Assembly: GCF_000230995.2 (NCBI RefSeq)
Contig: NC_019973.1
Location: 1,240,001 to 1,304,000 of the forward strand
Length of the DNA stretch: 64,000 bases
Origin: Mesorhizobium australicum WSM2073
Lineage (GTDB): Bacteria > Pseudomonadota > Alphaproteobacteria > Rhizobiales > Rhizobiaceae
Direction of reading: 5' to 3'
The notes under the pieces were generated by a model. That model made no database searches. It saw only the letters and a program-made list of their open reading frames with translations, and was not told the DNA's origin. A program made the translations under genes and the position numbers. Shown here piece by piece: positions 1 to 64,000 of this stretch (position 1 is the first letter of the stretch; each line of letters opens with the position of its first letter).

Positions 1-3000
1 TCGTGCCGCGCGACCGCTACGACAGCGTCGTGCGCGAGAAGATCGGCACCTATCTGAAAACCGCGTTCGAGGGCCGGCTGTCGGCCTATTACCCGGCTTT
101 CCCGGAAGGCGGGCTGGCGCGCGTGCACTTCATCATCGGCCGCTCCGGCGGCAAGACGCCGAAGGTCGAGCAGGCAACGATAGAGGCGGCGATCCGAGAC
201 ATCGTGCGCACCTGGGAAGATGCGCTTGCCGATGCGGCCGAAGCCAGCGGCAGCGACCCGGCGTTGAAAGCCATCGCCGCGCGGCTGCCAGAGAGCTACC
301 GGGATACGTTCAGCGCTGGCGTGGCGCTGGCCGATGCCGGACGAATCGCCAAGATCAGCGCCGGCAATCCGATCGCCATCGATTATTACCGCCATGCCGA
401 GCAGAAGCCGCACCAGGCGGCGCTGAAGATCTATCACCATGGCAGCCCGGTGGCACTGTCGCGGCGCGTTCCGGTGCTGGAGAACATCGGCTTCCGCGTC
501 ATCAGCGAGCGGACTTTCGAAGTCGGCGACGACCAGTCGGGCATGGTCTTCATCCACGACATGGAACTGGAGAACAGCTACGGCAAGCCGATCGACCTCG
601 CCGACGGCGGTGCGCTGTTCGAGGACGCTTTCCTGTCGGTGTGGCGGGGCGACGTCGACAATGACGGCTATAACGGCCTCGCCCAGACCGCCGGCCTGTG
701 GTCGGGCGAGATCACCATCCTGCGTGCCTATGGCCGTTACCTGCAGCAGGTCGGCATCCCGCAGAGCCAGGATTTCATCGCCGCCGCACTCAACCGCTAT
801 CCCGAGATCGCGCGCGGCCTGCACGCGCTGTTCATCGCCCGGCTCGGCCCGACGGCCGAAACCGAAGGCGTGGTGGCGGCAAAGCACCTCAAGGCCAAGA
901 TCAAGGATGCGCTGGAGGATGTGCCTAACATTGACGACGACACCATCATCCGCCGCTACCTCAATTTGATCGAAGCCTCGCTGCGCACCAATCATTTCGT
1001 TGCCGATACGAAAGAGAAAGGCCAGTCGCTGGCGATCAAGCTCGAGTCGCAGGCGGTCGAGGGATTGCCGGCGCCGCGGCCATGGCGTGAAATTTTCGTC
1101 TACGGCTCGGAGGTCGAAGGCCTGCACCTGCGCTTCGGCCCGGTTGCGCGTGGCGGCTTGCGCTGGTCCGACCGCGCCCAGGACTATCGCACCGAGGTGC
1201 TCGGCCTGGTCAAGGCGCAACAGGTCAAGAACGCCGTCATCGTGCCGGTCGGCGCCAAGGGCGGCTTCTATCCCAAGAAACTGCCGATGAGCGCCGGACG
1301 CGACGCGATCTTCGAGGCCGGCACATCGGCTTACAAGAACTTCGTTTCCAGCCTGCTCTCGATCACGGACAATATCGGCCTGGACGGCGTCATTCCACCG
1401 GCAGGTGTCGTGCGCCGCGACCAGGACGATCCTTATTTCGTCGTCGCCGCCGACAAGGGCACGGCAACCTTCTCCGACACCGCCAACGCCATCTCCGAAA
1501 AGCACGGCTTCTGGCTCGACGATGCCTTCGCCAGCGGTGGTTCGGCCGGCTACGACCACAAGAAGATGGGCATCACCGCCAAGGGCGCCTGGGAAGCGGT
1601 CAAGCGGCATTTCCGCGAGATGAACCGCGACATCCAGACCTCGCCCTTCTCTGTCGTGGGCGTCGGCGACATGTCGGGCGACGTGTTCGGCAATGGCATG
1701 CTGTTGTCGCCGAAAACGCGGCTGATCGCCGCGTTCGACCATCGCGACATCTTCATCGATCCCGATCCCGACATGGCGGCCTCGATGGCAGAGCGCGAGC
1801 GCATGTTCGCGCTGCCGCGTTCGAGCTGGCAGGACTATGACAAGACCAAGCTGTCGGATGGCGGCGTCATCGTTTCGCGCAGCCAGAAATCGATCACCTT
1901 GCCGGCTGCCGCGGCGGCGGCGATCGGACTTGCCAAGACGACCGCCGCGCCGGTCGAGATCATGACCGCCATTCTCAAGGCGCCGGTCGACCTCTTGTGG
2001 TTCGGCGGCATCGGCACGTATCTCAGGGCATCGACCGAGACCAATGCCGAGGTCGGCGACCGTGCCAACGACGCCATCCGCATCACGGCGCTCGACGTGC
2101 GCGCCAAGGTGATCGGCGAGGGCGCCAACCTGGGTGTGACGCAGCGGGCGCGCATCGAGTTCGGCATGAATGGCGGCCGCTGCAACTCCGACGCGATCGA
2201 CAATTCGGGCGGCGTCAACTGCTCCGACGTCGAGGTCAACATCAAGATCGCTCTGGCGTCGGCAATGCGCAAGGGATCGCTGACGCGGCCGGCGCGCAAC
2301 AAGCTGCTGGCCGAGATGACCGACGAGGTCGGCGGGCTGGTGCTGTCCAACAACTACCAGCAGACGCTGGCGCTTTCGATCGCCCGCAAGCGCGGCCTCG
2401 CCGACATTGCGCATCAGAGCCGCTTCATGACGGCGCTGGAAGCACGTGGCCTGCTCGATCGTGTCGTGGAAACACTGCCGTCGCCGGCAGCGCTTGCCGA
2501 GCGCGAGGCGCGCGGCGAGCCGTTGACCCGGGCCGAGCTCGGCGTGCTGCTCGCCTATGCCAAGATCGTGCTGTTTTCCGACATCGTCGCCAGCGACGTG
2601 CCTGACGATGCGCATTTCGACCGCGACCTGATGGGTTATTTCCCGGACCGGATGGCGAAGAAATACGCTTCCGAGATCCATGGCCACCGGTTGCGCCGCG
2701 AGATCATCGCGCGTGTCGTCGCCAACGATCTGGTCAATCGCGGCGGGCCGTCCTTCGTCAACCGGCTGCAGGAGGCGACGGGGCGCACTGCGGCAGATGT
2801 AGTGCGCACCTTCGCCGTGGTGCGCGATGGCTTTGCGCTGCCCGCGCTCTATCGCGAGATCGACGCGCTCGACAACCAGATCGACGGCCAGGTGCAACTC
2901 GATCTCTATCAGATGGTGAGCCGGCTTATCTATATGAGCAGCGGCTGGTACCTGAAGAACGATGCCGGCACGGCACCGCTCGGCCAGCGCATCGCCGAAC

Positions 3001-3536
3001 TGCAGGATGCGCGCAAGGCGCTGGAGCCCAAGCTCGTTTCGCTGCTGCCGGCTTTTTCGCGCGAGCGGATCGAGGAGAAGCGGCACGGGCTGTTCAAGGC
3101 GGGCGCACCGGAAAAGCTGGCCGAGCAGCTGGCGATGAGCGAGGCGGCGGAGCTCATCCCGGACGTCGCGCTGACGGCCCGCACCGCCGGTGCCGATATC
3201 GTCGCGGCGGCCAAGGCGTTCTTCGCCGTCAGCGATGCCTTCCGCATCCCGCGCGTCGAGGATGCGGCGCGCTCGATCACGCCATCGGACTATTATGACC
3301 AGCTCGCTCTGTCCCGCGCCACCGACACGATCGGCGCGGCGCGGCGCGGCATCGCTATCGCCGCGCTTACCGGCCATGCCGAGGCGGCCGATCCGGTGGC
3401 GGCCTGGCTCGAAGCCGGTGGCGAGCGGGTGGCGCGCATCCGCGAACGGCTGCAGGCGTTGACGGAGGGCGGCGACATCACCGTGTCGCGGCTGTCGGTT
3501 GCGTCGGGGCTGATGAGCGATCTGACGGGCATGTGA
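1..3536 (+). CDS. NAD-specific glutamate dehydrogenase, large type (5' end outside window)
   Basis: Oxidative deamination of glutamate to 2-oxoglutarate with NAD+ in the cytoplasm. The frame is open from the window edge and 1177 residues are visible, so this is the C-terminal three quarters of a protein of the large (about 1600-residue) class. The catalytic region shows GPVARGGLRWSDR and the lysine-rich VKNAVIVPVGAKGGF around visible residues 378-420. The nucleotide-binding part shows GVGDMSGDVFGNGML near 555 and GEGANLGVTQRARIEF near 706. A long helical C-terminal domain follows, typical of this class. The true start lies upstream. The gene ends 85 bp before the preferred start of the MFS gene on the same strand. 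No terminator is evident after it. Identification is secure; the missing N-terminus cannot be judged. Confidence 0.95.
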   Translation, partial: VPRDRYDSVVREKIGTYLKTAFEGRLSAYYPAFPEGGLARVHFIIGRSGGKTPKVEQATIEAAIRDIVRTWEDALADAAEASGSDPALKAIAARLPESYRDTFSAGVALADAGRIAKISAGNPIAIDYYRHAEQKPHQAALKIYHHGSPVALSRRVPVLENIGFRVISERTFEVGDDQSGMVFIHDMELENSYGKPIDLADGGALFEDAFLSVWRGDVDNDGYNGLAQTAGLWSGEITILRAYGRYLQQVGIPQSQDFIAAALNRYPEIARGLHALFIARLGPTAETEGVVAAKHLKAKIKDALEDVPNIDDDTIIRRYLNLIEASLRTNHFVADTKEKGQSLAIKLESQAVEGLPAPRPWREIFVYGSEVEGLHLRFGPVARGGLRWSDRAQDYRTEVLGLVKAQQVKNAVIVPVGAKGGFYPKKLPMSAGRDAIFEAGTSAYKNFVSSLLSITDNIGLDGVIPPAGVVRRDQDDPYFVVAADKGTATFSDTANAISEKHGFWLDDAFASGGSAGYDHKKMGITAKGAWEAVKRHFREMNRDIQTSPFSVVGVGDMSGDVFGNGMLLSPKTRLIAAFDHRDIFIDPDPDMAASMAERERMFALPRSSWQDYDKTKLSDGGVIVSRSQKSITLPAAAAAAIGLAKTTAAPVEIMTAILKAPVDLLWFGGIGTYLRASTETNAEVGDRANDAIRITALDVRAKVIGEGANLGVTQRARIEFGMNGGRCNSDAIDNSGGVNCSDVEVNIKIALASAMRKGSLTRPARNKLLAEMTDEVGGLVLSNNYQQTLALSIARKRGLADIAHQSRFMTALEARGLLDRVVETLPSPAALAEREARGEPLTRAELGVLLAYAKIVLFSDIVASDVPDDAHFDRDLMGYFPDRMAKKYASEIHGHRLRREIIARVVANDLVNRGGPSFVNRLQEATGRTAADVVRTFAVVRDGFALPALYREIDALDNQIDGQVQLDLYQMVSRLIYMSSGWYLKNDAGTAPLGQRIAELQDARKALEPKLVSLLPAFSRERIEEKRHGLFKAGAPEKLAEQLAMSEAAELIPDVALTARTAGADIVAAAKAFFAVSDAFRIPRVEDAARSITPSDYYDQLALSRATDTIGAARRGIAIAALTGHAEAADPVAAWLEAGGERVARIRERLQALTEGGDITVSRLSVASGLMSDLTGM

Positions 3537-3621
3537 GCCAGCGGTTGTCCGTTTGCATGATCATTCGAAACATGCAGACATGGCGCCCGAAATGGGCGGA
3601 GCGGACGCCGGGGGAATCACT

Positions 3622-4995
3622 ATGGCGGTAGAGACAGTGCAGCGGGCATCCGGGCGCGGCATCTGGGGGTGGATGTTCTTCGACTGGGCGGCGCAGCCGT
3701 TCTTCACGGTCGTCACCACCTTCATCTTCGGCCCCTATTTCGTTTCGCGCATGGCGGGCGATCCAACCACTGGCCAGGCCGTCTGGGGTTATGGCATCGC
3801 CGCGGCCGGGCTGGTCATCGCGGTGCTATCGCCGATCCTCGGATCGATCGCCGACCAGACCGGGCCCCGCAAGCCGTGGATCGCGTTTTTCGCGGCGATC
3901 AAGATCACCAGTCTCACCTTGCTCTGGTTCGCCGCGCCGGGTTCCAACCTGTTCCTGGTCGTGGCGCTGTTCTCGCTGGCCTCGGTGGCAGCGGAGTTCT
4001 CCACTGTCTTCAACGATTCCATGATGCCGCGGCTGGTGCCGAAGAGCGAGATCGGCCGCATCTCCAACGTGGCCTGGGGCCTCGGTTATCTCGGCGGCAT
4101 GATCGCACTGATCTTCGTCGTCACCTGCCTGGCCGGCTCGCCGGAGACCGGCAAGACGATCATCGGCATCACCCCGCTGTTCGGGCTCGATCCGCAGCTG
4201 GGCGAGGATGCTCGCGCCACAGGGCCGCTGTCGGCCGGCTGGTATTTCCTGTTCATCCTGCCGATGTTTTTCTTTACGCCCGACGCCATCAAGGGCATCC
4301 CGGTCGGGCCGGCGGTGCGCGAGGGCCTGTCGGAGCTGAAATCGACGCTGGCCGAGGTGCGCAAGCGCGGCGGCATCTTCCGCTTTCTCGTCGCCCGCAT
4401 GATCTACCAGGATGGCGTCAATGCCTTGCTGGCGCTGGGCGGCACCTTCGCGGCGGGCATGTTCCACTGGTCGATCACCGAGATCGGGATGTTCGGCATC
4501 ATCCTCAATATCGTCGCCATCTTTGGCTGCTGGGTCGCCGCCCGCCTGGACACCGCGCTGGGCTCCAAGGCGGTGGTGATGATTTCGCTGGTCATGCTGT
4601 CCATCGCCACTATCGGCGTGGTCTCGACCGGGCCTGGATTCACGCTGCTCGGCCTGATCCAGCTTTCGACCTCCGATTCAGGCGGCCTGTTCGGTACGGC
4701 GGCCGAAAAGGCCTACATCATCTACGGCCTGCTGATCGGCCTGGCCTTCGGGCCGGTGCAGGCCTCGTCGCGCTCCTACATGGCGCGCAGCGTGACCGCA
4801 GCCGAATCCGGTCGCTATTTCGGCATCTATGCGCTGGCCGGTCGGGCGACCAGTTTCCTGGCACCGTTCATGGTGGCGACGATTACCGCCACCAGCGGCT
4901 CGGCCCGGCTTGGCATGGCGGCGATTATTTTGTTCCTGGCCATCGGCATGGCGATCCTGGTTCGCACGCCATATCCGGCGGATCGGCCGGAGTAG
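3622..4995 (+). CDS. MFS transporter, UMF1/Atg22-like
   Basis: Integral membrane permease of 457 residues with about 12 hydrophobic segments. The N-terminus GWMFFDWAAQPFFTVV resembles the W-x-x-(Y/F)-D-W-A signature of the UMF1/Atg22-like branch of the major facilitator superfamily, where substrates are mostly unknown. The loop ADQTGPRKPW fits the cytoplasmic loop between helices 2 and 3. The frame is open from a TTG at 3553, but I prefer the ATG at 3622 because GGGGGA sits about seven bases upstream; the additional 23 residues are polar and do not look like transporter sequence. The gene is convergent with purH, with only 39 bp between the stop codons. Substrate unknown; amino acid export would be a guess. 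Confidence 0.85.
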   Translation: MAVETVQRASGRGIWGWMFFDWAAQPFFTVVTTFIFGPYFVSRMAGDPTTGQAVWGYGIAAAGLVIAVLSPILGSIADQTGPRKPWIAFFAAIKITSLTLLWFAAPGSNLFLVVALFSLASVAAEFSTVFNDSMMPRLVPKSEIGRISNVAWGLGYLGGMIALIFVVTCLAGSPETGKTIIGITPLFGLDPQLGEDARATGPLSAGWYFLFILPMFFFTPDAIKGIPVGPAVREGLSELKSTLAEVRKRGGIFRFLVARMIYQDGVNALLALGGTFAAGMFHWSITEIGMFGIILNIVAIFGCWVAARLDTALGSKAVVMISLVMLSIATIGVVSTGPGFTLLGLIQLSTSDSGGLFGTAAEKAYIIYGLLIGLAFGPVQASSRSYMARSVTAAESGRYFGIYALAGRATSFLAPFMVATITATSGSARLGMAAIILFLAIGMAILVRTPYPADRPE

Positions 4996-5034
4996 ATGCT
5001 TCGATATTCACCCCACTGGCCGCCGAGCGGCAGG
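4993..5034. repeat. Possible decayed copy of the TAG-TGC-GATATTCA palindrome, plus short hairpin between convergent genes
   Basis: The stop codon of the MFS gene and the bases after it read TAGATGCTTCGATATTCA. This matches 16 of 18 bases of the start of the palindromic element at 60250 (TAGGTGCGTCGATATTCA). The rest of the element is not recognisable. Instead a short GCCGC/GCGGC hairpin lies before the purH stop and may act as a terminator for both genes. Confidence 0.4.
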
Positions 5035-6651
5035 TTAGTGCCGGAAATGCCGTACGCCGGTGAAGACCATGGCAATGCCGTGTTCGTCGGCGGCGGCGAT
5101 GACATCGTCGTCGCGCATCGAACCGCCCGGCTGGATCACGGCGGTGGCACCGGCTTCGATGGCCGACAGCAGGCCGTCGGCGAAGGGGAAGAAGGCATCC
5201 GAAGCGACCACCGAGCCCTTGGTCAACGGCTCGGCCATGCCTGCCGTCTCCGCTGCGTCGATCGCCTTGCGCGCGGCGATGCGCGAAGAATCGACCCGGC
5301 TCATCTGGCCGGCGCCGATGCCGACCGTGGCGCCGTCCTTGGCGTAGACGATGGCGTTCGACTTGACGTGCTTGGCGACGCGGAAGGCGAATTTGAGATC
5401 GGCCATTTCAGCCGGCGTCGGCGCGCGCTTCGTTACCACCTTCAGGTCGAGGTCGTCGACCACGGCATTGTCGCGGCCTTGGACCAGCAGGCCGCCTGAA
5501 ACCGACTTGACCGTCGTGCCGGCCGTGCGCGGGTCCGGCAGACCGCTGGTGACCAGCAGGCGCAAATTCTTCTTGGCAGCTATGATTGCAGCAGCCTCGT
5601 CGGTCGCGTCGGGCGCGATGATCACCTCGGTGAAGGTTTTCACGATTTCCTCGGCCGCCTCGGCGTCAAGGGTGCGGTTCAAGGCGACGATGCCGCCGAA
5701 GGCCGAGACCGGGTCGCAGGCGAGCGCCTTGGCGTAGGCCGCTTTCAGCGATGTGCCTTCGGCCACGCCGCACGGATTGGCGTGCTTGATGATGGCGACG
5801 GCGGCCGAGCGATTGGGATCGAATTCGCCGGCCAATTCGAAAGCGGCGTCGGTATCGTTGATGTTGTTGTAGGATAGCTGCTTGCCCTGCAGCTGCCGCG
5901 CCGTGGCGACGCCCGGCCGTTTGTCGCCATTGACGTAGAAGCCGGCGCCCTGGTGCGGGTTCTCGCCGTAGCGCATCACCTCGGCCAGCCTGCCGCCGAA
6001 AGCGCGCCAGGTTGGATGCTCGATCTCCAGCGCCTCGGCGAACCAGCCCGAGATCGCCGCATCGTAGGTGGCGGTGCGGGCGAAGGCCTTCGCCGCCAGC
6101 TTCTTGCGGAAATCCAACGACAGAGAGCCGATGTTCATCTCCAGCGCGTTGAGCACAGCGGCGTAATCGCCGGGATCGGTGACGATGGCTACATAGGCGT
6201 GGTTCTTGGCCGAGGCGCGGATCATCGCCGGGCCGCCAATGTCGATGTTCTCGACGATCGCCGCGTAGTCGGCGCCGGAGCGGCGGACTTCCTCGAACGG
6301 GTAAAGATTGGAGACGACGAGATCGATCGGCTCGATGCCGTATTTGCGCATCGCCAATGCGTGCTCGGGGTCGTCGCGCACGCCAAGCAGCGCGCCATGC
6401 ACGGACGGGTGCAGCGTCTTGACGCGGCCATCCATGATCTCGGGGAAGCCGGTGAGCTCGGAGACGTCGCGCACCGCCATGCCGGCCTCGGCGATCGCTT
6501 TTGCCGTGCCGCCGGTGGAGACCAGCTCGACGCCGGCCGCGGCCAGTGCCCTGGCAAAGTCGATCAAGCCCGTCTTGTCGAAGACGGAGAGCAGCGCACG
6601 GCGGACCGGAACGAGGTCCGGGGCGGGAATGTTTTTGGCAGGAACGGCCAT
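5035..6651 (-). CDS. purH: Bifunctional AICAR formyltransferase / IMP cyclohydrolase
   Basis: Catalyses the last two steps of de novo IMP synthesis: formylation of AICAR with 10-formyltetrahydrofolate, then ring closure. The 538-residue protein has the N-terminal MGS-like cyclohydrolase domain ([13 protein letters not shown], then [10 protein letters not shown] and a [12 protein letters not shown] loop) followed by the formyltransferase domain. The catalytic Lys-His pair is K289-H290 in [13 protein letters not shown]. The C-terminus GVRHFRH is typical. The start at 6651 begins MAVPAKN; the frame runs 36 codons further upstream with low-complexity sequence that I exclude. It lies downstream of the heparinase-like gene on the same strand with about 105 bp between them. 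No purine riboswitch-like structure was seen upstream. Confidence 0.96.
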
Positions 6652-6755
6652 GGCTGGCGGCCTTTCATGTCTGGAGGAGCGTGCCCGCGCCGTAGCACAT
6701 GAGGCTCGGAAATCAAGCATTGGCTTTTTCGCGGCATGCCATTGCCGCCGCAAGC

Positions 6756-8480
6756 TCAATTGTTTTCGGGATAACCGGCGATCTTTGTGCGGGTCAGCTG
6801 CCAGTGGACATCGGCAATTTCGGACGCCTTGAAGGCGAGTACGATCTGGCGGCTGCGGCGCGGACCGCCAAGACCGGCGAAATAGATCGATTCCTCAACT
6901 TCGGGCACCACTTCGCTGGAGGTGAACACCCAGGTATCGGCCTGATCGCCGGTCAGGACCAGCCGCTCCTGCTGGTCCTGCAGCAGATTGATGTCGGGGT
7001 GGATGTGAAAGCGCACGGTGATGAAATCGCGGCCATTGTTGCGGATCGCTGTGCTGCCCGGCCGCTGGAACCCGTCCCGGCCCACCAGCACATTGCCGTC
7101 CGAGGAGAGTTTCAGCTCGCGCTCATGCAGGAAGCCGAAACGCTGGAGATAGCCGTCATGACGGGCGATGAAGCCGTGGACGCCCTTCTGGTCGATGCGC
7201 TTGCACTGCACTTGCTGCGGGCCGCCGATCAACGGTGAACCCAACTGGTCGTTTACCCGCAGCGCGTGGGTGAAACGCGCCGAAGACGTGTCGTTGATGG
7301 TGGCCGTCGAATGCGCGGCGGTGGCGCGGGCCAGCGGCCGGAACTCGGCGGCGCCGTAGGTGTCGATGCCGGCATTGACGATGTAGTGCTGGCGGCCCGA
7401 CGACAGTTCAAAGGCAAGGCAGCCGGCATGCGCTGCATTGGACACGTCGACCGGTGGCGGCAGGCCGGTATCGGCTATGACGGTGGTGCCGCCCATCGCC
7501 AGCCGCTCATAGCCCGAATGCGGCGCATGCAGCAGCGGTGCGCCGGCGGTGTCGTCATGGCGCAGGATGGTGGCGATGCGGTCATGGATGGTGGCGCCCA
7601 TGCCGTTGAACCGGGCGAGGCTGCCGTCCTGGTGGCGGAAGAAACGCAATGCCGGCAGCATGCGGTCGATGGCACCGATCAGCGCCTGCGGCGGCGCTTC
7701 GGCCTGGTTGGCATAGGTCTGGCGCAGCGGCAGGAGGTCGGCGAGGATTTCCAGCACCGCCATTGGATTGCGCGAGATGTGACCGCCGTCGGCAAGGATC
7801 TGGCGATTGAGTTCCCCGGCGAGGTTGCGGGTGGCGCCGCGCAGCGCCGAGGCCGGCGCCGGCAGGGACAGCGCCGCGAAGGCCAGGGCGATGCGGGCGC
7901 GCAGCCGGTCCTTGCCGTCGGGCATTTCGCGCGCCATCGACCTGAGATAGCGGATCTGCATGGCCAGCGATTTCAGGAAAGCGCGGTAGAAGGGGAACTC
8001 GGCACCCTGCAGCACGATGGAGGAGTGCTGCAGCCAGGCAATGATGCGTTTGGCGGTCGTGCCTGGCTCCCAGGCAACGCCCGAAATATGATTGCCATGC
8101 ATCGCGATCCAGTCCGAAACCAGGGCACGGGCGTTGGCGGCGGCAAGCTCGGTGCCGGCGGCGCGCATATGGCGCAGCCAGCGGAAGCCATGCAGCGTTT
8201 TCTGCCAACCGTGATTGGGGACATTAATCTGGAAAGGGGATTTGCCGCCGGTCTCGACCAGGTGGCCGGACAGGGGATAACGGCCGTAGTAGATCTCGAG
8301 CGCGATCTGCGGATCGGCGAGGCGCAGGTCCGGCGGTGCGATCAGGACACGTTCGGGCGTGCGGCCCGAATAGCGCCAGCGATAGATCGGCCCGGCGCGC
8401 AGGCGCCGGCGCGTCTTGCACCAGAACTCCTTCGCGACCAGCGTCCACAGACGCGTCGTGTTGCCGGCAGCAAGTGCCAA
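6756..8480 (-). CDS. Heparinase II/III family protein
   Basis: A 574-residue protein with the two-part layout of the heparinase II/III family: an N-terminal helical (alpha/alpha toroid-like) half and a beta-rich C-terminal half. The family histidine region appears as [18 protein letters not shown] around residue 388, and a conserved [11 protein letters not shown] block lies just before it. No signal peptide is obvious: the N-terminus [14 protein letters not shown] is followed by basic residues, so it may act inside the cell or be exported by another route. Rhizobial members at this locus are usually annotated only at family level; the substrate (an acidic polysaccharide) is unknown. It is upstream of purH on the same strand. 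The start ATG at 8480 is unambiguous, with no better upstream start. Confidence 0.85.
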
Positions 8481-8855
8481 AACCCCTCCTGGTCGTCCTC
8501 TATCCCAAGCACAAGCTTATATGATTCAAGAACTTATGCGAAGGCGGATTTCGCCTCGGTAAGGCGCGCAACGGGCCGTGGCCGGGTCGCCCCTAAAAAA
8601 GTCACGTCTTTTCCGGGCCATACAGCCGGTTTTCCTGCGACTTATGTCTTCTTGCGGCGGCGGCCAAACGCGCTGGGCCAACAGTTTTCGCGGTCCCGAA
8701 AGGGCCGCGGAACGCGGAAGGCATCGCCGATATAGACCCTCGTCGCGACCGTTCGATCGAATCGGTAGCCGCCGCAATTGCCTCGCGAACAGGATGCGCG
8801 GCTGAAATGGCGTGAGCAGATGGAGGTCGGTTTCCTATCCATAGGAAGGGGCCGA
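8481..8855. other. Gene-free divergent intergenic region
   Basis: About 375 bp between the divergent heparinase-like and dioxygenase-like genes. Short open frames exist on both strands but none has a ribosome-binding site together with protein-like composition. The stretch near 8508-8540 is locally AT-rich and is the likely promoter area for the leftward gene. I see no RNA gene or repeat here. Confidence 0.5.
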
Positions 8856-9836
8856 ATGATAAGGTATTCTCCGGCCAAGGTCGAACCGATCCAGGTGATT
8901 GAAATGTCGGTATCAACGGATGAGCAGGCATTTCCGGACACCCCGCCGGTTGCCCTCACAGCTGACGGCAAGCTGCTGTCGACAATGCCGAACAGGCTCG
9001 GATACCTTTCCGCGACCGACCCGTCCGTCGGCATTGAAGCCATCCGGCATCTTTATGCGACCCAAGGCTATGTCTGGCTGAAGGGCCTTTTGCCCCGCAG
9101 GGAAGTGATCGATTTTCGTGGCTGGGTGCTTTCCCATCTTGCCGAGAGCGGGCTTTTGGAACCCGGGACGGATCCCTCGCTCGGCATCGCTTCGGATCGT
9201 GCCATCGACCGTCAGCTCGCCGAGCGCCGGCTGATGTCGGTGGTCCGGTCAACCGGCTATGAAGGCTTTTGCGCGCAGCCGCGCCTGTCGCGCTTGATGG
9301 ACGCTTTCGTGGGCGGCCTATCCTATCTGCACAAACGCAAGATCATGCGCTTCACCTTGCCTGGAACGGCCACCGCGACGCCGGCGCATTACGATCTCGT
9401 CTATCTGCGCGGAGGCACCGACCGGGTGGTGACGACCTGGATACCGATCGGCGACACGACCATCGACATGGGCGGCCTGGTCTACCTGGAGGGATCACAC
9501 GCCGTCGGCGCCGCCCTGGAGGGACAGTTCAACAAGGACAATTCCGCTCTCAGTCCGCAGGAGCGCATCAGTGCCTATAATCGCAACATGAGTGAGGGCG
9601 GCTGGGTGTCGAAGGACCTGCCCGATATGGCGGAGCGGTTCGACACGCGCTGGCTGATGGCGGATTTCGAAGCGGGCGACATCGTCCTTCACTCGCCCTA
9701 CATGATCCATGCCTCGACGACCAACCAGAGCCTCGATGGGTTGATCCGGCTGTCGACCGATATCCGCTACCAGAATGTCGACGACGAAATCGATGCCCGC
9801 TGGGGCAATCATTGGAGCCTTGATGACATGCTTTAG
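8856..9836 (+). CDS. Phytanoyl-CoA dioxygenase (PhyH) family Fe(II)/2-oxoglutarate oxygenase
   Basis: Predicted non-haem iron, 2-oxoglutarate-dependent hydroxylase of 326 residues. The facial triad can be read: H178 and D180 in AHYDLVYLRGG, and H285 in HSPYMIHASTTN, followed by an arginine in LIRLSTDIRYQ that would bind 2-oxoglutarate. Start choice: ATG at 8856 has AGGAAGGGG about five bases upstream; ATG at 8904 (MSVSTDEQ) is an alternative, and the frame extends back to 8778. The gene is in the opposite orientation to both flanking genes. Its stop codon TAG is the first three bases of a 104-bp repeat that fills the gap to rsmB. Substrate unknown; the orientation and repeat make it a candidate late arrival in a core gene block. 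Confidence 0.8.
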   Translation: MIRYSPAKVEPIQVIEMSVSTDEQAFPDTPPVALTADGKLLSTMPNRLGYLSATDPSVGIEAIRHLYATQGYVWLKGLLPRREVIDFRGWVLSHLAESGLLEPGTDPSLGIASDRAIDRQLAERRLMSVVRSTGYEGFCAQPRLSRLMDAFVGGLSYLHKRKIMRFTLPGTATATPAHYDLVYLRGGTDRVVTTWIPIGDTTIDMGGLVYLEGSHAVGAALEGQFNKDNSALSPQERISAYNRNMSEGGWVSKDLPDMAERFDTRWLMADFEAGDIVLHSPYMIHASTTNQSLDGLIRLSTDIRYQNVDDEIDARWGNHWSLDDML

Positions 9837-9937
9837 AGTGGTACAGCGTTTGATGGGATCGCCGACCGTTCTAACTCTTTGTTATCACGCAATTCCGGAC
9901 GGAAAACCGTTACACGCTTTTCCCGGGATTGCTTTAG
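9834..9937. repeat. 104-bp intergenic repeat, copy A
   Basis: Alignable end to end with the element at 49210-49314 (shared CTAACTCTTTGT core, ACGCAATTCC block and matching ends). It contains an imperfect hairpin GCAATTCCGG (9889-9898) with CCGGGATTGC (9923-9932). The left end TAG is the stop codon of the dioxygenase gene, and TTA at 9934-9936 near the right end is the TAA stop of rsmB on the other strand. The element therefore occupies the whole convergent gap and may also act as a terminator. Confidence 0.8.
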
Positions 9938-11322
9938 CCGGCACGCCGCATGCGGGCCGCGTAGAAGCCGTCGAGGCCGGAAATCGCGGGTGCGCCCAGC
10001 ACCATGTCGGCGGGCGTGGTGCGCAGCGCGCCATCGGATGTGAGGAACGGGTCGAGACAGGCAAATTCACCCGGCCGGATCGGATCGGTGGTCACCCCCG
10101 GATTGTCGACCAGGAAGGCGCGGTAGAGTTCCTCGCCTTCCCGCGGATCGAGCGAACAATTGGAAAAGACGATCCGGCCGCCGGGCCTGACCAGCATCAC
10201 GGCGCGGGCGAGCAGCCTGCGTTGCAGGTCGGCGAGTTTTTCGACGTCCGCCGCCGTCTTGGTCCACGGCACGTCGGGATGTCGCCGAACGGTGCCGGTC
10301 GAGGAACATGGCGCGTCGAGAAGCACGGCGTCGAACAACTCCGCCGGCTCGTATTTGAGCAGATCGGCCTGGACGATTTCGGCGGAGAGGCCGAGGCGCG
10401 CAAGGTTCTGCGTCAACCGCGCCAGCCGGTTCTTCGAAGTGTCGACGGCGGTGACCTTGGCACCGGCGAGAATGAGCTGCGCGGTCTTGCCGCCGGGCGC
10501 AGCGCAGAGATCGGCGACGCGCAATCCGCTGACATCGCCGAACAGCCTTGCCGGCAAGCCGGCCGCCGCGTCCTGGACCCACCATGCACCCTCCGCGAAG
10601 CCCGGCAATTCGGTGACAGCGCCGGCAAGCTTCTCCACCCGAACCGTGCCCGTCGGCAGGACAATGCCGCCAAGCTTTTCGGCCCAGAGTTCGGGATCGG
10701 CCTTGACCGAGAAATCAACCGGCGCCTCGTGGCGGTGGGCAGCCAGGATCTGCCGGGCCTTCTCGGCGCCATAGGCGGCCTTCAGCCGGTCGGAAAACCA
10801 TTTCGGCGCTTCGTCGGTGGCGGCAAGCGCGGCCGGAAGCTCGGATTCCTTGGCCCGCGCGAGCGTGCGCAGCACACCGTTGACCAGGCCGGAAAAGCGC
10901 TGCGTGCGAGGATCGGACTTGGCGTGGGTCACCGCGAGGTCGACGGCGGCGCTGTCGGGAATATCGAGGAACAGGATCTGCGCCGCCGCCACATGCAGGA
11001 TATGCGACAAGGCGGTTGCGTTGGGCGGCAGCGGGTTTTCCAGGCGCCGCGCCAGGAGCCCCGCTATGGTCATGCGGTAGCGCAGCGCGGTGACCAGTAT
11101 GGCGCGCACCAGGCCACGGTCGCGCAGATCGAGCGCCTTGTATTGCGGATGGCCGTTCTCGTGATCGGTCAGGCCGTCGAGCGGCGTGCGGGCGTCGATG
11201 ACGGCGGCCAGAAGCCGTGCCGCCGCCTTGCGCGCGGCCAGGCCGGCAACGAATTCGCCGCCGGCGTTGTGATCCTGATCGCCTGGAACCGTGCGTCGAG
11301 GTGCCCTGCCCGCGACACTCAC
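9934..11322 (-). CDS. rsmB: 16S rRNA (cytosine-5)-methyltransferase, RsmB/NOL1/NOP2/sun family
   Basis: SAM-dependent methyltransferase that makes m5C in 16S rRNA. The 462-residue protein has an N-terminal NusB-like helical domain and a C-terminal Rossmann domain. The SAM site is [15 protein letters not shown]. The motif IV cysteine is C339 in [16 protein letters not shown], and the motif VI nucleophile is C389 in [14 protein letters not shown] place the start at the GTG at 11322, which overlaps the htpX stop as GTGA, a classic translational coupling. The frame runs 33 codons further upstream inside htpX, but that sequence is an out-of-frame shadow of htpX. Orthologues of this RNA methyltransferase next to htpX are common in rhizobia. 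Confidence 0.93.
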
Positions 11323-12341
11323 GACCACCGGCCCTTGGGTCCGGTCGGATTGCGACCCCACGGATTGGATTTTGGGCTGGCCGGCCCGGTCGCCGGTTCT
11401 GGCGCGGTTGGCTTGCCCCACGGTCCGGTCATCTCCGGCTCGTCAGCCTGCGTTGACATCGGCGCTTGGCGCTGCGTGGCTGGCGGAGCGCCTTCTCCCA
11501 TCCGCTGTGCCATCGCCTGCAGCGCGGCGATGCGGTTGTCGGTGCTCGGATGGGTGGAGAACAGACTGTCCATGCGCTCGCCATGCAGGGGGTTGATGAT
11601 GAAGAGATGCGCCATCGCCGGATTGCGCTCGGCATCGGGATTGGGAATGCGTTCGGCCCCGCGGGCGATCTTGTCAAGCGCGGAGGCCAGCCACAGCGGG
11701 TGTCCACAGATTTCGGCGCCGCGCCGGTCGGCCTCGTACTCGCGAGTACGGCTGACCGCCATCTGCACGATCATGGCGGCGAAGGGCGCCACGATCATCG
11801 CCGCCAGCACGCCGACAAAGCCGAACGGATTGTTGTTTTCGCGGCTGCCGCCGAGGAAAAAGGCGAAATTGCCGAGCATCGAGATGGCGCCGGCAAAGGT
11901 GGCGACGATGGTCATGGTCAGCGTGTCGCGGTGCTGGACGTGGGCGAGCTCATGCGCCATCACGGCGGCGACCTCCTCATGGGTCAGCCGCTGCAGCAGG
12001 CCGGTGGAGGCGGCGACCGCCGCGTTCTGCGGATTGCGGCCGGTGGCAAAGGCATTCGGTTGCGGATTGTCGATCAGATAGGTCCTGGGCATCGGCAGGC
12101 CGGCCTGTTTGGCCAGCGCCTGGACGATGGCGTAATATTCCGGCGCGTTTTTCTCGTCGACCTCGACGGCGCGATTCATCGACAGCACCATCTTGTCGGC
12201 GTTCCAGTAGCTGAACAAATTGGTGCCGGCGGCAATGACCAACGCGATCATCATGCCGCCCGAACCGCCGATCAAAAAACCGACGCCCATGAACAGCGCC
12301 GTCATGGCGGCGAGAAGCATGGCGGTGCGAATGGTGTTCAT
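11319..12341 (-). CDS. htpX: Zinc metalloprotease HtpX
   Basis: Inner-membrane M48 family protease for quality control of membrane proteins. It has 340 residues. Two N-terminal hydrophobic segments (about residues 5-55) precede the zinc motif H130-E131-x-x-H134 in [15 protein letters not shown], and further hydrophobic segments follow around residues 145-195. A third zinc ligand is expected in [13 protein letters not shown]. The last 40 residues are a Pro/Gly-rich polar tail ([16 protein letters not shown]), as is usual in rhizobial HtpX. The stop overlaps the rsmB GTG start by four bases, so the two are co-translated. Heat-shock control is known for the family; I could not define a promoter. 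Confidence 0.96.
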
Positions 12342-12446
12342 CGTCTGCTCCTGTCCGGATGGTGGTGAAAAAGGCTCGATCCTCGTGAGGTCATCGCTAT
12401 ATGATGGGAAACGCCCGTTCCCGTTTCAATCCACTGGAAATATCGC

Positions 12447-12668
12447 ATGAACGACGAAACCAGTAAAACGCCGCCCGGCCCGGACGATGGCACGCCGCCA
12501 CGGGAGCTGACGCCCGCCGCCCGCCGCGCGCTGCAGGAAGCCGAGGCAAGGCGGCAGGACTACCGCCGCAAGGAAGCAGCACTTCCGCGGGAGATCGGCG
12601 GCCGTGGCGGCAAGGAGCCCGGCCGCTATGGTGACTGGGAGGTCAAAGGCCTGACCAGTGATTTCTAG
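12447..12668 (+). CDS. DUF1674 / SDHAF4-like succinate dehydrogenase assembly factor
   Basis: A 73-residue polar protein ending in GGRGGKEPGRYGDWEVKGLTSDF, the conserved C-terminal signature of the DUF1674 (SDHAF4) family. Eukaryotic members bind flavinated succinate dehydrogenase SdhA during complex II assembly; bacterial members are presumed to do the same. The N-terminal half is Ala/Arg/Glu-rich and probably disordered or helical. It is divergent from htpX, with about 105 bp between the starts. It is convergent with the HAD gene, only 9 bp from stop to stop. The start ATG at 12447 is the only sensible one; upstream is non-coding. Confidence 0.85.
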   Translation: MNDETSKTPPGPDDGTPPRELTPAARRALQEAEARRQDYRRKEAALPREIGGRGGKEPGRYGDWEVKGLTSDF

Positions 12669-12677
12669 CGACTGATC

Positions 12678-13343
12678 TCAAGCAGCGTTGCGCTGCGGCT
12701 CGAGCGCAACCCAGCCTCGCTCGTCGACGGTGATGCCGATTGCGTCATAACCTGATATCGCGGCGTGCTGTGTTGCCAGGGGGTGCTGGTGCGTGGCGTT
12801 GATCACCATGACCGAAGCGCCCGCCGCCTCCGCCGCCGCGATGCCGGCCGGGGCGTCCTCGAACACCAGGCAATCGCGCGCGTCGAAGCCAAGGCGTCTT
12901 GCGCCGAGCTGGAAGCAATCTGGCGCCGGCTTGCCGCGGGAAACGTCCTCCGCCGCGACGAGGACCGCGGGGACGGGAATGCCGGCGACCTTCATGCGTG
13001 CAAGCGCCAACGAGCGTGGCGCCGAGGTTACGATCGCCCAGCGCTCCGGCGGCAGGGAATTGAGGAATGCCACGGCGCCGGCGATCTGGACGATGCCGTC
13101 GAGATCGTCGGCCTCGGCCTTCAGCAGCAGATCCGCTTCGTGTCCCGGGTCGACGCCCGGAAGCGCCAGGGCGGTGATGGTCTCGATCGCCCGTACGCCG
13201 TGGATCGTCGGCAGGAAGGCCGCGACATCGAGGCCGTGGCGCCGCGCCCAATCGCCCCAGACCCGCTCCGCCGAGGCGATGGAATTGATGAGCGTGCCGT
13301 CCATATCGAAGAGGAAGGCGGCGAATTTTCTGCCAGCAAACAT
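12678..13343 (-). CDS. HAD family (subfamily IA) phosphatase, sugar-phosphatase-like
   Basis: A 221-residue HAD hydrolase. Motif I is FLFDMDGTLINS with nucleophile D13 and acid/base D15. Motif II is IVTSAPRS, motif III lysine lies in RGKPAPDCF, and motif IV is CLVFEDAPAGIAAA. The helical cap between motifs I and II places it in subfamily IA, near the beta-phosphoglucomutase and YfbT/GPP sugar-phosphatase group. The exact substrate cannot be read from sequence. The start at 13343 begins MFAGRKFAAFLFD; a longer frame upstream lacks a ribosome-binding site. It is a single-gene unit convergent with the SDHAF4-like gene. Confidence 0.88.
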   Translation of the reverse strand: MFAGRKFAAFLFDMDGTLINSIASAERVWGDWARRHGLDVAAFLPTIHGVRAIETITALALPGVDPGHEADLLLKAEADDLDGIVQIAGAVAFLNSLPPERWAIVTSAPRSLALARMKVAGIPVPAVLVAAEDVSRGKPAPDCFQLGARRLGFDARDCLVFEDAPAGIAAAEAAGASVMVINATHQHPLATQHAAISGYDAIGITVDERGWVALEPQRNAA

Positions 13344-13410
13344 GATTTTCCTTGAAGTGCGGGGGAGGGGTCGAGGAGGACGCAACCGTAACGCCAAGGC
13401 GGTGACATGG

Positions 13411-13458
13411 AAAGGCGCGCGAGCGCATTTGGGGAAAGGCGCGCGAGCGCATTTGGGG
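13411..13458. repeat. Two tandem copies of a 24-bp unit
   Basis: Two head-to-tail perfect copies of a 24-base unit that begins AAAGGCGCGCGAGCG and ends CATTTGGGG, in the gap between the divergent HAD phosphatase and transglutaminase-like genes. Copy number could vary between strains. A role as an operator for either gene is possible but not shown. Confidence 0.8.
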
Positions 13459-13536
13459 CGCGATCCAGGGAACCACCGTCACCTTGCAACGTTTCAAACG
13501 TACAATTCCCACCACGCGAACCAAGGGACGACGCCC

Positions 13537-14406
13537 ATGCTGATACGCCTCGGCTATGAGATTGCCATCGAGTGCGCCGAGGCCACTCCGGTGATTTCGC
13601 TGCTCGAGATTCACAAGGACAGGCAGGCCGACATCAAGCGGCAGACGCGTGTCCTGACCTCGCCTTCGGTGCCGACCAGACTCTATCATGACCTGCACGG
13701 CAATGCCTGCCGCCGCTTCACTGCGCCGGCCGGCGGCTTTCGCATCCTTTATGACGCGGTCGTGGAGGACAGCGGCGAGACGGATGAGGTCAATACGCTG
13801 GCCCGGGAAATGCCCGTCGCCGAGCTGCCCGACGAGGTGCTGTTCTATCTCCTGGGCAGCCGCTATTGCGAGACGGATCATCTGAGTAACCTTGCCTGGC
13901 AGCTCTTCGGCCATCTTCCTTCCGGCTGGGCGCGGGTGCAGGCGATCGTCGACTATGTCCATAACCGCCTGTCCTTCGGCTACGGCTATGCCCGTTCGAC
14001 CCGCACCGCCGCGCAAGCGCACGAGGAACGTGTCGGGGTGTGCCGAGACTTTGCCCATCTGGCGATCACGCTCTGCCGCTGCATGAACATTCCGGCGCGC
14101 TACGTGAACGGCTACCTCGGCGATATCGGCGTGCCGGCGGATCCCGCGCCGATGGATTTCTCGGCCTGGATGGAAGCCTTCCTGGACGGCAAGTGGTATA
14201 CGTTCGACCCGCGCCACAACCGGCCGAGGACCGGTCGCGTCGTCATTGCGCGCGGCCGCGACGCCACCGACGTACCCTTGCTGCACAGTTTCGGCCCGCA
14301 CCGGCTGAGCTTGTTCAAGGTATGGACCTACGAACAGGAAGGCAGGCTGTTCAATCCACCCTATCACGGCATCGACAGGACGGTCAGCGCGCGGATGCTG
14401 GCCTAG
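13537..14406 (+). CDS. Transglutaminase-like family protein
   Basis: A 289-residue cytoplasmic protein with an N-terminal beta domain (MLIRLGYEIAIECAEATPV) and a transglutaminase-like papain-fold core. The nucleophile is C169 in GVCRDFAHLAITLCR. The aspartate is in WYTFDPRHN. At the place where most members have His-Ala-Trp, this protein has Ser-Ala-Trp (S209 in MDFSAWMEAFL); H227 in DPRHN is the nearest histidine. The start ATG at 13537 has AAGGGACG eight bases upstream. Related proteins are often next to alpha-E/circularly-permuted ATP-grasp genes, but here it stands alone. The TAG stop is immediately followed by a palindromic repeat. Function unknown; peptidase or amide-bond chemistry is the family expectation. 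Confidence 0.82.
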   Translation: MLIRLGYEIAIECAEATPVISLLEIHKDRQADIKRQTRVLTSPSVPTRLYHDLHGNACRRFTAPAGGFRILYDAVVEDSGETDEVNTLAREMPVAELPDEVLFYLLGSRYCETDHLSNLAWQLFGHLPSGWARVQAIVDYVHNRLSFGYGYARSTRTAAQAHEERVGVCRDFAHLAITLCRCMNIPARYVNGYLGDIGVPADPAPMDFSAWMEAFLDGKWYTFDPRHNRPRTGRVVIARGRDATDVPLLHSFGPHRLSLFKVWTYEQEGRLFNPPYHGIDRTVSARMLA

Positions 14407-14466
14407 CTGCGTTGATATTCAGGTGAGGCCGGGCTGCAAATGGCTTGGCCTGACCTGAATCTCAAC
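14404..14466. repeat. Palindromic intergenic element, copy 1 (16-nt loop)
   Basis: Arms of 20 bp at 14411-14430 and 14447-14466 (GTTGATATTCAGGTGAGGCC against its complement) match at 18 of 20 positions around a 16-nt loop. The same arms occur at 60257-60296. The similarity to that copy extends left through the TAG stop codon of the upstream gene (TAG-x-TGCGT). One arm-to-arm mismatch (GGTGAGG against GGTCAGG) is shared by both copies. Confidence 0.8.
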
Positions 14467-14790
14467 ACACCTGGCCGGGTTTGTGCCTCGACATGCTTCG
14501 CAATCCTGGGACAGTTGGCCCGCTTCGGGACAGAGATGCTGTGCCGCAACAAGACGTCGCCAGACACCGGACCAGCACTTCGGTCTGGGCATGGTAAGCG
14601 TCCGGTAAAGACGCGCGCGGATACACGCTGACGTTTACCGACCGTTCACCTCCTTACCCCGTGAAAATCCAATAAAAGCAATGTTCTGCTGGTGAATTCC
14701 CGATCGCGGATCGGGTCGCCTCCCGTTCCGGCTGGAATCCTGCATTGTCCCCGATGCGGCGACGAGGCCGAGGCAAGTGGAGGCTGTTGG
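14467..14790. other. Gene-free region upstream of the VWA gene
   Basis: No convincing gene in about 320 bp. It contains a perfect CCCGATC-GCG-GATCGGG palindrome at 14699-14715 and a spaced CGGTAAA/TTTACCG inverted repeat (14603-14609, 14634-14640). Either could be a regulatory site for the downstream gene; neither matches a family I can name. Confidence 0.45.
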
Positions 14791-16269
14791 ATGCGGAATT
14801 ACGGGGGTCTTGTTCACGCGGTCGGCGGCTTCGCCAGAGACCGCAGTGGAAATTTCGCGGTCCTGTTCGGCTTTGCTGCCTCGGTCTTGGCGCTGGCCGC
14901 AGGCTTCTCGGTCAATATCACGCAGCTCTACAACGCCAGATCGAGCCTGCAGGGCGTGCTCGACGCGGCAGTGACATCGACGGCACGTGACCTGACCACC
15001 GGCGCCATCAAGGAGGCCGACGCAAACAAATCCGTGCAGGCCCTTCTCGACGCCAACGGCGCGGCGGGCATTCTGCACGCTGGCCAGATCGTGCTCGACA
15101 AGCTGATCGTCGACAGGACCGCCAACACGGTCCGGGCGAATGCCCACGTCGATGTCGGCCTCTATTTCCCGTTGTTCAGCACCGGTGACATGCAGCGCGT
15201 CGGCGCTTCCACCACGGCGCTCTATTCCGACAAGCAGATAGAGGTGGCCATGATGCTCGACATAACGGGATCGATGGCCAGGCGGGGCAACGTCAACAAG
15301 ATCGGCGATCTGAAAGTCGCTGCGACGAACGCCGTCAAGACGATGCTCGAGAACCAAGACCCGAAGACCCCCCGCGTCCGTGTCGCGATTGTGCCCTATG
15401 CATCTGGCGTGAACGCCGGAAAACTGGCCGAAAACGTCTATGCCGAGAAGCAAGGGAGTTCTGAACTACCACCCGTCGCCGGCAGTTCGCTTCTCGTTGC
15501 CAAGACGGGCAAAAATCTGCTGCCGTCCTTCAGCGACTACGTCTCCATTGTTGGGGCGGCCATGCCACACCCGGATAATTGCGCTACAGAGCGCAAGAAT
15601 AAGAACGGCGATGCCGACTTGAGCGCCGATGGCCCTGACACGGTTCGCACAGACAGGAACGGCAAGAAATATTATGCCCTGGTAAATCGGGACGATCATC
15701 TCAGCGACCAGGGAATGAACAAGTGTCCTGACGCGCAAGTGATCCCGCTGACCGCGGATTCGGAGGCATTGCTTGATTCGATCGACGACTTCCAGGCCGA
15801 TGGTTATACGGCCGGCGCGATCGCCATTCAGTGGACCTATTACATGCTGTCGCCGCAATGGCGCGCTGCGATCGAGAATGCCGGTCTCGGCAACGGCGCT
15901 TCGAACGCCGATGCGAAGAAGGTCGCCAAGGTTGCGATCCTGATGACCGATGGCCAGTTCAATACCGCCTTCGCGGGTGTTGCTGGGAGATACAACAGCC
16001 AAGGCAACCTTGCGCGCGGCAATGCTGAAACGCTGTGCGGCAATATGAAAAATGACGACATCGAGATTTTCACCATCGGCTTCGACCTCAACGATAAGGA
16101 TATGTCGGCAACCGAGAGGGATCAGGCAAAGGCGGTGCTAAAGGATTGTTCTTCGAAAGACGCCTCCGCCGCCGACAGACATTACTTCGAGGTGTCCACC
16201 GGGCTGGAATTGGATAATGCCTTTCAGGAAATCATCCGCAACACCGAAAAGGTCGTACTGACCCAATAA
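14791..16269 (+). CDS. TadE/TadG-type pilus assembly protein with von Willebrand factor A domain
   Basis: A 492-residue membrane-anchored, mostly extracytoplasmic protein. An N-terminal stretch GGFARDRSGNFAVLFGFAASVLALAAGF (residues about 10-38) is the TadE/G-like membrane anchor, with the characteristic R-D-R-S-G-N-F-A block. A VWA domain follows: the MIDAS start is D157 in MMLDITGSMARRG (D-x-T-x-S form), and MTDGQFN near residue 385 is the later MIDAS aspartate. Start ATG at 14791 has GGAGG eight bases upstream; a frame extension to 14692 lacks this. Members of the group are tied to Flp/Tad pili or surface adhesion, but no tad genes are nearby, so it is an orphan copy. A bidirectional hairpin terminator follows at 16284. 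Confidence 0.85.
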   Translation: MRNYGGLVHAVGGFARDRSGNFAVLFGFAASVLALAAGFSVNITQLYNARSSLQGVLDAAVTSTARDLTTGAIKEADANKSVQALLDANGAAGILHAGQIVLDKLIVDRTANTVRANAHVDVGLYFPLFSTGDMQRVGASTTALYSDKQIEVAMMLDITGSMARRGNVNKIGDLKVAATNAVKTMLENQDPKTPRVRVAIVPYASGVNAGKLAENVYAEKQGSSELPPVAGSSLLVAKTGKNLLPSFSDYVSIVGAAMPHPDNCATERKNKNGDADLSADGPDTVRTDRNGKKYYALVNRDDHLSDQGMNKCPDAQVIPLTADSEALLDSIDDFQADGYTAGAIAIQWTYYMLSPQWRAAIENAGLGNGASNADAKKVAKVAILMTDGQFNTAFAGVAGRYNSQGNLARGNAETLCGNMKNDDIEIFTIGFDLNDKDMSATERDQAKAVLKDCSSKDASAADRHYFEVSTGLELDNAFQEIIRNTEKVVLTQ

Positions 16270-16283
16270 TCCGTGAAAAGGAA

Positions 16284-16316
16284 AAGGCCGCCGCTTCTTT
16301 CGAAGCCGGCGGCCTT
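16284..16316 (-). terminator. Intrinsic terminator shared by the 23-aa ORF unit and the VWA gene
   Basis: A GC-rich stem AAGGCCGCCG with CGGCGGCCTT, extended by CTTC/GAAG around a TTTC loop. Read on the minus strand it is followed by TTTTCCTTTT, the standard form of a Rho-independent terminator. It ends the leftward transcript of the small ORF. In the other direction it lies 14 bp after the VWA stop, with a weaker T-tract. Confidence 0.75.
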
Positions 16317-16345
16317 CCGTGTTTCCGTCCATGGCGCGGCTCAAT

Positions 16346-16363
16346 GGTGGTGACGCTTACGTC
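16346..16363. repeat. Perfect hairpin between the 23-aa ORF and its terminator
   Basis: GGTGACG-CTTA-CGTCACC: a 7-bp perfect stem with a 4-nt loop, about 20 bases downstream of the small ORF stop (minus strand). In the predicted transcript it would be a second 3'-UTR stem before the terminator. Confidence 0.7.
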
Positions 16364-16384
16364 ACCGACCGCGCATCTCGCGCC

Positions 16385-16456
16385 TTAACGGGAAGACTGC
16401 TTCCCGAAAGTGCAATCCGCTGAGCCCACGTTCTGGAAAACGAAATCACTCGACAT
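16385..16456 (-). CDS. Candidate 23-residue small protein with a maximal Shine-Dalgarno
   Basis: A 23-codon ORF encoding a polar peptide (starts MSSDFVFQNVGSADC, ends TFGKQSSR) with one cysteine and no membrane segment. I do not recognise it. Evidence that it is a gene: the 14 bases AAAGGAGGTGATCC at 16458-16471 are fully complementary to the 3' tail of 16S rRNA and lie at ideal spacing. Promoter-like hexamers TTGTCA and CATCAT with 17-bp spacing are at 16493-16521, which would give a 5' leader of about 30 nt. A hairpin with a T-rich tail lies about 70 nt after the stop. The whole unit would make an RNA of roughly 200 nt. It is divergent from the cyclopropane synthase gene. It could be a small protein, a leader/precursor peptide or a dual-function RNA. 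Confidence 0.6.
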   Translation of the reverse strand: MSSDFVFQNVGSADCTFGKQSSR

Positions 16457-16457
16457 C

Positions 16458-16471
16458 GGATCACCTCCTTT
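16458..16471 (-). promoter_or_regulatory. Full-length Shine-Dalgarno of the 23-aa ORF
   Basis: AAAGGAGGTGATCC on the minus strand pairs over all 14 bases with the 16S rRNA 3' end. The GGAGG core is seven bases from the ATG. No other gene in the window has a ribosome-binding site of this length. Confidence 0.8.
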
Positions 16472-16492
16472 CGATTTGTTGAACACACACTC

Positions 16493-16521
16493 ATGATGGG
16501 GTGCGTTGCAGCAAATGACAA
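16493..16521 (-). promoter_or_regulatory. Candidate sigma-70-type promoter for the 23-aa ORF
   Basis: Minus-strand TTGTCA, 17 bp, CATCAT. The -35 is close to consensus and the -10 is weak but acceptable for alphaproteobacteria. Predicted start of transcription near 16486. Inferred from spacing only. Confidence 0.4.
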
Positions 16522-16603
16522 GATGCCGGGTGGAAAAAGCGTGACGTGCTTGCGATCCGCGGCCCAAAAGGACAACATCGCGTCATCGACCGCGGGGAAG
16601 GGC

Positions 16604-17872
16604 ATGGACGCCACCGAAAGAGCTGTGCGCATCGTTCGAACGGTAGTCGAGGCGATCAAGCCCGGCTTCGCGGTCAGGCTGTGGACCGGCGAGCGGATCG
16701 GCCTCGCCACCGGCCCCGTGCTGATCATCAACGACCACGATATTGTCTGGCAGATCGTTCGCCGACCGTCCCTGTCGACCCTTATCGAGATGTGGATTTC
16801 CAAGGCAGTCGACATCGAGGACGGATCGCTGTTCGATTTCTATGCCCTGCCTTCGACGGGCAAGCTGCGGTCGAAGCTGAAGGCGTTGCCCAAACGGGCG
16901 CTCCTGCGTGACTTGCCGGCGGTGCTGTTTTCGAGAAAGCAGATGGCGTCGCGGGTCGATCTCGCGGGGCGCAACCCGTTCGTCAGCGGCTCCAGCAAGG
17001 AGGCGATCCAGCATCACTATGACATCTCGAATGCCTTTTACGGGCTCTTTCTCGACGAGCGCATGGTCTATAGCTGCGGGTATTTCCAGGATTTCGCAAA
17101 CGGCATCGACGAAGCGCAGGTCGACAAGCTCGACCATATCTGCCGCAAGCTTCGGCTGAAGCCCGGCGAAAGATTGCTCGACATCGGCTGCGGCTGGGGC
17201 GCGATGCTGATCCACGCCGCGAAAAACTATGGTGTCGTCGGACACGGCGTCTCGCTGTCGCAAGCCCAGACCTCACTAGCGCGCGAGCGCATTCGCGCCG
17301 AGGGTCTGGAGGACAAAATCACCATCGAGATAAAGTCCTATGCGGAGCTCACCGGCACCTTCGACAAGATATCGTCCATCGGCATGTTCGAGCATCTGGG
17401 CCTGGCAAACCATGCCGCTTATTTCTCCGCTGTCCACCGGCTGCTGAAACCGGGCGGCATCTATCTGCATCACGCCATCACCAGGCGCAGCAAGGGCGAC
17501 GTCAAGAAGACCCTGCGCAAGGGGCCGGAATACAAGGCGCTGATCAAATACATCTTCCCGGGTGGCGAACTCGACACGATCGGCATGACATCAAGCAATC
17601 TCGAAGCACACGGCTTCCTCGTCTATGATGTCGAGAATTTGCGCGAGCACTATGCCCGCACCTGCAGGCTGTGGGCCGAGCGTCTGCAGGCGCGGTTCGA
17701 CGAGGCGATCGCCGAGGTCGGCGAAGCCAAGGCGCGGCTGTGGCTGCTTTACCTGAGCGGCTGCTCCATCACCTTCGAACGCGCCTCGGCGCAGATATTC
17801 CAGACTGTCGCCACCAAACGCGCGCGAGGCCCGAGCGGCCTGCCACCGACGCGGGCGGATCTTTATCGATAG
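16604..17872 (+). CDS. cfa: Cyclopropane-fatty-acyl-phospholipid synthase family methyltransferase
   Basis: Transfers a methylene group from SAM to the double bond of unsaturated phospholipid acyl chains at the inner membrane, a stationary-phase and acid-stress adaptation in rhizobia. The 422-residue protein has an N-terminal lipid-binding domain and a C-terminal methyltransferase domain. IQHHYDISNAFYGLFLDERMVYSCGYF and the SAM motif LLDIGCGWGAMLIHAA are diagnostic, followed by SSIGMFEHLGLANHAAYF and GGIYLHHAITRR. ATG at 16604 has GGGGAAGG just upstream and gives the family length; the frame extends to 16493, but that part overlaps the promoter area of the divergent 23-aa ORF. The gene is convergent with the MOSC gene (15 bp apart). 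Rhizobia often have several paralogues, so the symbol denotes family membership. Confidence 0.9.
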   Translation: MDATERAVRIVRTVVEAIKPGFAVRLWTGERIGLATGPVLIINDHDIVWQIVRRPSLSTLIEMWISKAVDIEDGSLFDFYALPSTGKLRSKLKALPKRALLRDLPAVLFSRKQMASRVDLAGRNPFVSGSSKEAIQHHYDISNAFYGLFLDERMVYSCGYFQDFANGIDEAQVDKLDHICRKLRLKPGERLLDIGCGWGAMLIHAAKNYGVVGHGVSLSQAQTSLARERIRAEGLEDKITIEIKSYAELTGTFDKISSIGMFEHLGLANHAAYFSAVHRLLKPGGIYLHHAITRRSKGDVKKTLRKGPEYKALIKYIFPGGELDTIGMTSSNLEAHGFLVYDVENLREHYARTCRLWAERLQARFDEAIAEVGEAKARLWLLYLSGCSITFERASAQIFQTVATKRARGPSGLPPTRADLYR

Positions 17873-17887
17873 GCTTGGGCCGGAAGG

Positions 17888-18634
17888 TCAGACGAACCGC
17901 ATCGGCGCGCCGGTCTCGACACGACCCGGCCGGTCGACGGTGCAGTAGACGCCGAGATTGTGGGCGTTGTGGCGGACCAGATTGCGCAGGATGCCCGGAT
18001 CATCGTCGAAACCGTCCTGGGAGATGATGGTGAAGCCGCAGCGGCGGCACGGCTCGGAGATGGTCAGGACGAGGTCGCCGATGGCGAGCTTCTTGCCGAT
18101 CCATTCGGTTTCGGGAAACGAGCCCTCGACCGAGGCCATGTCGACGACGATGTTGGGACGGAAGCGGCGGGGATCGGCGGCTCCCTCCGGATGGAGCGCC
18201 TCCAGCCGTGCCAGCGAGGCCGTGGTCAGGAGATGGATCGGCGCCTTGCGGTAGCGCTCCGCGGTCAGCGGCCCGGCATAGCCGGCCGCGTTCTCCCCGC
18301 GGAACGGCCGGATCGAGGCGCGGAAGCCGAGATACGCCGACACGACGCGGTCGCATTCGGGGCCGGGGGCGGCGAGCCAGTCGCCATCGGGGACGGCGAT
18401 TTCCAGTTCGCTGTCGCGGCTCAGCCGGGTGCGGATGCGCGGCACCTTGTGCCACTTGGCGTCGCGATCCGGCCGGGCGATCTCATTGTCCGAGGCATCG
18501 ACGAGGCCGAACAGGCGGTCGCCCTCGACGCCAACCGGTCCAACCAGGATGGTGTCCCGGCGCTCGCCGGCGAGCGAACTTGCCGGATAGCGCCACAACT
18601 GGGTGACGGTGCCCAATGCCGCGTCTTCCCGCAT
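17888..18634 (-). CDS. MOSC domain-containing protein
   Basis: A 248-residue protein with an N-terminal MOSC_N-like beta domain (VTQLWRYPASSLAGERRD) and a C-terminal MOSC (molybdenum cofactor sulfurase C-terminal) domain. The conserved cysteine region is SEPCRRCGFTIISQDG near residue 198, and RFRPNIVVDM is also typical. Members bind molybdenum cofactor or act as reductases such as the YiiM/mARC type. This one could handle N-hydroxylated substrates, but that is inference. Its ATG overlaps the acs stop codon by one base (TGATG), so it is translated together with acs. The functional link to acetate activation is not obvious. Confidence 0.85.
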   Translation of the reverse strand: MREDAALGTVTQLWRYPASSLAGERRDTILVGPVGVEGDRLFGLVDASDNEIARPDRDAKWHKVPRIRTRLSRDSELEIAVPDGDWLAAPGPECDRVVSAYLGFRASIRPFRGENAAGYAGPLTAERYRKAPIHLLTTASLARLEALHPEGAADPRRFRPNIVVDMASVEGSFPETEWIGKKLAIGDLVLTISEPCRRCGFTIISQDGFDDDPGILRNLVRHNAHNLGVYCTVDRPGRVETGAPMRFV

Positions 18635-20589
18635 CAGCCCTTCTTGTTCTGCCTGTTGGCAACGAGGTCGTCGACCACGGCCGGATCGGCAAGCGTCGAG
18701 GTGTCGCCGAGCGCGGAAAAATCATCCTCGGCGATCTTGCGCAGGATGCGGCGCATGATCTTGCCCGAACGCGTCTTGGGCAGGCCCGGCGCGAACTGGA
18801 TCTTGTCAGGCGTGGCGATTGCGCCGATCTCCTTGCGGACATGGGCGACAAGCTCCTTGCGCAGATCCTCGCTCGGCTGCCCGCCGGCCATCAGGGTGAC
18901 GTAGCAATAGATGCCTTGCCCCTTGATATCATGGGGATAGCCGACGACGGCGGCCTCGGAAACCTTGTCATGGCTGACCAGGGCCGATTCGACCTCGGCC
19001 GTGCCCATGCGGTGGCCGGAGACGTTGATGACGTCGTCGACGCGGCCGGTGATCCAGTAGTAGCCATCGGCGTCGCGGCGGCAGCCGTCACCGGTGAAGT
19101 ATTTTCCTTTGTAGGCGGAGAAATAGGTCTGCACGAAACGGTCGTGATCGCCATAGACGGTGCGCATCTGGCCGGGCCAGGAATCGGTGATGCAGAGGTT
19201 GCCGTCGGCCGCACCGTCCACCACCTTGCCCTCGCTATCGACCAGCTGCGGCTTGATGCCGAAGAAGGGCCGTGTCGCCGAACCCGCCTTGAGGTCGGTG
19301 GCGCCCGGCAGCGGCGTGATCAGGATGCCGCCGGTCTCGGTCTGCCACCATGTATCGACGATCGGGACCCTGCCGTCGCCGACGACGTTGAAATACCACT
19401 CCCAGGCTTCCGGGTTGATCGGCTCGCCGACCGAGCCCAGCACGCGCAGCGACTTGCGAGAGGTCTTCTTCACATGCGCGTCGCCGGCACCCATCAGCGC
19501 GCGCAGCGCCGTCGGCGCGGTGTAGAAGATGTTGACCTTGTGCTTGTCGATGACTTCCCAGAAGCGCGACTGAGAGGGGTAGTTCGGCACGCCTTCGAAC
19601 ATCAGCGTGGTGGCGCCGTTGGCGAGCGGCCCGTAGACGATGTAGCTGTGGCCGGTTACCCAGCCGACATCTGCGGTGCACCAGTAGATGTCGCCGTCAT
19701 GATAGTCGAAGACATATTGGTGCGTCATCGAGACATAGACGAGGTAGCCGGCGGTGGTATGCAGCACGCCTTTCGGCTTGCCGGTCGAGCCCGACGTGTA
19801 GAGGATGAACAGCGGATCCTCCGCCTTCATCTTCTCCGGCTTGCAATCAGACTTAACCGTCGCGACTTCGTCGTGATACCAGACATCGCGTCCCGGCGCC
19901 CAGCCGATCTTGCCGCCGGTGCGGCGCACGACCACAACGGTCTTGACCTTGACATGGTGCTTGGCGGCGATGTCGATCGCCTTGTCGGTGTTTTCCTTGA
20001 GCGGAATAGGTTTGCCGCCGCGCAGACCCTCATCGGCGGTGATGACGAAGGTCGATTCGCAATCGACGATGCGACCGGCCAAGGCGTCCGGCGAAAAGCC
20101 GCCGAAGACGACCGAATGGATAGCGCCGATACGCGTGCAGGCCAGCATCGCGTAGGCCGCCTCCGGGATCATCGGCATGTAGATGGTGACGCGGTCGCCT
20201 TTCTTGACGCCGTGCTTCTTCATCACATTGGCGAGCCGGCAGACGTGCCCGTAGAGTTCGTTGTAGGTGATTTTCTTGTCGTCGTAGGGGTTGTCGCCTT
20301 CCCAGATGATGGCGGTCTGGTCGCCGCGCTTCTTCAGGTGGCGGTCGATGCAATTGTACGAGACATTGGTCTGGCCATCCTCGAACCACTTGATCGAGAC
20401 CTTGCCGTCGAAGGAGGTGTTCTTGACCTTGGAGAAGGGCTTGAACCAGTCGATGCGCTTGCCGTGCTTGCCCCAGAACTTGTCCGGGTTCTTCACGCTG
20501 TCGGCATACCATTTGAGGTAGGTGTCATTGTCGATCAGGGCGTTCTTCTTCCACGCCGGCTGGACGCGATGGACATGAACCTCGGACAT
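18634..20589 (-). CDS. acs: Acetyl-CoA synthetase (AMP-forming)
   Basis: Activates acetate to acetyl-CoA through acetyl-AMP in the cytoplasm. The 651 residues match the family length. The P-loop-like motif is [11 protein letters not shown] near residue 265; [16 protein letters not shown] and [10 protein letters not shown] are acetyl-CoA-synthetase specific. The C-terminal domain has [17 protein letters not shown] and the acetylation-site lysine motif [13 protein letters not shown] near residue 608, so post-translational control by acetylation is likely. The start ATG at 20589 (MSEVHVHRV) is clear. The MOSC gene follows with a one-base overlap. A divergent intergenic region of about 320 bp separates acs from usg. 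Confidence 0.96.
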
Positions 20590-20907
20590 TTCTTGGCTTT
20601 CCTCCCGAACCAGTCCGCCGGCTTGAAACGCCCGCGGGATCGCGGCGACGCAGCCGCGAATTCGGCGGCATTATTACCAGTTCCGTCGCGACGGCAACAT
20701 TAGACGTTGGATTCGCGCGGCGGGATGCCGCAGGGGCGCTTTCCGGAACTGTCAGCACTCGACGTGGTTCGCTGCTAACCGCATGTTTTTACCCGAGAAG
20801 TTCCCTTTGAGACCAACAAAAATCAATAGACAGTTAAGTACCGGCGCGCACAATTGGCAGCTGGGAGGAAAGGAGAATCAACCAGGGGACCACCCAAGGG
20901 GACCATA
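20590..20907. other. Divergent intergenic region between acs and usg
   Basis: No gene seen in about 318 bp. The part near 20780-20850 is AT-rich and is the likely promoter zone. A GGAGGAAAGGAG sequence at 20867-20878 has no start codon at a useful distance, so I do not call a leader ORF there. Confidence 0.5.
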
Positions 20908-21180
20908 ATGCGCGACCATCTTGAAATGGACCTGATGCTCAAAGGCTACGGTCTGACCACGGCCAAGATTCTTTATCATTTTCCCGACCACCCGCATCTC
21001 CTGCAGAGCTTCGTCTGGCAGGACTACGACATCGCTCCGAAGTTTCCGGTGCTGATCGGGTTCATCGAATTCTGGAAAGCCAAGCTCGATGGGCCGCTGC
21101 ATTCGGTGCTCTACACGCACCAGAAGCTTATCGCGCCGAATGAATGGCGCAAAGTGGATGGCGAGTTCGTGCTGCATTGA
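20908..21180 (+). CDS. usg: Usg family protein
   Basis: A 90-residue protein beginning MRDHLEMDLMLKGYGLTTAKILYHFPDHPHLLQSF and containing WQDYDIAPKFPVL, which I recognise as the Usg protein family found widely in Rhizobiales. Its biochemical function is unknown; the name is historical. Start ATG at 20908 with AAGGGGACC seven bases upstream; a longer frame to 20854 lacks support. It is followed within about 10 bp by a large inverted repeat. No operon partner is seen. Confidence 0.8.
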   Translation: MRDHLEMDLMLKGYGLTTAKILYHFPDHPHLLQSFVWQDYDIAPKFPVLIGFIEFWKAKLDGPLHSVLYTHQKLIAPNEWRKVDGEFVLH

Positions 21181-21190
21181 GCGGTGATAC

Positions 21191-21373
21191 AGCTGATCTC
21201 CCCCCTTGCGGGGGAGATGCCCGGCAGGGCAGAGGGGGGTGCTGTCCCGGCGACATCTCAGCAATTGTCCATGAGGCCGTTCGCCGCTAGTGGTTCTAGT
21301 CAACGCCGCGTTCCTTCACACCCCTCTCTGTCCTGCCGGACATCTCCCCCGCAAGGGGGGGAGATTGGCAGCT
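21191..21373. repeat. Long inverted repeat (about 52-bp arms) with nested hairpins
   Basis: Arms at 21191-21241 and 21319-21373 match along their length, with one short indel and a few substitutions. Each arm carries its own small palindrome (CTCCCCC, TTGC, GGGGGAG). The central part is about 77 bp and has no ORF. It lies between the 3' ends of usg and a convergent aldo/keto reductase, so it could also terminate both. A partial copy is at 43199-43232. It resembles a MITE-like or mosaic intergenic element. Confidence 0.8.
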
Positions 21374-21389
21374 TCAACGCCAGCGCGGC

Positions 21390-22424
21390 TCAAACCGCCG
21401 GCGGGTTCAGCCGGGCGAAGCCCTCCTGGCGGCGATAGGGGAAGTACGGGTAGGGCGCGGTGACTTCGCTTGCGGCGTCGAGCTTCTTCACCTGCTCCGG
21501 TGTCAGCGCCCAGCCGACGGCGCCAAGGTTTTGGCGCAGCTGCTCCTCGTTGCGAGCGCCGATGATAACGGAGGAAACGGTCGGGCGCCGCAGCAGCCAG
21601 TTGATGGCGATCTGCGGCACGGTCTTGCCGGTTTCCTGCGCCACCGCGTCGAGCTCATCCATGACCCGATAGAGATGCTCGTCCCCGACCGGCGGCCCGA
21701 AATCAGCCGTCTCGTGCAGCCGGCTCTTTTCCGGCAGAGGCTGGCCACGGCGGATCTTGCCGGTCAGGCGGCCCCAGCCGAGCGGGCTCCACACCAGCGC
21801 GCCGACGCCCTGGTCGAGGCCGAGCGGCATCAGCTCCCATTCGTAGTCGCGGCCGAGCAGCGAATAGTAGACCTGATGCGCGGCGTAGCGGGGATAGCCG
21901 TGCTTCTCCGCCAAGCCGAGCGACTTCATCACCTGCCAGCCGGAGAAGTTGGAGGCGCCGACATAGCGCAGCTTGCCGGAGCGAACGAGGTCATCCAGCG
22001 TCGACAGCACTTCCTCGATCGGCGTGCCCGCATCGAAGGCGTGCAGTTGCAGCAGGTCGATATAATCGGTGCCGAGGCGCTTCAGCGCGGCGTCGACCGA
22101 CTTGATCAGCCGCGAGCGCGAGGAGCCGTAGTCGCCCGGCCCTTCGCCCATCGGCAGCGCCGTCTTGGTCGAGATCAGCACCGCGTCGCGACGGCCCTTG
22201 ATCGCTTCGCCGAGCACCTCCTCCGAGGCGCCGTTCGAATAGACGTCCGCCGTGTCGAACAGGTTGACGCCGGCCTCGAGACAGATGTCGATCAGCCGCC
22301 GCGCTTCCTGCGCGTCGCTGTTGCCCCAGGCGCCGAACAGCGGGCCGGAGCCGCCGAAGGTGCCCGCGCCGAATGAAAGCGCCGGGACTTTCAGGCCCGA
22401 TGCGCCGAGACGTCGATAGTCCAT
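21390..22424 (-). CDS. Aldo/keto reductase
   Basis: NADPH-dependent oxidoreductase of 344 residues with the TIM-barrel fold. The catalytic tetrad can be traced: D57 and Y62 in FDTADVYSNG, K87 in ISTKTALPMG, and a histidine in LLQLHAFDAG. The cofactor site near the C-terminus is SSVIIGARNEEQLRQNL. The start at 22424 (MDYRRLGASGLKVPALSFG) has AGGAGC seven bases upstream; the longer open frame that runs into the MFS gene is a shadow. It is 56 bp downstream of the MFS gene on the same strand, probably in one operon. Substrate not determinable. Confidence 0.92.
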   Translation of the reverse strand: MDYRRLGASGLKVPALSFGAGTFGGSGPLFGAWGNSDAQEARRLIDICLEAGVNLFDTADVYSNGASEEVLGEAIKGRRDAVLISTKTALPMGEGPGDYGSSRSRLIKSVDAALKRLGTDYIDLLQLHAFDAGTPIEEVLSTLDDLVRSGKLRYVGASNFSGWQVMKSLGLAEKHGYPRYAAHQVYYSLLGRDYEWELMPLGLDQGVGALVWSPLGWGRLTGKIRRGQPLPEKSRLHETADFGPPVGDEHLYRVMDELDAVAQETGKTVPQIAINWLLRRPTVSSVIIGARNEEQLRQNLGAVGWALTPEQVKKLDAASEVTAPYPYFPYRRQEGFARLNPPAV

Positions 22425-22480
22425 TTTCTTGCTCCTGGTGGTTTGTGAAGAGGTCGAGAGGATTCGGGTGTCGGCTGGCG

Positions 22481-23662
22481 TCACGACCGGACGGAGACAG
22501 GCGCACCTGATGTGGTGCCACCATCGAGGTGCAGCGCCAGTCCAGCCACGGTGAGCGCCGCGAGCGGCAGCAGGGCGGCGACCCAGGTGAGCGAACCCAG
22601 TCCAAGGCCATGGGCGATGACCGCGCCGCCAAGCCAGGCGCCGGCCGCATTGCCGAGATTGAAGGCGGCGATGTTGAACGATGAGGCCAGGCTCTGGCCG
22701 GCGCCTTGCGCCTTTTCCAGCACCCACATCTGCAGCGGCGCCACTGTGGCGAAGGCGGCGGCGCCGAGCAGGCCGACATAGATCACGGCCATGACCTGGC
22801 TGTGAATGGCGAAGCTCATCGTGGCAAGCACCAGCGCCAGCACCACGAGGCTGCCGAGCACCGCCGGCACCAGCCAGCGATCGGCGATCTTGCCGCCGGC
22901 GAGATTGCCGGCGATGAGGCCGCCGCCAAAGACGAGCAGGATCGGCGATACAGCGGCTTCGCTGAAGCCGCTGATCTCGGTGAGCAACGGGGCGATGTAG
23001 GTGAAGACGGCGAAGACGCCGGCATAGCCGAGCACCGTGGTGGCGAGGCCGAGCAGGACGGGCGTGCGGCGCAGAACGGCGAGATCGGCGCGCAGATCGC
23101 TCTTCTCGGGCGCTGCCTGGCCGCGCGGCACCAGGGCGAGGATGACGGCGAAGGCCGCCAGGCCGACGGCGGTCACCGCCCAGAGGGTCGCACGCCAGCC
23201 AAAGGCTTGGCCGAGCCAGGTGCCGAAGGGCACGCCTAGGATGTTGGCGATGGTCAGGCCGGTGAACATCAGCGCGATCGCCGAAGCCTTCCTGTTGGGC
23301 GCGACCAGACCAGTGGCGACGACCGAGCCGACGCCAAAGAAGGTGCCGTGGGCGAAGGCGGTGATGATGCGGGCACCCATCAGCGTCCAGTAATCGGGCG
23401 CCAGCGCACAAGCGAGGTTGCCAATCGTGAAGATCGCCATCAGCGCCAGCAGCACGGTTTTGCGCGGCCAGTTGCCCGTGGCAATGGTCAACAAGGGTGC
23501 ACCGATGACGACACCGAGCGCATAGGCAGAGATCAATTGGCCGGCGGCGGAGATCGACACGCCGAGGTCTTTGCTGACATCGATAAGCAGGCCCATGATG
23601 ACGAATTCGGTAACACCGATGCCAAAAGCACCGGCGGCGAGGGCATAAAGAGCAAGAGGCAT
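22481..23662 (-). CDS. MFS transporter, DHA1 (AraJ/YdhP-like) family
   Basis: A 393-residue, 12-helix major facilitator. The N-terminus MPLALYALAAGAFGIGVTEFVIMGLL and the later LIPALA-like stretch AYALGVVIGAPLL match the AraJ/YdhP branch, which exports drugs or sugars. RKTVLLALM and NRKASAIALMFTGL are the loop motifs of MFS proteins. Start at 23662; longer frames upstream lie in the regulatory gap. It is divergent from a LysR regulator (121 bp gap) and co-directional with the aldo/keto reductase, a common arrangement for a regulated efflux and detoxification unit. Confidence 0.9.
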   Translation of the reverse strand: MPLALYALAAGAFGIGVTEFVIMGLLIDVSKDLGVSISAAGQLISAYALGVVIGAPLLTIATGNWPRKTVLLALMAIFTIGNLACALAPDYWTLMGARIITAFAHGTFFGVGSVVATGLVAPNRKASAIALMFTGLTIANILGVPFGTWLGQAFGWRATLWAVTAVGLAAFAVILALVPRGQAAPEKSDLRADLAVLRRTPVLLGLATTVLGYAGVFAVFTYIAPLLTEISGFSEAAVSPILLVFGGGLIAGNLAGGKIADRWLVPAVLGSLVVLALVLATMSFAIHSQVMAVIYVGLLGAAAFATVAPLQMWVLEKAQGAGQSLASSFNIAAFNLGNAAGAWLGGAVIAHGLGLGSLTWVAALLPLAALTVAGLALHLDGGTTSGAPVSVRS

Positions 23663-23765
23663 GGCGATGGTCCCATCTGTCGGCGAAGGACGCTCAGTCC
23701 GCGCCCCGGCCCTGAAGATCATGATCCGCGATGTTGTGAACCAGACTTGCCCAAGGCACACTTCT

Positions 23766-23782
23766 TGTGAAATAGATTCACA
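23766..23782. promoter_or_regulatory. Candidate LysR-type operator
   Basis: Perfect inverted repeat TGTGAA-N5-TTCACA, which contains the LysR T-N11-A pattern (TGAAATAGATTCA). It ends two bases before the start codon of the LysR gene and lies about 105 bp upstream of the divergent MFS start. The position suits autoregulation and control of the transporter. Inferred from symmetry and context. Confidence 0.5.
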
Positions 23783-23783
23783 G

Positions 23784-24689
23784 ATGGCCAGGCCCGACAT
23801 CAACCGTTCCGGCGAGATCGAAGTCTTCGTGCGCGTCGTCGAGGCGGGTAGTTTTTCGGCCGCGGCGCGGCAGCTGCGGATGACGCCATCGGCGGTGAGC
23901 AAGCTGATAGCACGGCTCGAAACCCGGCTTGGGGCGCGGCTTGTCAGCCGCTCGACGCGCAAGCTCCAGCTCACGCCGGAAGGGACGGCGTTCTACGACA
24001 GCGGCGTGCGCGTGCTCGCCGACATGGACAAGGCCGAGCGTGAAGCCGCGGCGGGAGCCGCGCCGCGCGGCAGGCTGAGAGTTAACAGCTACGTGCCGTT
24101 CGGCCAACACCGGCTGATGGAACTGCTGCCGCGCTTTCTGGAGCGCTATCCCGAAATTTTCGTCGAGGCTGTGCTGACCGACAGCGTGATCGACCTGCTG
24201 GAAGAGCGGGCCGATGTCGCGATCCGCGCCGGGCCGCTGCGCGAATCGAGGCTGGTGGCGCGCAAGCTCGGTCAAAGCCGAATGGTGGTGGTCGCGGCAC
24301 CTTCCTATCTCGAAGCACATGGCACGCCGCGCACGCTGTCCGATCTCGGGCGTCACAACATGCTCGCCTTCAGTTTCGCGCGGCATATCGACGGCTGGCC
24401 TTTTATCGATACGGCAGGCGCGCCGGTGATCACCCCGGTTGTCGGAAACCTGGCATTGACCGATGGCGAGGCGATGCGCCAAACGACCGTCGCCGGGGCC
24501 GGCATCGCCCGACTGGCGCGCTGGCATGTCGAACCCGACATCGCCGCCGGCCGGCTGGTGCCGCTGCTGGAAGATTTCAACCCCGGCGACGAAGAGCCGA
24601 CGCATGCCGTCTATGTCGGCCAGGGCAAACACCTGCCGGCACGTGTGCGGGCCTTTCTCGACTTTCTTGCCGAGACCGTTCGGCTGTAA
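23784..24689 (+). CDS. LysR family transcriptional regulator
   Basis: A 301-residue LysR-type regulator. The winged helix-turn-helix is residues about 6-65 (EIEVFVRVVEAGSFSAAARQLRMTPSAVSKLIARLE), followed by a linker helix and the effector domain starting RGRLRVNSYVPFGQHRLMELLPRFL. It is divergent from the MFS gene and probably controls it and the co-directional aldo/keto reductase. ATG at 23784 (MARPDINRSGEIE) is chosen; upstream in-frame sequence lies in the promoter gap. A GC-rich hairpin lies between it and the convergent second aldo/keto reductase. Ligand unknown. Confidence 0.92.
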   Translation: MARPDINRSGEIEVFVRVVEAGSFSAAARQLRMTPSAVSKLIARLETRLGARLVSRSTRKLQLTPEGTAFYDSGVRVLADMDKAEREAAAGAAPRGRLRVNSYVPFGQHRLMELLPRFLERYPEIFVEAVLTDSVIDLLEERADVAIRAGPLRESRLVARKLGQSRMVVVAAPSYLEAHGTPRTLSDLGRHNMLAFSFARHIDGWPFIDTAGAPVITPVVGNLALTDGEAMRQTTVAGAGIARLARWHVEPDIAAGRLVPLLEDFNPGDEEPTHAVYVGQGKHLPARVRAFLDFLAETVRL

Positions 24690-24694
24690 TCGAA

Positions 24695-24719
24695 GCCGCG
24701 CGTCGACGAGACGCGCGGC
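24695..24719. terminator. GC-rich hairpin between convergent genes
   Basis: GCCGCGCGTC-GACGA-GACGCGCGGC, a perfect 10-bp stem with a 5-nt loop, between the LysR stop (24689) and the stop of the second aldo/keto reductase (24750). There is no T-tract, so it would stop transcription only weakly or protect mRNA 3' ends. Confidence 0.5.
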
Positions 24720-24749
24720 GTTGAAGGACCGACTTGCCAGCGGTACGCG

Positions 24750-25799
24750 CTATGCCTTCGGCACGAAAGGCCCCGGACGACGGCCGGCGCCCTGGCGTTC
24801 GACCATCCAGCCGGGATATTCGGCGGGTAGTGCGCTCACTTCGTCAAGCCTGGCGAGATCGTCGGCATCGAGCTTGAGGCTGGTGGCGGCAAGGTTCTGC
24901 TCGAGCTGGTCCATGCGGCTGGCGCCGATGATCACGCTCATCACGAAAGGCTTGGCCAGGACATAGCCGAGCGCCACGGTCGCGACGCCGACATCATGCT
25001 TCTCGGCGACCTCCCGCATGACGGCGACCGCCGCCCAGGCGCGGTCCTCGTTGACCGGCGGGAAGTTGAAGGACGCGCGGCGGCCCTCGCCATTGCCCGG
25101 CGCGCCGGGCCCATATTTGCCGGACAGCAGCCCGCCAGCCATCGGCGACCACACCATCAGGCCGAGCTTCTCCTCGTTGATCAGCGGCACGATCTCGCGT
25201 TCGAGGTCGCGGCCGGCGATCGAATAATAGGACTGGACGGTCTCGAAGCGGGCAAAGCCCTTGCGGTCGGCGATGCCGAGCGCCTTGGCGATGCGCCAAG
25301 CCTGCCAGTTGGAGACACCGACATAGCGGACCTTGCCGCTGGAGACGAGATCATCAAGTGCCCGCAGCGTCTCGTCGATCGGCGTCACCGCATCGGTGCC
25401 GTGCAACTGATAGAGATCGATATGGTCGAGCTGCAGCCGCTCCAAGCTGGCGTCGACCGAATCCATGATATGGCCGCGCGAGGAGCCGCGCTGGTTTGGT
25501 CCCTCACCCATGGCGCCGTGGACCTTGGTGGCGATGACCACGTTTGACCGGGCAACACCGAGATCCCTAAGCGACTGACCAAGCAGGCGTTCGGACTCGC
25601 CGACGGAATAGACGTCGGCCGTGTCGAAGAAGTTGACGCCGGCGGCGATCGAGCGGCCGACGATCTCGTTGACGCCCTTCTGGTCGAGGCTGGCGATCAG
25701 GCCCCATTGGGCGTTCTGGCCGGCGGCGCCGAAGGTCATGGTGCCGAGGCAAAGTTCGGAGACGAATAGCCCCGTGTTTCCAAGCTGATTGTAACGCAT
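24750..25799 (-). CDS. Aldo/keto reductase (second copy at locus)
   Basis: A 349-residue aldo/keto reductase starting MRYNQLGNTGLFVSELCLGTMTFG. The active-site blocks are FDTADVYSVGESERLLG, VIATKVHGAMGEGPNQRG and IDLYQLHGTDAVTPIDE, and the C-terminal cofactor site is SVIIGASRMDQLEQNL. The overall pattern is that of the YajO/Tas-like branch. It is related to, but not a recent duplicate of, the gene at 21390: indels differ and identity is confined to the family blocks. Single-gene unit, convergent with the LysR gene. Substrate unknown; aldehyde detoxification is typical. Confidence 0.92.
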   Translation of the reverse strand: MRYNQLGNTGLFVSELCLGTMTFGAAGQNAQWGLIASLDQKGVNEIVGRSIAAGVNFFDTADVYSVGESERLLGQSLRDLGVARSNVVIATKVHGAMGEGPNQRGSSRGHIMDSVDASLERLQLDHIDLYQLHGTDAVTPIDETLRALDDLVSSGKVRYVGVSNWQAWRIAKALGIADRKGFARFETVQSYYSIAGRDLEREIVPLINEEKLGLMVWSPMAGGLLSGKYGPGAPGNGEGRRASFNFPPVNEDRAWAAVAVMREVAEKHDVGVATVALGYVLAKPFVMSVIIGASRMDQLEQNLAATSLKLDADDLARLDEVSALPAEYPGWMVERQGAGRRPGPFVPKA

Positions 25800-25927
25800 C
25801 GTGAGACTCCAGGAAGATGTGCGGTGACATCAAGGCAAATAGGAACGGCACGTTTCGTTTCAAGCACTGGTATAATGGTGCTTGTGGATCAGGCCCAGCG
25901 ATATGCACGGCAAGCTGGAAATTCGGA

Positions 25928-26590
25928 CTACCGGCTTCCAAAAATCGCCGAACCGACCCTGACGCTGGTGGCGCCAAAGGCGATCGCGGTCTCGAAGTCG
26001 CCGGACATGCCCATCGACAGTTTGGCGACCCCGGCTTCCTTGCCGAGTTTCTCCAACAAGGCGAAGTGGGGGCCGGGGTTCTCGTCCGCCGGCGGGATGC
26101 ACATCAGGCCTTCGATGCCGAGGCCATGCACTTCCCGGCAGCGTCTGACGAAGGCGACCGCCTCGCTCGGTTCGATCCCGGCTTTCTGCGGTTCGGAACC
26201 GGTGTTCACCTGGACATAGAGTTTTGGCGCACGGCCTTGCCGGACAATTTCCTTGGCGAGCTCCGCGGCGATCTTGTCGCGGTCGACCGTCTCGATGACC
26301 TCGAACAGCGCCACCGCTTCCCTCGCCTTGTTCGACTGCAGCGGGCCGATCAAATGCAGTTCGATGTCGGGGAAAGCTTCCTTCAGGTCAGGCCATTTGC
26401 CTTGCGCTTCCTGCACGCGGTTTTCGCCGAAGACGCGCTGGCCGGCCTCGATCACCGGGCCTATGTCGGCGGCGTCGAAGGTCTTGGAGACCGCCACCAG
26501 CGTCACCGCGCCGGCTTCACGGCCGGCCTCCCGCTCGGCGGCGGCGATCTTCGCCTTGACCGCGAAAAACTGCTGAACGGCGTCGCCCAT
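25928..26590 (-). CDS. YggS/PROSC family PLP-binding protein
   Basis: A 220-residue pyridoxal-phosphate homeostasis protein with a TIM-barrel fold. The PLP lysine is K36 in LVAVSKTF. Other signatures are VFGENRVQEA, HLIGPLQSNKAR, VQVNTGSEPQKAG and the phosphate-binding C-terminus LSMGMSGDFETAIAFGATSVRVGSAIFG. Members buffer PLP and affect amino-acid and keto-acid pools rather than catalysing a known reaction. It is divergent from leuS (about 150 bp between starts) and co-directional with the aldo/keto reductase. Start ATG at 26590 is the only plausible one. Confidence 0.93.
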   Translation of the reverse strand: MGDAVQQFFAVKAKIAAAEREAGREAGAVTLVAVSKTFDAADIGPVIEAGQRVFGENRVQEAQGKWPDLKEAFPDIELHLIGPLQSNKAREAVALFEVIETVDRDKIAAELAKEIVRQGRAPKLYVQVNTGSEPQKAGIEPSEAVAFVRRCREVHGLGIEGLMCIPPADENPGPHFALLEKLGKEAGVAKLSMGMSGDFETAIAFGATSVRVGSAIFGSR

Positions 26591-26742
26591 ATGTAAATCC
26601 CGCTGTTTTGACCCGCGTTTTTGTCAGCCGCGATGCCCATATGGTTGACGGGTTTGCCAAACCATGGTGAACACCCGGACCACATTCATGAACTGCCGGG
26701 CTCTTGCCCGCAGTCCGCATGCTTTTAAGTGAAAAACGTCCC

Positions 26743-29353
<2,611 letters not shown>

Positions 29354-29367
<14 letters not shown>

Positions 29368-29932
29368 TCGGGAAAAGACAGAGCTGGGCCGTCTGCTGCG
29401 CCGCATCGCGCTTGCCGGCCTCGTCGGCTCGCTGGCGCTCATTTCGGCCTGCCAGGTGCGGCCGCTCTATTCGAGCGCGCCGTTGTCGACGGGCTCGACC
29501 GCCAATGCCGAGATGGCATCGATCGCCGTCAAGCCGGTCCGGACGCGCTATGCCCAGCAGGTGCGTAACAATCTGATCTTCGGGTTCGGGCGCGGCGCGG
29601 GCGAGCCCGCCTCGCCGCTTTATTCCCTCGACCTCGGCGTGAGCGAAGGCGTTGAATCCTCGGCGCTGGTACAGAATGGAACCGATCAGGACGAGCCGAC
29701 CGCCGGTTCGGTGACGTTGACCGCGGGCTACACGCTGACCGATGTGAAAACCGGCGCGGTGATCGCCGTCGGCAAGCGGGCGATCACCTCGTCCTTCGAC
29801 AGGCCGCGTCAGGAGTTTGCCTCCTACCGGGCGCAGATCGACGCCGAGAACCGCGCCGCGCGCGAACTGGCTGAAGCCCTGCAGCTGTCGATCGCCCAGG
29901 ATCTGGCCCGGCACGGCAAGGCGGCCAGCTAG
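29354..29932 (+). CDS. lptE: LPS assembly lipoprotein LptE
   Basis: Outer-membrane lipoprotein that plugs LptD and helps insert LPS. It has 192 residues. An N-terminal signal peptide ends in the lipobox LALISAC with lipidated C33, followed by [12 protein letters not shown], the typical alphaproteobacterial LptE start (C-x-x-x-P-L-Y). The mature protein is a small alpha/beta domain ending in a long helix ([32 protein letters not shown]). It starts 14 bases inside the leuS 3' end. In several rhizobia holA (DNA polymerase III delta) follows lptE; here a terminator follows instead. Confidence 0.9.
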
Positions 29933-29948
29933 CGCGTTCGCCGTCTCA

Positions 29949-29971
29949 AAAGAGGGCCGAACGCCCTCTTT
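29949..29971 (+). terminator. Intrinsic terminator after leuS-lptE
   Basis: AAAGAGGGC-CGAAC-GCCCTCTTT, a perfect 9-bp stem followed by a T-containing tail, 17 bp after the lptE stop. Confidence 0.8.
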
Positions 29972-30208
29972 CATTCTCTCGATGTCCCGATCCTGTGTCC
30001 GGGCGACGGAAACGCGCCGGCAGCTGGGCTTTGGAGCCATGTGGATCCTGTCCGCGGGTTTTTCCCGTGACCAAGGTTCGCCCCGCTTTCCAGCCCAGCG
30101 CTTCGCCGCGAAAGATGCGTCTCGATCGCTCTAGCGACGCTGACGGGAAGCAACTGTTAACCACTCGCTCCCTATTGCTCGGCAGTCGTTTCACAGTGAG
30201 TCTTGAGC

Positions 30209-32683
30209 ATGGAAGCCAGGCGTTTTTCTCGGATCAATTCGTTGCACACAGCTGCGCCCGATGACCCCCAAGGAGAGCGTTCCGGCGGCCCGCGCGGCAA
30301 GGTCGATGTCCGCCAGTCCGGCGCTTCTTTCCCGCAGGGTGGCGACACCGAAAGCCCGGCCTGGCAAGAGTATTTTTTCCTTGCGCCCAATGTGCGTTTT
30401 ACACGCACGCCGGACTATGAGCCAAAGCACCGCCAACCGCAGGACGACGTTGCCGAGCAGGATGCACGGCAGGCGCTCCCGACGCAGCAGGTCGGTCCTG
30501 GCGCCGTCATGCATCGCGGACCGGCACCGGCCGGGCCCGCTCAGCCGGCGCGTAGCGGGGAGACGGCGCAAGGCGTTGCGCCGGCGGCTCTAAAGGGGCC
30601 AGCAACGGCACGGGCGGCCACGCGCCCGGCGCCCGTTGTCGGGAATGGCGCGCCGGTCAAAGCAGCCCCCGCTGAAAAAGCCCGGCGGCCCTATCTTTCG
30701 GATCACGCCTTCTTCGAGGGCTTGGCGCCGCTTCTGGTCGACGTGACGCCCGCCCGCCAAGTCAGCCCGGTCCCGCGTGCACCGGTGCTGGCTCCGCCGG
30801 TTGCCGCCGCCCGGGCCGATGTCTCCGGACCGGCGGTGGCCGATGTCACCGCCTTGTTCCGTGTCATCGAATGCCTTCCTGGCCAGGTTCCACCTGCCTT
30901 GCCGGACGTCTTTCCGGCCAACTCCAACAAGGTGGTGGTCGAGCCGGCCGTCCCGGCGGGCAGAGCCGCCCGGCTGGGTCGGACAACGGCCGCGACGGCG
31001 CCTGCCGCAGCCAGCGCCGCCCCGGGGCCACTTTTGCAACGCGTGGAGGAAACCGTTCCCGCCGTGCGTTCGCCGTCGCTGCCCATGGCCGGAAAGGTTG
31101 TGCAGCCGGTGACGGGCGAAGGCTACGCGCTTCCCTCGGAGGAGCTGCTGCAGCAGCCGCCGGAAGGGCAGGGCTTCTACATGTCGCAGGAGCGGCTTGA
31201 GCAGAATGCCGATCTCCTGGAAAGCGTGCTGGAGGATTTCGGCGTCCGCGGCGAAATCATCCATGTTCGCCCCGGCCCGGTCGTTACCCTCTATGAGTTC
31301 GAACCGGCGCCGGGCGTCAAATCCTCCCGCGTGATTGGTCTCGCCGACGATATCGCCCGCTCCATGTCGGCGGTCTCGGCGCGCGTCGCCGTGGTGCCCG
31401 GCCGCAACGTCATCGGCATCGAGCTGCCGAACGAGACACGCGAGACCGTCTATTTCCGTGAACTGATCGAATCGCAGGGCTTCCGCAAGACCAGCTGCAA
31501 GCTGGCGCTTTGCCTTGGCAAGACGATCGGCGGCGAACCTGTCATCGCCGAGCTGGCGAAAATGCCGCATCTGCTCGTCGCCGGCACCACCGGGTCCGGC
31601 AAGTCGGTCGCCATCAACACCATGATCCTGTCGCTGCTCTACCGGTTGAAGCCGGAAGAATGCCGGCTGATCATGGTCGACCCGAAGATGCTTGAGCTGT
31701 CAGTTTACGACGGTATCCCGCACCTTCTGACGCCCGTCGTCACCGATCCCAAGAAGGCGGTTACCGCGCTCAAATGGGCGGTGCGCGAGATGGAAGACCG
31801 CTATCGCAAGATGGCGCGGCTCGGCGTGCGCAACATCGACGGCTACAATGAGCGTGCCGCCACTGCCCGCGACAAGGGCGAGACGGTCGTCATGACCGTG
31901 CAGGCCGGCTTCGAGAAGGGCACCGGCGAGCCGCTGTTCGAACAGCAGGAGATCGACCTCGCGCCGATGCCCTACATCGTCGTCATCGTCGACGAGATGG
32001 CCGACCTGATGATGGTCGCCGGCAAGGAGATCGAAGGCGCCATCCAGCGCCTGGCGCAGATGGCGCGCGCCGCCGGGATCCACCTGATCATGGCAACGCA
32101 GCGGCCTTCCGTCGACGTCATCACCGGCACGATCAAGGCCAACTTCCCGACCCGCATCTCCTTCCAGGTCACCTCCAAGATCGACAGCCGCACCATTTTG
32201 GGCGAGCAGGGTGCCGAGCAGCTGCTCGGCCAGGGCGACATGCTGCACATGATGGGCGGCGGGCGCATCGCCCGCGTGCACGGCCCCTTTGTGTCCGACG
32301 CCGAGGTCGAGCATGTCGTGGCGCATTTGAAGGCGCAGGGCCGCCCCGAATATCTGGAGACCGTAACGGCCGACGAGGATGAAGAGGAAGAGGAAGACGA
32401 CCAGGGAGCGGTCTTCGACAAGGGAGCCGTTGCCGCCGAGGACGGCGATTCCAGCTATGACGAGGCGGTCAAGGTGGTGTTGCGCGACAAGAAATGTTCG
32501 ACGTCCTACATCCAGCGCCGCCTTGGCATCGGCTACAACCGCGCCGCTTCACTGGTCGAGCGGATGGAGAAGGAGGGTCTGGTCGGCGCACCGAACCATG
32601 TCGGCAAGCGCGAGATCATGGCGGGCAAGCGCCCGCCGGCAACCATACCTGGGGATGACGGCACGGATCGATCGGCCCCTTGA
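30209..32683 (+). CDS. DNA translocase FtsK/SpoIIIE family, soluble form
   Basis: An 824-residue ATP-dependent double-stranded DNA pump. The first 300 residues are Pro/Ala-rich and low-complexity with no hydrophobic helices, unlike membrane-anchored FtsK. A conserved alpha domain follows ([31 protein letters not shown]). The RecA-like motor has Walker [16 protein letters not shown] near residue 460, Walker [15 protein letters not shown], and [13 protein letters not shown]. The gamma winged helix that reads KOPS sites is at the C-terminus ([31 protein letters not shown]). Start ATG 30209; a TTG six bases upstream is possible. Another, membrane-bound FtsK is probably encoded elsewhere. A bidirectional terminator follows. 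Confidence 0.9.
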
Positions 32684-32695
32684 TCCGCAACGCAT

Positions 32696-32721
32696 AAAAA
32701 GGCCGGTTGCCCGGCCTTTTT
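32696..32721. terminator. Bidirectional intrinsic terminator between ftsK-like gene and tal
   Basis: AAAAAGGCCGG-TTGC-CCGGCCTTTTT: perfect 11-bp stem whose A/T flanks give a T-tract on both strands, between convergent genes. Confidence 0.9.
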
Positions 32722-32741
32722 CGTATCGGGCATAAGCTCGC

Positions 32742-33398
32742 TCAGCCGATTTTCTGGCCGGTCTTTGCCCAGTCGGCGAGGAAGGCGGCAAGGCCCTTGT
32801 CGGTCAGCGGGTGATTGACCAGCGCCTTCAGGGTCGCGGGTGGCGCGGTGACGATATCGGCGCCGATGAGCGCCGCCTGCTTCACGTGGTTCACTGTGCG
32901 CACGGAAGCGGTCAGGATCTCGGTCTGGAAATCGTAATTGTCGTAGATCTGACGGATCTCCTGGATCACTTCCATGCCGTCAGAGCCGGTATCGTCGATG
33001 CGGCCGACGAAGGGCGAGATGAAGGAGGCGCCTGCCTTGGCGGCGAGCAGCGCCTGGTTGGCCGAGAAGCACAGCGTGACGTTGACCATGCGGTTCATCT
33101 CGGTGCGGATCGTCTTGCAGGCCTTCAATCCGTCCAGCGTCAACGGCACCTTGATGGCGACATTCGGTGCGATCTTGGCCAGCACCTCGGCCTCGGCCAT
33201 CATCTGCTTGTATTCGGTCGCCACGACTTCCGCGGAAACCGGGCCTTCGACGATGTCGCAGATCTGCTTGGTGACCTCGGCGATTTTGCCGCCCGATTTC
33301 AGGATCAGCGACGGGTTGGTGGTGACGCCGTCGAGCAACCCCAGATCGATCAGTTCACGGATTTCCTTGATATCGGCTGTGTCGGCAAAAAATTTCAT
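32742..33398 (-). CDS. Transaldolase / fructose-6-phosphate aldolase-like (TalC type)
   Basis: A 218-residue small transaldolase of the pentose phosphate pathway. The Schiff-base lysine is K83 in [41 protein letters not shown] at the N-terminus and [32 protein letters not shown] are diagnostic of the TalC/Fsa subfamily (about 215-220 residues). Whether it is a true transaldolase or a fructose-6-phosphate aldolase cannot be decided from these motifs alone. Start at 33398, 13 codons inside the longest frame, is chosen for the family N-terminus. It is divergent from priA with 90 bp between them. Confidence 0.93.
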
Positions 33399-33488
33399 GG
33401 CGGTCTCCTGACGATTTCGTGGCGCCTGCGAAGGCACGTTCAGCGTTGCCCTTTGATCTAGAGCAAAGTCGGGGCAAGGTCACGCCTA

Positions 33489-35672
33489 ATGATCGAAGAT
33501 TCGCCCTTTGTCGCAGCCGCACCGGTGCTGGTGCCGATGCCGGCTGAACGCCCCTACACCTATGCCGTGCCGGCCGGCATGCGGGTGGTGCCGGGCTCGA
33601 TCGTGCGCGTGCCGCTCGGGCCGCGCCAGGTCGCCGGCATCGTCTGGGACGGCGTGGTCGAGCAGGTCGATGCCAGGAAATTGCGCCCGATCGAACAGGT
33701 TTTCGACTGTCCGCCGATCGATCGCGCCATGCGCCGCTTCGTCGACTGGGTGGCGCAATACACGCTGTCGGCGCCGGGCATGGTGGCGCGCATGCTGCTG
33801 CGTGCGCCGGAAGCTTTCGATCCCGAACCCTGGATCGAAGGACTGCAGCGGACGCTCGTCATGCCCGATCGGATGACGGATGCGAGGACGCGGGTGCTGG
33901 AGACGGCCGAAGGAGGGCTGGCCTGGACGCGCTCGGGGCTGGCGCATGCCGCCGGCGTGTCGTCGACGGTGATCGAGGGGCTGAAAGCGCAAGGCGTGTT
34001 CGAAACGGTGATGATCCCGCCGCGCCCGGTGGTGGCCGCACCCGACCCAAGCTATGCCGTGCCGGACCTGATGCCGGACCAGAACGACGCCGCGTCGATG
34101 CTGCGCGCCAATGTCGCGGCCGGTGTGTTCAATGTCGCGCTGCTCGACGGCGTCACCGGGTCCGGCAAGACGGAGGTCTATTTCGAGGCGGTGGCGGCCG
34201 CGCTCGATCAGGGAAAACAGGTGCTGATCCTGCTGCCCGAAATCGCGCTGACGCATGCTTTTCTCGAACGCTTCCAGCAGCGCTTCGGTGCCAAGCCGGG
34301 GGAATGGCATTCCGATCTGCCGCCCAGGATGCGCGAAAAAGTCTGGCGGCAAGTGGCGGAAGGGGGCGTGCGTGTCGTCGCCGGCGCACGCTCGGCGCTG
34401 TTCCTGCCGTTCAAGGAACTTGGCCTGATCGTGGTCGACGAGGAGCACGACCCAGCCTACAAGCAGGAAGACCGTGTCTTCTACAATGCGCGCGACATGG
34501 CTGTCGTGCGCGGGCATATTGGCAGCTTTCCGGTGGTGCTGGCGTCGGCGACGCCGTCGGTCGAGAGCCGGGTCAACGCAAGCCAGGGCCGCTATGCCAG
34601 GGCTGTTCTTTCCGCCCGCTTCGCCGAGGCGGCACTTCCCGATCTCAAGTCGATCGACATGCGCCGCGCGCCGCCGGCCCGTGGCGGCTTCCTGTCGCCG
34701 GTGCTGATCGACCATATGCGCAAGACGCTGGAGAAGCAGGAACAGTCGCTGCTGTTCCTCAACCGGCGCGGCTATGCGCCGCTGACGCTGTGCCGGGTCT
34801 GCGGCCATCGCTTCGGCTGCCCGGTGTGCTCGGCCTGGATGGTCGAACACCGCTTTCGCGGCCAGTTGGTGTGTCATCACTGCGGTCACAATGAGCGCCG
34901 TCCGGAAGCCTGCCCCGAATGCGGCACGCTCGACCATCTGGTCGCTTGCGGGCCGGGGGTCGAGCGCATCGCCGAAGAGGTCGTCACGCATTTCCCGGAC
35001 GCGCGTACCATCGTGCTGTCGTCGGATATAATGGGGGGTGTACGACGGTTGCGGCTGGAACTGGAGGCTATCGCCAACGGCGAGGCCGATATCGTCATCG
35101 GCACGCAACTGGTCGCCAAGGGTCACAATTTCCCGAACATGACGCTGGTCGGCGTCGTCGATGCCGATCTGGGCCTTGCCAATGGCGATCCGCGCGCCGC
35201 CGAGCGCACCTTCCAGCTGCTCAGCCAGGTGACCGGCCGTGCCGGCCGCACCGGCAAGAAGAGCCTTGGCCTGCTGCAGACCTTCCAGCCCGACCATCCG
35301 GTGATGCGGGCGATCGTCTCCGGCGATGCCGAGTCTTTCTACCAGCGCGAGATTTCAGAGCGCGAACGCGCTGCCTTGCCGCCCTTCGGCCGGCTGGCAG
35401 GCGTCATCGTCAGCGCGGTGACGCGGGCGGAAGCGGAAGGCCATGCACGCGGCCTGCGCCGCTCCGCACCGGAGGCGCCGGATCTGTTCGTGCTCGGGCC
35501 GGCGGAAGCGCCATTATCGTTGCTCGGCGGTCGCCACCGCTTCCGCCTGCTGATCCAGGGCGAACGGCGCGCCGACATGCAGAGCTTCATCCGCGCCATG
35601 CTGGCCAACGGGCCGAAACAGCGCGGCTCGGTTCGGGTGCAGGTGGACGTCGACCCGCAGAGCTTTTTGTAA
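33489..35672 (+). CDS. priA: Primosomal protein N' (replication restart helicase PriA)
   Basis: A 3'-5' DEAH-type helicase that reloads the replisome at stalled forks. The 727 residues hold the N-terminal DNA-binding domain (VPMPAERPYTYAVPAGMRVVPGSIVRVPLG), Walker A GVTGSGKTEVYFEAV near residue 220, and the DEEH box VVDEEHDPAYKQED. The zinc-binding insertion contains paired cysteines: CRVCGHRFGCPVC, then CHHCGHNE and CPECGT. The helicase C motifs GTQLVAKGHNFPNMTLVGVVDAD and QVTGRAGRTGK follow. The start ATG at 33489 is two bases after an upstream stop and is the family start. The toxin gene of the next pair is convergent with it. Confidence 0.96.
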   Translation: MIEDSPFVAAAPVLVPMPAERPYTYAVPAGMRVVPGSIVRVPLGPRQVAGIVWDGVVEQVDARKLRPIEQVFDCPPIDRAMRRFVDWVAQYTLSAPGMVARMLLRAPEAFDPEPWIEGLQRTLVMPDRMTDARTRVLETAEGGLAWTRSGLAHAAGVSSTVIEGLKAQGVFETVMIPPRPVVAAPDPSYAVPDLMPDQNDAASMLRANVAAGVFNVALLDGVTGSGKTEVYFEAVAAALDQGKQVLILLPEIALTHAFLERFQQRFGAKPGEWHSDLPPRMREKVWRQVAEGGVRVVAGARSALFLPFKELGLIVVDEEHDPAYKQEDRVFYNARDMAVVRGHIGSFPVVLASATPSVESRVNASQGRYARAVLSARFAEAALPDLKSIDMRRAPPARGGFLSPVLIDHMRKTLEKQEQSLLFLNRRGYAPLTLCRVCGHRFGCPVCSAWMVEHRFRGQLVCHHCGHNERRPEACPECGTLDHLVACGPGVERIAEEVVTHFPDARTIVLSSDIMGGVRRLRLELEAIANGEADIVIGTQLVAKGHNFPNMTLVGVVDADLGLANGDPRAAERTFQLLSQVTGRAGRTGKKSLGLLQTFQPDHPVMRAIVSGDAESFYQREISERERAALPPFGRLAGVIVSAVTRAEAEGHARGLRRSAPEAPDLFVLGPAEAPLSLLGGRHRFRLLIQGERRADMQSFIRAMLANGPKQRGSVRVQVDVDPQSFL

Positions 35673-35689
35673 GCTCGCTGAACATCTCG

Positions 35690-36142
35690 TTAGGCGCCGA
35701 GTTCGGCCTCAAACGGATTCAGACTTGCGACCTTCAGAGCGTCGAAATGGCGGTTGTTCGCGGTAAGGATCGTCAAATCGTGCACAAGCGCGGTAGCAGC
35801 GATCAGGATATCGGGAAGACCTGGGTTGCGCCCAAGAGCAATCGCCATATCTTCCATTTCTCCCGCCCGTCTGGCGATGGCGGAGCCTACCGGCAGGAGC
35901 CGTTCATCAAATTCATCCAGCAGACTGTCCAGCCAGCGCTCCAGTCGTTCCGCTCGCTGAGTGCCCCCGGCACGCCTCAACTTGGCAACGCCCTTCTGGA
36001 CTTCAGCCGCTGCTATAGCCGGAATATACCAAGTGTGGCGCCGCCCCGTATGCGACAGCCAAGTCTGGAAAGCGGGCGGAAGTGCAGCACGATCGGGAGC
36101 GAACACCGACAACACCGACGTGTCGAGAAGATATCCGTTCAA
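35690..36142 (-). CDS. PIN-domain toxin (VapC/FitB-like)
   Basis: Probable ribonuclease toxin of 150 residues. PIN-domain acidic residues are visible: D7 in YLLDTSVLS, E47 in AAAEVQKG and D111 in LPDILIAATA, with a final LTANNRHF block that resembles the L-T-x-N motif of FitB-type proteins. Its start overlaps the stop of the Phd-like antitoxin by four bases, the usual antitoxin-first arrangement. The pair sits between priA (convergent) and the racemase gene (divergent), where it interrupts otherwise housekeeping genes. The module is likely autoregulated through the antitoxin. Confidence 0.9.
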   Translation of the reverse strand: MNGYLLDTSVLSVFAPDRAALPPAFQTWLSHTGRRHTWYIPAIAAAEVQKGVAKLRRAGGTQRAERLERWLDSLLDEFDERLLPVGSAIARRAGEMEDMAIALGRNPGLPDILIAATALVHDLTILTANNRHFDALKVASLNPFEAELGA

Positions 36143-36381
36143 AAATCAAAATCCCTGAGGATCGATTGATCTCTTTCAAGCTCGATGCCGCCCGGATATT
36201 TGAGAAGGAAGTCGATGAAGGCGTCGTTACGATCCGGGTAGAGCTTGCGGGCCTCTTCGATCGGTACAACCGCCGCGGCAGGTTTGCCATGCTTTGTGAT
36301 GATTGTAGGCTCGCCGTTTTCGGCAGCTTCCACGAGCGCGGAGAAACTTGCTTTGGCCTCTCGTACCTGCATTGTCTTCAT
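36139..36381 (-). CDS. Phd/YefM-family antitoxin
   Basis: An 80-residue antitoxin. The N-terminal DNA-binding Phd fold reads MKTMQVREAKASFSALVEAAENGEPTIITKHGKPAAAVVP, and the acidic C-terminal tail (GIELERDQSILRDFDF) would wrap and neutralise the toxin. It overlaps the toxin start by four bases. About 66 bp separate it from the divergent racemase gene, which leaves a short space for promoter and operator. Confidence 0.92.
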   Translation of the reverse strand: MKTMQVREAKASFSALVEAAENGEPTIITKHGKPAAAVVPIEEARKLYPDRNDAFIDFLLKYPGGIELERDQSILRDFDF

Positions 36382-36447
36382 GGCCGAGCTCCTTGTGGTC
36401 TCATGGGGTCATAATATAGAAATCGTACGGGAAAGGAACAGCCCGTC

Positions 36448-37143
36448 ATGAAAACCCTCGGCCTGCTCGGCGGCATGAGCTGGGAATCGACCGCCATCTA
36501 CTACCGCCTGCTCAACGAGATCGTGCGTGAGCGGCTGGGCGGTCTGCATTCGGCGAAGCTGCTGCTCTGGTCGTTCGATTTCGCCGAGATCGCCGAACGG
36601 CAGCATGATGGCGACTGGGACGGTGCCGGTGCGCTGCTGATCGATGCCGCACACAAACTTGAGGCCGGCGGTGCGGAGGGCCTGCTTCTGTGCACCAACA
36701 CCATGCACAGACTGGCCGACCAGGTGCAGGCGGCTGTGTCGATCCCGCTGATCCATATCGCCGACGCCACCGCGGCCACGGTCAGGCAGGCCGGCCTGCG
36801 GCGGCCGGCGCTGCTGGCAACGCGGTTCACCATGGAGCAGGACTTCTACAAGGGCCGGCTTGCCGACAAATATGGCCTGTCGCCAGTGGTACCGGATTCG
36901 GCCGGGCGCGACATGGTGCATCGCGTCATCTACGAGGAACTCTGTCAGGGCATCGTCACCGAAGCCTCGAAGGCGGCCTATGTCGCCGAGGCAAACCGCT
37001 TGCGCCGCGACGAAGCCGCCGACAGCCTGATCATGGGCTGCACCGAGATCACCATGCTCATCGGCCAGGATGATTTCGACATCCCGGTTTTCGACACGAC
37101 GCGCATCCATGCCGGGGCGGCGGTGGAATTCGCACTCGGTTGA
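36448..37143 (+). CDS. Aspartate/glutamate racemase family protein
   Basis: A 231-residue cofactor-independent amino-acid racemase. The two catalytic cysteines are C82 in LLLCTNTMHRLADQ and C198 in IMGCTEITMLI; the N-terminal substrate loop is MKTLGLLGGMSWESTAIYYRLLN. This pattern is closest to the YgeA/aspartate racemase branch rather than MurI. Start ATG at 36448 with GGAAAGGAAC upstream. Single gene, divergent from the antitoxin gene and about 95 bp before a small membrane protein gene. Confidence 0.9.
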   Translation: MKTLGLLGGMSWESTAIYYRLLNEIVRERLGGLHSAKLLLWSFDFAEIAERQHDGDWDGAGALLIDAAHKLEAGGAEGLLLCTNTMHRLADQVQAAVSIPLIHIADATAATVRQAGLRRPALLATRFTMEQDFYKGRLADKYGLSPVVPDSAGRDMVHRVIYEELCQGIVTEASKAAYVAEANRLRRDEAADSLIMGCTEITMLIGQDDFDIPVFDTTRIHAGAAVEFALG

Positions 37144-37238
37144 TGCGCGTCTCCTAAAGTGGCTGAAGCCATCTGGCGCCGGTTCTTTCCTTCGCTAGAA
37201 TGTCGGCGATTTTCAAAACAGGCATTTCGAGGGACACG

Positions 37239-37634
37239 ATGGATTTTGCGCTTCCATGGCCGACGAGCCAGGGCGAATGGCTGGCCTGGTCGAGCGCGGC
37301 CTTCACCGTGCTGCTCGGTCTTCTGTTTTTCCTGGCGCCGGGGCTGGCGTTCCGTATCCTGCGCCTGCAGGCGAAACCCGAGAAGGCGGCGGCGATCGCC
37401 GAGGGGCGCGGCCGCATGTCGGGCTTCTATCTCGGAGTCGGCCTGTGCTGCATCCTGCTCGCGCAGCCCCTGGTCTACATGGCTCTCGGATTTTCCTGGC
37501 TGTTCACCGCATTCGGCCGGCTGCTGTCGATGATGTCGGATGGCGCCAATACACCTTTCAATTGGGTTTCCATTGTGGTGGAATTGGCGCTCGCGGCCTT
37601 GCCGCTCGCCTTTGCCTTCGGCTTTGTGCCCTGA
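37239..37634 (+). CDS. Small membrane protein, four predicted helices (function unknown)
   Basis: A 131-residue hydrophobic protein starting MDFALPWPTSQGEWLAW. Hydrophobic segments lie near residues 15-35 (SAAFTVLLGLLFFLAPGL), 60-80 (SGFYLGVGLCCILLAQP), 80-95 and 108-128 (ALAALPLAFAFGFVP), so four transmembrane helices are likely. It resembles small DUF4345-type membrane proteins, but I cannot confirm this. ATG at 37239 is preferred (AGGGACACG upstream); the frame extends to 37200. It lies upstream of the atp operon with a 246-bp gap that holds a small hairpin over the stop codon (37630-37651). Confidence 0.7.
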   Translation: MDFALPWPTSQGEWLAWSSAAFTVLLGLLFFLAPGLAFRILRLQAKPEKAAAIAEGRGRMSGFYLGVGLCCILLAQPLVYMALGFSWLFTAFGRLLSMMSDGANTPFNWVSIVVELALAALPLAFAFGFVP

Positions 37635-37651
37635 ATCCTGGGGTATTCAGG
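37630..37651. repeat. Hairpin over a stop codon
   Basis: CCTGAAT and ATTCAGG (perfect 7-bp arms, 8-nt loop) span the stop codon of the membrane protein gene. The ATTCAGG arm is shared with the palindromic elements at 14411 and 60257, so this may be a decayed relative or a chance terminator. The rest of the gap up to 37880 shows nothing else I can name; the atp promoter must lie there. Confidence 0.4.
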
Positions 37652-37880
37652 CGCGCAGGACGCTGATCTTTCGCCGGATGCGACAATAGTGCCTGAAAAC
37701 CATGCGGAACGACGCATTGCGGTCTTAAAATGCCTGTGCTAGACGGCAATCGACTTTCGGCCGGGGATAGCGGAAGCCGCGCCTCCGTGCTTGGAAAAAT
37801 GCAGTAAGGTCAAAGATTTAGCCAGAGTTTTTGCTCGCGCCAACAATCTGCGGCCTGTCAGACAAGAGAAAAGACGGTCC

Positions 37881-38441
37881 GTGGCTCAATCGTCATCGCC
37901 AATCTCAGGTGTCGCAGAACGCTATGCCGGTTCGCTGTTCGAACTGGCATCGCAGGCAAATTCCGTGGCCAAGGTCGAGGCCGACCTCACCAGTTTCGAG
38001 GCCATGCTCGCGGGCAGTGCCGACCTGACCCGGCTGATCAACAGCCCGGTATTCTCCAGCGAGGACCAGGCCAAGGCCATCGGGGCGATCGCCGACAAGG
38101 CCGGCATCACCGGCCTGACCGGCAATTTCCTGCGCGTCGTCGCCAAGAACCGCCGCCTGTTCGCGGTGCCCGGCATGATCAAGGCATTCCGCCAGATCGC
38201 CGCTGAACACCGTGGCGAGGCCGCCGCCGACGTGACGTCGGCTCATGAGCTGACCGCGGCCCAGCAGACCGAACTCAAGGCGGCGCTGAAGGGCGTTGCC
38301 GGCAAGGACGTGACCATTTCCGTCACCGTCGATCCGTCGCTGCTCGGCGGGCTGGTGGTCAAGATGGGCTCGCGCCAGATCGATACGTCGCTCAAAACCA
38401 AACTCAATTCGCTCAAGCTTGCACTGAAAGAGGTCGGCTGA
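37881..38441 (+). CDS. atpH: ATP synthase F1 subunit delta
   Basis: Peripheral stalk subunit that links F1 to the b subunits. The 186-residue protein starts at a GTG ([23 protein letters not shown]), where the family N-terminus begins; in-frame sequence further upstream is not conserved in character. The C-terminus ends [33 protein letters not shown], the OSCP/delta signature. Its stop overlaps the atpA start by one base (TGATG). It is the first gene of atpHAGDC; genes for F0 are not here, as is usual in alphaproteobacteria. Confidence 0.95.
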
Positions 38442-39970
38442 TGGACATCCGCGCCGCGGAAATTTCCGCAATTCTGAAAGACCAGATCAAGAATTTCGGC
38501 AAGGAGGCCGAGGTCTCCGAAGTCGGACAGGTGCTGTCCGTCGGTGACGGTATCGCCCGCGTCTATGGCCTCGACAATGTCCAGGCCGGCGAAATGGTCG
38601 AGTTCCCCGGCGGCATCCGCGGCATGGCGCTCAACCTCGAAGCCGACAATGTCGGCGTCGTCATCTTCGGCGCCGACCGCGACATCAAGGAAGGCGACAT
38701 CGTCAAGCGCACCGGCGCCATCGTCGACGTTCCCGTCGGCCCCGGCCTGCTCGGCCGCGTCGTCGACGCGCTCGGCAACCCGATCGACGGCAAGGGGCCG
38801 ATCAAGGCGACCGAACGCAAGCGTGTCGACGTGAAGGCGCCGGGCATCATTCCGCGCAAATCGGTCAACGAGCCGATGTCGACCGGTCTCAAGGCCATCG
38901 ACGCGCTGATCCCGGTCGGCCGCGGCCAGCGCGAGCTGGTCATCGGTGACCGCCAGACCGGCAAGACCGCCATCATCCTCGATACGATGCTCAACCAGAA
39001 GTCGGTGCACGACAACGGCCCGGAAAAGGAAAAGCTCTACTGCGTCTACGTCGCCGTCGGCCAGAAGCGTTCGACCGTCGCGCAGTTCGTCAAGGTTCTG
39101 GAAGAGCGCGGCGCGCTCGAATACTCGATCATCATCGCCGCCACCGCTTCCGACCCGGCGCCGATGCAGTTCCTGGCGCCGTTCGCCGGCTGCACCATGG
39201 GCGAATATTTCCGCGACAACGGCATGCATGCGCTGATCAGCTATGACGATCTGTCGAAGCAGGCTGTCGCCTATCGCCAGATGTCGCTGTTGCTGCGCCG
39301 CCCGCCGGGCCGCGAAGCCTATCCCGGCGACGTCTTCTACCTGCACTCGCGCCTGCTCGAGCGCGCCGCCAAGCTCAACGACGATCTGGGTGGCGGATCG
39401 CTGACCGCCCTGCCGATCATCGAGACGCAGGCCAACGACGTGTCGGCCTATATCCCGACCAACGTGATCTCGATCACCGACGGCCAGATATTCCTCGAAA
39501 CCAACCTGTTCTTCCAGGGCATCCGTCCGGCCGTCAACGTCGGCCTGTCGGTCAGCCGCGTCGGCTCGGCCGCGCAGATCAAGGCGATGAAGCAGGTCGC
39601 CGGCTCGATCAAGGGCGAGCTCGCGCAGTACCGCGAAATGGCTGCCTTCGCGCAGTTCGGCTCGGATCTCGACGCCGCCACGCAGCGCCTGCTCAACCGC
39701 GGATCGCGCCTGACCGAACTCCTGAAGCAGCCGCAGTTCTCGCCGCTGAAGACGGAAGAGCAGGTCGCGGTGATTTTCGCCGGCGTCAACGGCTATCTCG
39801 ACAAGCTGCCGGTCAACCAGGTCGGCAAGTTCGAGCACGGCCTGCTCAGCCACATGCGTGCGGCGGGCAAGGACGTTCTCGACGCCATCCGCAAGGAAAA
39901 GGCGCTTTCGGACGATCTGCGCGCCAAGCTCAAGGCCGAGATCGACGCCTTCGCCAAGACCTTCGCCTGA
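38441..39970 (+). CDS. atpA: ATP synthase F1 subunit alpha
   Basis: Regulatory nucleotide-binding subunit of F1, 509 residues. P-loop [10 protein letters not shown] begins at about residue 169. The N-terminus [47 protein letters not shown] and the block [35 protein letters not shown], with [10 protein letters not shown] later, are diagnostic. It is coupled to atpH by a one-base overlap and followed 46 bp later by atpG. Confidence 0.98.
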
Positions 39971-40016
39971 GCGAAGCGCCAGTCCGGATGAGACAAGACG
40001 GGATCAGGTTTGAAGC

Positions 40017-42567
<2,551 letters not shown>

Positions 42568-42574
42568 ATCAAGC

Positions 42575-42673
42575 GAATAGGGAGTAGTCAGTAGTCAGTA
42601 GTGAATAGCAGCTGGGCGAGTCGGATAGTTGTTCTCTTGCCCTACTTCTTACTCACTATTCCCTACTCACTAA
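42575..42673. repeat. Imperfect inverted repeat between atpD and atpC
   Basis: The left part has tandem GTAGTCA units (GGGAGTAGTCAGTAGTCAGT, then AGTGAATAG) and the right part reads the imperfect complement (TACTCACTATTCCCTACTC). It fills the atpD-atpC gap, which in many relatives is short. It is AT-richer than its surroundings and has no ORF. Inside an operon it could alter atpC expression or mRNA processing. Confidence 0.75.
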
Positions 42674-42679
42674 ATTGAC

Positions 42680-43087
42680 ATGGCTGAAGCTTTCAAGTTC
42701 GAACTGGTTTCCCCGGAACGCCTGCTGGTTTCCGCCGAGGTCGAGTCGGTCGTCATCCCGGGCGCCGAAGGCGAGATGACCGTCATGGCTCATCACGCGC
42801 CGGTCATGACCACGATCAAGCCGGGTGTCGTCACGGTGAAGAGCGCCTCGGGCAGCGAGGAACGCTATGTCGTGTTCGGTGGCTTCGCCGACATCGTCCC
42901 GGCCGGCTGCACGCTGCTGGCGGAATCCGCTGTCGCGGTGAAGGACGTCGACCGCGCCGATCTCGCCCGCCGCATCCAGGAAGCCAGGGAAGATGCTGCC
43001 GACGCCAAGGACGACCAGGCGCGCAGCAAGGCCGAACAATTCCTTAGCCAGCTCACCACGCTGGAAGGCGCGATCCTGCCGGCCTGA
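42680..43087 (+). CDS. atpC: ATP synthase F1 subunit epsilon
   Basis: Inhibitory and coupling subunit, 135 residues. N-terminal beta sandwich MAEAFKFELVSPERLLVSAEVESVVIPGAEGEMTVMAHHAPVMTTIKPGVV, then VVFGGFADIVPAGCTLLAESAV and a C-terminal helical region. Start ATG at 42680, right after the repeat; no strong Shine-Dalgarno is visible, so the repeat may have displaced or weakened the original translation signal. It is the last gene of the operon and is followed by a clear terminator. Confidence 0.95.
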   Translation: MAEAFKFELVSPERLLVSAEVESVVIPGAEGEMTVMAHHAPVMTTIKPGVVTVKSASGSEERYVVFGGFADIVPAGCTLLAESAVAVKDVDRADLARRIQEAREDAADAKDDQARSKAEQFLSQLTTLEGAILPA

Positions 43088-43111
43088 AACGCGTCGCGGG
43101 ACAACGGATTG

Positions 43112-43137
43112 AAAGCGGGGCATTGCCCCGCTTTTTT
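43112..43137 (+). terminator. Intrinsic terminator of the atp operon
   Basis: AAAGCGGGGC-ATT-GCCCCGCTTT followed by TTTATTT, 25 bp after the atpC stop. Perfect 10-bp stem and T-tract. Confidence 0.93.
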
Positions 43138-43198
43138 ATTTGTCGGGACATTATGGCGTGAGAGTTGATGTGGCGGCGGTGCCGGAGTTGCGCGACAT

Positions 43199-43232
43199 CG
43201 GCAGGACAGAGGGGGCGCTGCCCCGGCGACAT
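43199..43232. repeat. Partial copy of the long inverted-repeat family
   Basis: CGGCAGGACAGAGGGGGCGC, then TGCCCCGGCGACAT, matches the left arm end and adjoining centre of the element at 21191-21373 (around 21222-21256). The second arm is missing. Located between the atp terminator and the 3' end of the fructuronate reductase gene. Confidence 0.6.
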
Positions 43233-43254
43233 CAAGTTCCGTACCGCTCGCGCC

Positions 43255-44778
43255 TTACTGTCCTTCGGCTTCTATGCCGAGCGCGGCGAAGGCCAGCGTC
43301 GGGCCGTCTCGTCGCAGGTGGACGAGATGGACGGCCACGAGTTCGATCAGCGTCTGGCGCTCGGCGTGATCCCGGGCGAAGCCGGCCATGTCAAACACCG
43401 CCGTCACGGTTTCGTTCGCCGGCAGCTGCTGGTCCAAAAGCGCGGTCATCGGCGCATCGAGCGGATCGGTGAAATGGCCTTCCGGCAACGTCTTTCCGCG
43501 CGCCGCGCAGGCGGCGATCCAGGCAGCCACCACCAGCGTGAGATGGACCAGCTCGGTGCCGGCTTCGAGGCACTCGACAGCCGAGGCGATAATGCGCTGC
43601 GGCAGTTTCTGGCTGCCGTCATTGGCGATCTGCGCCGTACGGTGGGCAAGTGCCGTGTTCGAAAAACGCTCGGCAAGCTCGGCCGTATAGGCTGATGGGT
43701 CGAGGCCGGCGTCGTCCGGCAATGTTGTTATGGCCTCTTGCCATAGCGCGTCGACGAACCGCCGGATCGCCGGATCGGCGAAGGCACTGTCGACCGTCGC
43801 GTGGCCGCAGAGCAGGCCGAGATAGGCGATGCCCGAATGCGCGCCGTTGAGCAGCCTCAGCTTCATGTCCTCGAAGGGAGCGACATCCCCAACCATGGTG
43901 ACGCCGAATTTTTCCCAGGTAGGACGGCCCATGGGGAAATCGTCCTCGATCACCCACTGGCGGAAGGGTTCCGTCATCACGGGCCAGGCGTCCTCAATAC
44001 CAAGTTCGCCCGCTATCCGCGCCCTGTCGGCGTCGGTCGTGGCTGGCACAATGCGGTCGACCATGCTTGAGGGAAATGCGACGTGACTGGCGATGTGGTC
44101 GGCCATTCCGGCATTGCCCGCCGAACTGGCACTTGCATCGCGCAGCGTGGCGAATTCGATCAGCAGCCGGTGCAAGGTGGCGCCGTTGGCCGGCAGGTTA
44201 TCGCAACAAAGCACGGTAAAGGGCGGGGTGCCAGCGCCCCGCCTCCGGGCGAGCGCTTCGGTCAGAAAACCATGCGCCGTCTTCGGTGTTCGCGGATTGG
44301 CCAGGTCGTGGACGATGTCGGCATGCGCTGCGTCCAATCCGCCGCCGGCCGCCCGCAAATAGGCTTTCTCGGTGATCGTCAGCGTCACGATGCGGGTACG
44401 CGGATCGGCCAGCACCGCCAGCACCGCTTCCGGGTCTTCCGGCGCCACCAGCAGCGAGCCGATCGAGCCGATGACATGCAGCTTCTCGCCGCCGCTGCCG
44501 CGCACAGCCAAGGTGTAGAGCCCGTCCTGCGGCGCCAGCGCGTCGCGCGTTTCCGCGCTGCGCAGCGACACGCCTGATATGCCCCAGTCCGTTTCTCCGG
44601 CCGCCAGGCATTCATCGATATAAGCGGCCTGGTGGGCGCGGTGAAAGGCGCCGACGCCCAGATGCACGATGCCCGGCGTGATTGCGCCACGATCATATCG
44701 AGGCGCGGCGACCTCGGCCGGCAATGCCTGCGCCATGCGGTTGGAAAGGCGGCGGTCTGTCATCGGTTCGGCACTCAT
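43255..44778 (-). CDS. uxuB: Mannitol dehydrogenase family protein, probable fructuronate reductase
   Basis: NAD-dependent polyol/uronate reductase of the long-chain mannitol dehydrogenase family, 507 residues. The Rossmann motif is GIVHLGVGAFHRAHQAAYIDE near residue 40; the catalytic region contains FPSSMVDRIVPAT and KLRLLNGAHSGIAYLGLLCG. The family includes mannitol dehydrogenase, tagaturonate and fructuronate reductases. Divergence from uxaC points to fructuronate reductase (fructuronate to mannonate), but this is context-based. Start: ATG at 44778 is chosen; 44763 (MTDRRLSN) is equally plausible, and neither has a strong Shine-Dalgarno. A GntR-type operator candidate lies in the shared promoter region. 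Confidence 0.8.
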   Translation of the reverse strand: MSAEPMTDRRLSNRMAQALPAEVAAPRYDRGAITPGIVHLGVGAFHRAHQAAYIDECLAAGETDWGISGVSLRSAETRDALAPQDGLYTLAVRGSGGEKLHVIGSIGSLLVAPEDPEAVLAVLADPRTRIVTLTITEKAYLRAAGGGLDAAHADIVHDLANPRTPKTAHGFLTEALARRRGAGTPPFTVLCCDNLPANGATLHRLLIEFATLRDASASSAGNAGMADHIASHVAFPSSMVDRIVPATTDADRARIAGELGIEDAWPVMTEPFRQWVIEDDFPMGRPTWEKFGVTMVGDVAPFEDMKLRLLNGAHSGIAYLGLLCGHATVDSAFADPAIRRFVDALWQEAITTLPDDAGLDPSAYTAELAERFSNTALAHRTAQIANDGSQKLPQRIIASAVECLEAGTELVHLTLVVAAWIAACAARGKTLPEGHFTDPLDAPMTALLDQQLPANETVTAVFDMAGFARDHAERQTLIELVAVHLVHLRRDGPTLAFAALGIEAEGQ

Positions 44779-44848
44779 CTCGTGGAACGATTTGCGGGGT
44801 AACACTGACGGCGTCCGCCGACAATGCTCAGCTTTGCCTAGGAGTCAT

Positions 44849-44873
44849 CATACAACAATCCGATTTTTGTATG
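44849..44873. promoter_or_regulatory. Candidate operator of the uronate GntR regulator
   Basis: Perfect inverted repeat CATACAA-N11-TTGTATG between the divergent uxuB and uxaC genes. A consensus -35 box TTGACA starts one base after it (44874-44879) in the uxaC direction, with a weak -10 region. FadR-type regulators commonly bind such repeats over promoters of uronate genes. Assignment to the gene at 49327 is inference. Confidence 0.55.
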
Positions 44874-44920
44874 TTGACATTATTTCTGACCGATACTACC
44901 CATGGAGCCGGAGGATGGCC

Positions 44921-46327
44921 GTGGCACTGACCAATGCGGATTTGCTGTTTTCAGCCGAGGCGCGTCAGCTGTCGATTGCCCGCGCCCTCTACGCCGGCAT
45001 CAAGGACCTGCCCATCATCAGCCCGCACGGCCATACCGACCCGCGCTGGTATGCGCTGAACGAGCCGTTCCCCGATCCCGCGCAACTGCTCATCGTGCCG
45101 GACCACTATATTTTTCGCATGCTGTTCAGCCAGGGCGTGCGGCTGGAGGCTCTCGGCGTGCCGACCCTCGATGGTGAGCCCGTCGAGACCGACGGCAGGG
45201 CGATCTGGCGGTTGTTCGCCGAACACTATTACCTCTTTCGTGGCACGCCGACCCGATTGTGGTTCGACCATGTCCTTGCGCATCTGTTCGGCATCGAAGA
45301 GCCGTTGAGCGCCGCGACCGCCGACCGCCATTACGATACGATCGCAACGCTGCTGCAGTGGGAGAACTTCCGCCCTCGCGCGCTGTTCGAGCGCTTCAAC
45401 ATCGAGGTCATCGCGACGACCGAAGGCGCGCTCGACGATCTCAAATGGCACCAGATGATCCGCGACAGCGGCTGGGAGGGCCGTGTCGTCACCGCCTATC
45501 GGCCGGACGCCGTCGTCGATCCCGATTTTGAAGGCTTTTCGGCCAATCTCGATCGGCTCGGCGAGATCACCGGCTGCAACACCGGGACCTGGGCCGGTTA
45601 TCTCGACGCACATCGCCAGCGGCGCGCCTTCTTCAAGAGCTTCGGCGCGACTTCGTCGGATCACGGGCATCCGACGGCGGAGACCGCCAATCTTTCCAAC
45701 GCGGCGGCGCAGGAGCTGTTCAACCGGGTCCGCGCCGGCTCGCAGGATGAGCGCGAGCGAAAATTGTTTCGCGCGCAGATGCTGACCGAGATGGCCAAGA
45801 TGAGCCGGGACGACGGGCTGGTCATGCAGATCCATCCCGGCTCCATGCGCAATCATTCGGCTTCCGCTTTCCAGAAATTCGGCAGGGACAAGGGTTTCGA
45901 TATCCCGACCCGGACCGACTATGTCACGGCATTGAAGCCATTACTGGACTGCGTCGGGCTGGAGCGCGACCTGACCGTCATCCTGTTCACGCTGGATGAA
46001 ACCAGCTACGCGCGCGAACTGGCGCCGTTGGCCGGCGTCTATCCGGCGCTGAAGCTCGGGCCGGCCTGGTGGTTCCACGACAGCCCGGAAGGCATGCGCC
46101 GGTTCCGCGAGATGACCACCGAGACCGCCGGCTTCTACAACACGGTCGGCTTCAACGACGACACGCGCGCCTTTCCGTCGATACCGGCCCGCCACGACGT
46201 GGCGCGGCGGGTCGACTGTGCGTTCCTGGCGCGTCTCGTCGCCGAGCACAGGCTGCGTGAGGACGAGGCGCATGAACTCGCGAAGGAGCTTGCCTACACG
46301 CTTGCCAAGAATGCGTACCGGCTCTGA
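44921..46327 (+). CDS. uxaC: Glucuronate isomerase
   Basis: Isomerises D-glucuronate to D-fructuronate (and galacturonate to tagaturonate), first step of uronate catabolism. 468 residues in the amidohydrolase-like fold. The metal-binding HGHTDPRWY near the N-terminus (SPHGHTDPRW) is typical, with ATTEGALDDLKWHQMI and MQIHPGSMRNH later and GPAWWFHDSPEGMRRFREM near the end. Start: I prefer the GTG at 44921, because the GGAGG at 44910-44914 is six bases before it but touches the in-frame ATG at 44915. First gene of a rightward unit: uxaC, TRAP genes, gntR, kduI, kduD, cupin. Confidence 0.93.
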   Translation: MALTNADLLFSAEARQLSIARALYAGIKDLPIISPHGHTDPRWYALNEPFPDPAQLLIVPDHYIFRMLFSQGVRLEALGVPTLDGEPVETDGRAIWRLFAEHYYLFRGTPTRLWFDHVLAHLFGIEEPLSAATADRHYDTIATLLQWENFRPRALFERFNIEVIATTEGALDDLKWHQMIRDSGWEGRVVTAYRPDAVVDPDFEGFSANLDRLGEITGCNTGTWAGYLDAHRQRRAFFKSFGATSSDHGHPTAETANLSNAAAQELFNRVRAGSQDERERKLFRAQMLTEMAKMSRDDGLVMQIHPGSMRNHSASAFQKFGRDKGFDIPTRTDYVTALKPLLDCVGLERDLTVILFTLDETSYARELAPLAGVYPALKLGPAWWFHDSPEGMRRFREMTTETAGFYNTVGFNDDTRAFPSIPARHDVARRVDCAFLARLVAEHRLREDEAHELAKELAYTLAKNAYRL

Positions 46328-46360
46328 GCCGGGCGTTTCGATTTTCAAAGGGAGGAAGTC

Positions 46361-47341
46361 ATGTTGCATTTTTCGAAATTGACGGCGGCGGCGACATTCG
46401 CCATCGGTTCGCTGCTGATCGGCGCTGCCAACGCCGAAACCGTGCTGCGATCCTCGGATACCCATCCGGACGGCTACCCGACCGTCGAGGCGGTCAAGTA
46501 CATGGGCGACCTGATCAAGCAGCGCACCGCCGGCCGCTATTCGATCGAGGTCTATCACTCGGCGCAGCTCGGCGAGGAGAAGGACACGATCGAGCAGACC
46601 CAGGCCGGCGTCATCGACCTCGACCGTGTCTCGATGGGACCGTTCAACGGCATCGTGCCGGAGACCGCCGTGCCGTCGCTGCCCTACATGTTCCGCTCCG
46701 TCGAGCACATGCGCCACGTCATGGACGGCGCTGTCGGCGACCAGATCCTGAAGGCGTTCGAGGCGCATGATCTCGTCGGCCTCGCCTTCTACGATTCCGG
46801 TGCTCGGTCCTTCTACAACACCAAGAAGGACATTACCTCGATGGCGGACATGAAAGGCATGAAGTTCCGCGTCATCCAGTCCGATGTGTTCGTCGACATG
46901 GTCAACGCGCTTGGCGCCAACGCCACGCCGATGGCCTATGGCGAAGTCTATTCGGCGCTGCAGACCGGCGTCATCGACGGCGCCGAAAACAACTGGCCGA
47001 GCTTCGAATCCGCCAAGCACTACGAAGTGGCCAAGCATTACACGATGGACGAACACCAGATCGTGCCGGAAGTGCTGGTCATGTCGAAGGCAAGCTGGGA
47101 CAAGCTCTCGCCGGAAGACCAGGCGATCGTGCGCCAGGCAGCCAAGGACAGCGTCGTCAAGATGCGCGAACTGTGGGACGCGCAGGAGAAGAAGTCGCGC
47201 GGCCTCGTCGAGGCCGCCGGCGTTAAGGTCAGCGAGATCGACAAGCAGCCGCTAATCGAGGCGATGAAGCCTGTTTACGACAAGTACTTGTCGACGCCCG
47301 AACTGAAGGACCTGGCCGCCCGCATACAGGCCGAGAAATGA
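46361..47341 (+). CDS. TRAP transporter substrate-binding protein (DctP type)
   Basis: Periplasmic binding protein of 326 residues with an N-terminal signal peptide ([20 protein letters not shown], cleavage after ANA). The mature part starts [24 protein letters not shown], and the DctP family signature is [23 protein letters not shown]. Ribosome-binding site GGGAGGA lies six bases upstream of ATG 46361. It is next to its permeases. The cluster context predicts a uronate ligand, probably glucuronate or galacturonate or a related unsaturated uronate. Confidence 0.92.
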
Positions 47342-47928
47342 ACGGCAGGGGCAATGGATCGAGCAGCGCGGAGGCCCCCGCGCTGCCTTCGGACGCGTCC
47401 GCCATGCGAGGATTCTGGCTGGGTGCGGAGCGGGTCCTGTCAGGGCTTGCCAGGCTGGCGCTTTGGATCAGCGGCGCCGGCCTGACACTGATGACGATCA
47501 TCATCTTCTGGCAGGTCTTCTCGCGCTATGTGTTGAACCGTTCGCCGAGCTGGACGGAATCCTTCTCGGTTCTGCTGATGGGCTGGTTCATTTTTCTCGG
47601 CGCCGCCGTCGGCGTGCGCGAACGCACCCATCTTGGCTTCGACGTGCTGCTCTATGTCCTGCCTGTTTCGGCCAAGGCGGTACTGCGCAGCATTTCCGAC
47701 CTTGTCGTGCTGGCCTTCGGCGCCGGCATGATCGTCTATGGCGTGCAATTGGCCAGGCTGACCTGGAACACGGTCATGCCGTCACTTGCCCTGCCGGGCG
47801 GCGTCAGCTTCCTGCCGGTCATCCTGGGTGGGGCGCTGGTCTGTCTGTTTTCGCTGGAACGGCTGGCCGGGCGCTTTGCCGGCCTGCCCGTCGACGCCGA
47901 CATCCATGCAACCGGCGAGGAGCCCTGA
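47338..47928 (+). CDS. TRAP transporter small permease (DctQ type)
   Basis: 196-residue inner-membrane protein with about four helices: [65 protein letters not shown] and [16 protein letters not shown]. The [21 protein letters not shown] block is the DctQ signature. The start overlaps the dctP stop by four bases (ATGA), indicating coupled translation. It partners with the large permease 3 bp downstream. Confidence 0.92.
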
Positions 47929-47931
47929 ACC

Positions 47932-49212
47932 ATGGCCCTGATCGTCCTCTTCGGCACCTTCGTGTTCCTGCTGGTCATCGGCACGCCGATCGCCTTCTGT
48001 CTCGGCGTCGCCAGCTTTGCCACGATCCTCACGCTTGGCTTGCCGCCGGTCGTCGTGTTCCAGCGGCTGAATTCCGGCGTCGCCGTGTTTTCGCTGATGG
48101 CCATCCCGTTCTTCATCTTCGCCGGCGACCTGATGGTGCGCGGCGGCATCGCCGCGCGGCTCGTCGCGCTGGCAGGCTCCCTGGTCGGTCATTTGCGCGG
48201 CGGCCTGGGGCAGGTCAACATCGCGGCGTCGACCATGTTCGGTGGCATCTCCGGCTCGGCGGTGGCGGATGCGTCGGCGGTCGGCGGGCTGATGATTCCG
48301 CAGATGAAGGCGCGCGGCTACGGCGTCGACTATGCCGTCAACATCACCTCGGTCGGGGCCATCATCGCGCTTCTCATTCCACCGTCCCACAACATGATCA
48401 TCTATTCGATCTCCGCCGGCGGCCGTATCTCGATCGCCGACCTGTTCACGGCTGGCGTGCTGCCGGGTCTGCTGCTGGCGCTTTCGCTGATGATAACGGC
48501 CTATTGGGTCGCCAGCCGCCGGGGATATCCGACGGAGCCCTTCGCCGGCTTCGGCCGGGCCTTGCAGCTGCTTGTCGCCGCCATTCCCGGGCTCATCCTG
48601 ATCGCCATCATCTTCGGCGGCGTCAGGTCCGGTGTCTTCACCGCGACCGAGAGCTCCTGCATCGCCATCGTCTACGCCTTCCTGGTGACGCTGATCATCT
48701 ACCGCTCGATGAGCTGGGGCGACTTCGTCGCGGCGACGACGGCGTCGGTGCGCACCACGGCCATGGTGCTGATGATCATCGGCTGCGCGGCGGCCTTCGG
48801 CTGGTTGCTCGCCTATCTCAGGGTGCCGGCGGCACTGGTCGCCTTTCTGCAGTCGGTGTCCGACAACAAGCTGGTGATCCTGCTGCTGATCAACGTCGTC
48901 CTGCTCATTCTCGGCACCTTCATGGACATGTCGCCGCTGATCATCATCACGACGCCGATCTTCCTGCCTGTCGTCATGGCCTATGGGGTCGATCCCGTGC
49001 ATTTCGGCGTGATCCTCATCCTCAATCTCGGCATCGGGCTTTGCACGCCACCGGTCGGCGCTGTTCTGTTCGTCAGCTGCGCCATCGGGCGAATTCCGAT
49101 CTGGACCGCGATGCGCTCGATCTGGCCATTCTACGGCGCCGCCTTCGCCGTGCTGATGCTTGTCACCTACGTGCCGGAAATCTCATTGTGGCTACCGGGA
49201 CTGTTTCATTAG
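47932..49212 (+). CDS. TRAP transporter large permease (DctM type)
   Basis: 426-residue polytopic permease with about 12 hydrophobic segments. The signature blocks GGISGSAVADASAVGGLMIPQMKARGY and IPPSHNMIIYSI are those of DctM proteins. It completes a tripartite Na+- or H+-coupled uptake system. The start lies 3 bp after the dctQ stop. Its TAG stop codon is the first triplet of a 105-bp repeat, which reaches into the gntR ribosome-binding site. Confidence 0.93.
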   Translation: MALIVLFGTFVFLLVIGTPIAFCLGVASFATILTLGLPPVVVFQRLNSGVAVFSLMAIPFFIFAGDLMVRGGIAARLVALAGSLVGHLRGGLGQVNIAASTMFGGISGSAVADASAVGGLMIPQMKARGYGVDYAVNITSVGAIIALLIPPSHNMIIYSISAGGRISIADLFTAGVLPGLLLALSLMITAYWVASRRGYPTEPFAGFGRALQLLVAAIPGLILIAIIFGGVRSGVFTATESSCIAIVYAFLVTLIIYRSMSWGDFVAATTASVRTTAMVLMIIGCAAAFGWLLAYLRVPAALVAFLQSVSDNKLVILLLINVVLLILGTFMDMSPLIIITTPIFLPVVMAYGVDPVHFGVILILNLGIGLCTPPVGAVLFVSCAIGRIPIWTAMRSIWPFYGAAFAVLMLVTYVPEISLWLPGLFH

Positions 49213-49314
49213 AGCGGTTCGGCGATCGTTAGAATCGTTGAACCGCTCTAACTCTTTGTGTTTACGCAATTCCAGGCGGAAAGCCGCTACGCACTTTTCG
49301 TGGAATTGCACTAG
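49210..49314. repeat. 105-bp intergenic repeat, copy B
   Basis: Two consecutive hairpins: TAGAGCGGTTC (49210-49220) with GAACCGCTCTA (49240-49250), and GCAATTCCA (49266-49274) with TGGAATTGC (49301-49309), the latter enclosing a GCGG/CCGC inner stem. It aligns with copy A at 9834-9937. The left end is the stop codon of dctM. The right end ACTAG contributes the first base of the AGGAGG ribosome-binding site of gntR. Confidence 0.85.
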
Positions 49315-49326
49315 GAGGTCACCGAG

Positions 49327-50100
49327 GTGTCCGATACCGCAAACGACCTCAGGGTCGAGAGAAAACCCAAGCTGTCGGAAACCGTCGTGGGGGCGATCCG
49401 CAAGCAGTTGCAGGCGGGCGAGATCCCGCCCGGCCACAAGCTGCCGACCGAGGGCCAGCTGACCGAAACCTTCGGCGTCAGCCGAACCGTCATCCGCGAG
49501 GCGCTGGCCAAGCTTGCCGCCGACGGTCTGGTCGAGCCGCGGCAGGGCGCCGGGGTGTTCGTAACAGAGCATATTTCGACCATGTTCGGGGCGCTCGCCG
49601 CCGACATGGGAGCCAAGGATTCGGTCGCGCTCAACGTGCTCGAGGTGCGGCTGGCGATCGAGATCGAATCGGCTGGGCTCGCTGCCATCCGTCGCAACGC
49701 CGCGCAGGAGGCGGCGATCCAGGAAGCCTTCTTCGAGTTCGAGCGGCTGCTGCTCGACAGCCAGCCGACCGGTCCGGCCGACCTCGCCTTCCATCGCGCC
49801 ATCGCCAGCGCCACCAATAACCCCTTCTATGTCGAGATGCTCGACGTGCTCGGCCGGCGCGCCATTCCGTGCGACGTGACCTCGCCCTGGTCGACCGAAC
49901 TGGCGCAGTCCGACAGCTACCAGCGCGGGCTGCAGCGCGAGCATCTGGTGATCCTGAACGCGATCACGGCGGGCGATGCCGAAGCCGCGCGCGAGGCGAT
50001 GCGCACCCATCTCGGCGCCAGCCAGCAGCGTTACCGCGAGCGGCTGCAGGCGCGGCAGGCCTACTACGCCAGCTCGGTCAAGGCGGCCGCGGGCGAATGA
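49327..50100 (+). CDS. GntR family (FadR subfamily) transcriptional regulator
   Basis: 257-residue regulator with an N-terminal winged helix (LSETVVGAIRKQLQAGEIPPGHKLPTEGQLTETFGVSRTVIREALAKLAADGLVEPRQGAGVFV, residues about 15-80) and a C-terminal helical FCD effector domain containing DLAFHRAIASATNNPFY. FCD regulators often bind uronates or organic acids and a metal. GTG start at 49327 with AGGAGG at 49313-49318, spacing eight. It probably represses the uronate cluster and acts at the operator at 44849. Confidence 0.9.
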   Translation: MSDTANDLRVERKPKLSETVVGAIRKQLQAGEIPPGHKLPTEGQLTETFGVSRTVIREALAKLAADGLVEPRQGAGVFVTEHISTMFGALAADMGAKDSVALNVLEVRLAIEIESAGLAAIRRNAAQEAAIQEAFFEFERLLLDSQPTGPADLAFHRAIASATNNPFYVEMLDVLGRRAIPCDVTSPWSTELAQSDSYQRGLQREHLVILNAITAGDAEAAREAMRTHLGASQQRYRERLQARQAYYASSVKAAAGE

Positions 50101-50122
50101 TCCACCGAAAGCCAGGACAGAA

Positions 50123-50974
50123 ATGAGCCAGAACCACACCGACTACACATCGCGCTTCGCCATAGACCCGGCGGCCGCCGCCGCCATGGGAACGGATGAG
50201 CTGCGCCATAATTTCCATATCGAGGATCTCTTCCAGCCCGGGCGCATCAGCCTGACCTACACGCACTACGACCGCATGATCGTCGGCGGCGCCGTGCCTG
50301 CGGCAACGGCATTGCCACTGGAAGCGATCAAGCCGACCGGCACCAAGGGGTTTCTCGACCGGCGCGAATTGATCGCCGTCAACATCGGCGGTGCCGGCAC
50401 GATCGAAGCCGGCGGCCAGTCCTTCGACCTGCGGACGCGCGACATGCTCTATCTCGGCATGGGCACCGACACGGTTTCCTTCGCTTCTGCTGATAGGAAC
50501 GACCCCGCCAAGTTCTATCTGCTCAGCGCCCCGGCGCATCAGGCTCATCCCAGCCGGCTGATCCGCCTCGATGACGCCAAGCGCCTCGATCTCGGCAGCA
50601 AGGAGGCCTGCAACGAGCGCTCGATCTTCCAGTTCATCCATGCCGGGGGAACAAAAACCTGCCAGCTCGTCGTCGGCATGACCCAGCTGGCGCCGGGCTC
50701 GATCTGGAACACCATGCCGTGCCATGTGCATGACCGGCGCATGGAGGCCTATCTCTATTTCGACCTGCCCGAGGCGGCCCGCGTCTTCCACTTCATGGGC
50801 GAGCCGGACGAGACACGCCACATCGTCATGCGCAACGAGGAGGCGGTGCTGTCGCCGGGCTGGTCGATCCACTCTGGCGCCGGCACGTCCAACTATGCCT
50901 TCATCTGGGCGATGGCCGGCGACAATGTCGACTACACCGATGTCGATCCGGTGGCGATGGACATGCTGCGGTGA
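50123..50974 (+). CDS. kduI: 5-dehydro-4-deoxy-D-glucuronate isomerase
   Basis: Converts 5-keto-4-deoxyuronate, formed from unsaturated uronides after pectin or glycosaminoglycan lyase action, to 2,5-diketo-3-deoxygluconate. 283 residues in the cupin-like fold. The metal ligands H201, H203, E208 (in CHVHDRRMEAYLYF) and H250 (in WSIHSGAG) are all present. The central block RRELIAVNIGGAGTIEAGGQ is typical. Start ATG at 50123, 22 bp after the gntR stop. Stop overlaps the kduD GTG by four bases. Confidence 0.95.
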   Translation: MSQNHTDYTSRFAIDPAAAAAMGTDELRHNFHIEDLFQPGRISLTYTHYDRMIVGGAVPAATALPLEAIKPTGTKGFLDRRELIAVNIGGAGTIEAGGQSFDLRTRDMLYLGMGTDTVSFASADRNDPAKFYLLSAPAHQAHPSRLIRLDDAKRLDLGSKEACNERSIFQFIHAGGTKTCQLVVGMTQLAPGSIWNTMPCHVHDRRMEAYLYFDLPEAARVFHFMGEPDETRHIVMRNEEAVLSPGWSIHSGAGTSNYAFIWAMAGDNVDYTDVDPVAMDMLR

Positions 50975-51735
50975 GCGACCTCTCCGCCTTCAGCCTGGCC
51001 GGCAAGCACATCCTGGTGACCGGCGCCAACACCGGCATCGGCCAAGGCATTGCCATCTCGGTCGCGCGCGCCGGTGGCGCCGTGATCGGCGTCGGCCGCT
51101 CATCGATGGACGACACCGCGAGCAAGGTCGGCGCGGTGGGCGGCCAATTCGAGGCGGTGAGCATCGATCTTGCCGACACGGCAGCAGTCGGACCGATGCT
51201 GGACCGCGTCTGGGATCAAAACGGTCCGATCGACGGGCTGGTCAACAATGCCGGCATCATCCGGCGCGCCGATGCCGTCGATCTCGGCGAAGCCGACTGG
51301 GACGACGTGATCGACGTCAATTTGAAGTCCGTCTTCCTGCTGTGTCAGTCCTTTGCGCGGCGCCTCCTTGCCGGTGGACGCCAGGGCAAGATCGTCAACA
51401 TCGCCTCGGTGCTGAGTTTCCAGGGCGGCATCCGCGTCGCGTCCTACACGGCGTCCAAGCATGGCGTGCTCGGCATCACCAGGCTGCTCGCCTGCGAGTG
51501 GGGGGCGAAGGGCATCAACGTCAATGGCATAGCGCCGGGCTATATCGACACCAACAACACGCAGGCGCTGCGCGCCGATCCCGACCGCAGCGCGGCCATC
51601 CTCGGGCGCATTCCCGCCGGCCGCTGGGGCGAGCCCGGAGACATTGGCGATGCCGCCGTCTTCCTGCTGGCGCCGGCCTCGAACTACATGCATGGCGCGG
51701 TGGTGCCGGTGGATGGGGGATGGCTGGCGCGATGA
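50971..51735 (+). CDS. kduD: 2-dehydro-3-deoxy-D-gluconate 5-dehydrogenase
   Basis: Reduces 2,5-diketo-3-deoxygluconate to KDG. 254-residue short-chain dehydrogenase: cofactor motif TGANTGIGQGI near residue 14, NNAGI motif LVNNAGIIRR, catalytic serine region IASVLSFQGG and Y-x-x-x-K in ASYTASKHG. N-x-x-G-I-A-P-G-Y block INVNGIAPGYIDTNNT is characteristic of KduD. GTG start overlaps the kduI stop (GTGA). The cupin gene follows 10 bp later. Confidence 0.93.
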   Translation: MSDLSAFSLAGKHILVTGANTGIGQGIAISVARAGGAVIGVGRSSMDDTASKVGAVGGQFEAVSIDLADTAAVGPMLDRVWDQNGPIDGLVNNAGIIRRADAVDLGEADWDDVIDVNLKSVFLLCQSFARRLLAGGRQGKIVNIASVLSFQGGIRVASYTASKHGVLGITRLLACEWGAKGINVNGIAPGYIDTNNTQALRADPDRSAAILGRIPAGRWGEPGDIGDAAVFLLAPASNYMHGAVVPVDGGWLAR

Positions 51736-51745
51736 GGAGAAGACG

Positions 51746-52084
51746 ATGACCGAGCCGAAGATTTTCGCGCATGCCGGCCAGGGTGCCTGGACGCTGACCC
51801 CGGATGGGAATCGCCGGCGGGTTCTCCTCTCCACCGACGAACTGATGATGGTCGAATTCGGTTTCGACAAGGGTGGTGTCGGCGCCTTGCACTCGCACCC
51901 GCATGTGCAGGCGAGCTATGTCGCCGAAGGCCGTTTTGAGGTGACCATCGACGGCCGGACCGAAATCGTCGAGACCGGCGGCAGCTTCATCGTGCCGTCC
52001 GGCCTGGTGCACGGCGTCAAGGCGCTCGAGGCGGGGCGGCTGGTCGACAGTTTTACGCCGCACCGCGCCGATTTCCTCGCCTGA
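51746..52084 (+). CDS. Cupin domain protein
   Basis: 112-residue small cupin with the two metal motifs: HSHPHVQASYVAEGRFEVTIDG (G(X)5HXH(X)3,4E(X)6G-like) and the later PSGLVHGVKALE. Related proteins are often found at the end of kduID/uronate operons and may bind or isomerise a pathway sugar, or sense it. Function is not established. Ribosome-binding site GAGGAGAAG upstream of ATG 51746. Last gene of the cluster; a terminator follows 34 bp later. Confidence 0.85.
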   Translation: MTEPKIFAHAGQGAWTLTPDGNRRRVLLSTDELMMVEFGFDKGGVGALHSHPHVQASYVAEGRFEVTIDGRTEIVETGGSFIVPSGLVHGVKALEAGRLVDSFTPHRADFLA

Positions 52085-52117
52085 CCGGGTCGCCGACGAT
52101 TTCTCGGCCAACGAAAA

Positions 52118-52145
52118 AACCCGCGCCTCCAGGGAAGCGCGGGTT
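52118..52145. terminator. Bidirectional terminator after the uronate operon
   Basis: AACCCGCGC and GCGCGGGTT (9-bp stem, about 10-nt loop) preceded by AAAAA, which is a T-tract on the minus strand. It serves the convergent aldehyde dehydrogenase gene (minus) and the cupin gene (plus). Confidence 0.8.
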
Positions 52146-52237
52146 GTTGCCTGGGCGCCAATGGCGCCGCGGTACTCAAAACATCACCGCAGGGTGCGAA
52201 AGCTGCCGCATCATGGTGAAGATAGACTTAATGCGCG

Positions 52238-53659
52238 TCAGGTGATGCGCCTGAGCAGCCCGAAAAGCCGTTCGAACGTCTTGCCGTAGGGCGGCCGCAG
52301 AAGGCTCCCTGCGCTCAAGCGCGACTGCAGGAAGACCGGTTTCTCCTTGCTGAAGGTGCGGAAACCCCATTCGCCGTGATAGGCGCCCATGCCGCTGGCG
52401 CCGACGCCGCCGAAGGGCTGGTTCTCCTGCACCAGATGCAGCATGCAGTCGTTGATGGTGACGCCGCCGGCGACCGTCTCGCGCAGGATGCGCTGGCGGT
52501 TGCCGCCGTCGTTGCCGAACCAGTAGAGCGCCAGCGGCCGGTCGGCGCTGTTCACATAAGCGATCGCGTCGTCGAGCGTGACGTATTCGACGATCGGCAG
52601 CACCGGGCCGAAAATCTCCTCGCGCATCAGCTTCAGGTCCGAGCCGGCGTTGCTGACCAGGGTCGGCGGAAGCTTCCGGCCCGCATTACCGAGGTCCTCG
52701 CCGGCCGGGTTTATCTCGGTGACATGGGCACCCGCGTCGCGGGCTTCCACGATCATGGCGCGCAGACGCTGGTAATGCCGATCGCTGATGATGGCGGTAT
52801 AGTCGGGGTTGTCGCGCAGCGAGGGGTAGAGCCGCGCCATGGCGATTGCGAGCTTCGCGGCGACCGTACCTGCTTGTCCCTTCGGCACCAGCAAATAGTC
52901 CGGCGCGATGCAGGTCTGCCCGGCATTCAACAGCTTGCCATAGGCGACGCTGGCAACCGCGGTGTCAAGATCGCAGGAGGGGTCGAGGATCGCCGGCGAC
53001 TTCCCGCCGAGTTCGAGCGTGACCGGGGTCAGGTTGGCGGCGGCGGCGATCGCAACCTGGCGTCCGACCGCGGTCGAACCGGTGAACAGCAGATGATCGA
53101 ACGGCATCGAGACGAAGGCTTTCCCCGTATCGGCATCGCCGGCGATGACGCTGAGTTCATCCGGGGCGAAATGTTCGCCAGCCAGCCTGGTCAGCAGCCC
53201 GGAAAAAGCCGGCGTCAGTTCGGAAGGCTTGACCAGCACGCGGTTGCCGGCGGCAAGCGCGGCCGTAACCGGCGCGACGGCGAGCTGAAAAGGATAATTC
53301 CAGGGCGATACGATGCCGACGACGCCGAGCGGCTGCGGGACGAGGCGATTCCGGCCCGGCAGGAACGGCAAGGTGGTGGCAACGCGGCGCTCCCGCATCC
53401 AGGCGCCGACATGGGCGAGCGCATGGCGAATGCCGGCGCGCACGACGAACAGTTCGGCCAGGCGGGTTTCATGTGCCGAGCGGCCGCCGAAGTCGGCATC
53501 GATCGCAGCGCAGATTTCAGTCTCGTGCCGCTCGGTCAGCGCCAGCAGGCGCCTCAGCCGGTCCTTGCGGACGCCAAGATCGGGAAAGGGTTGTGCCTTG
53601 AAGGCCGCGCGCTGCAGCCGGAACCGTTCGCCCAGCAAATCCTGTCTCACCTGCAGCAT
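52238..53659 (-). CDS. Coniferyl-aldehyde-dehydrogenase-like NAD(P)-dependent aldehyde dehydrogenase
   Basis: 473-residue aldehyde dehydrogenase. The nucleophile is C250 in NAGQTCIAPDYLL, the general base glutamate is in TLELGGKSPAIL, and the NAD-site motif FTGSTAVGR is present. The opening (LRRLLALTERHETEICAAIDADFG) and PWNYPFQLAVAPV match the class-3 / coniferyl aldehyde dehydrogenase group, which oxidises aromatic or fatty aldehydes. A C-terminal basic tail (RPPYGKTFERLFGLLRRIT) is usual for this group and may contact membranes. Divergent from recQ. Substrate is inference. Confidence 0.85.
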   Translation of the reverse strand: MLQVRQDLLGERFRLQRAAFKAQPFPDLGVRKDRLRRLLALTERHETEICAAIDADFGGRSAHETRLAELFVVRAGIRHALAHVGAWMRERRVATTLPFLPGRNRLVPQPLGVVGIVSPWNYPFQLAVAPVTAALAAGNRVLVKPSELTPAFSGLLTRLAGEHFAPDELSVIAGDADTGKAFVSMPFDHLLFTGSTAVGRQVAIAAAANLTPVTLELGGKSPAILDPSCDLDTAVASVAYGKLLNAGQTCIAPDYLLVPKGQAGTVAAKLAIAMARLYPSLRDNPDYTAIISDRHYQRLRAMIVEARDAGAHVTEINPAGEDLGNAGRKLPPTLVSNAGSDLKLMREEIFGPVLPIVEYVTLDDAIAYVNSADRPLALYWFGNDGGNRQRILRETVAGGVTINDCMLHLVQENQPFGGVGASGMGAYHGEWGFRTFSKEKPVFLQSRLSAGSLLRPPYGKTFERLFGLLRRIT

Positions 53660-53800
53660 CGCGCCCTCCCTGGCGTGTCGGCGAGGGTAAGTTTACATCG
53701 CAACGCGGCGGAATCCATCAGGGCTGCGTGTGCCGCAGGGGAAGGCGGGCCGGCGGTGTTGCCGAGGGCATTGAAGGGCTGTTGTGATGGGATGAGCGGT

Positions 53801-53832
53801 GGGCTACTCCAAGGCCTCACAAGGAGTGGCCC
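53801..53832. repeat. Near-perfect hairpin upstream of recQ
   Basis: GGGCTACTCC and GGAGTGGCCC pair with one G-U wobble around a 12-nt loop, about 60 bp before the recQ start. It may be an operator or a leader structure; I cannot assign it. Confidence 0.4.
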
Positions 53833-53894
53833 TTGACCATCTTGCCCGATCTCTCCCGTCTGCGAAAAATCACTTGCCGCCAGGCGGCCGCCTG

Positions 53895-55730
53895 ATGCCG
53901 GCGCAGGCGGCGGGTATCAGGGCCGAGGATCCCAAGCGGCGCGTCCTGAAGGAGGTGTTCGGCTTCGACGATTTTCGCCCCGGCCAGGCCGACGTCATGG
54001 ACGCACTGCTTGGCGGGCGCCATGTGCTGGCCGTCATGCCGACGGGCGCGGGCAAATCGCTCTGCTACCAGGTTCCGGCGCTGGTTCTGGGCGGGCTCAC
54101 CCTCGTCGTCTCGCCGCTGGTGGCTCTGATGCAGGACCAGGTCGCGGCGCTGCGGCTTGCCGGCGTGGCGGCCGATACGATCAATTCCTCGCTCGATCGC
54201 GAGGCCAATGTGGCGGCCTGGCGCCGTGTCGCATCTGGCCAGACGCGGCTGCTCTATCTGGCGCCGGAGCGGCTGATGACCGAGCGCATGCTGGACGCCC
54301 TTTCCAGGCTCCACGTCAGCCTGATCGCCATCGACGAGGCGCATTGCATCTCGCAATGGGGTCCGGCGTTCCGGCCCGAATATGAGGATCTGTCCCGGTT
54401 GCGCGGTATCTTTGCCAATGTGCCGATCATCGCGGTGACGGCGACTGCCGATGAGAGCACGCGCACCGACATCGCCGCCCGCCTGTTCGCCGAGCAGGTC
54501 GAAACGCTGGTGCTGGGTTTCGACCGGCCCAACATCAAGCTGGCCATCGCGCCCAAGCAGGACAGCAAGCGCCAGCTGCTCGGCTTCATCGAGCGCCATG
54601 CGGGCAAGAGCGGCATCATCTATTGCTTGTCGCGCAAGAAAACCGAAGAGATGGCGGCCTTTCTGAAGCGCAACGGCGTCACCGCGCTCGCTTACCACGC
54701 CGGCATGAGCAAGGAGGCGCGTGAAGCCAATCAAAATGCCTTCATGACCTTGTCCGGCGTCGTCATGGTGGCAACCATCGCGTTCGGCATGGGCATCGAC
54801 AAGCCTGATGTCGCCTTTGTCTTCCACACCGATATGCCGGGCAGCCTGGAAGCCTATTATCAGGAAATCGGCCGTGCCGGCCGCGACGGACGCGAGGCCG
54901 AGGCGCATATGCTTTACGGCCTTGGCGACATCCGCATGCGCCGGCTGTTCATCGACGACGAGGATGCCTCGTCAGAGCACAAGAGGCGGTCACACCGCCG
55001 GCTCGACACGCTGATCGGCTATTGCGAGACGGCGCAATGCCGCCGCCAGGTGCTGCTCGGCTATTTCGGCGAAGAGGCCCAGGCCTGCGGCAATTGCGAC
55101 AACTGCCTCGACCAGGCGCCGCGCGCCGATGGCAGTGCCGAAGCGCGGAAGATCCTGGCGGCGGTCACAGAGAGCGGCGAGCGCTTCGGCGCGGCCCATG
55201 TCATCGATATCCTGCTTGGCCACGAGACCGAGAAGGTGCTGGCGAGAGCTCATCAAACACTCAGCAGTTTCGGCACCGGCGCCGCGCACAGAAAGACAGT
55301 GTGGCTGTCGCTGGTCCGGCAACTGGTGGCCGGCGGGTTCCTGATGCCGGATCCCGAGGGCCATGGCGGTCTCGCCATCTCCGAAAGCGGCCGCGCGCTC
55401 GGCCGTGGCGAGATTGCATTCCAGTATCGCGTCGAGACGCGGGACCCTCTGGCGCGCGGCAGGAAGCGTTCCGGGGAAGGCGCCGCCGCCGGAGCCGAGG
55501 GCGTCGATGCTTCGCTGCTGGCGGCGCTCAAGTCGCTGCGGCTACGGCTCGCCAAGGAGCGACAGGTCCCGGCCTATGTGGTGTTTTCCGACCGCACGCT
55601 CATCGACATGGCCGACCGCCGCCCGCGCGACCTCGACGCCTTTGCCGAAGTGAATGGCGTGGGAGGGGCCAAGCTCAAGGAGTTCGGCGCGGTTTTCCTG
55701 GCCGCGATCGCCGCGCAACAGCCTGATTGA
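53895..55730 (+). CDS. recQ: ATP-dependent DNA helicase RecQ
   Basis: 3'-5' helicase in recombination and repair, 611 residues. Walker A is MPTGAGKSLCYQ with K54, the DEAH box is IDEAHCISQWG near residue 147, and the C-terminal helicase motif is QEIGRAGRDGREAEA. The RQC zinc-binding cysteines are C-x-n-C-x-x-C in CRRQVLLGYFGEEAQACGNCDNC, followed by the winged helix. An HRDC domain ends the protein (LRLRLAKERQVPAYVVFSDRTLIDMA). Start ATG 53895 gives the family N-terminus; the frame extends to 53799. It is divergent from the aldehyde dehydrogenase gene and convergent with the phospholipase D-like gene. Confidence 0.95.
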   Translation: MPAQAAGIRAEDPKRRVLKEVFGFDDFRPGQADVMDALLGGRHVLAVMPTGAGKSLCYQVPALVLGGLTLVVSPLVALMQDQVAALRLAGVAADTINSSLDREANVAAWRRVASGQTRLLYLAPERLMTERMLDALSRLHVSLIAIDEAHCISQWGPAFRPEYEDLSRLRGIFANVPIIAVTATADESTRTDIAARLFAEQVETLVLGFDRPNIKLAIAPKQDSKRQLLGFIERHAGKSGIIYCLSRKKTEEMAAFLKRNGVTALAYHAGMSKEAREANQNAFMTLSGVVMVATIAFGMGIDKPDVAFVFHTDMPGSLEAYYQEIGRAGRDGREAEAHMLYGLGDIRMRRLFIDDEDASSEHKRRSHRRLDTLIGYCETAQCRRQVLLGYFGEEAQACGNCDNCLDQAPRADGSAEARKILAAVTESGERFGAAHVIDILLGHETEKVLARAHQTLSSFGTGAAHRKTVWLSLVRQLVAGGFLMPDPEGHGGLAISESGRALGRGEIAFQYRVETRDPLARGRKRSGEGAAAGAEGVDASLLAALKSLRLRLAKERQVPAYVVFSDRTLIDMADRRPRDLDAFAEVNGVGGAKLKEFGAVFLAAIAAQQPD

Positions 55731-55792
55731 AAGCTTGATGGCGAGCGGTAGGGCTGATCAGGCTGGTCGAATGAGCAGTAAAAGCCAGGTCA

Positions 55793-57136
55793 TCAAAGTT
55801 GGGAGCGCAGCCTGCTGGCCAGCCAGTCCGAAATTTTTTCCCGCAGGGGACGCGCTTCCCATTCGGCCAGGGTAACTTGCCGGGATCTCCCAAGGTCTTG
55901 GTTGAACAGGTCGATCTGCGTGTTCGCGAAATCCCTGCCGTAGACGTTCAGACTGGCTTCATCGTTCAGCCGCAAGGAGCGTTCGTCCAGATTGGTGGAA
56001 CCAAAGCTCGTCCAGATGTCGTCAACGATCAGCAGCTTGGGATGATACATGGTGGGTTGAAACTCGTAGATACGCACTCCAGCCCTAAGCAAGTCGCCCC
56101 AGAAATAGCGCGAGCCCTTCCGAACCAAAGGCACGTCGGTGAGCGCATTCGGAACGATCACATCGACAGACACGCCTCGCTTCCTGGCGTCCAGGATCTG
56201 CTGGAGGGCGATGTCGTCGGGGACGAAATAGGCCATTCCGATTCGCAGGTGATCCCTCGCGGCGGCTATCGCGGCCAGCATCATCAATTCCATGTTCTCC
56301 GAGCCATTTGGCTGCGAAGAAAGTATCAGCTGGGCGCCGAGCGACCCCGCCGGTTCGGGCGGAGGGTAGAACTTCCGACCCTGCAATGTCTCACCGGTCG
56401 TCTCCAACCAATTTTCGGCAAAGGCTGCCTGGAAAGCAGGCACGGCGGTCCCTTCGATCCGATAGTGCGTATCGCGCCATTCATCCGGATTGCGGGCGTC
56501 TCCCCGCCATTTGTCGGCGATGCCGACGCCGCCCGTAAAGGCCACTCGTCCGTCGACGATGAGCAGTTTGCGATGGGTCCGGTTGTTCACGCGGTCCAAC
56601 GTATACCAATGGATCGGCCGGTAGCGCTGGAACCTCACGCCGGCTCCTGTCATGATATGGATCAAGTTTTCATCGAAAGGCAGACTGCCGACCCAGTCGA
56701 CGAGCACCCGGACCTCGACACCTTGCCGCGCCTTGGCCGCCAAGGCTTGTGCGAATTCATATCCAACGGCCCCAGACCAATAGATATAGGTCTCAAAATC
56801 GATGGTGGACCGGGCCGCGCCGATCGCCTGGAGCATCGAAGGAAAAATCTCGTCGCCGTTCACAAGGGTCTGCACCGCGTTCGCGTTTGACATCTGTCCC
56901 AGCGAGTAGCTGCTCATCGACCTCGCGAACTGCGGATCCGATGCGTCGAAGCGATGCGGGACAATCGTCCGCAAAACCCGCGGTTCAGGGGTCAGGTTTA
57001 TGGCCGCCAACGTGGCCAGACCGGCGACAACCGCAACGGCCACATAGCTTAATCCCTTGAGCAGCGGGCTGAATTTTCGATCCAACCGCGTTGGCTTCGC
57101 GCCCCTCAGGAACGCCACGAGACCGGCAGCGCGCAT
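55793..57136 (-). CDS. Phospholipase D-like / cardiolipin synthase-like protein
   Basis: 447-residue membrane-anchored member of the PLD superfamily. One hydrophobic helix (about residues 28-48, SYVAVAVVAGLATLAAINL) precedes two HKD motifs: H188 in RTHRKLLIVDGRVAFTGG and H365 in MYHPKLLIVDDIWTSFGSTN. The spacing suits cardiolipin synthase A/C-type transferases acting on membrane phospholipids, but substrate is unproven. The start at 57136 lies one base after the stop of the upstream iron-permease-like gene (TAA-C-ATG), so translation is coupled. A longer frame begins inside that gene. Convergent with recQ. Confidence 0.85.
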   Translation of the reverse strand: MRAAGLVAFLRGAKPTRLDRKFSPLLKGLSYVAVAVVAGLATLAAINLTPEPRVLRTIVPHRFDASDPQFARSMSSYSLGQMSNANAVQTLVNGDEIFPSMLQAIGAARSTIDFETYIYWSGAVGYEFAQALAAKARQGVEVRVLVDWVGSLPFDENLIHIMTGAGVRFQRYRPIHWYTLDRVNNRTHRKLLIVDGRVAFTGGVGIADKWRGDARNPDEWRDTHYRIEGTAVPAFQAAFAENWLETTGETLQGRKFYPPPEPAGSLGAQLILSSQPNGSENMELMMLAAIAAARDHLRIGMAYFVPDDIALQQILDARKRGVSVDVIVPNALTDVPLVRKGSRYFWGDLLRAGVRIYEFQPTMYHPKLLIVDDIWTSFGSTNLDERSLRLNDEASLNVYGRDFANTQIDLFNQDLGRSRQVTLAEWEARPLREKISDWLASRLRSQL

Positions 57137-57137
57137 G

Positions 57138-57464
57138 TTAGTCGCCCTGCTGCTTGCGATCGCGATGTTTCTCGATGTCCTCGGGCTCTTCATCGTCGAT
57201 GCGGGTGATGGTCGAAGCCGAACTGTTTGATCTCAGCATTTCGTCCAACTTGGCATGAATGGCCTGGGTATCGCGATGTTCAGCCCGCTGAATGAAGAGC
57301 GTCATGGCCCAGGTGAGGAGCGTAGCCGCGCCATGCCAGTTCAAGCTTTGCCGGTCGAAAACGATCCAGAAGATCGCATAGGCCAGCAGGACCAGGAATG
57401 CTGCCGGACGAGAGGTCCACGTGCCGATCGAGGTGAGCGCGCCGGTAATGGGGTGATTTGCCAT
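57138..57464 (-). CDS. Low-affinity iron permease-like membrane protein
   Basis: 108-residue protein that matches the short bacterial 'low affinity iron permease' family in layout: a P-x-A-F motif region near the start (TSRPAAFLVLLAYAIFWIVFD), a second hydrophobic segment (WHGAATLLTWAMTLFIQRAEHRDTQAIHAKLDEML), and a charged tail (EEPEDIEKHRDRKQQGD). Two transmembrane helices. The family name does not prove iron transport in bacteria. It is translated directly before the phospholipase D-like gene. Confidence 0.75.
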   Translation of the reverse strand: MANHPITGALTSIGTWTSRPAAFLVLLAYAIFWIVFDRQSLNWHGAATLLTWAMTLFIQRAEHRDTQAIHAKLDEMLRSNSSASTITRIDDEEPEDIEKHRDRKQQGD

Positions 57465-57602
57465 CAGCAGGAACTTTCCACGGTAACGCAGGTTCCCGCG
57501 AGCGCGTCGGCGAGGCTGCCGTACGGCACAGTTGTCTGCAGAAAGCGCCGCCAGGCCCTGACCATCCGTCTGGGGTGGGCGTTGGCTCGAATGGCTGCAG
57601 CG

Positions 57603-57878
57603 TCAGAGGCTGCAATGGGAGCCTTGCGATCTCGGGCCTGTCTCGGAGTGCCGCAGCGTCGGGACGTCCTCACGCAGGCAGCCCGGCGAGTACTGCGCCA
57701 ATACCCTTTCCAGACGCGCCAGAAGGACTTTCCTCGACTTTATCTCGTACCCCAACCGCAATGTGCCTCCCATGCTTTTGCGGTTGGTGGTCAACTCCTG
57801 CTGGAGGATGCCGATGCGGATGCGTACCTCATCGGCCTGTGCTCGAAGTGCTGCCTTGATTGGCCCTCGACCTTGCAT
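57603..57878 (-). CDS. Hypothetical small protein, helical
   Basis: A 91-codon frame with protein-like composition in its first two thirds: KAALRAQADEVRIRIGILQQ and GYEIKSRKVLLARLERVLAQY look helical and amphipathic. I do not recognise it. The open frame continues upstream into the tRNA-Ser gene, which cannot be coding, so the start must be internal; ATG at 57878 is the best, with GGGGAG about 12 bases upstream. Located between tRNA-Ser and the iron-permease-like gene. Weak case. Confidence 0.4.
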   Translation of the reverse strand: MQGRGPIKAALRAQADEVRIRIGILQQELTTNRKSMGGTLRLGYEIKSRKVLLARLERVLAQYSPGCLREDVPTLRHSETGPRSQGSHCSL

Positions 57879-58088
57879 GCTGAACTCGATCTCCCCTGGA
57901 AACGGATATCGAACTTGAGGGACATGCTTTGGTTCCTCGGCATCGCTTCTTATTTTCCGACCCGCGACAGCCGGTCGCGTCCCGCCGCACGCATGTAAGC
58001 GCCTGTCGGCGATCATTATCGCCGAGGATGGGGACGAACCCGCGAATTGGCGGTAGCCGATGCCGCCGGCATTTTCTATTTGGGGGAA

Positions 58089-58178
58089 TGGCGGAGAGGG
58101 AGGGATTCGAACCCCCGATGGGCTTGCACCCATGCCGCATTTCGAGTGCGGTGCATTCGACCACTCTGCCACCTCTCC
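58089..58178 (-). tRNA. tRNA-Ser (anticodon CGA)
   Basis: 90-nt gene on the minus strand including encoded CCA. Acceptor GGAGAGG pairs with CCTCTCC, discriminator G, then CCA. The anticodon loop is CTCGAAA between CCGCA and TGCGG stems, giving CGA for serine. The long variable arm and the T-loop GGTTCGAATCC are typical of tRNA-Ser. Located between the hypothetical small gene and rplU. Confidence 0.95.
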
Positions 58179-58350
58179 GCGGTCATGGTCGGCCGTTGCC
58201 GGCGCGGCGCACTAGATAACGGCTGAACGGGCAGGTTACAAGGCCAAATCCACCGGAAATTCAGCTTCCTGTACGGGCCTCGTTCGGAGTGCCACGCTCC
58301 GTCCTCGGCAGGAGTCTGGCTCGCATGGCAGGGAACCCCGCCCGTTTGCC

Positions 58351-58379
58351 TTGACTCCCACGCAACCTTCGGTTAGGGA
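58351..58379 (+). promoter_or_regulatory. Candidate promoter of rplU-rpmA
   Basis: TTGACT, 17 bp, TAGGGA, preceded by C (CTTGACT fits the alphaproteobacterial CTTGAC -35 form). The start of transcription would be near 58386, leaving a leader of about 120 nt with a terminator-like hairpin. Confidence 0.5.
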
Positions 58380-58392
58380 CAGCGCGCAATCG

Positions 58393-58428
58393 GCGTGGAG
58401 GGTTCTTCCACGCCGCTTGTTTTTTGAA
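58393..58428 (+). promoter_or_regulatory. Terminator-like hairpin in the rplU leader (possible attenuator)
   Basis: GGCGTGGA-GGGTTCT-TCCACGCC followed by GCTTGTTTTTT, the form of a Rho-independent terminator, but located between the promoter candidate and the L21 start codon. It could be an attenuator or the terminator of an undetected upstream unit. Confidence 0.55.
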
Positions 58429-58504
58429 CCCGCAGACTGACAAAAAGACGGCCGAACCGCCAGAGGCGGTTCATCAAGGCCGACCGAACAGCGAAAGGCA
58501 AAAA

Positions 58505-59176
58505 ATGTTCGCAGTCATTAAAACGGGCGGTAAGCAGTATCGCGTTGCCGCCAACGATCTCCTGAAGATCGAAAAAGTCGAAGCCAATGTCGGCGACATC
58601 GTCGAGATCGGCCACGTGCTCGCTCATGGCGAGGGCGAGAATGTCACGTTCGGCGCGCCGTTCGTCGATGGCGCCCTGGTGACCGCCGAAGTCGTCGAGC
58701 AGGGCAAGAACCGCACGGTCATCGCTTTCAAGAAGCGTCGCCGCCAGAATTCGCGCCGCAAGATCGGCCATCGCCAGCTTTTGACCACCGTGCGGATCTC
58801 CGAGATCCTGCTGGGTGGCGCCAAGCCCGCCAAGAAGGCGGCCGTCAAGGCGGAAGCCAAGGCTGAGGTCGCTCCCGAGGCCGCGCCGAAGGAAGCCAAG
58901 GCCAAGAAGGACGCCGCCCCCAAGGAAGACGCGAGGGCCGAGGCCGTCGCCGCGCCGCTGTTCAAGGCGCCGAAGGGCGAGCCGGACGACCTGACCGTGA
59001 TCAAGGGCATCGGCCCGGTCGCCGCCAAGGATCTCGCCGAGCAGGGCATCATCACCTTCGCGCAGCTCGCCAAGCTGACCGAGAAGGACGTTGCCAAGAT
59101 CGACGAGAACATGCCGTTCAGCGCCGACCAGATCAAGGACTGGCGCGAGCAGGCCAAGGAGCTGGCCAAGAAGTAA
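58505..59176 (+). CDS. rplU: 50S ribosomal protein L21 with C-terminal helix-hairpin-helix extension
   Basis: The first 100 residues are a standard L21 ([64 protein letters not shown]). It is followed by a charged Ala/Lys/Glu linker (residues about 110-155) and a C-terminal domain [31 protein letters not shown] that looks like a helix-hairpin-helix motif. Total 223 residues against about 103 for a typical L21. Such extensions occur in some Rhizobiales. Start ATG at 58505; upstream in-frame codons lie in the leader. It forms an operon with rpmA, 100 bp downstream. Confidence 0.95.
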
Positions 59177-59276
59177 GGCGAACCGGCGCGAAACGTCGCC
59201 GGATCGGACTTGAAACGGAACGCGAACGCGTTCATAAGACCATTCAAGCGCCCATGGGCGCATCGGAGTTAGTTAG

Positions 59277-59546
59277 ATGGCACACAAGAAAGCTGGCGGC
59301 TCGTCGCGCAACGGTCGCGACTCGCATTCCAAGCGTCTGGGCGTGAAGAAGTTCGGCGGCGAAGCCGTCATCCCGGGCAACATCATCATTCGTCAACGCG
59401 GCACCACCTGGCATCCCGGCGTCAATGTCGGCATGGGCACGGACCACACCCTTTTCGCGCTCGAAACCGGCGCCGTGACGTTCAACAAAAAAGCCAACGG
59501 CCGAACCTACGTATCGGTCAACCCGATTACCAAAGCCGCGGAGTAG
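59277..59546 (+). CDS. rpmA: 50S ribosomal protein L27
   Basis: 89-residue ribosomal protein near the peptidyl transferase centre. The N-terminus [29 protein letters not shown] and the block [23 protein letters not shown] are invariant for L27. The N-terminal tail begins AHKKAGGSS with no extra cleaved peptide, unlike Firmicutes. Start ATG at 59277. Followed by an intrinsic terminator at 59614, inside the gap to the acetyltransferase gene. Confidence 0.97.
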
Positions 59547-59613
59547 CCGGTTCCGCACTAGAACACCGGCGCCCATCTCGGGACCGGTGTCTGGCAAAAC
59601 CAGGAAAAGGATC

Positions 59614-59646
59614 AGGGGAGATGGGTTTCCATCTCCCCTTTTTCTT
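59614..59646 (+). terminator. Intrinsic terminator after rpmA
   Basis: AGGGGAGATGG-GTTT-CCATCTCCCCT followed by TTTTTCTT: perfect 11-bp stem and T-tract. It lies between rpmA and the acetyltransferase start; the GGAGG of the next gene follows it, so some read-through or an internal promoter is needed for that gene. Confidence 0.9.
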
Positions 59647-59664
59647 GTGCCTGGAGGACTTCAA

Positions 59665-60252
59665 ATGGTTGCCGAAGCGGAAGATTCAGAAGACGAAAGT
59701 TACGCGATAGATTGCCCGGTGCTGGTCACCGAGCGGCTGGTGATGCGCGCTCCCGATGAGCGGGATATCGCGCAACTGGTCGAACTTGCCGACAACCGTC
59801 ACGTTGCCGAGATGCTGGCGCGCATGCCGCACCCCTATGGGGAGGCCGAGGGACGTGCTTTCCTCGCCATGACCAAGGCGCGGCGCGCCGGCATCGCCTA
59901 TGCCTTGACGCTGGCCGGCGCCGACACTTTCGTCGGCTGCGCCGGGCTGAACACCACCGATCGCGGCCTTGAGCTCGGCTACTGGATCGGCGAGCCCTAC
60001 TGGAAGAAGGGCTACGCCACGGAAGCCGCGCACGCGCTGGTCGACCTCGCCTTCCAGAAGACGTCGATCCAGGTGCTGCAGGCCTCGACCAGGGTCATCA
60101 ATCCGGCTTCACGCCGCGTCATCCACAAATGCGGCTTCCAATATGCCGGCCAGGGCATGCTGAATTCGATCGTCGCCGGCCAGGTGCCGGTCGAACGTTA
60201 TCGGCTCGACAGGAAAACCTGGACGAGCCTGCGCAATTGGATCCACTTCTAG
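59665..60252 (+). CDS. GNAT family N-acetyltransferase (RimJ/RimL-like)
   Basis: 195-residue acetyltransferase of the RimJ/RimL type. The core has VTERLVMRAPDERDIAQLVEL at the start, ELGYWIGEPYWKKGYATEAAHALVDLAF with the acetyl-CoA loop, and ASTRVINPASRRVIHKCGFQYAG. Substrate could be a ribosomal protein N-terminus or small amine. ATG at 59665 with GGAGG nine bases upstream; a longer frame from 59587 overlaps the terminator. The position behind rplU-rpmA and before obgE is common in rhizobia. The stop codon TAG begins a palindromic repeat. Confidence 0.88.
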   Translation: MVAEAEDSEDESYAIDCPVLVTERLVMRAPDERDIAQLVELADNRHVAEMLARMPHPYGEAEGRAFLAMTKARRAGIAYALTLAGADTFVGCAGLNTTDRGLELGYWIGEPYWKKGYATEAAHALVDLAFQKTSIQVLQASTRVINPASRRVIHKCGFQYAGQGMLNSIVAGQVPVERYRLDRKTWTSLRNWIHF

Positions 60253-60296
60253 GTGCGTCGATATTCAGGTGAGGCCGGCCTGACCTGAATATCGGC
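60250..60296. repeat. Palindromic intergenic element, copy 2 (no loop)
   Basis: 20-bp arms 60257-60276 and 60277-60296 (GTCGATATTCAGGTGAGGCC and its complement) match at 18 of 20 positions with no loop. Upstream TAGGTGCG is shared with the copy at 14404. It is located in the 99-bp gap between the GNAT gene and the convergent EEP gene, where it could also act as a terminator. Confidence 0.8.
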
Positions 60297-60351
60297 AAAC
60301 CTTGGCGCGTGGGGCGAAACAGTACAAATCAGCTCGGGACCGGACTTGGGC

Positions 60352-61221
60352 TTAGCCCAGTTCGACCCAGACCGGCCGGTGGTCGGAACCGACTGATTGT
60401 CTGTCGACCCACAGGCGCTTCAGCGACCGGGCAAGCGAGGCGCTGGTGAAGATATAGTCGATGCGCTTGTGGCGGCTGGCGTTGGTGGGGTCGTTGGGAT
60501 CGACCCAGGAGACGAGATCGTCGCCGGCGACATCGAGGCGCAGGGCGGCATCGACGGCGAAGTCGGCGGTCAGCGGCATGCCGAATTCATGATCCGGCCG
60601 GCCGGCGAGTTCGACATATTCGGGCGAGCCGGCCAGCATGTTGAAATCGCCCATGCCGACAAAGGCTTCCGGATGCGGCAGTTCCGGCAGGCCGATCTCG
60701 GCGACGCCGGACAGCGCACCGCCTTCGAGCGCATAGTTCAACAGGCGCTGGCGCAGGAACTGGATCTGGCTGGCGCGTTCGACCGGGCTGCGGTGATCGA
60801 GATGGATGGAATAGAAGCGGATGAAACCAAGCGGCGTCTCGATCAGGGCTTCCAGCGCGCCGCGCTGGAAGTTCATCATCTCGAAGCTGCGGCTGCGCGG
60901 CAACAACAGGTTGCGCGACAGATGAATGGGCGTTTTCGACAAGACCATGTTGCCGAGCTGGAAGGTCGTGGTGATGGCGCGGCCGTCCTCGATGCGCGAG
61001 CCGATATTGGCCTCGAAATTGCTGCCATAGACGGCGAAATAATCGGGCAGCGCCTCGCCGATCTCGGCCACCATGTCGCGGCTGCCGTTCCGGGGATTGT
61101 TGCGGGTGACCTCCTGCAGCGCGATTACGTCGGCGCCGCGCACCGCGTCGGCGATGCGCCCGAGATCGTAGCGTCCATCGAGACCGATGCCGTACTGGAT
61201 GTTGTAGGTTACAAGCTTCAT
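60352..61221 (-). CDS. Endonuclease/exonuclease/phosphatase (EEP) family protein
   Basis: 289-residue metal-dependent hydrolase. Conserved blocks: VTYNIQYGIG (N ligand), VIALQEVTRN (E ligand), FYSIHLDHRSPVERASQIQFL (H), GMGDFNMLAGSPEY (D-x-N), RIDYIFTSASL, and the final catalytic histidine in VGSDHRPVWVEL. Substrates of the family range from DNA to phosphoinositides and phosphate esters; the short length and absence of signal peptide suggest a cytoplasmic enzyme of unknown target. Single gene on the minus strand between the GNAT gene and obgE. Start ATG 61221. Confidence 0.88.
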   Translation of the reverse strand: MKLVTYNIQYGIGLDGRYDLGRIADAVRGADVIALQEVTRNNPRNGSRDMVAEIGEALPDYFAVYGSNFEANIGSRIEDGRAITTTFQLGNMVLSKTPIHLSRNLLLPRSRSFEMMNFQRGALEALIETPLGFIRFYSIHLDHRSPVERASQIQFLRQRLLNYALEGGALSGVAEIGLPELPHPEAFVGMGDFNMLAGSPEYVELAGRPDHEFGMPLTADFAVDAALRLDVAGDDLVSWVDPNDPTNASRHKRIDYIFTSASLARSLKRLWVDRQSVGSDHRPVWVELG

Positions 61222-61289
61222 TCTGACGTCTCTCCGGCCAACCCCGCGCGGCCATCGTCACAAAACGGCCTCGCCCTTCGCCGCGCCTT

Positions 61290-62385
<1,096 letters not shown>

Positions 62386-62389
62386 AGTC

Positions 62390-63526
62390 ATGCAGCCGCT
62401 CAGGAAATACCGGCGCATCACCGTCAAGATCGGCTCGGCATTGCTCGTCGACCGCGCGAGCGGCCTGAAGCGCGACTGGCTGGCCTCGCTCGCCGACGAC
62501 ATCGCGGTGCTTGCCCAGGGAGGCGCCGAAATCCTCGTCGTGTCGTCGGGCGCCATCGCGCTCGGCCGCACCATCCTTGGCCTTGGCAAGCGCGCCCTGA
62601 AGCTCGAGGAGAGCCAGGCCGCCGCCGCCGTAGGGCAGATCGCGCTCGCCGGCGCATGGTCGGACGCGCTCGGCAAGGGTGCCTTGAAATCGGGCCAGAT
62701 CCTTTTGACGCTCGGCGACACCGAGGAGCGCCGGCGTTATCTCAACGCGCGGGCCACCATATCGACGCTGCTCAAGATGAAGGCGGTGCCGGTCATCAAC
62801 GAGAACGACACGGTGGCGACCTCCGAAATCCGCTATGGCGACAATGACCGGCTGGCGGCCCGCGTCGCCACCATGATGGGCGCGGACCTTCTGGTGCTGC
62901 TCTCCGACATTGACGGGCTCTACACCGCGCCGCCAGCGTCGGACCCCGGTGCAAAGTTCATTCCGGTGGTCGACCGCATCACACCAGACATCGAAGCGAT
63001 GGCGGGAGCCGCCGCGTCCGAGCTGTCGCGCGGCGGCATGCGTACCAAACTCGACGCGGGCAAGATCGCCAATGCTGCGGGCACGGCGATGATCATCACC
63101 TCCGGCACAAGGCTGTCGCCGCTGATGGCGATCGAGCGCGGCGAGCGCGCGACGTTCTTCAAGCCCAGCGCCAATCCGGTGAAAGGCTACAAGACCTGGA
63201 TCGCCGGCCAGCTCGAACCGGCCGGGCGGCTGACCGTCGATGCCGGCGCCATCGGCGCGCTCATTTCGGGCAAGTCGCTGCTGCCGGCCGGCGTCAAGCT
63301 GGTCAGCGGCAATTTCTCCCGCGGCGACACGGTGGCGATCCTGTCGCCCGAAGGCCGCGAGATCGCGCGCGGGCTGGTTGCCTACGATGCCGCCGATGCC
63401 GTAAGGATCGCAGGCCTGAAGACGGCCGAGATCGAGACGGTGCTCGGTTACGAGGCGCGTTCGGCGATGATCCACCGCGACGATCTCGTCGTAAGTCACG
63501 CCGGAAGCGACACAAGCGGAGGATGA
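62390..63526 (+). CDS. proB: Glutamate 5-kinase
   Basis: First enzyme of proline synthesis from glutamate, 378 residues. The amino-acid kinase domain is [21 protein letters not shown], with [40 protein letters not shown] and LLSDIDGLY. The C-terminal PUA domain (about residues 285-370) includes [25 protein letters not shown]. Feedback inhibition by proline is known for the family. Start ATG 62390, 4 bp after obgE. proA follows 3 bp downstream, so the three are probably co-transcribed. Confidence 0.97.
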
Positions 63527-63529
63527 GCC

Positions 63530-64000
63530 ATGCTGAAGCTGCATGAAAAATCCGGGGACGACACCGTGGCGCTGATGGCCGATATCGGGCGCCGCGCCCG
63601 CGCTGCCGCCCGACCGCTGGCCATCGCCACCGCCGCCGCCAAGAACGCCGCTCTTGTCGCTATGGCCGACGCGATCATTTCCCGCGCGCGGGACATTCTC
63701 GACGCCAACGCCATCGATGTCTCGAATGGCCACGAATCCGGGCTTTCCGGCTCTTTCATGGATCGGCTGAAGCTCGATCCGGCACGCATCCGCGCCATGG
63801 CGGACGGTATTCGCGAAATCGCTGCCCTGCCCGATCCAGTCGGTGATGTCATCGCCGCGTGGGAGCGGCCGAACGGTCTGCGCATAGAGCGCGTACGTAC
63901 GCCGCTCGGTGTCGTCGGCGTCATCTATGAAAGCCGGCCGAACGTGACGGCGGATGCCGGCGCTCTCTGCCTCAAGGCGGGCAATCCGGTCATCTTGCGC
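63530..64000 (+). CDS. proA: Gamma-glutamyl phosphate reductase (3' end outside window)
   Basis: Second enzyme of proline synthesis; it reduces glutamyl-5-phosphate to the semialdehyde with NADPH. About 157 of the expected 420 or so residues are visible. The N-terminus [26 protein letters not shown] is followed by ILDANAIDV and the family block [30 protein letters not shown]. The catalytic cysteine lies outside the window. Start ATG 63530 has GCGGAGGA upstream. It is the last gene of the visible obgE-proBA unit. Confidence 0.96.

Follow-up and report, generated by a model that had tools for sequence, protein, structure and literature searches.

A candidate regulatory RNA of Alphaproteobacteria combining a full 16S-tail match with a short ORF of drifting amino acids

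A compact minus-strand unit in Mesorhizobium australicum

The window analysed here is a stretch of 64,000 nucleotides from M. australicum WSM2073 (NC_019973.1, positions 1,240,001 to 1,304,000), and all coordinates below refer to it. On its minus strand, positions 16276-16522 carry a whole transcription unit in which a promoter-like pair is followed by a complement of the 16S rRNA tail, an ATG with 23 codons and a stop, and a terminator-like hairpin. The unit is flanked by two plus-strand genes, a VWA/Tad-domain gene that converges on it and ends at 16269 and, on the other side, a cyclopropane-synthase-type gene recognized by Pfam. The longest reading of the synthase ORF starts at 16493, inside the promoter of the small RNA; by eye, it more likely starts at an ATG near 16602 that has GGAAGGGC ahead of it. 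A preliminary description of this DNA had proposed such a packed unit, and our analysis confirmed that it is real and supported the view that it is compact and selected.

The promoter-like element (16493..16522) consists of CTTGTCA (16522-16516) and CCCCATCAT (16501-16493) separated by 14 nt, with 17 nt from CTTG to CCCCAT. This arrangement is equivalent to TTGTCA and CATCAT at a 17-nt spacing, the -35/-10-like hexamers noticed initially, which we recovered with 9 of 12 matches as the sole site in a scan of 16200-16600 (shuffle mean, 0.1). Furthermore, the pattern CTTG-N16-18-CCHNA was found 5' of 70 of 291 unique relatives, compared to 1.06 in shuffles. The CTTG...CCCCAT pair of the window and its near relatives fits a heat-shock-like promoter consensus and may be such a promoter; other relatives carry CCACATT at a different spacing.

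Next comes an A/C-rich leader, TTCAACAAATC (16473..16483), with the CAAC 5' of the 16S-complementary site recurring in most classes, and transcription would start a few bases upstream of this leader. The 15-nt site complementary to 16S, GAAAGGAGGTGATCC (16458..16472), is separated by a single base from the ATG at 16456, where the short ORF MSSDFVFQNVGSADCTFGKQSSR (16385..16456) begins, ending with a TAA at 16385. Two hairpins follow, CGGGAAGCAGTCTTCCCG (16389..16406), which lies at the ORF end and bears a GCAGYC motif that is differently framed in relatives, and GGTGACGTAAGCGTCACC (16349..16366), seen in the sequence and in the predicted fold. The unit closes with a GC-rich, terminator-like hairpin at about 16315-16285 followed by the T-rich tail TTTCCTTTT (together 16276..16315). 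The intrinsic terminator claimed for this place was accepted by a looser hairpin-plus-T search, and a stricter scan that requires 5 T in 8 gave none at the locus; by the looser heuristic, a terminator is present in 252 of 265 loci. The best reading of the unit is a stand-alone RNA with a length of about 205 nt.

The 16S-tail match and its distribution

The site GAAAGGAGGTGATCC is fully complementary to GGATCACCTCCTTTC, the tail read in the 16S genes of 11 relatives, and is thus one nucleotide longer than the 14-nt complement first reported. The 6.2-Mb genome that was searched contains a single exact copy of the 14-mer. Among 42 greedily chosen window ORFs of at least 150 aa, the longest tail complement 5' of a candidate start was 4-7 nt, in agreement with the weaker signals attributed earlier to the other genes of the window.

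Sequence comparison across genomes established the presence and the distribution of the RNA, together with the conservation of its ORF and helix. The 14-mer core next to a start codon was found in 66 of 135 Alphaproteobacteria, a sample that over-represents the window's own order (46 genomes, including 9 of its own genus), and in none of 263 other Pseudomonadota, kinship being counted by hand from the result rows. Within the genus, 39 of 41 genomes carried the pattern; within the family, 67 of 121 did so with at most one mismatch, and the exact pattern was present in 59 of 385 genomes of a class-wide sample. A chance origin was rejected, as the reversed-pattern controls gave 0 in the genus, family, class-wide and phylum searches. 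In a scan of named genomes, at least 80 titles among the matches listed were Alphaproteobacteria, 3 of them stating only 'Proteobacteria'. The bare 14-mer matched in 178 of 397 genomes, a number that includes 16S antisense, and its control in 7 of 397. Antisense to 16S accounts for part of these bare matches: 9 of the 30 loci fetched from this search were of this kind and were left out, as were 2 loci fetched elsewhere. Of 280 loci, 15 gave no pattern match and were dropped: 11 were 16S antisense, 2 were sites inside other genes of the window's genome, and 2 were variants.

The exact pattern was missing from 2 of the 41 genus genomes, and no copy was found even at three mismatches in 21 pattern-negative genomes of the family and genus (e.g., G023, G187, G281, G385, and G396 of the family, and G512 and G521 of the genus). 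In lineages such as G023 and G512 the RNA has apparently been lost or has strongly diverged, suggesting, from these 21 genomes, that it is dispensable in some lineages. Six matches were found in viral contigs, five of which resemble the cellular type; one of the nine Bradyrhizobium-type sequences (L284) is such a contig. In the sixth (L285), the same full-length GAAAGGAGGTGATCC stands at about 10076 ahead of the ATG of a 71-residue phage ORF.

When any single mismatch was allowed in the family search, 20 of the 67 places carried one, 19 being internal and 1 at the terminal base. All 19 internal mismatches were A>G or C>T changes that preserve G-U pairing with 16S, although they amount to five distinct changes common to relatives and hence to few independent events. 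Two copies (L222 and L240) disrupt a 16S pair. The pattern used for locus extraction admits certain site variants only, which biases its variant counts, and the pairing claim rests on the family search.

Such near-maximal complementarity, with changes inside the site that preserve pairing, would also suit a 30S decoy, in which the RNA ties up the anti-SD tails of free small subunits, SD-led mRNAs are disfavoured versus leaderless or non-SD ones, and translation of the short ORF serves only to release the ribosome. This is the nearest rival to the interpretation developed below, and it corresponds to the 'RNA that sequesters ribosomes' of the preliminary description. SD-dependence could indeed be a regulated variable, given that in Caulobacter an SD is missing from 75.4% of genes and leaderless mRNAs number 375, according to the part of the report available (PMC4117421). 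However, a pure trap needs neither a start nor a stop codon, yet both are kept, and a decoy would require copy numbers comparable with those of free 30S; we consider it unlikely. Alternatively, the SD-like site could pair with the seeds of sRNAs that bear an anti-SD, for example those of the alpha-R8 family, and act as their sponge. Alphaproteobacteria offer a precedent, as the accessible text of one source describes sRNAs with anti-SD seeds and one sponge, CrfA, directed against SisA-D (PMC12559287). The kept site nevertheless spans the whole 16S tail, including the GTGATCC part beyond the AGGAGG core, and is accompanied by a kept start codon and ORF, which makes a sponge very improbable.

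The short ORF and the closing helix

Among the 21 non-16S loci, which were fetched with a pattern that made no start-codon demand, all carried ATG or GTG one base 3' of the site. Of 243 unique sequences, 234 had their first in-frame stop at codons 14-27; the corresponding share was 17% and 16% for the two other frames and 23% for shuffles. When only the loci from the bare 14-mer, CC2171-model, phylum and class-wide searches were taken, the stop fell in this range in 81 of 91 sequences, the other frames giving 19 and 16, and 10 of the 91 had longer ORFs. The stop was kept in place with differing identity: it stood at one place in 21 of 21 sequences of the SRxxLE class (TGA in 7, TAA in 4, and TAG in 10) and in 9 of 9 of the Bradyrhizobium type (3 of each), and 30 of 34 SHG-class ORFs ended at 18 codons. 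These classes were set by motif, as classes defined by peptide length would be circular for stop position. The two long SHG-class ORFs, of 59 and 56 codons (L140 and L320), which share the site and begin with MSHGA and a signal-peptide-like start, were set apart as apparently other genes, since they resemble ordinary secreted proteins.

The preliminary description had proposed to check whether the reading frame is conserved; start, length and stop are, and the amino acids are not. In named Mesorhizobium loci (L068 and L130) the ORF is nearly identical to that of the window. The peptides differ from clade to clade (MSSDFVFQN..., MSHGSA..RSV..., MSRVILERGVGT..., MSxxKRCHLAGIAR, and MSHCHQP...), with little in common beyond Met-Ser. 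In eight classes of same-length ORFs (at least 10 sequences each), the nonsynonymous/synonymous ratios of the true frame were 1.10, 1.34, 0.84, 1.40, 1.97, 0.76, 0.46, and 0.53, values that are inflated to the extent that RNA structure constrains synonymous sites too. Compared with the two wrong frames, the true frame had the highest ratio in four classes, an intermediate one in three and the lowest in one, and the amino-acid constraint that would mark the peptide of a dual-function RNA was thus not seen across these classes. Moreover, in 6 of 7 groups variation was lowest at codon position 3. In SS-type sequences, a GCAGCC-like motif located towards the end of the ORF fell in the three frames in 107, 10, and 7 of 138 cases, some of the 7 looking spurious, and in the frame-shifted relatives a stop again followed close behind.

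These data bear directly on the proposal that the 14-27-residue product is a micropeptide acting in a clade-specific manner. Conservation of start, stop and length would fit such a product, as would the nearly invariant 14-residue MSxxKRCHLAGIAR of the Bradyrhizobium type and the true-frame ratios of 0.46 and 0.53 in two classes; a precedent exists in S. meliloti, where Ribo-seq revealed translated sORFs on annotated sRNAs, as given in the available portion of PMC10117765. On the other hand, in most classes the substitution ratios do not fall below those of the wrong frames, and the quiet third codon position, the frame-shifted relatives and the scant similarity between clades all argue against a functional product, which we regard as quite improbable. 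The abundant small protein or precursor peptide suggested initially is likewise not supported, the true-frame ratio being lowest in a single class. Weak selection on the peptide may nonetheless act, because the synonymous sites are themselves under structural constraint.

The RNA folds at -95.1 kcal/mol, 4.9 standard deviations below the mean of 200 shuffles (-73.3 kcal/mol, sd 4.4). Its predicted closing helix, P1, pairs nucleotides within the ORF just 3' of the start codon (5' strand, 16435..16449) with a stretch ahead of the terminator (3' strand, 16317..16330). Whole-clade alignments with MAFFT and RNAalifold were poor because the middle of the RNA varies in length, and an alignment-free partner-permutation test was used instead. 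Over 229 sequences, the P1 strands paired with their own partners at -11.15 kcal/mol versus -8.38 (sd 0.16) with permuted ones, 0 of 200 permutations being as low, and after thinning to 122 distinct 5' strands the values were -8.27 versus -6.07 (sd 0.18). Positions +8 to +10 were paired in 214-219 of 237 sequences, with four or five pair types each. Covariation of P1 is thus clear between clades; within clades it was found in three of eight groups only (SS, SHC, and 'other'), with slightly better own partners in SSEF. Own partners were no better than swapped ones in Rhodobacterales, Sphingomonadales, the Bradyrhizobium type, and SSGI, in which the strands show little variation.

In predicted folds of at most 45 sequences per class, the site was no more exposed than with shuffled downstream sequence (0.37 versus 0.42 unpaired). 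The same analysis revealed a six-base anti-SD word downstream in 17 of 21 SRxxLE-type and 7 of 7 Bradyrhizobium-type RNAs (L109, L119, and L064 being examples from these two types) and in 5 of 45 window-type RNAs, and in SRxxLE-type and Bradyrhizobium-type RNAs bearing this word the start is predicted to be closed. Some lineages therefore seem to have a second way of hiding the site, via an internal anti-SD word.

The window's convergent downstream gene is shared with 43 fetched loci, an acetyl-CoA-synthetase-type gene, whose window copy was recognized by Pfam, lies upstream of the RNA in 12 other loci, and further clades have different neighbours, with no constant downstream gene. The association with cfa-like genes raised in the preliminary description was found in 24 fetched loci, where the synthase is divergent upstream, and is absent from other clades. 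In the SRxxLE type (Rhodobacterales), a GPGGQN-motif gene lies 3' on the same strand within 250-385 nt in 13 of 21 loci (e.g., L078:2223-2645), and in the one such gene tested Pfam detects an RF-1 domain (E = 8e-22); by its motif we take it to be arfB-like and of the ribosome-rescue type. This gene favours a cis-acting attenuator, in which translation of the short ORF would control terminator read-through into the next gene. However, the downstream gene of the window is convergent, as it is in the 43 loci that share it, and neighbours differ by clade: a same-strand gene that could be regulated is lacking downstream in the window and is found in only part of one clade. We hold an attenuator to be very improbable indeed. 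As no single gene accompanies the RNA across clades, action in trans is the more plausible mode.

A possible link to ribosome availability and the relation to known RNAs

What is kept in this RNA is the ribosome site, the start, the ORF length, the stop and the helix, and the amino acids drift, which argues for a reading in which the product does not matter. We tentatively favour, at a little short of an even chance, a stand-alone regulatory RNA of the CC2171 architecture that is widespread in Alphaproteobacteria and in which translation is selected and its product immaterial. We infer that it is translated, that it switches and that it has an effect in trans. The footprint of an initiating ribosome extends about 15 nt beyond the start codon, and a ribosome loading at the 16S-matching site would therefore have to open P1. 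Translation through to the stop would then unwind the 5' half of the fold, giving two exclusive states, one folded and free and the other opened and ribosome-bound, set by the ease of initiation. One of these states might act in trans and thereby let the RNA gauge or buffer the supply of available ribosomes, and the short ORF with its stop would let the ribosome leave, the peptide being a by-product. In its full form, this model has the RNA sense initiation-competent ribosomes and act in trans: a 30S subunit loading on the perfect 16S match would melt the covarying helix and so switch the RNA, and the peptide would be thrown away; we regard that form as possible, though somewhat doubtful. To our knowledge, there is no example of such a ribosome-sensing riboregulator selected for being translated.

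This reading greatly broadens the range of an unexplained Rfam family, ties it to the ribosome in a concrete way that experiment can address, and points to a possible means by which cells measure free ribosomes. The RNA is also a natural example of an ORF that keeps its start, length and stop but not its amino acids, and calls for caution when small proteins are annotated from ORF conservation and ribosome occupancy.

The closest known system is the Caulobacter sRNA CC2171 (Rfam RF01867). In a 3-kb search, the whole model matched 16480-16285 with 35.5 bits (E = 3.6e-5), below the gathering score of 75 bits required for membership, and a whole-window Rfam search at gathering returned a tRNA alone. 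Against 240 class genomes, the model gave 7 matches above the cut-off and 49 at E <= 0.001, with scores running continuously from 90.5 down to 27 bits and the window RNA in between. GAAAGGAGGTGATCC falls in the 5' stretch of the model and is followed by the model's closing helix just behind it, and these two elements and the terminator correspond in the alignment. By these model alignments, the window RNA is a divergent relative of CC2171, outside formal membership. CC2171 differs in being filed as non-coding, with the ORF and the 16S match absent from its entry line, and the available text on Rfam 15 cites it for one added covarying pair (PMC11701678). Leaving aside the original Caulobacter paper (Landt et al. 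2008), we found no published description of its ORF or 16S match. The breadth, the 16S match and the peptide-free ORF are thus what we did not find described before, and the architecture itself belongs to a named, unexplained family.

Other small RNAs of this class of bacteria share single traits with the window RNA. CrfA of Caulobacter is likewise a stand-alone alphaproteobacterial RNA, and it pairs with sRNAs of anti-SD signature; the available part of its report describes no ORF or 16S-tail match, so that it is set apart by description and not by sequence (PMC12559287). The rnTrpL/peTrpL RNA of Sinorhizobium is a small RNA with a 14-codon ORF, but in the portion of the source available it is a leaderless attenuator whose peptide is reported to be functional, whereas the window RNA has a maximal SD and no amino-acid constraint was seen (PMC10117765). 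Finally, MH_s33 of Mesorhizobium huakuii 7653R, from the same genus, is a 215-nt RNA-seq transcript labelled RF01867/CC2171 in the accessible part of its report, its identity with the window RNA resting on this Rfam label; it is tabulated on the minus strand together with its two neighbours, whereas both neighbours of the window RNA are on the opposite strand (PMC5596092).
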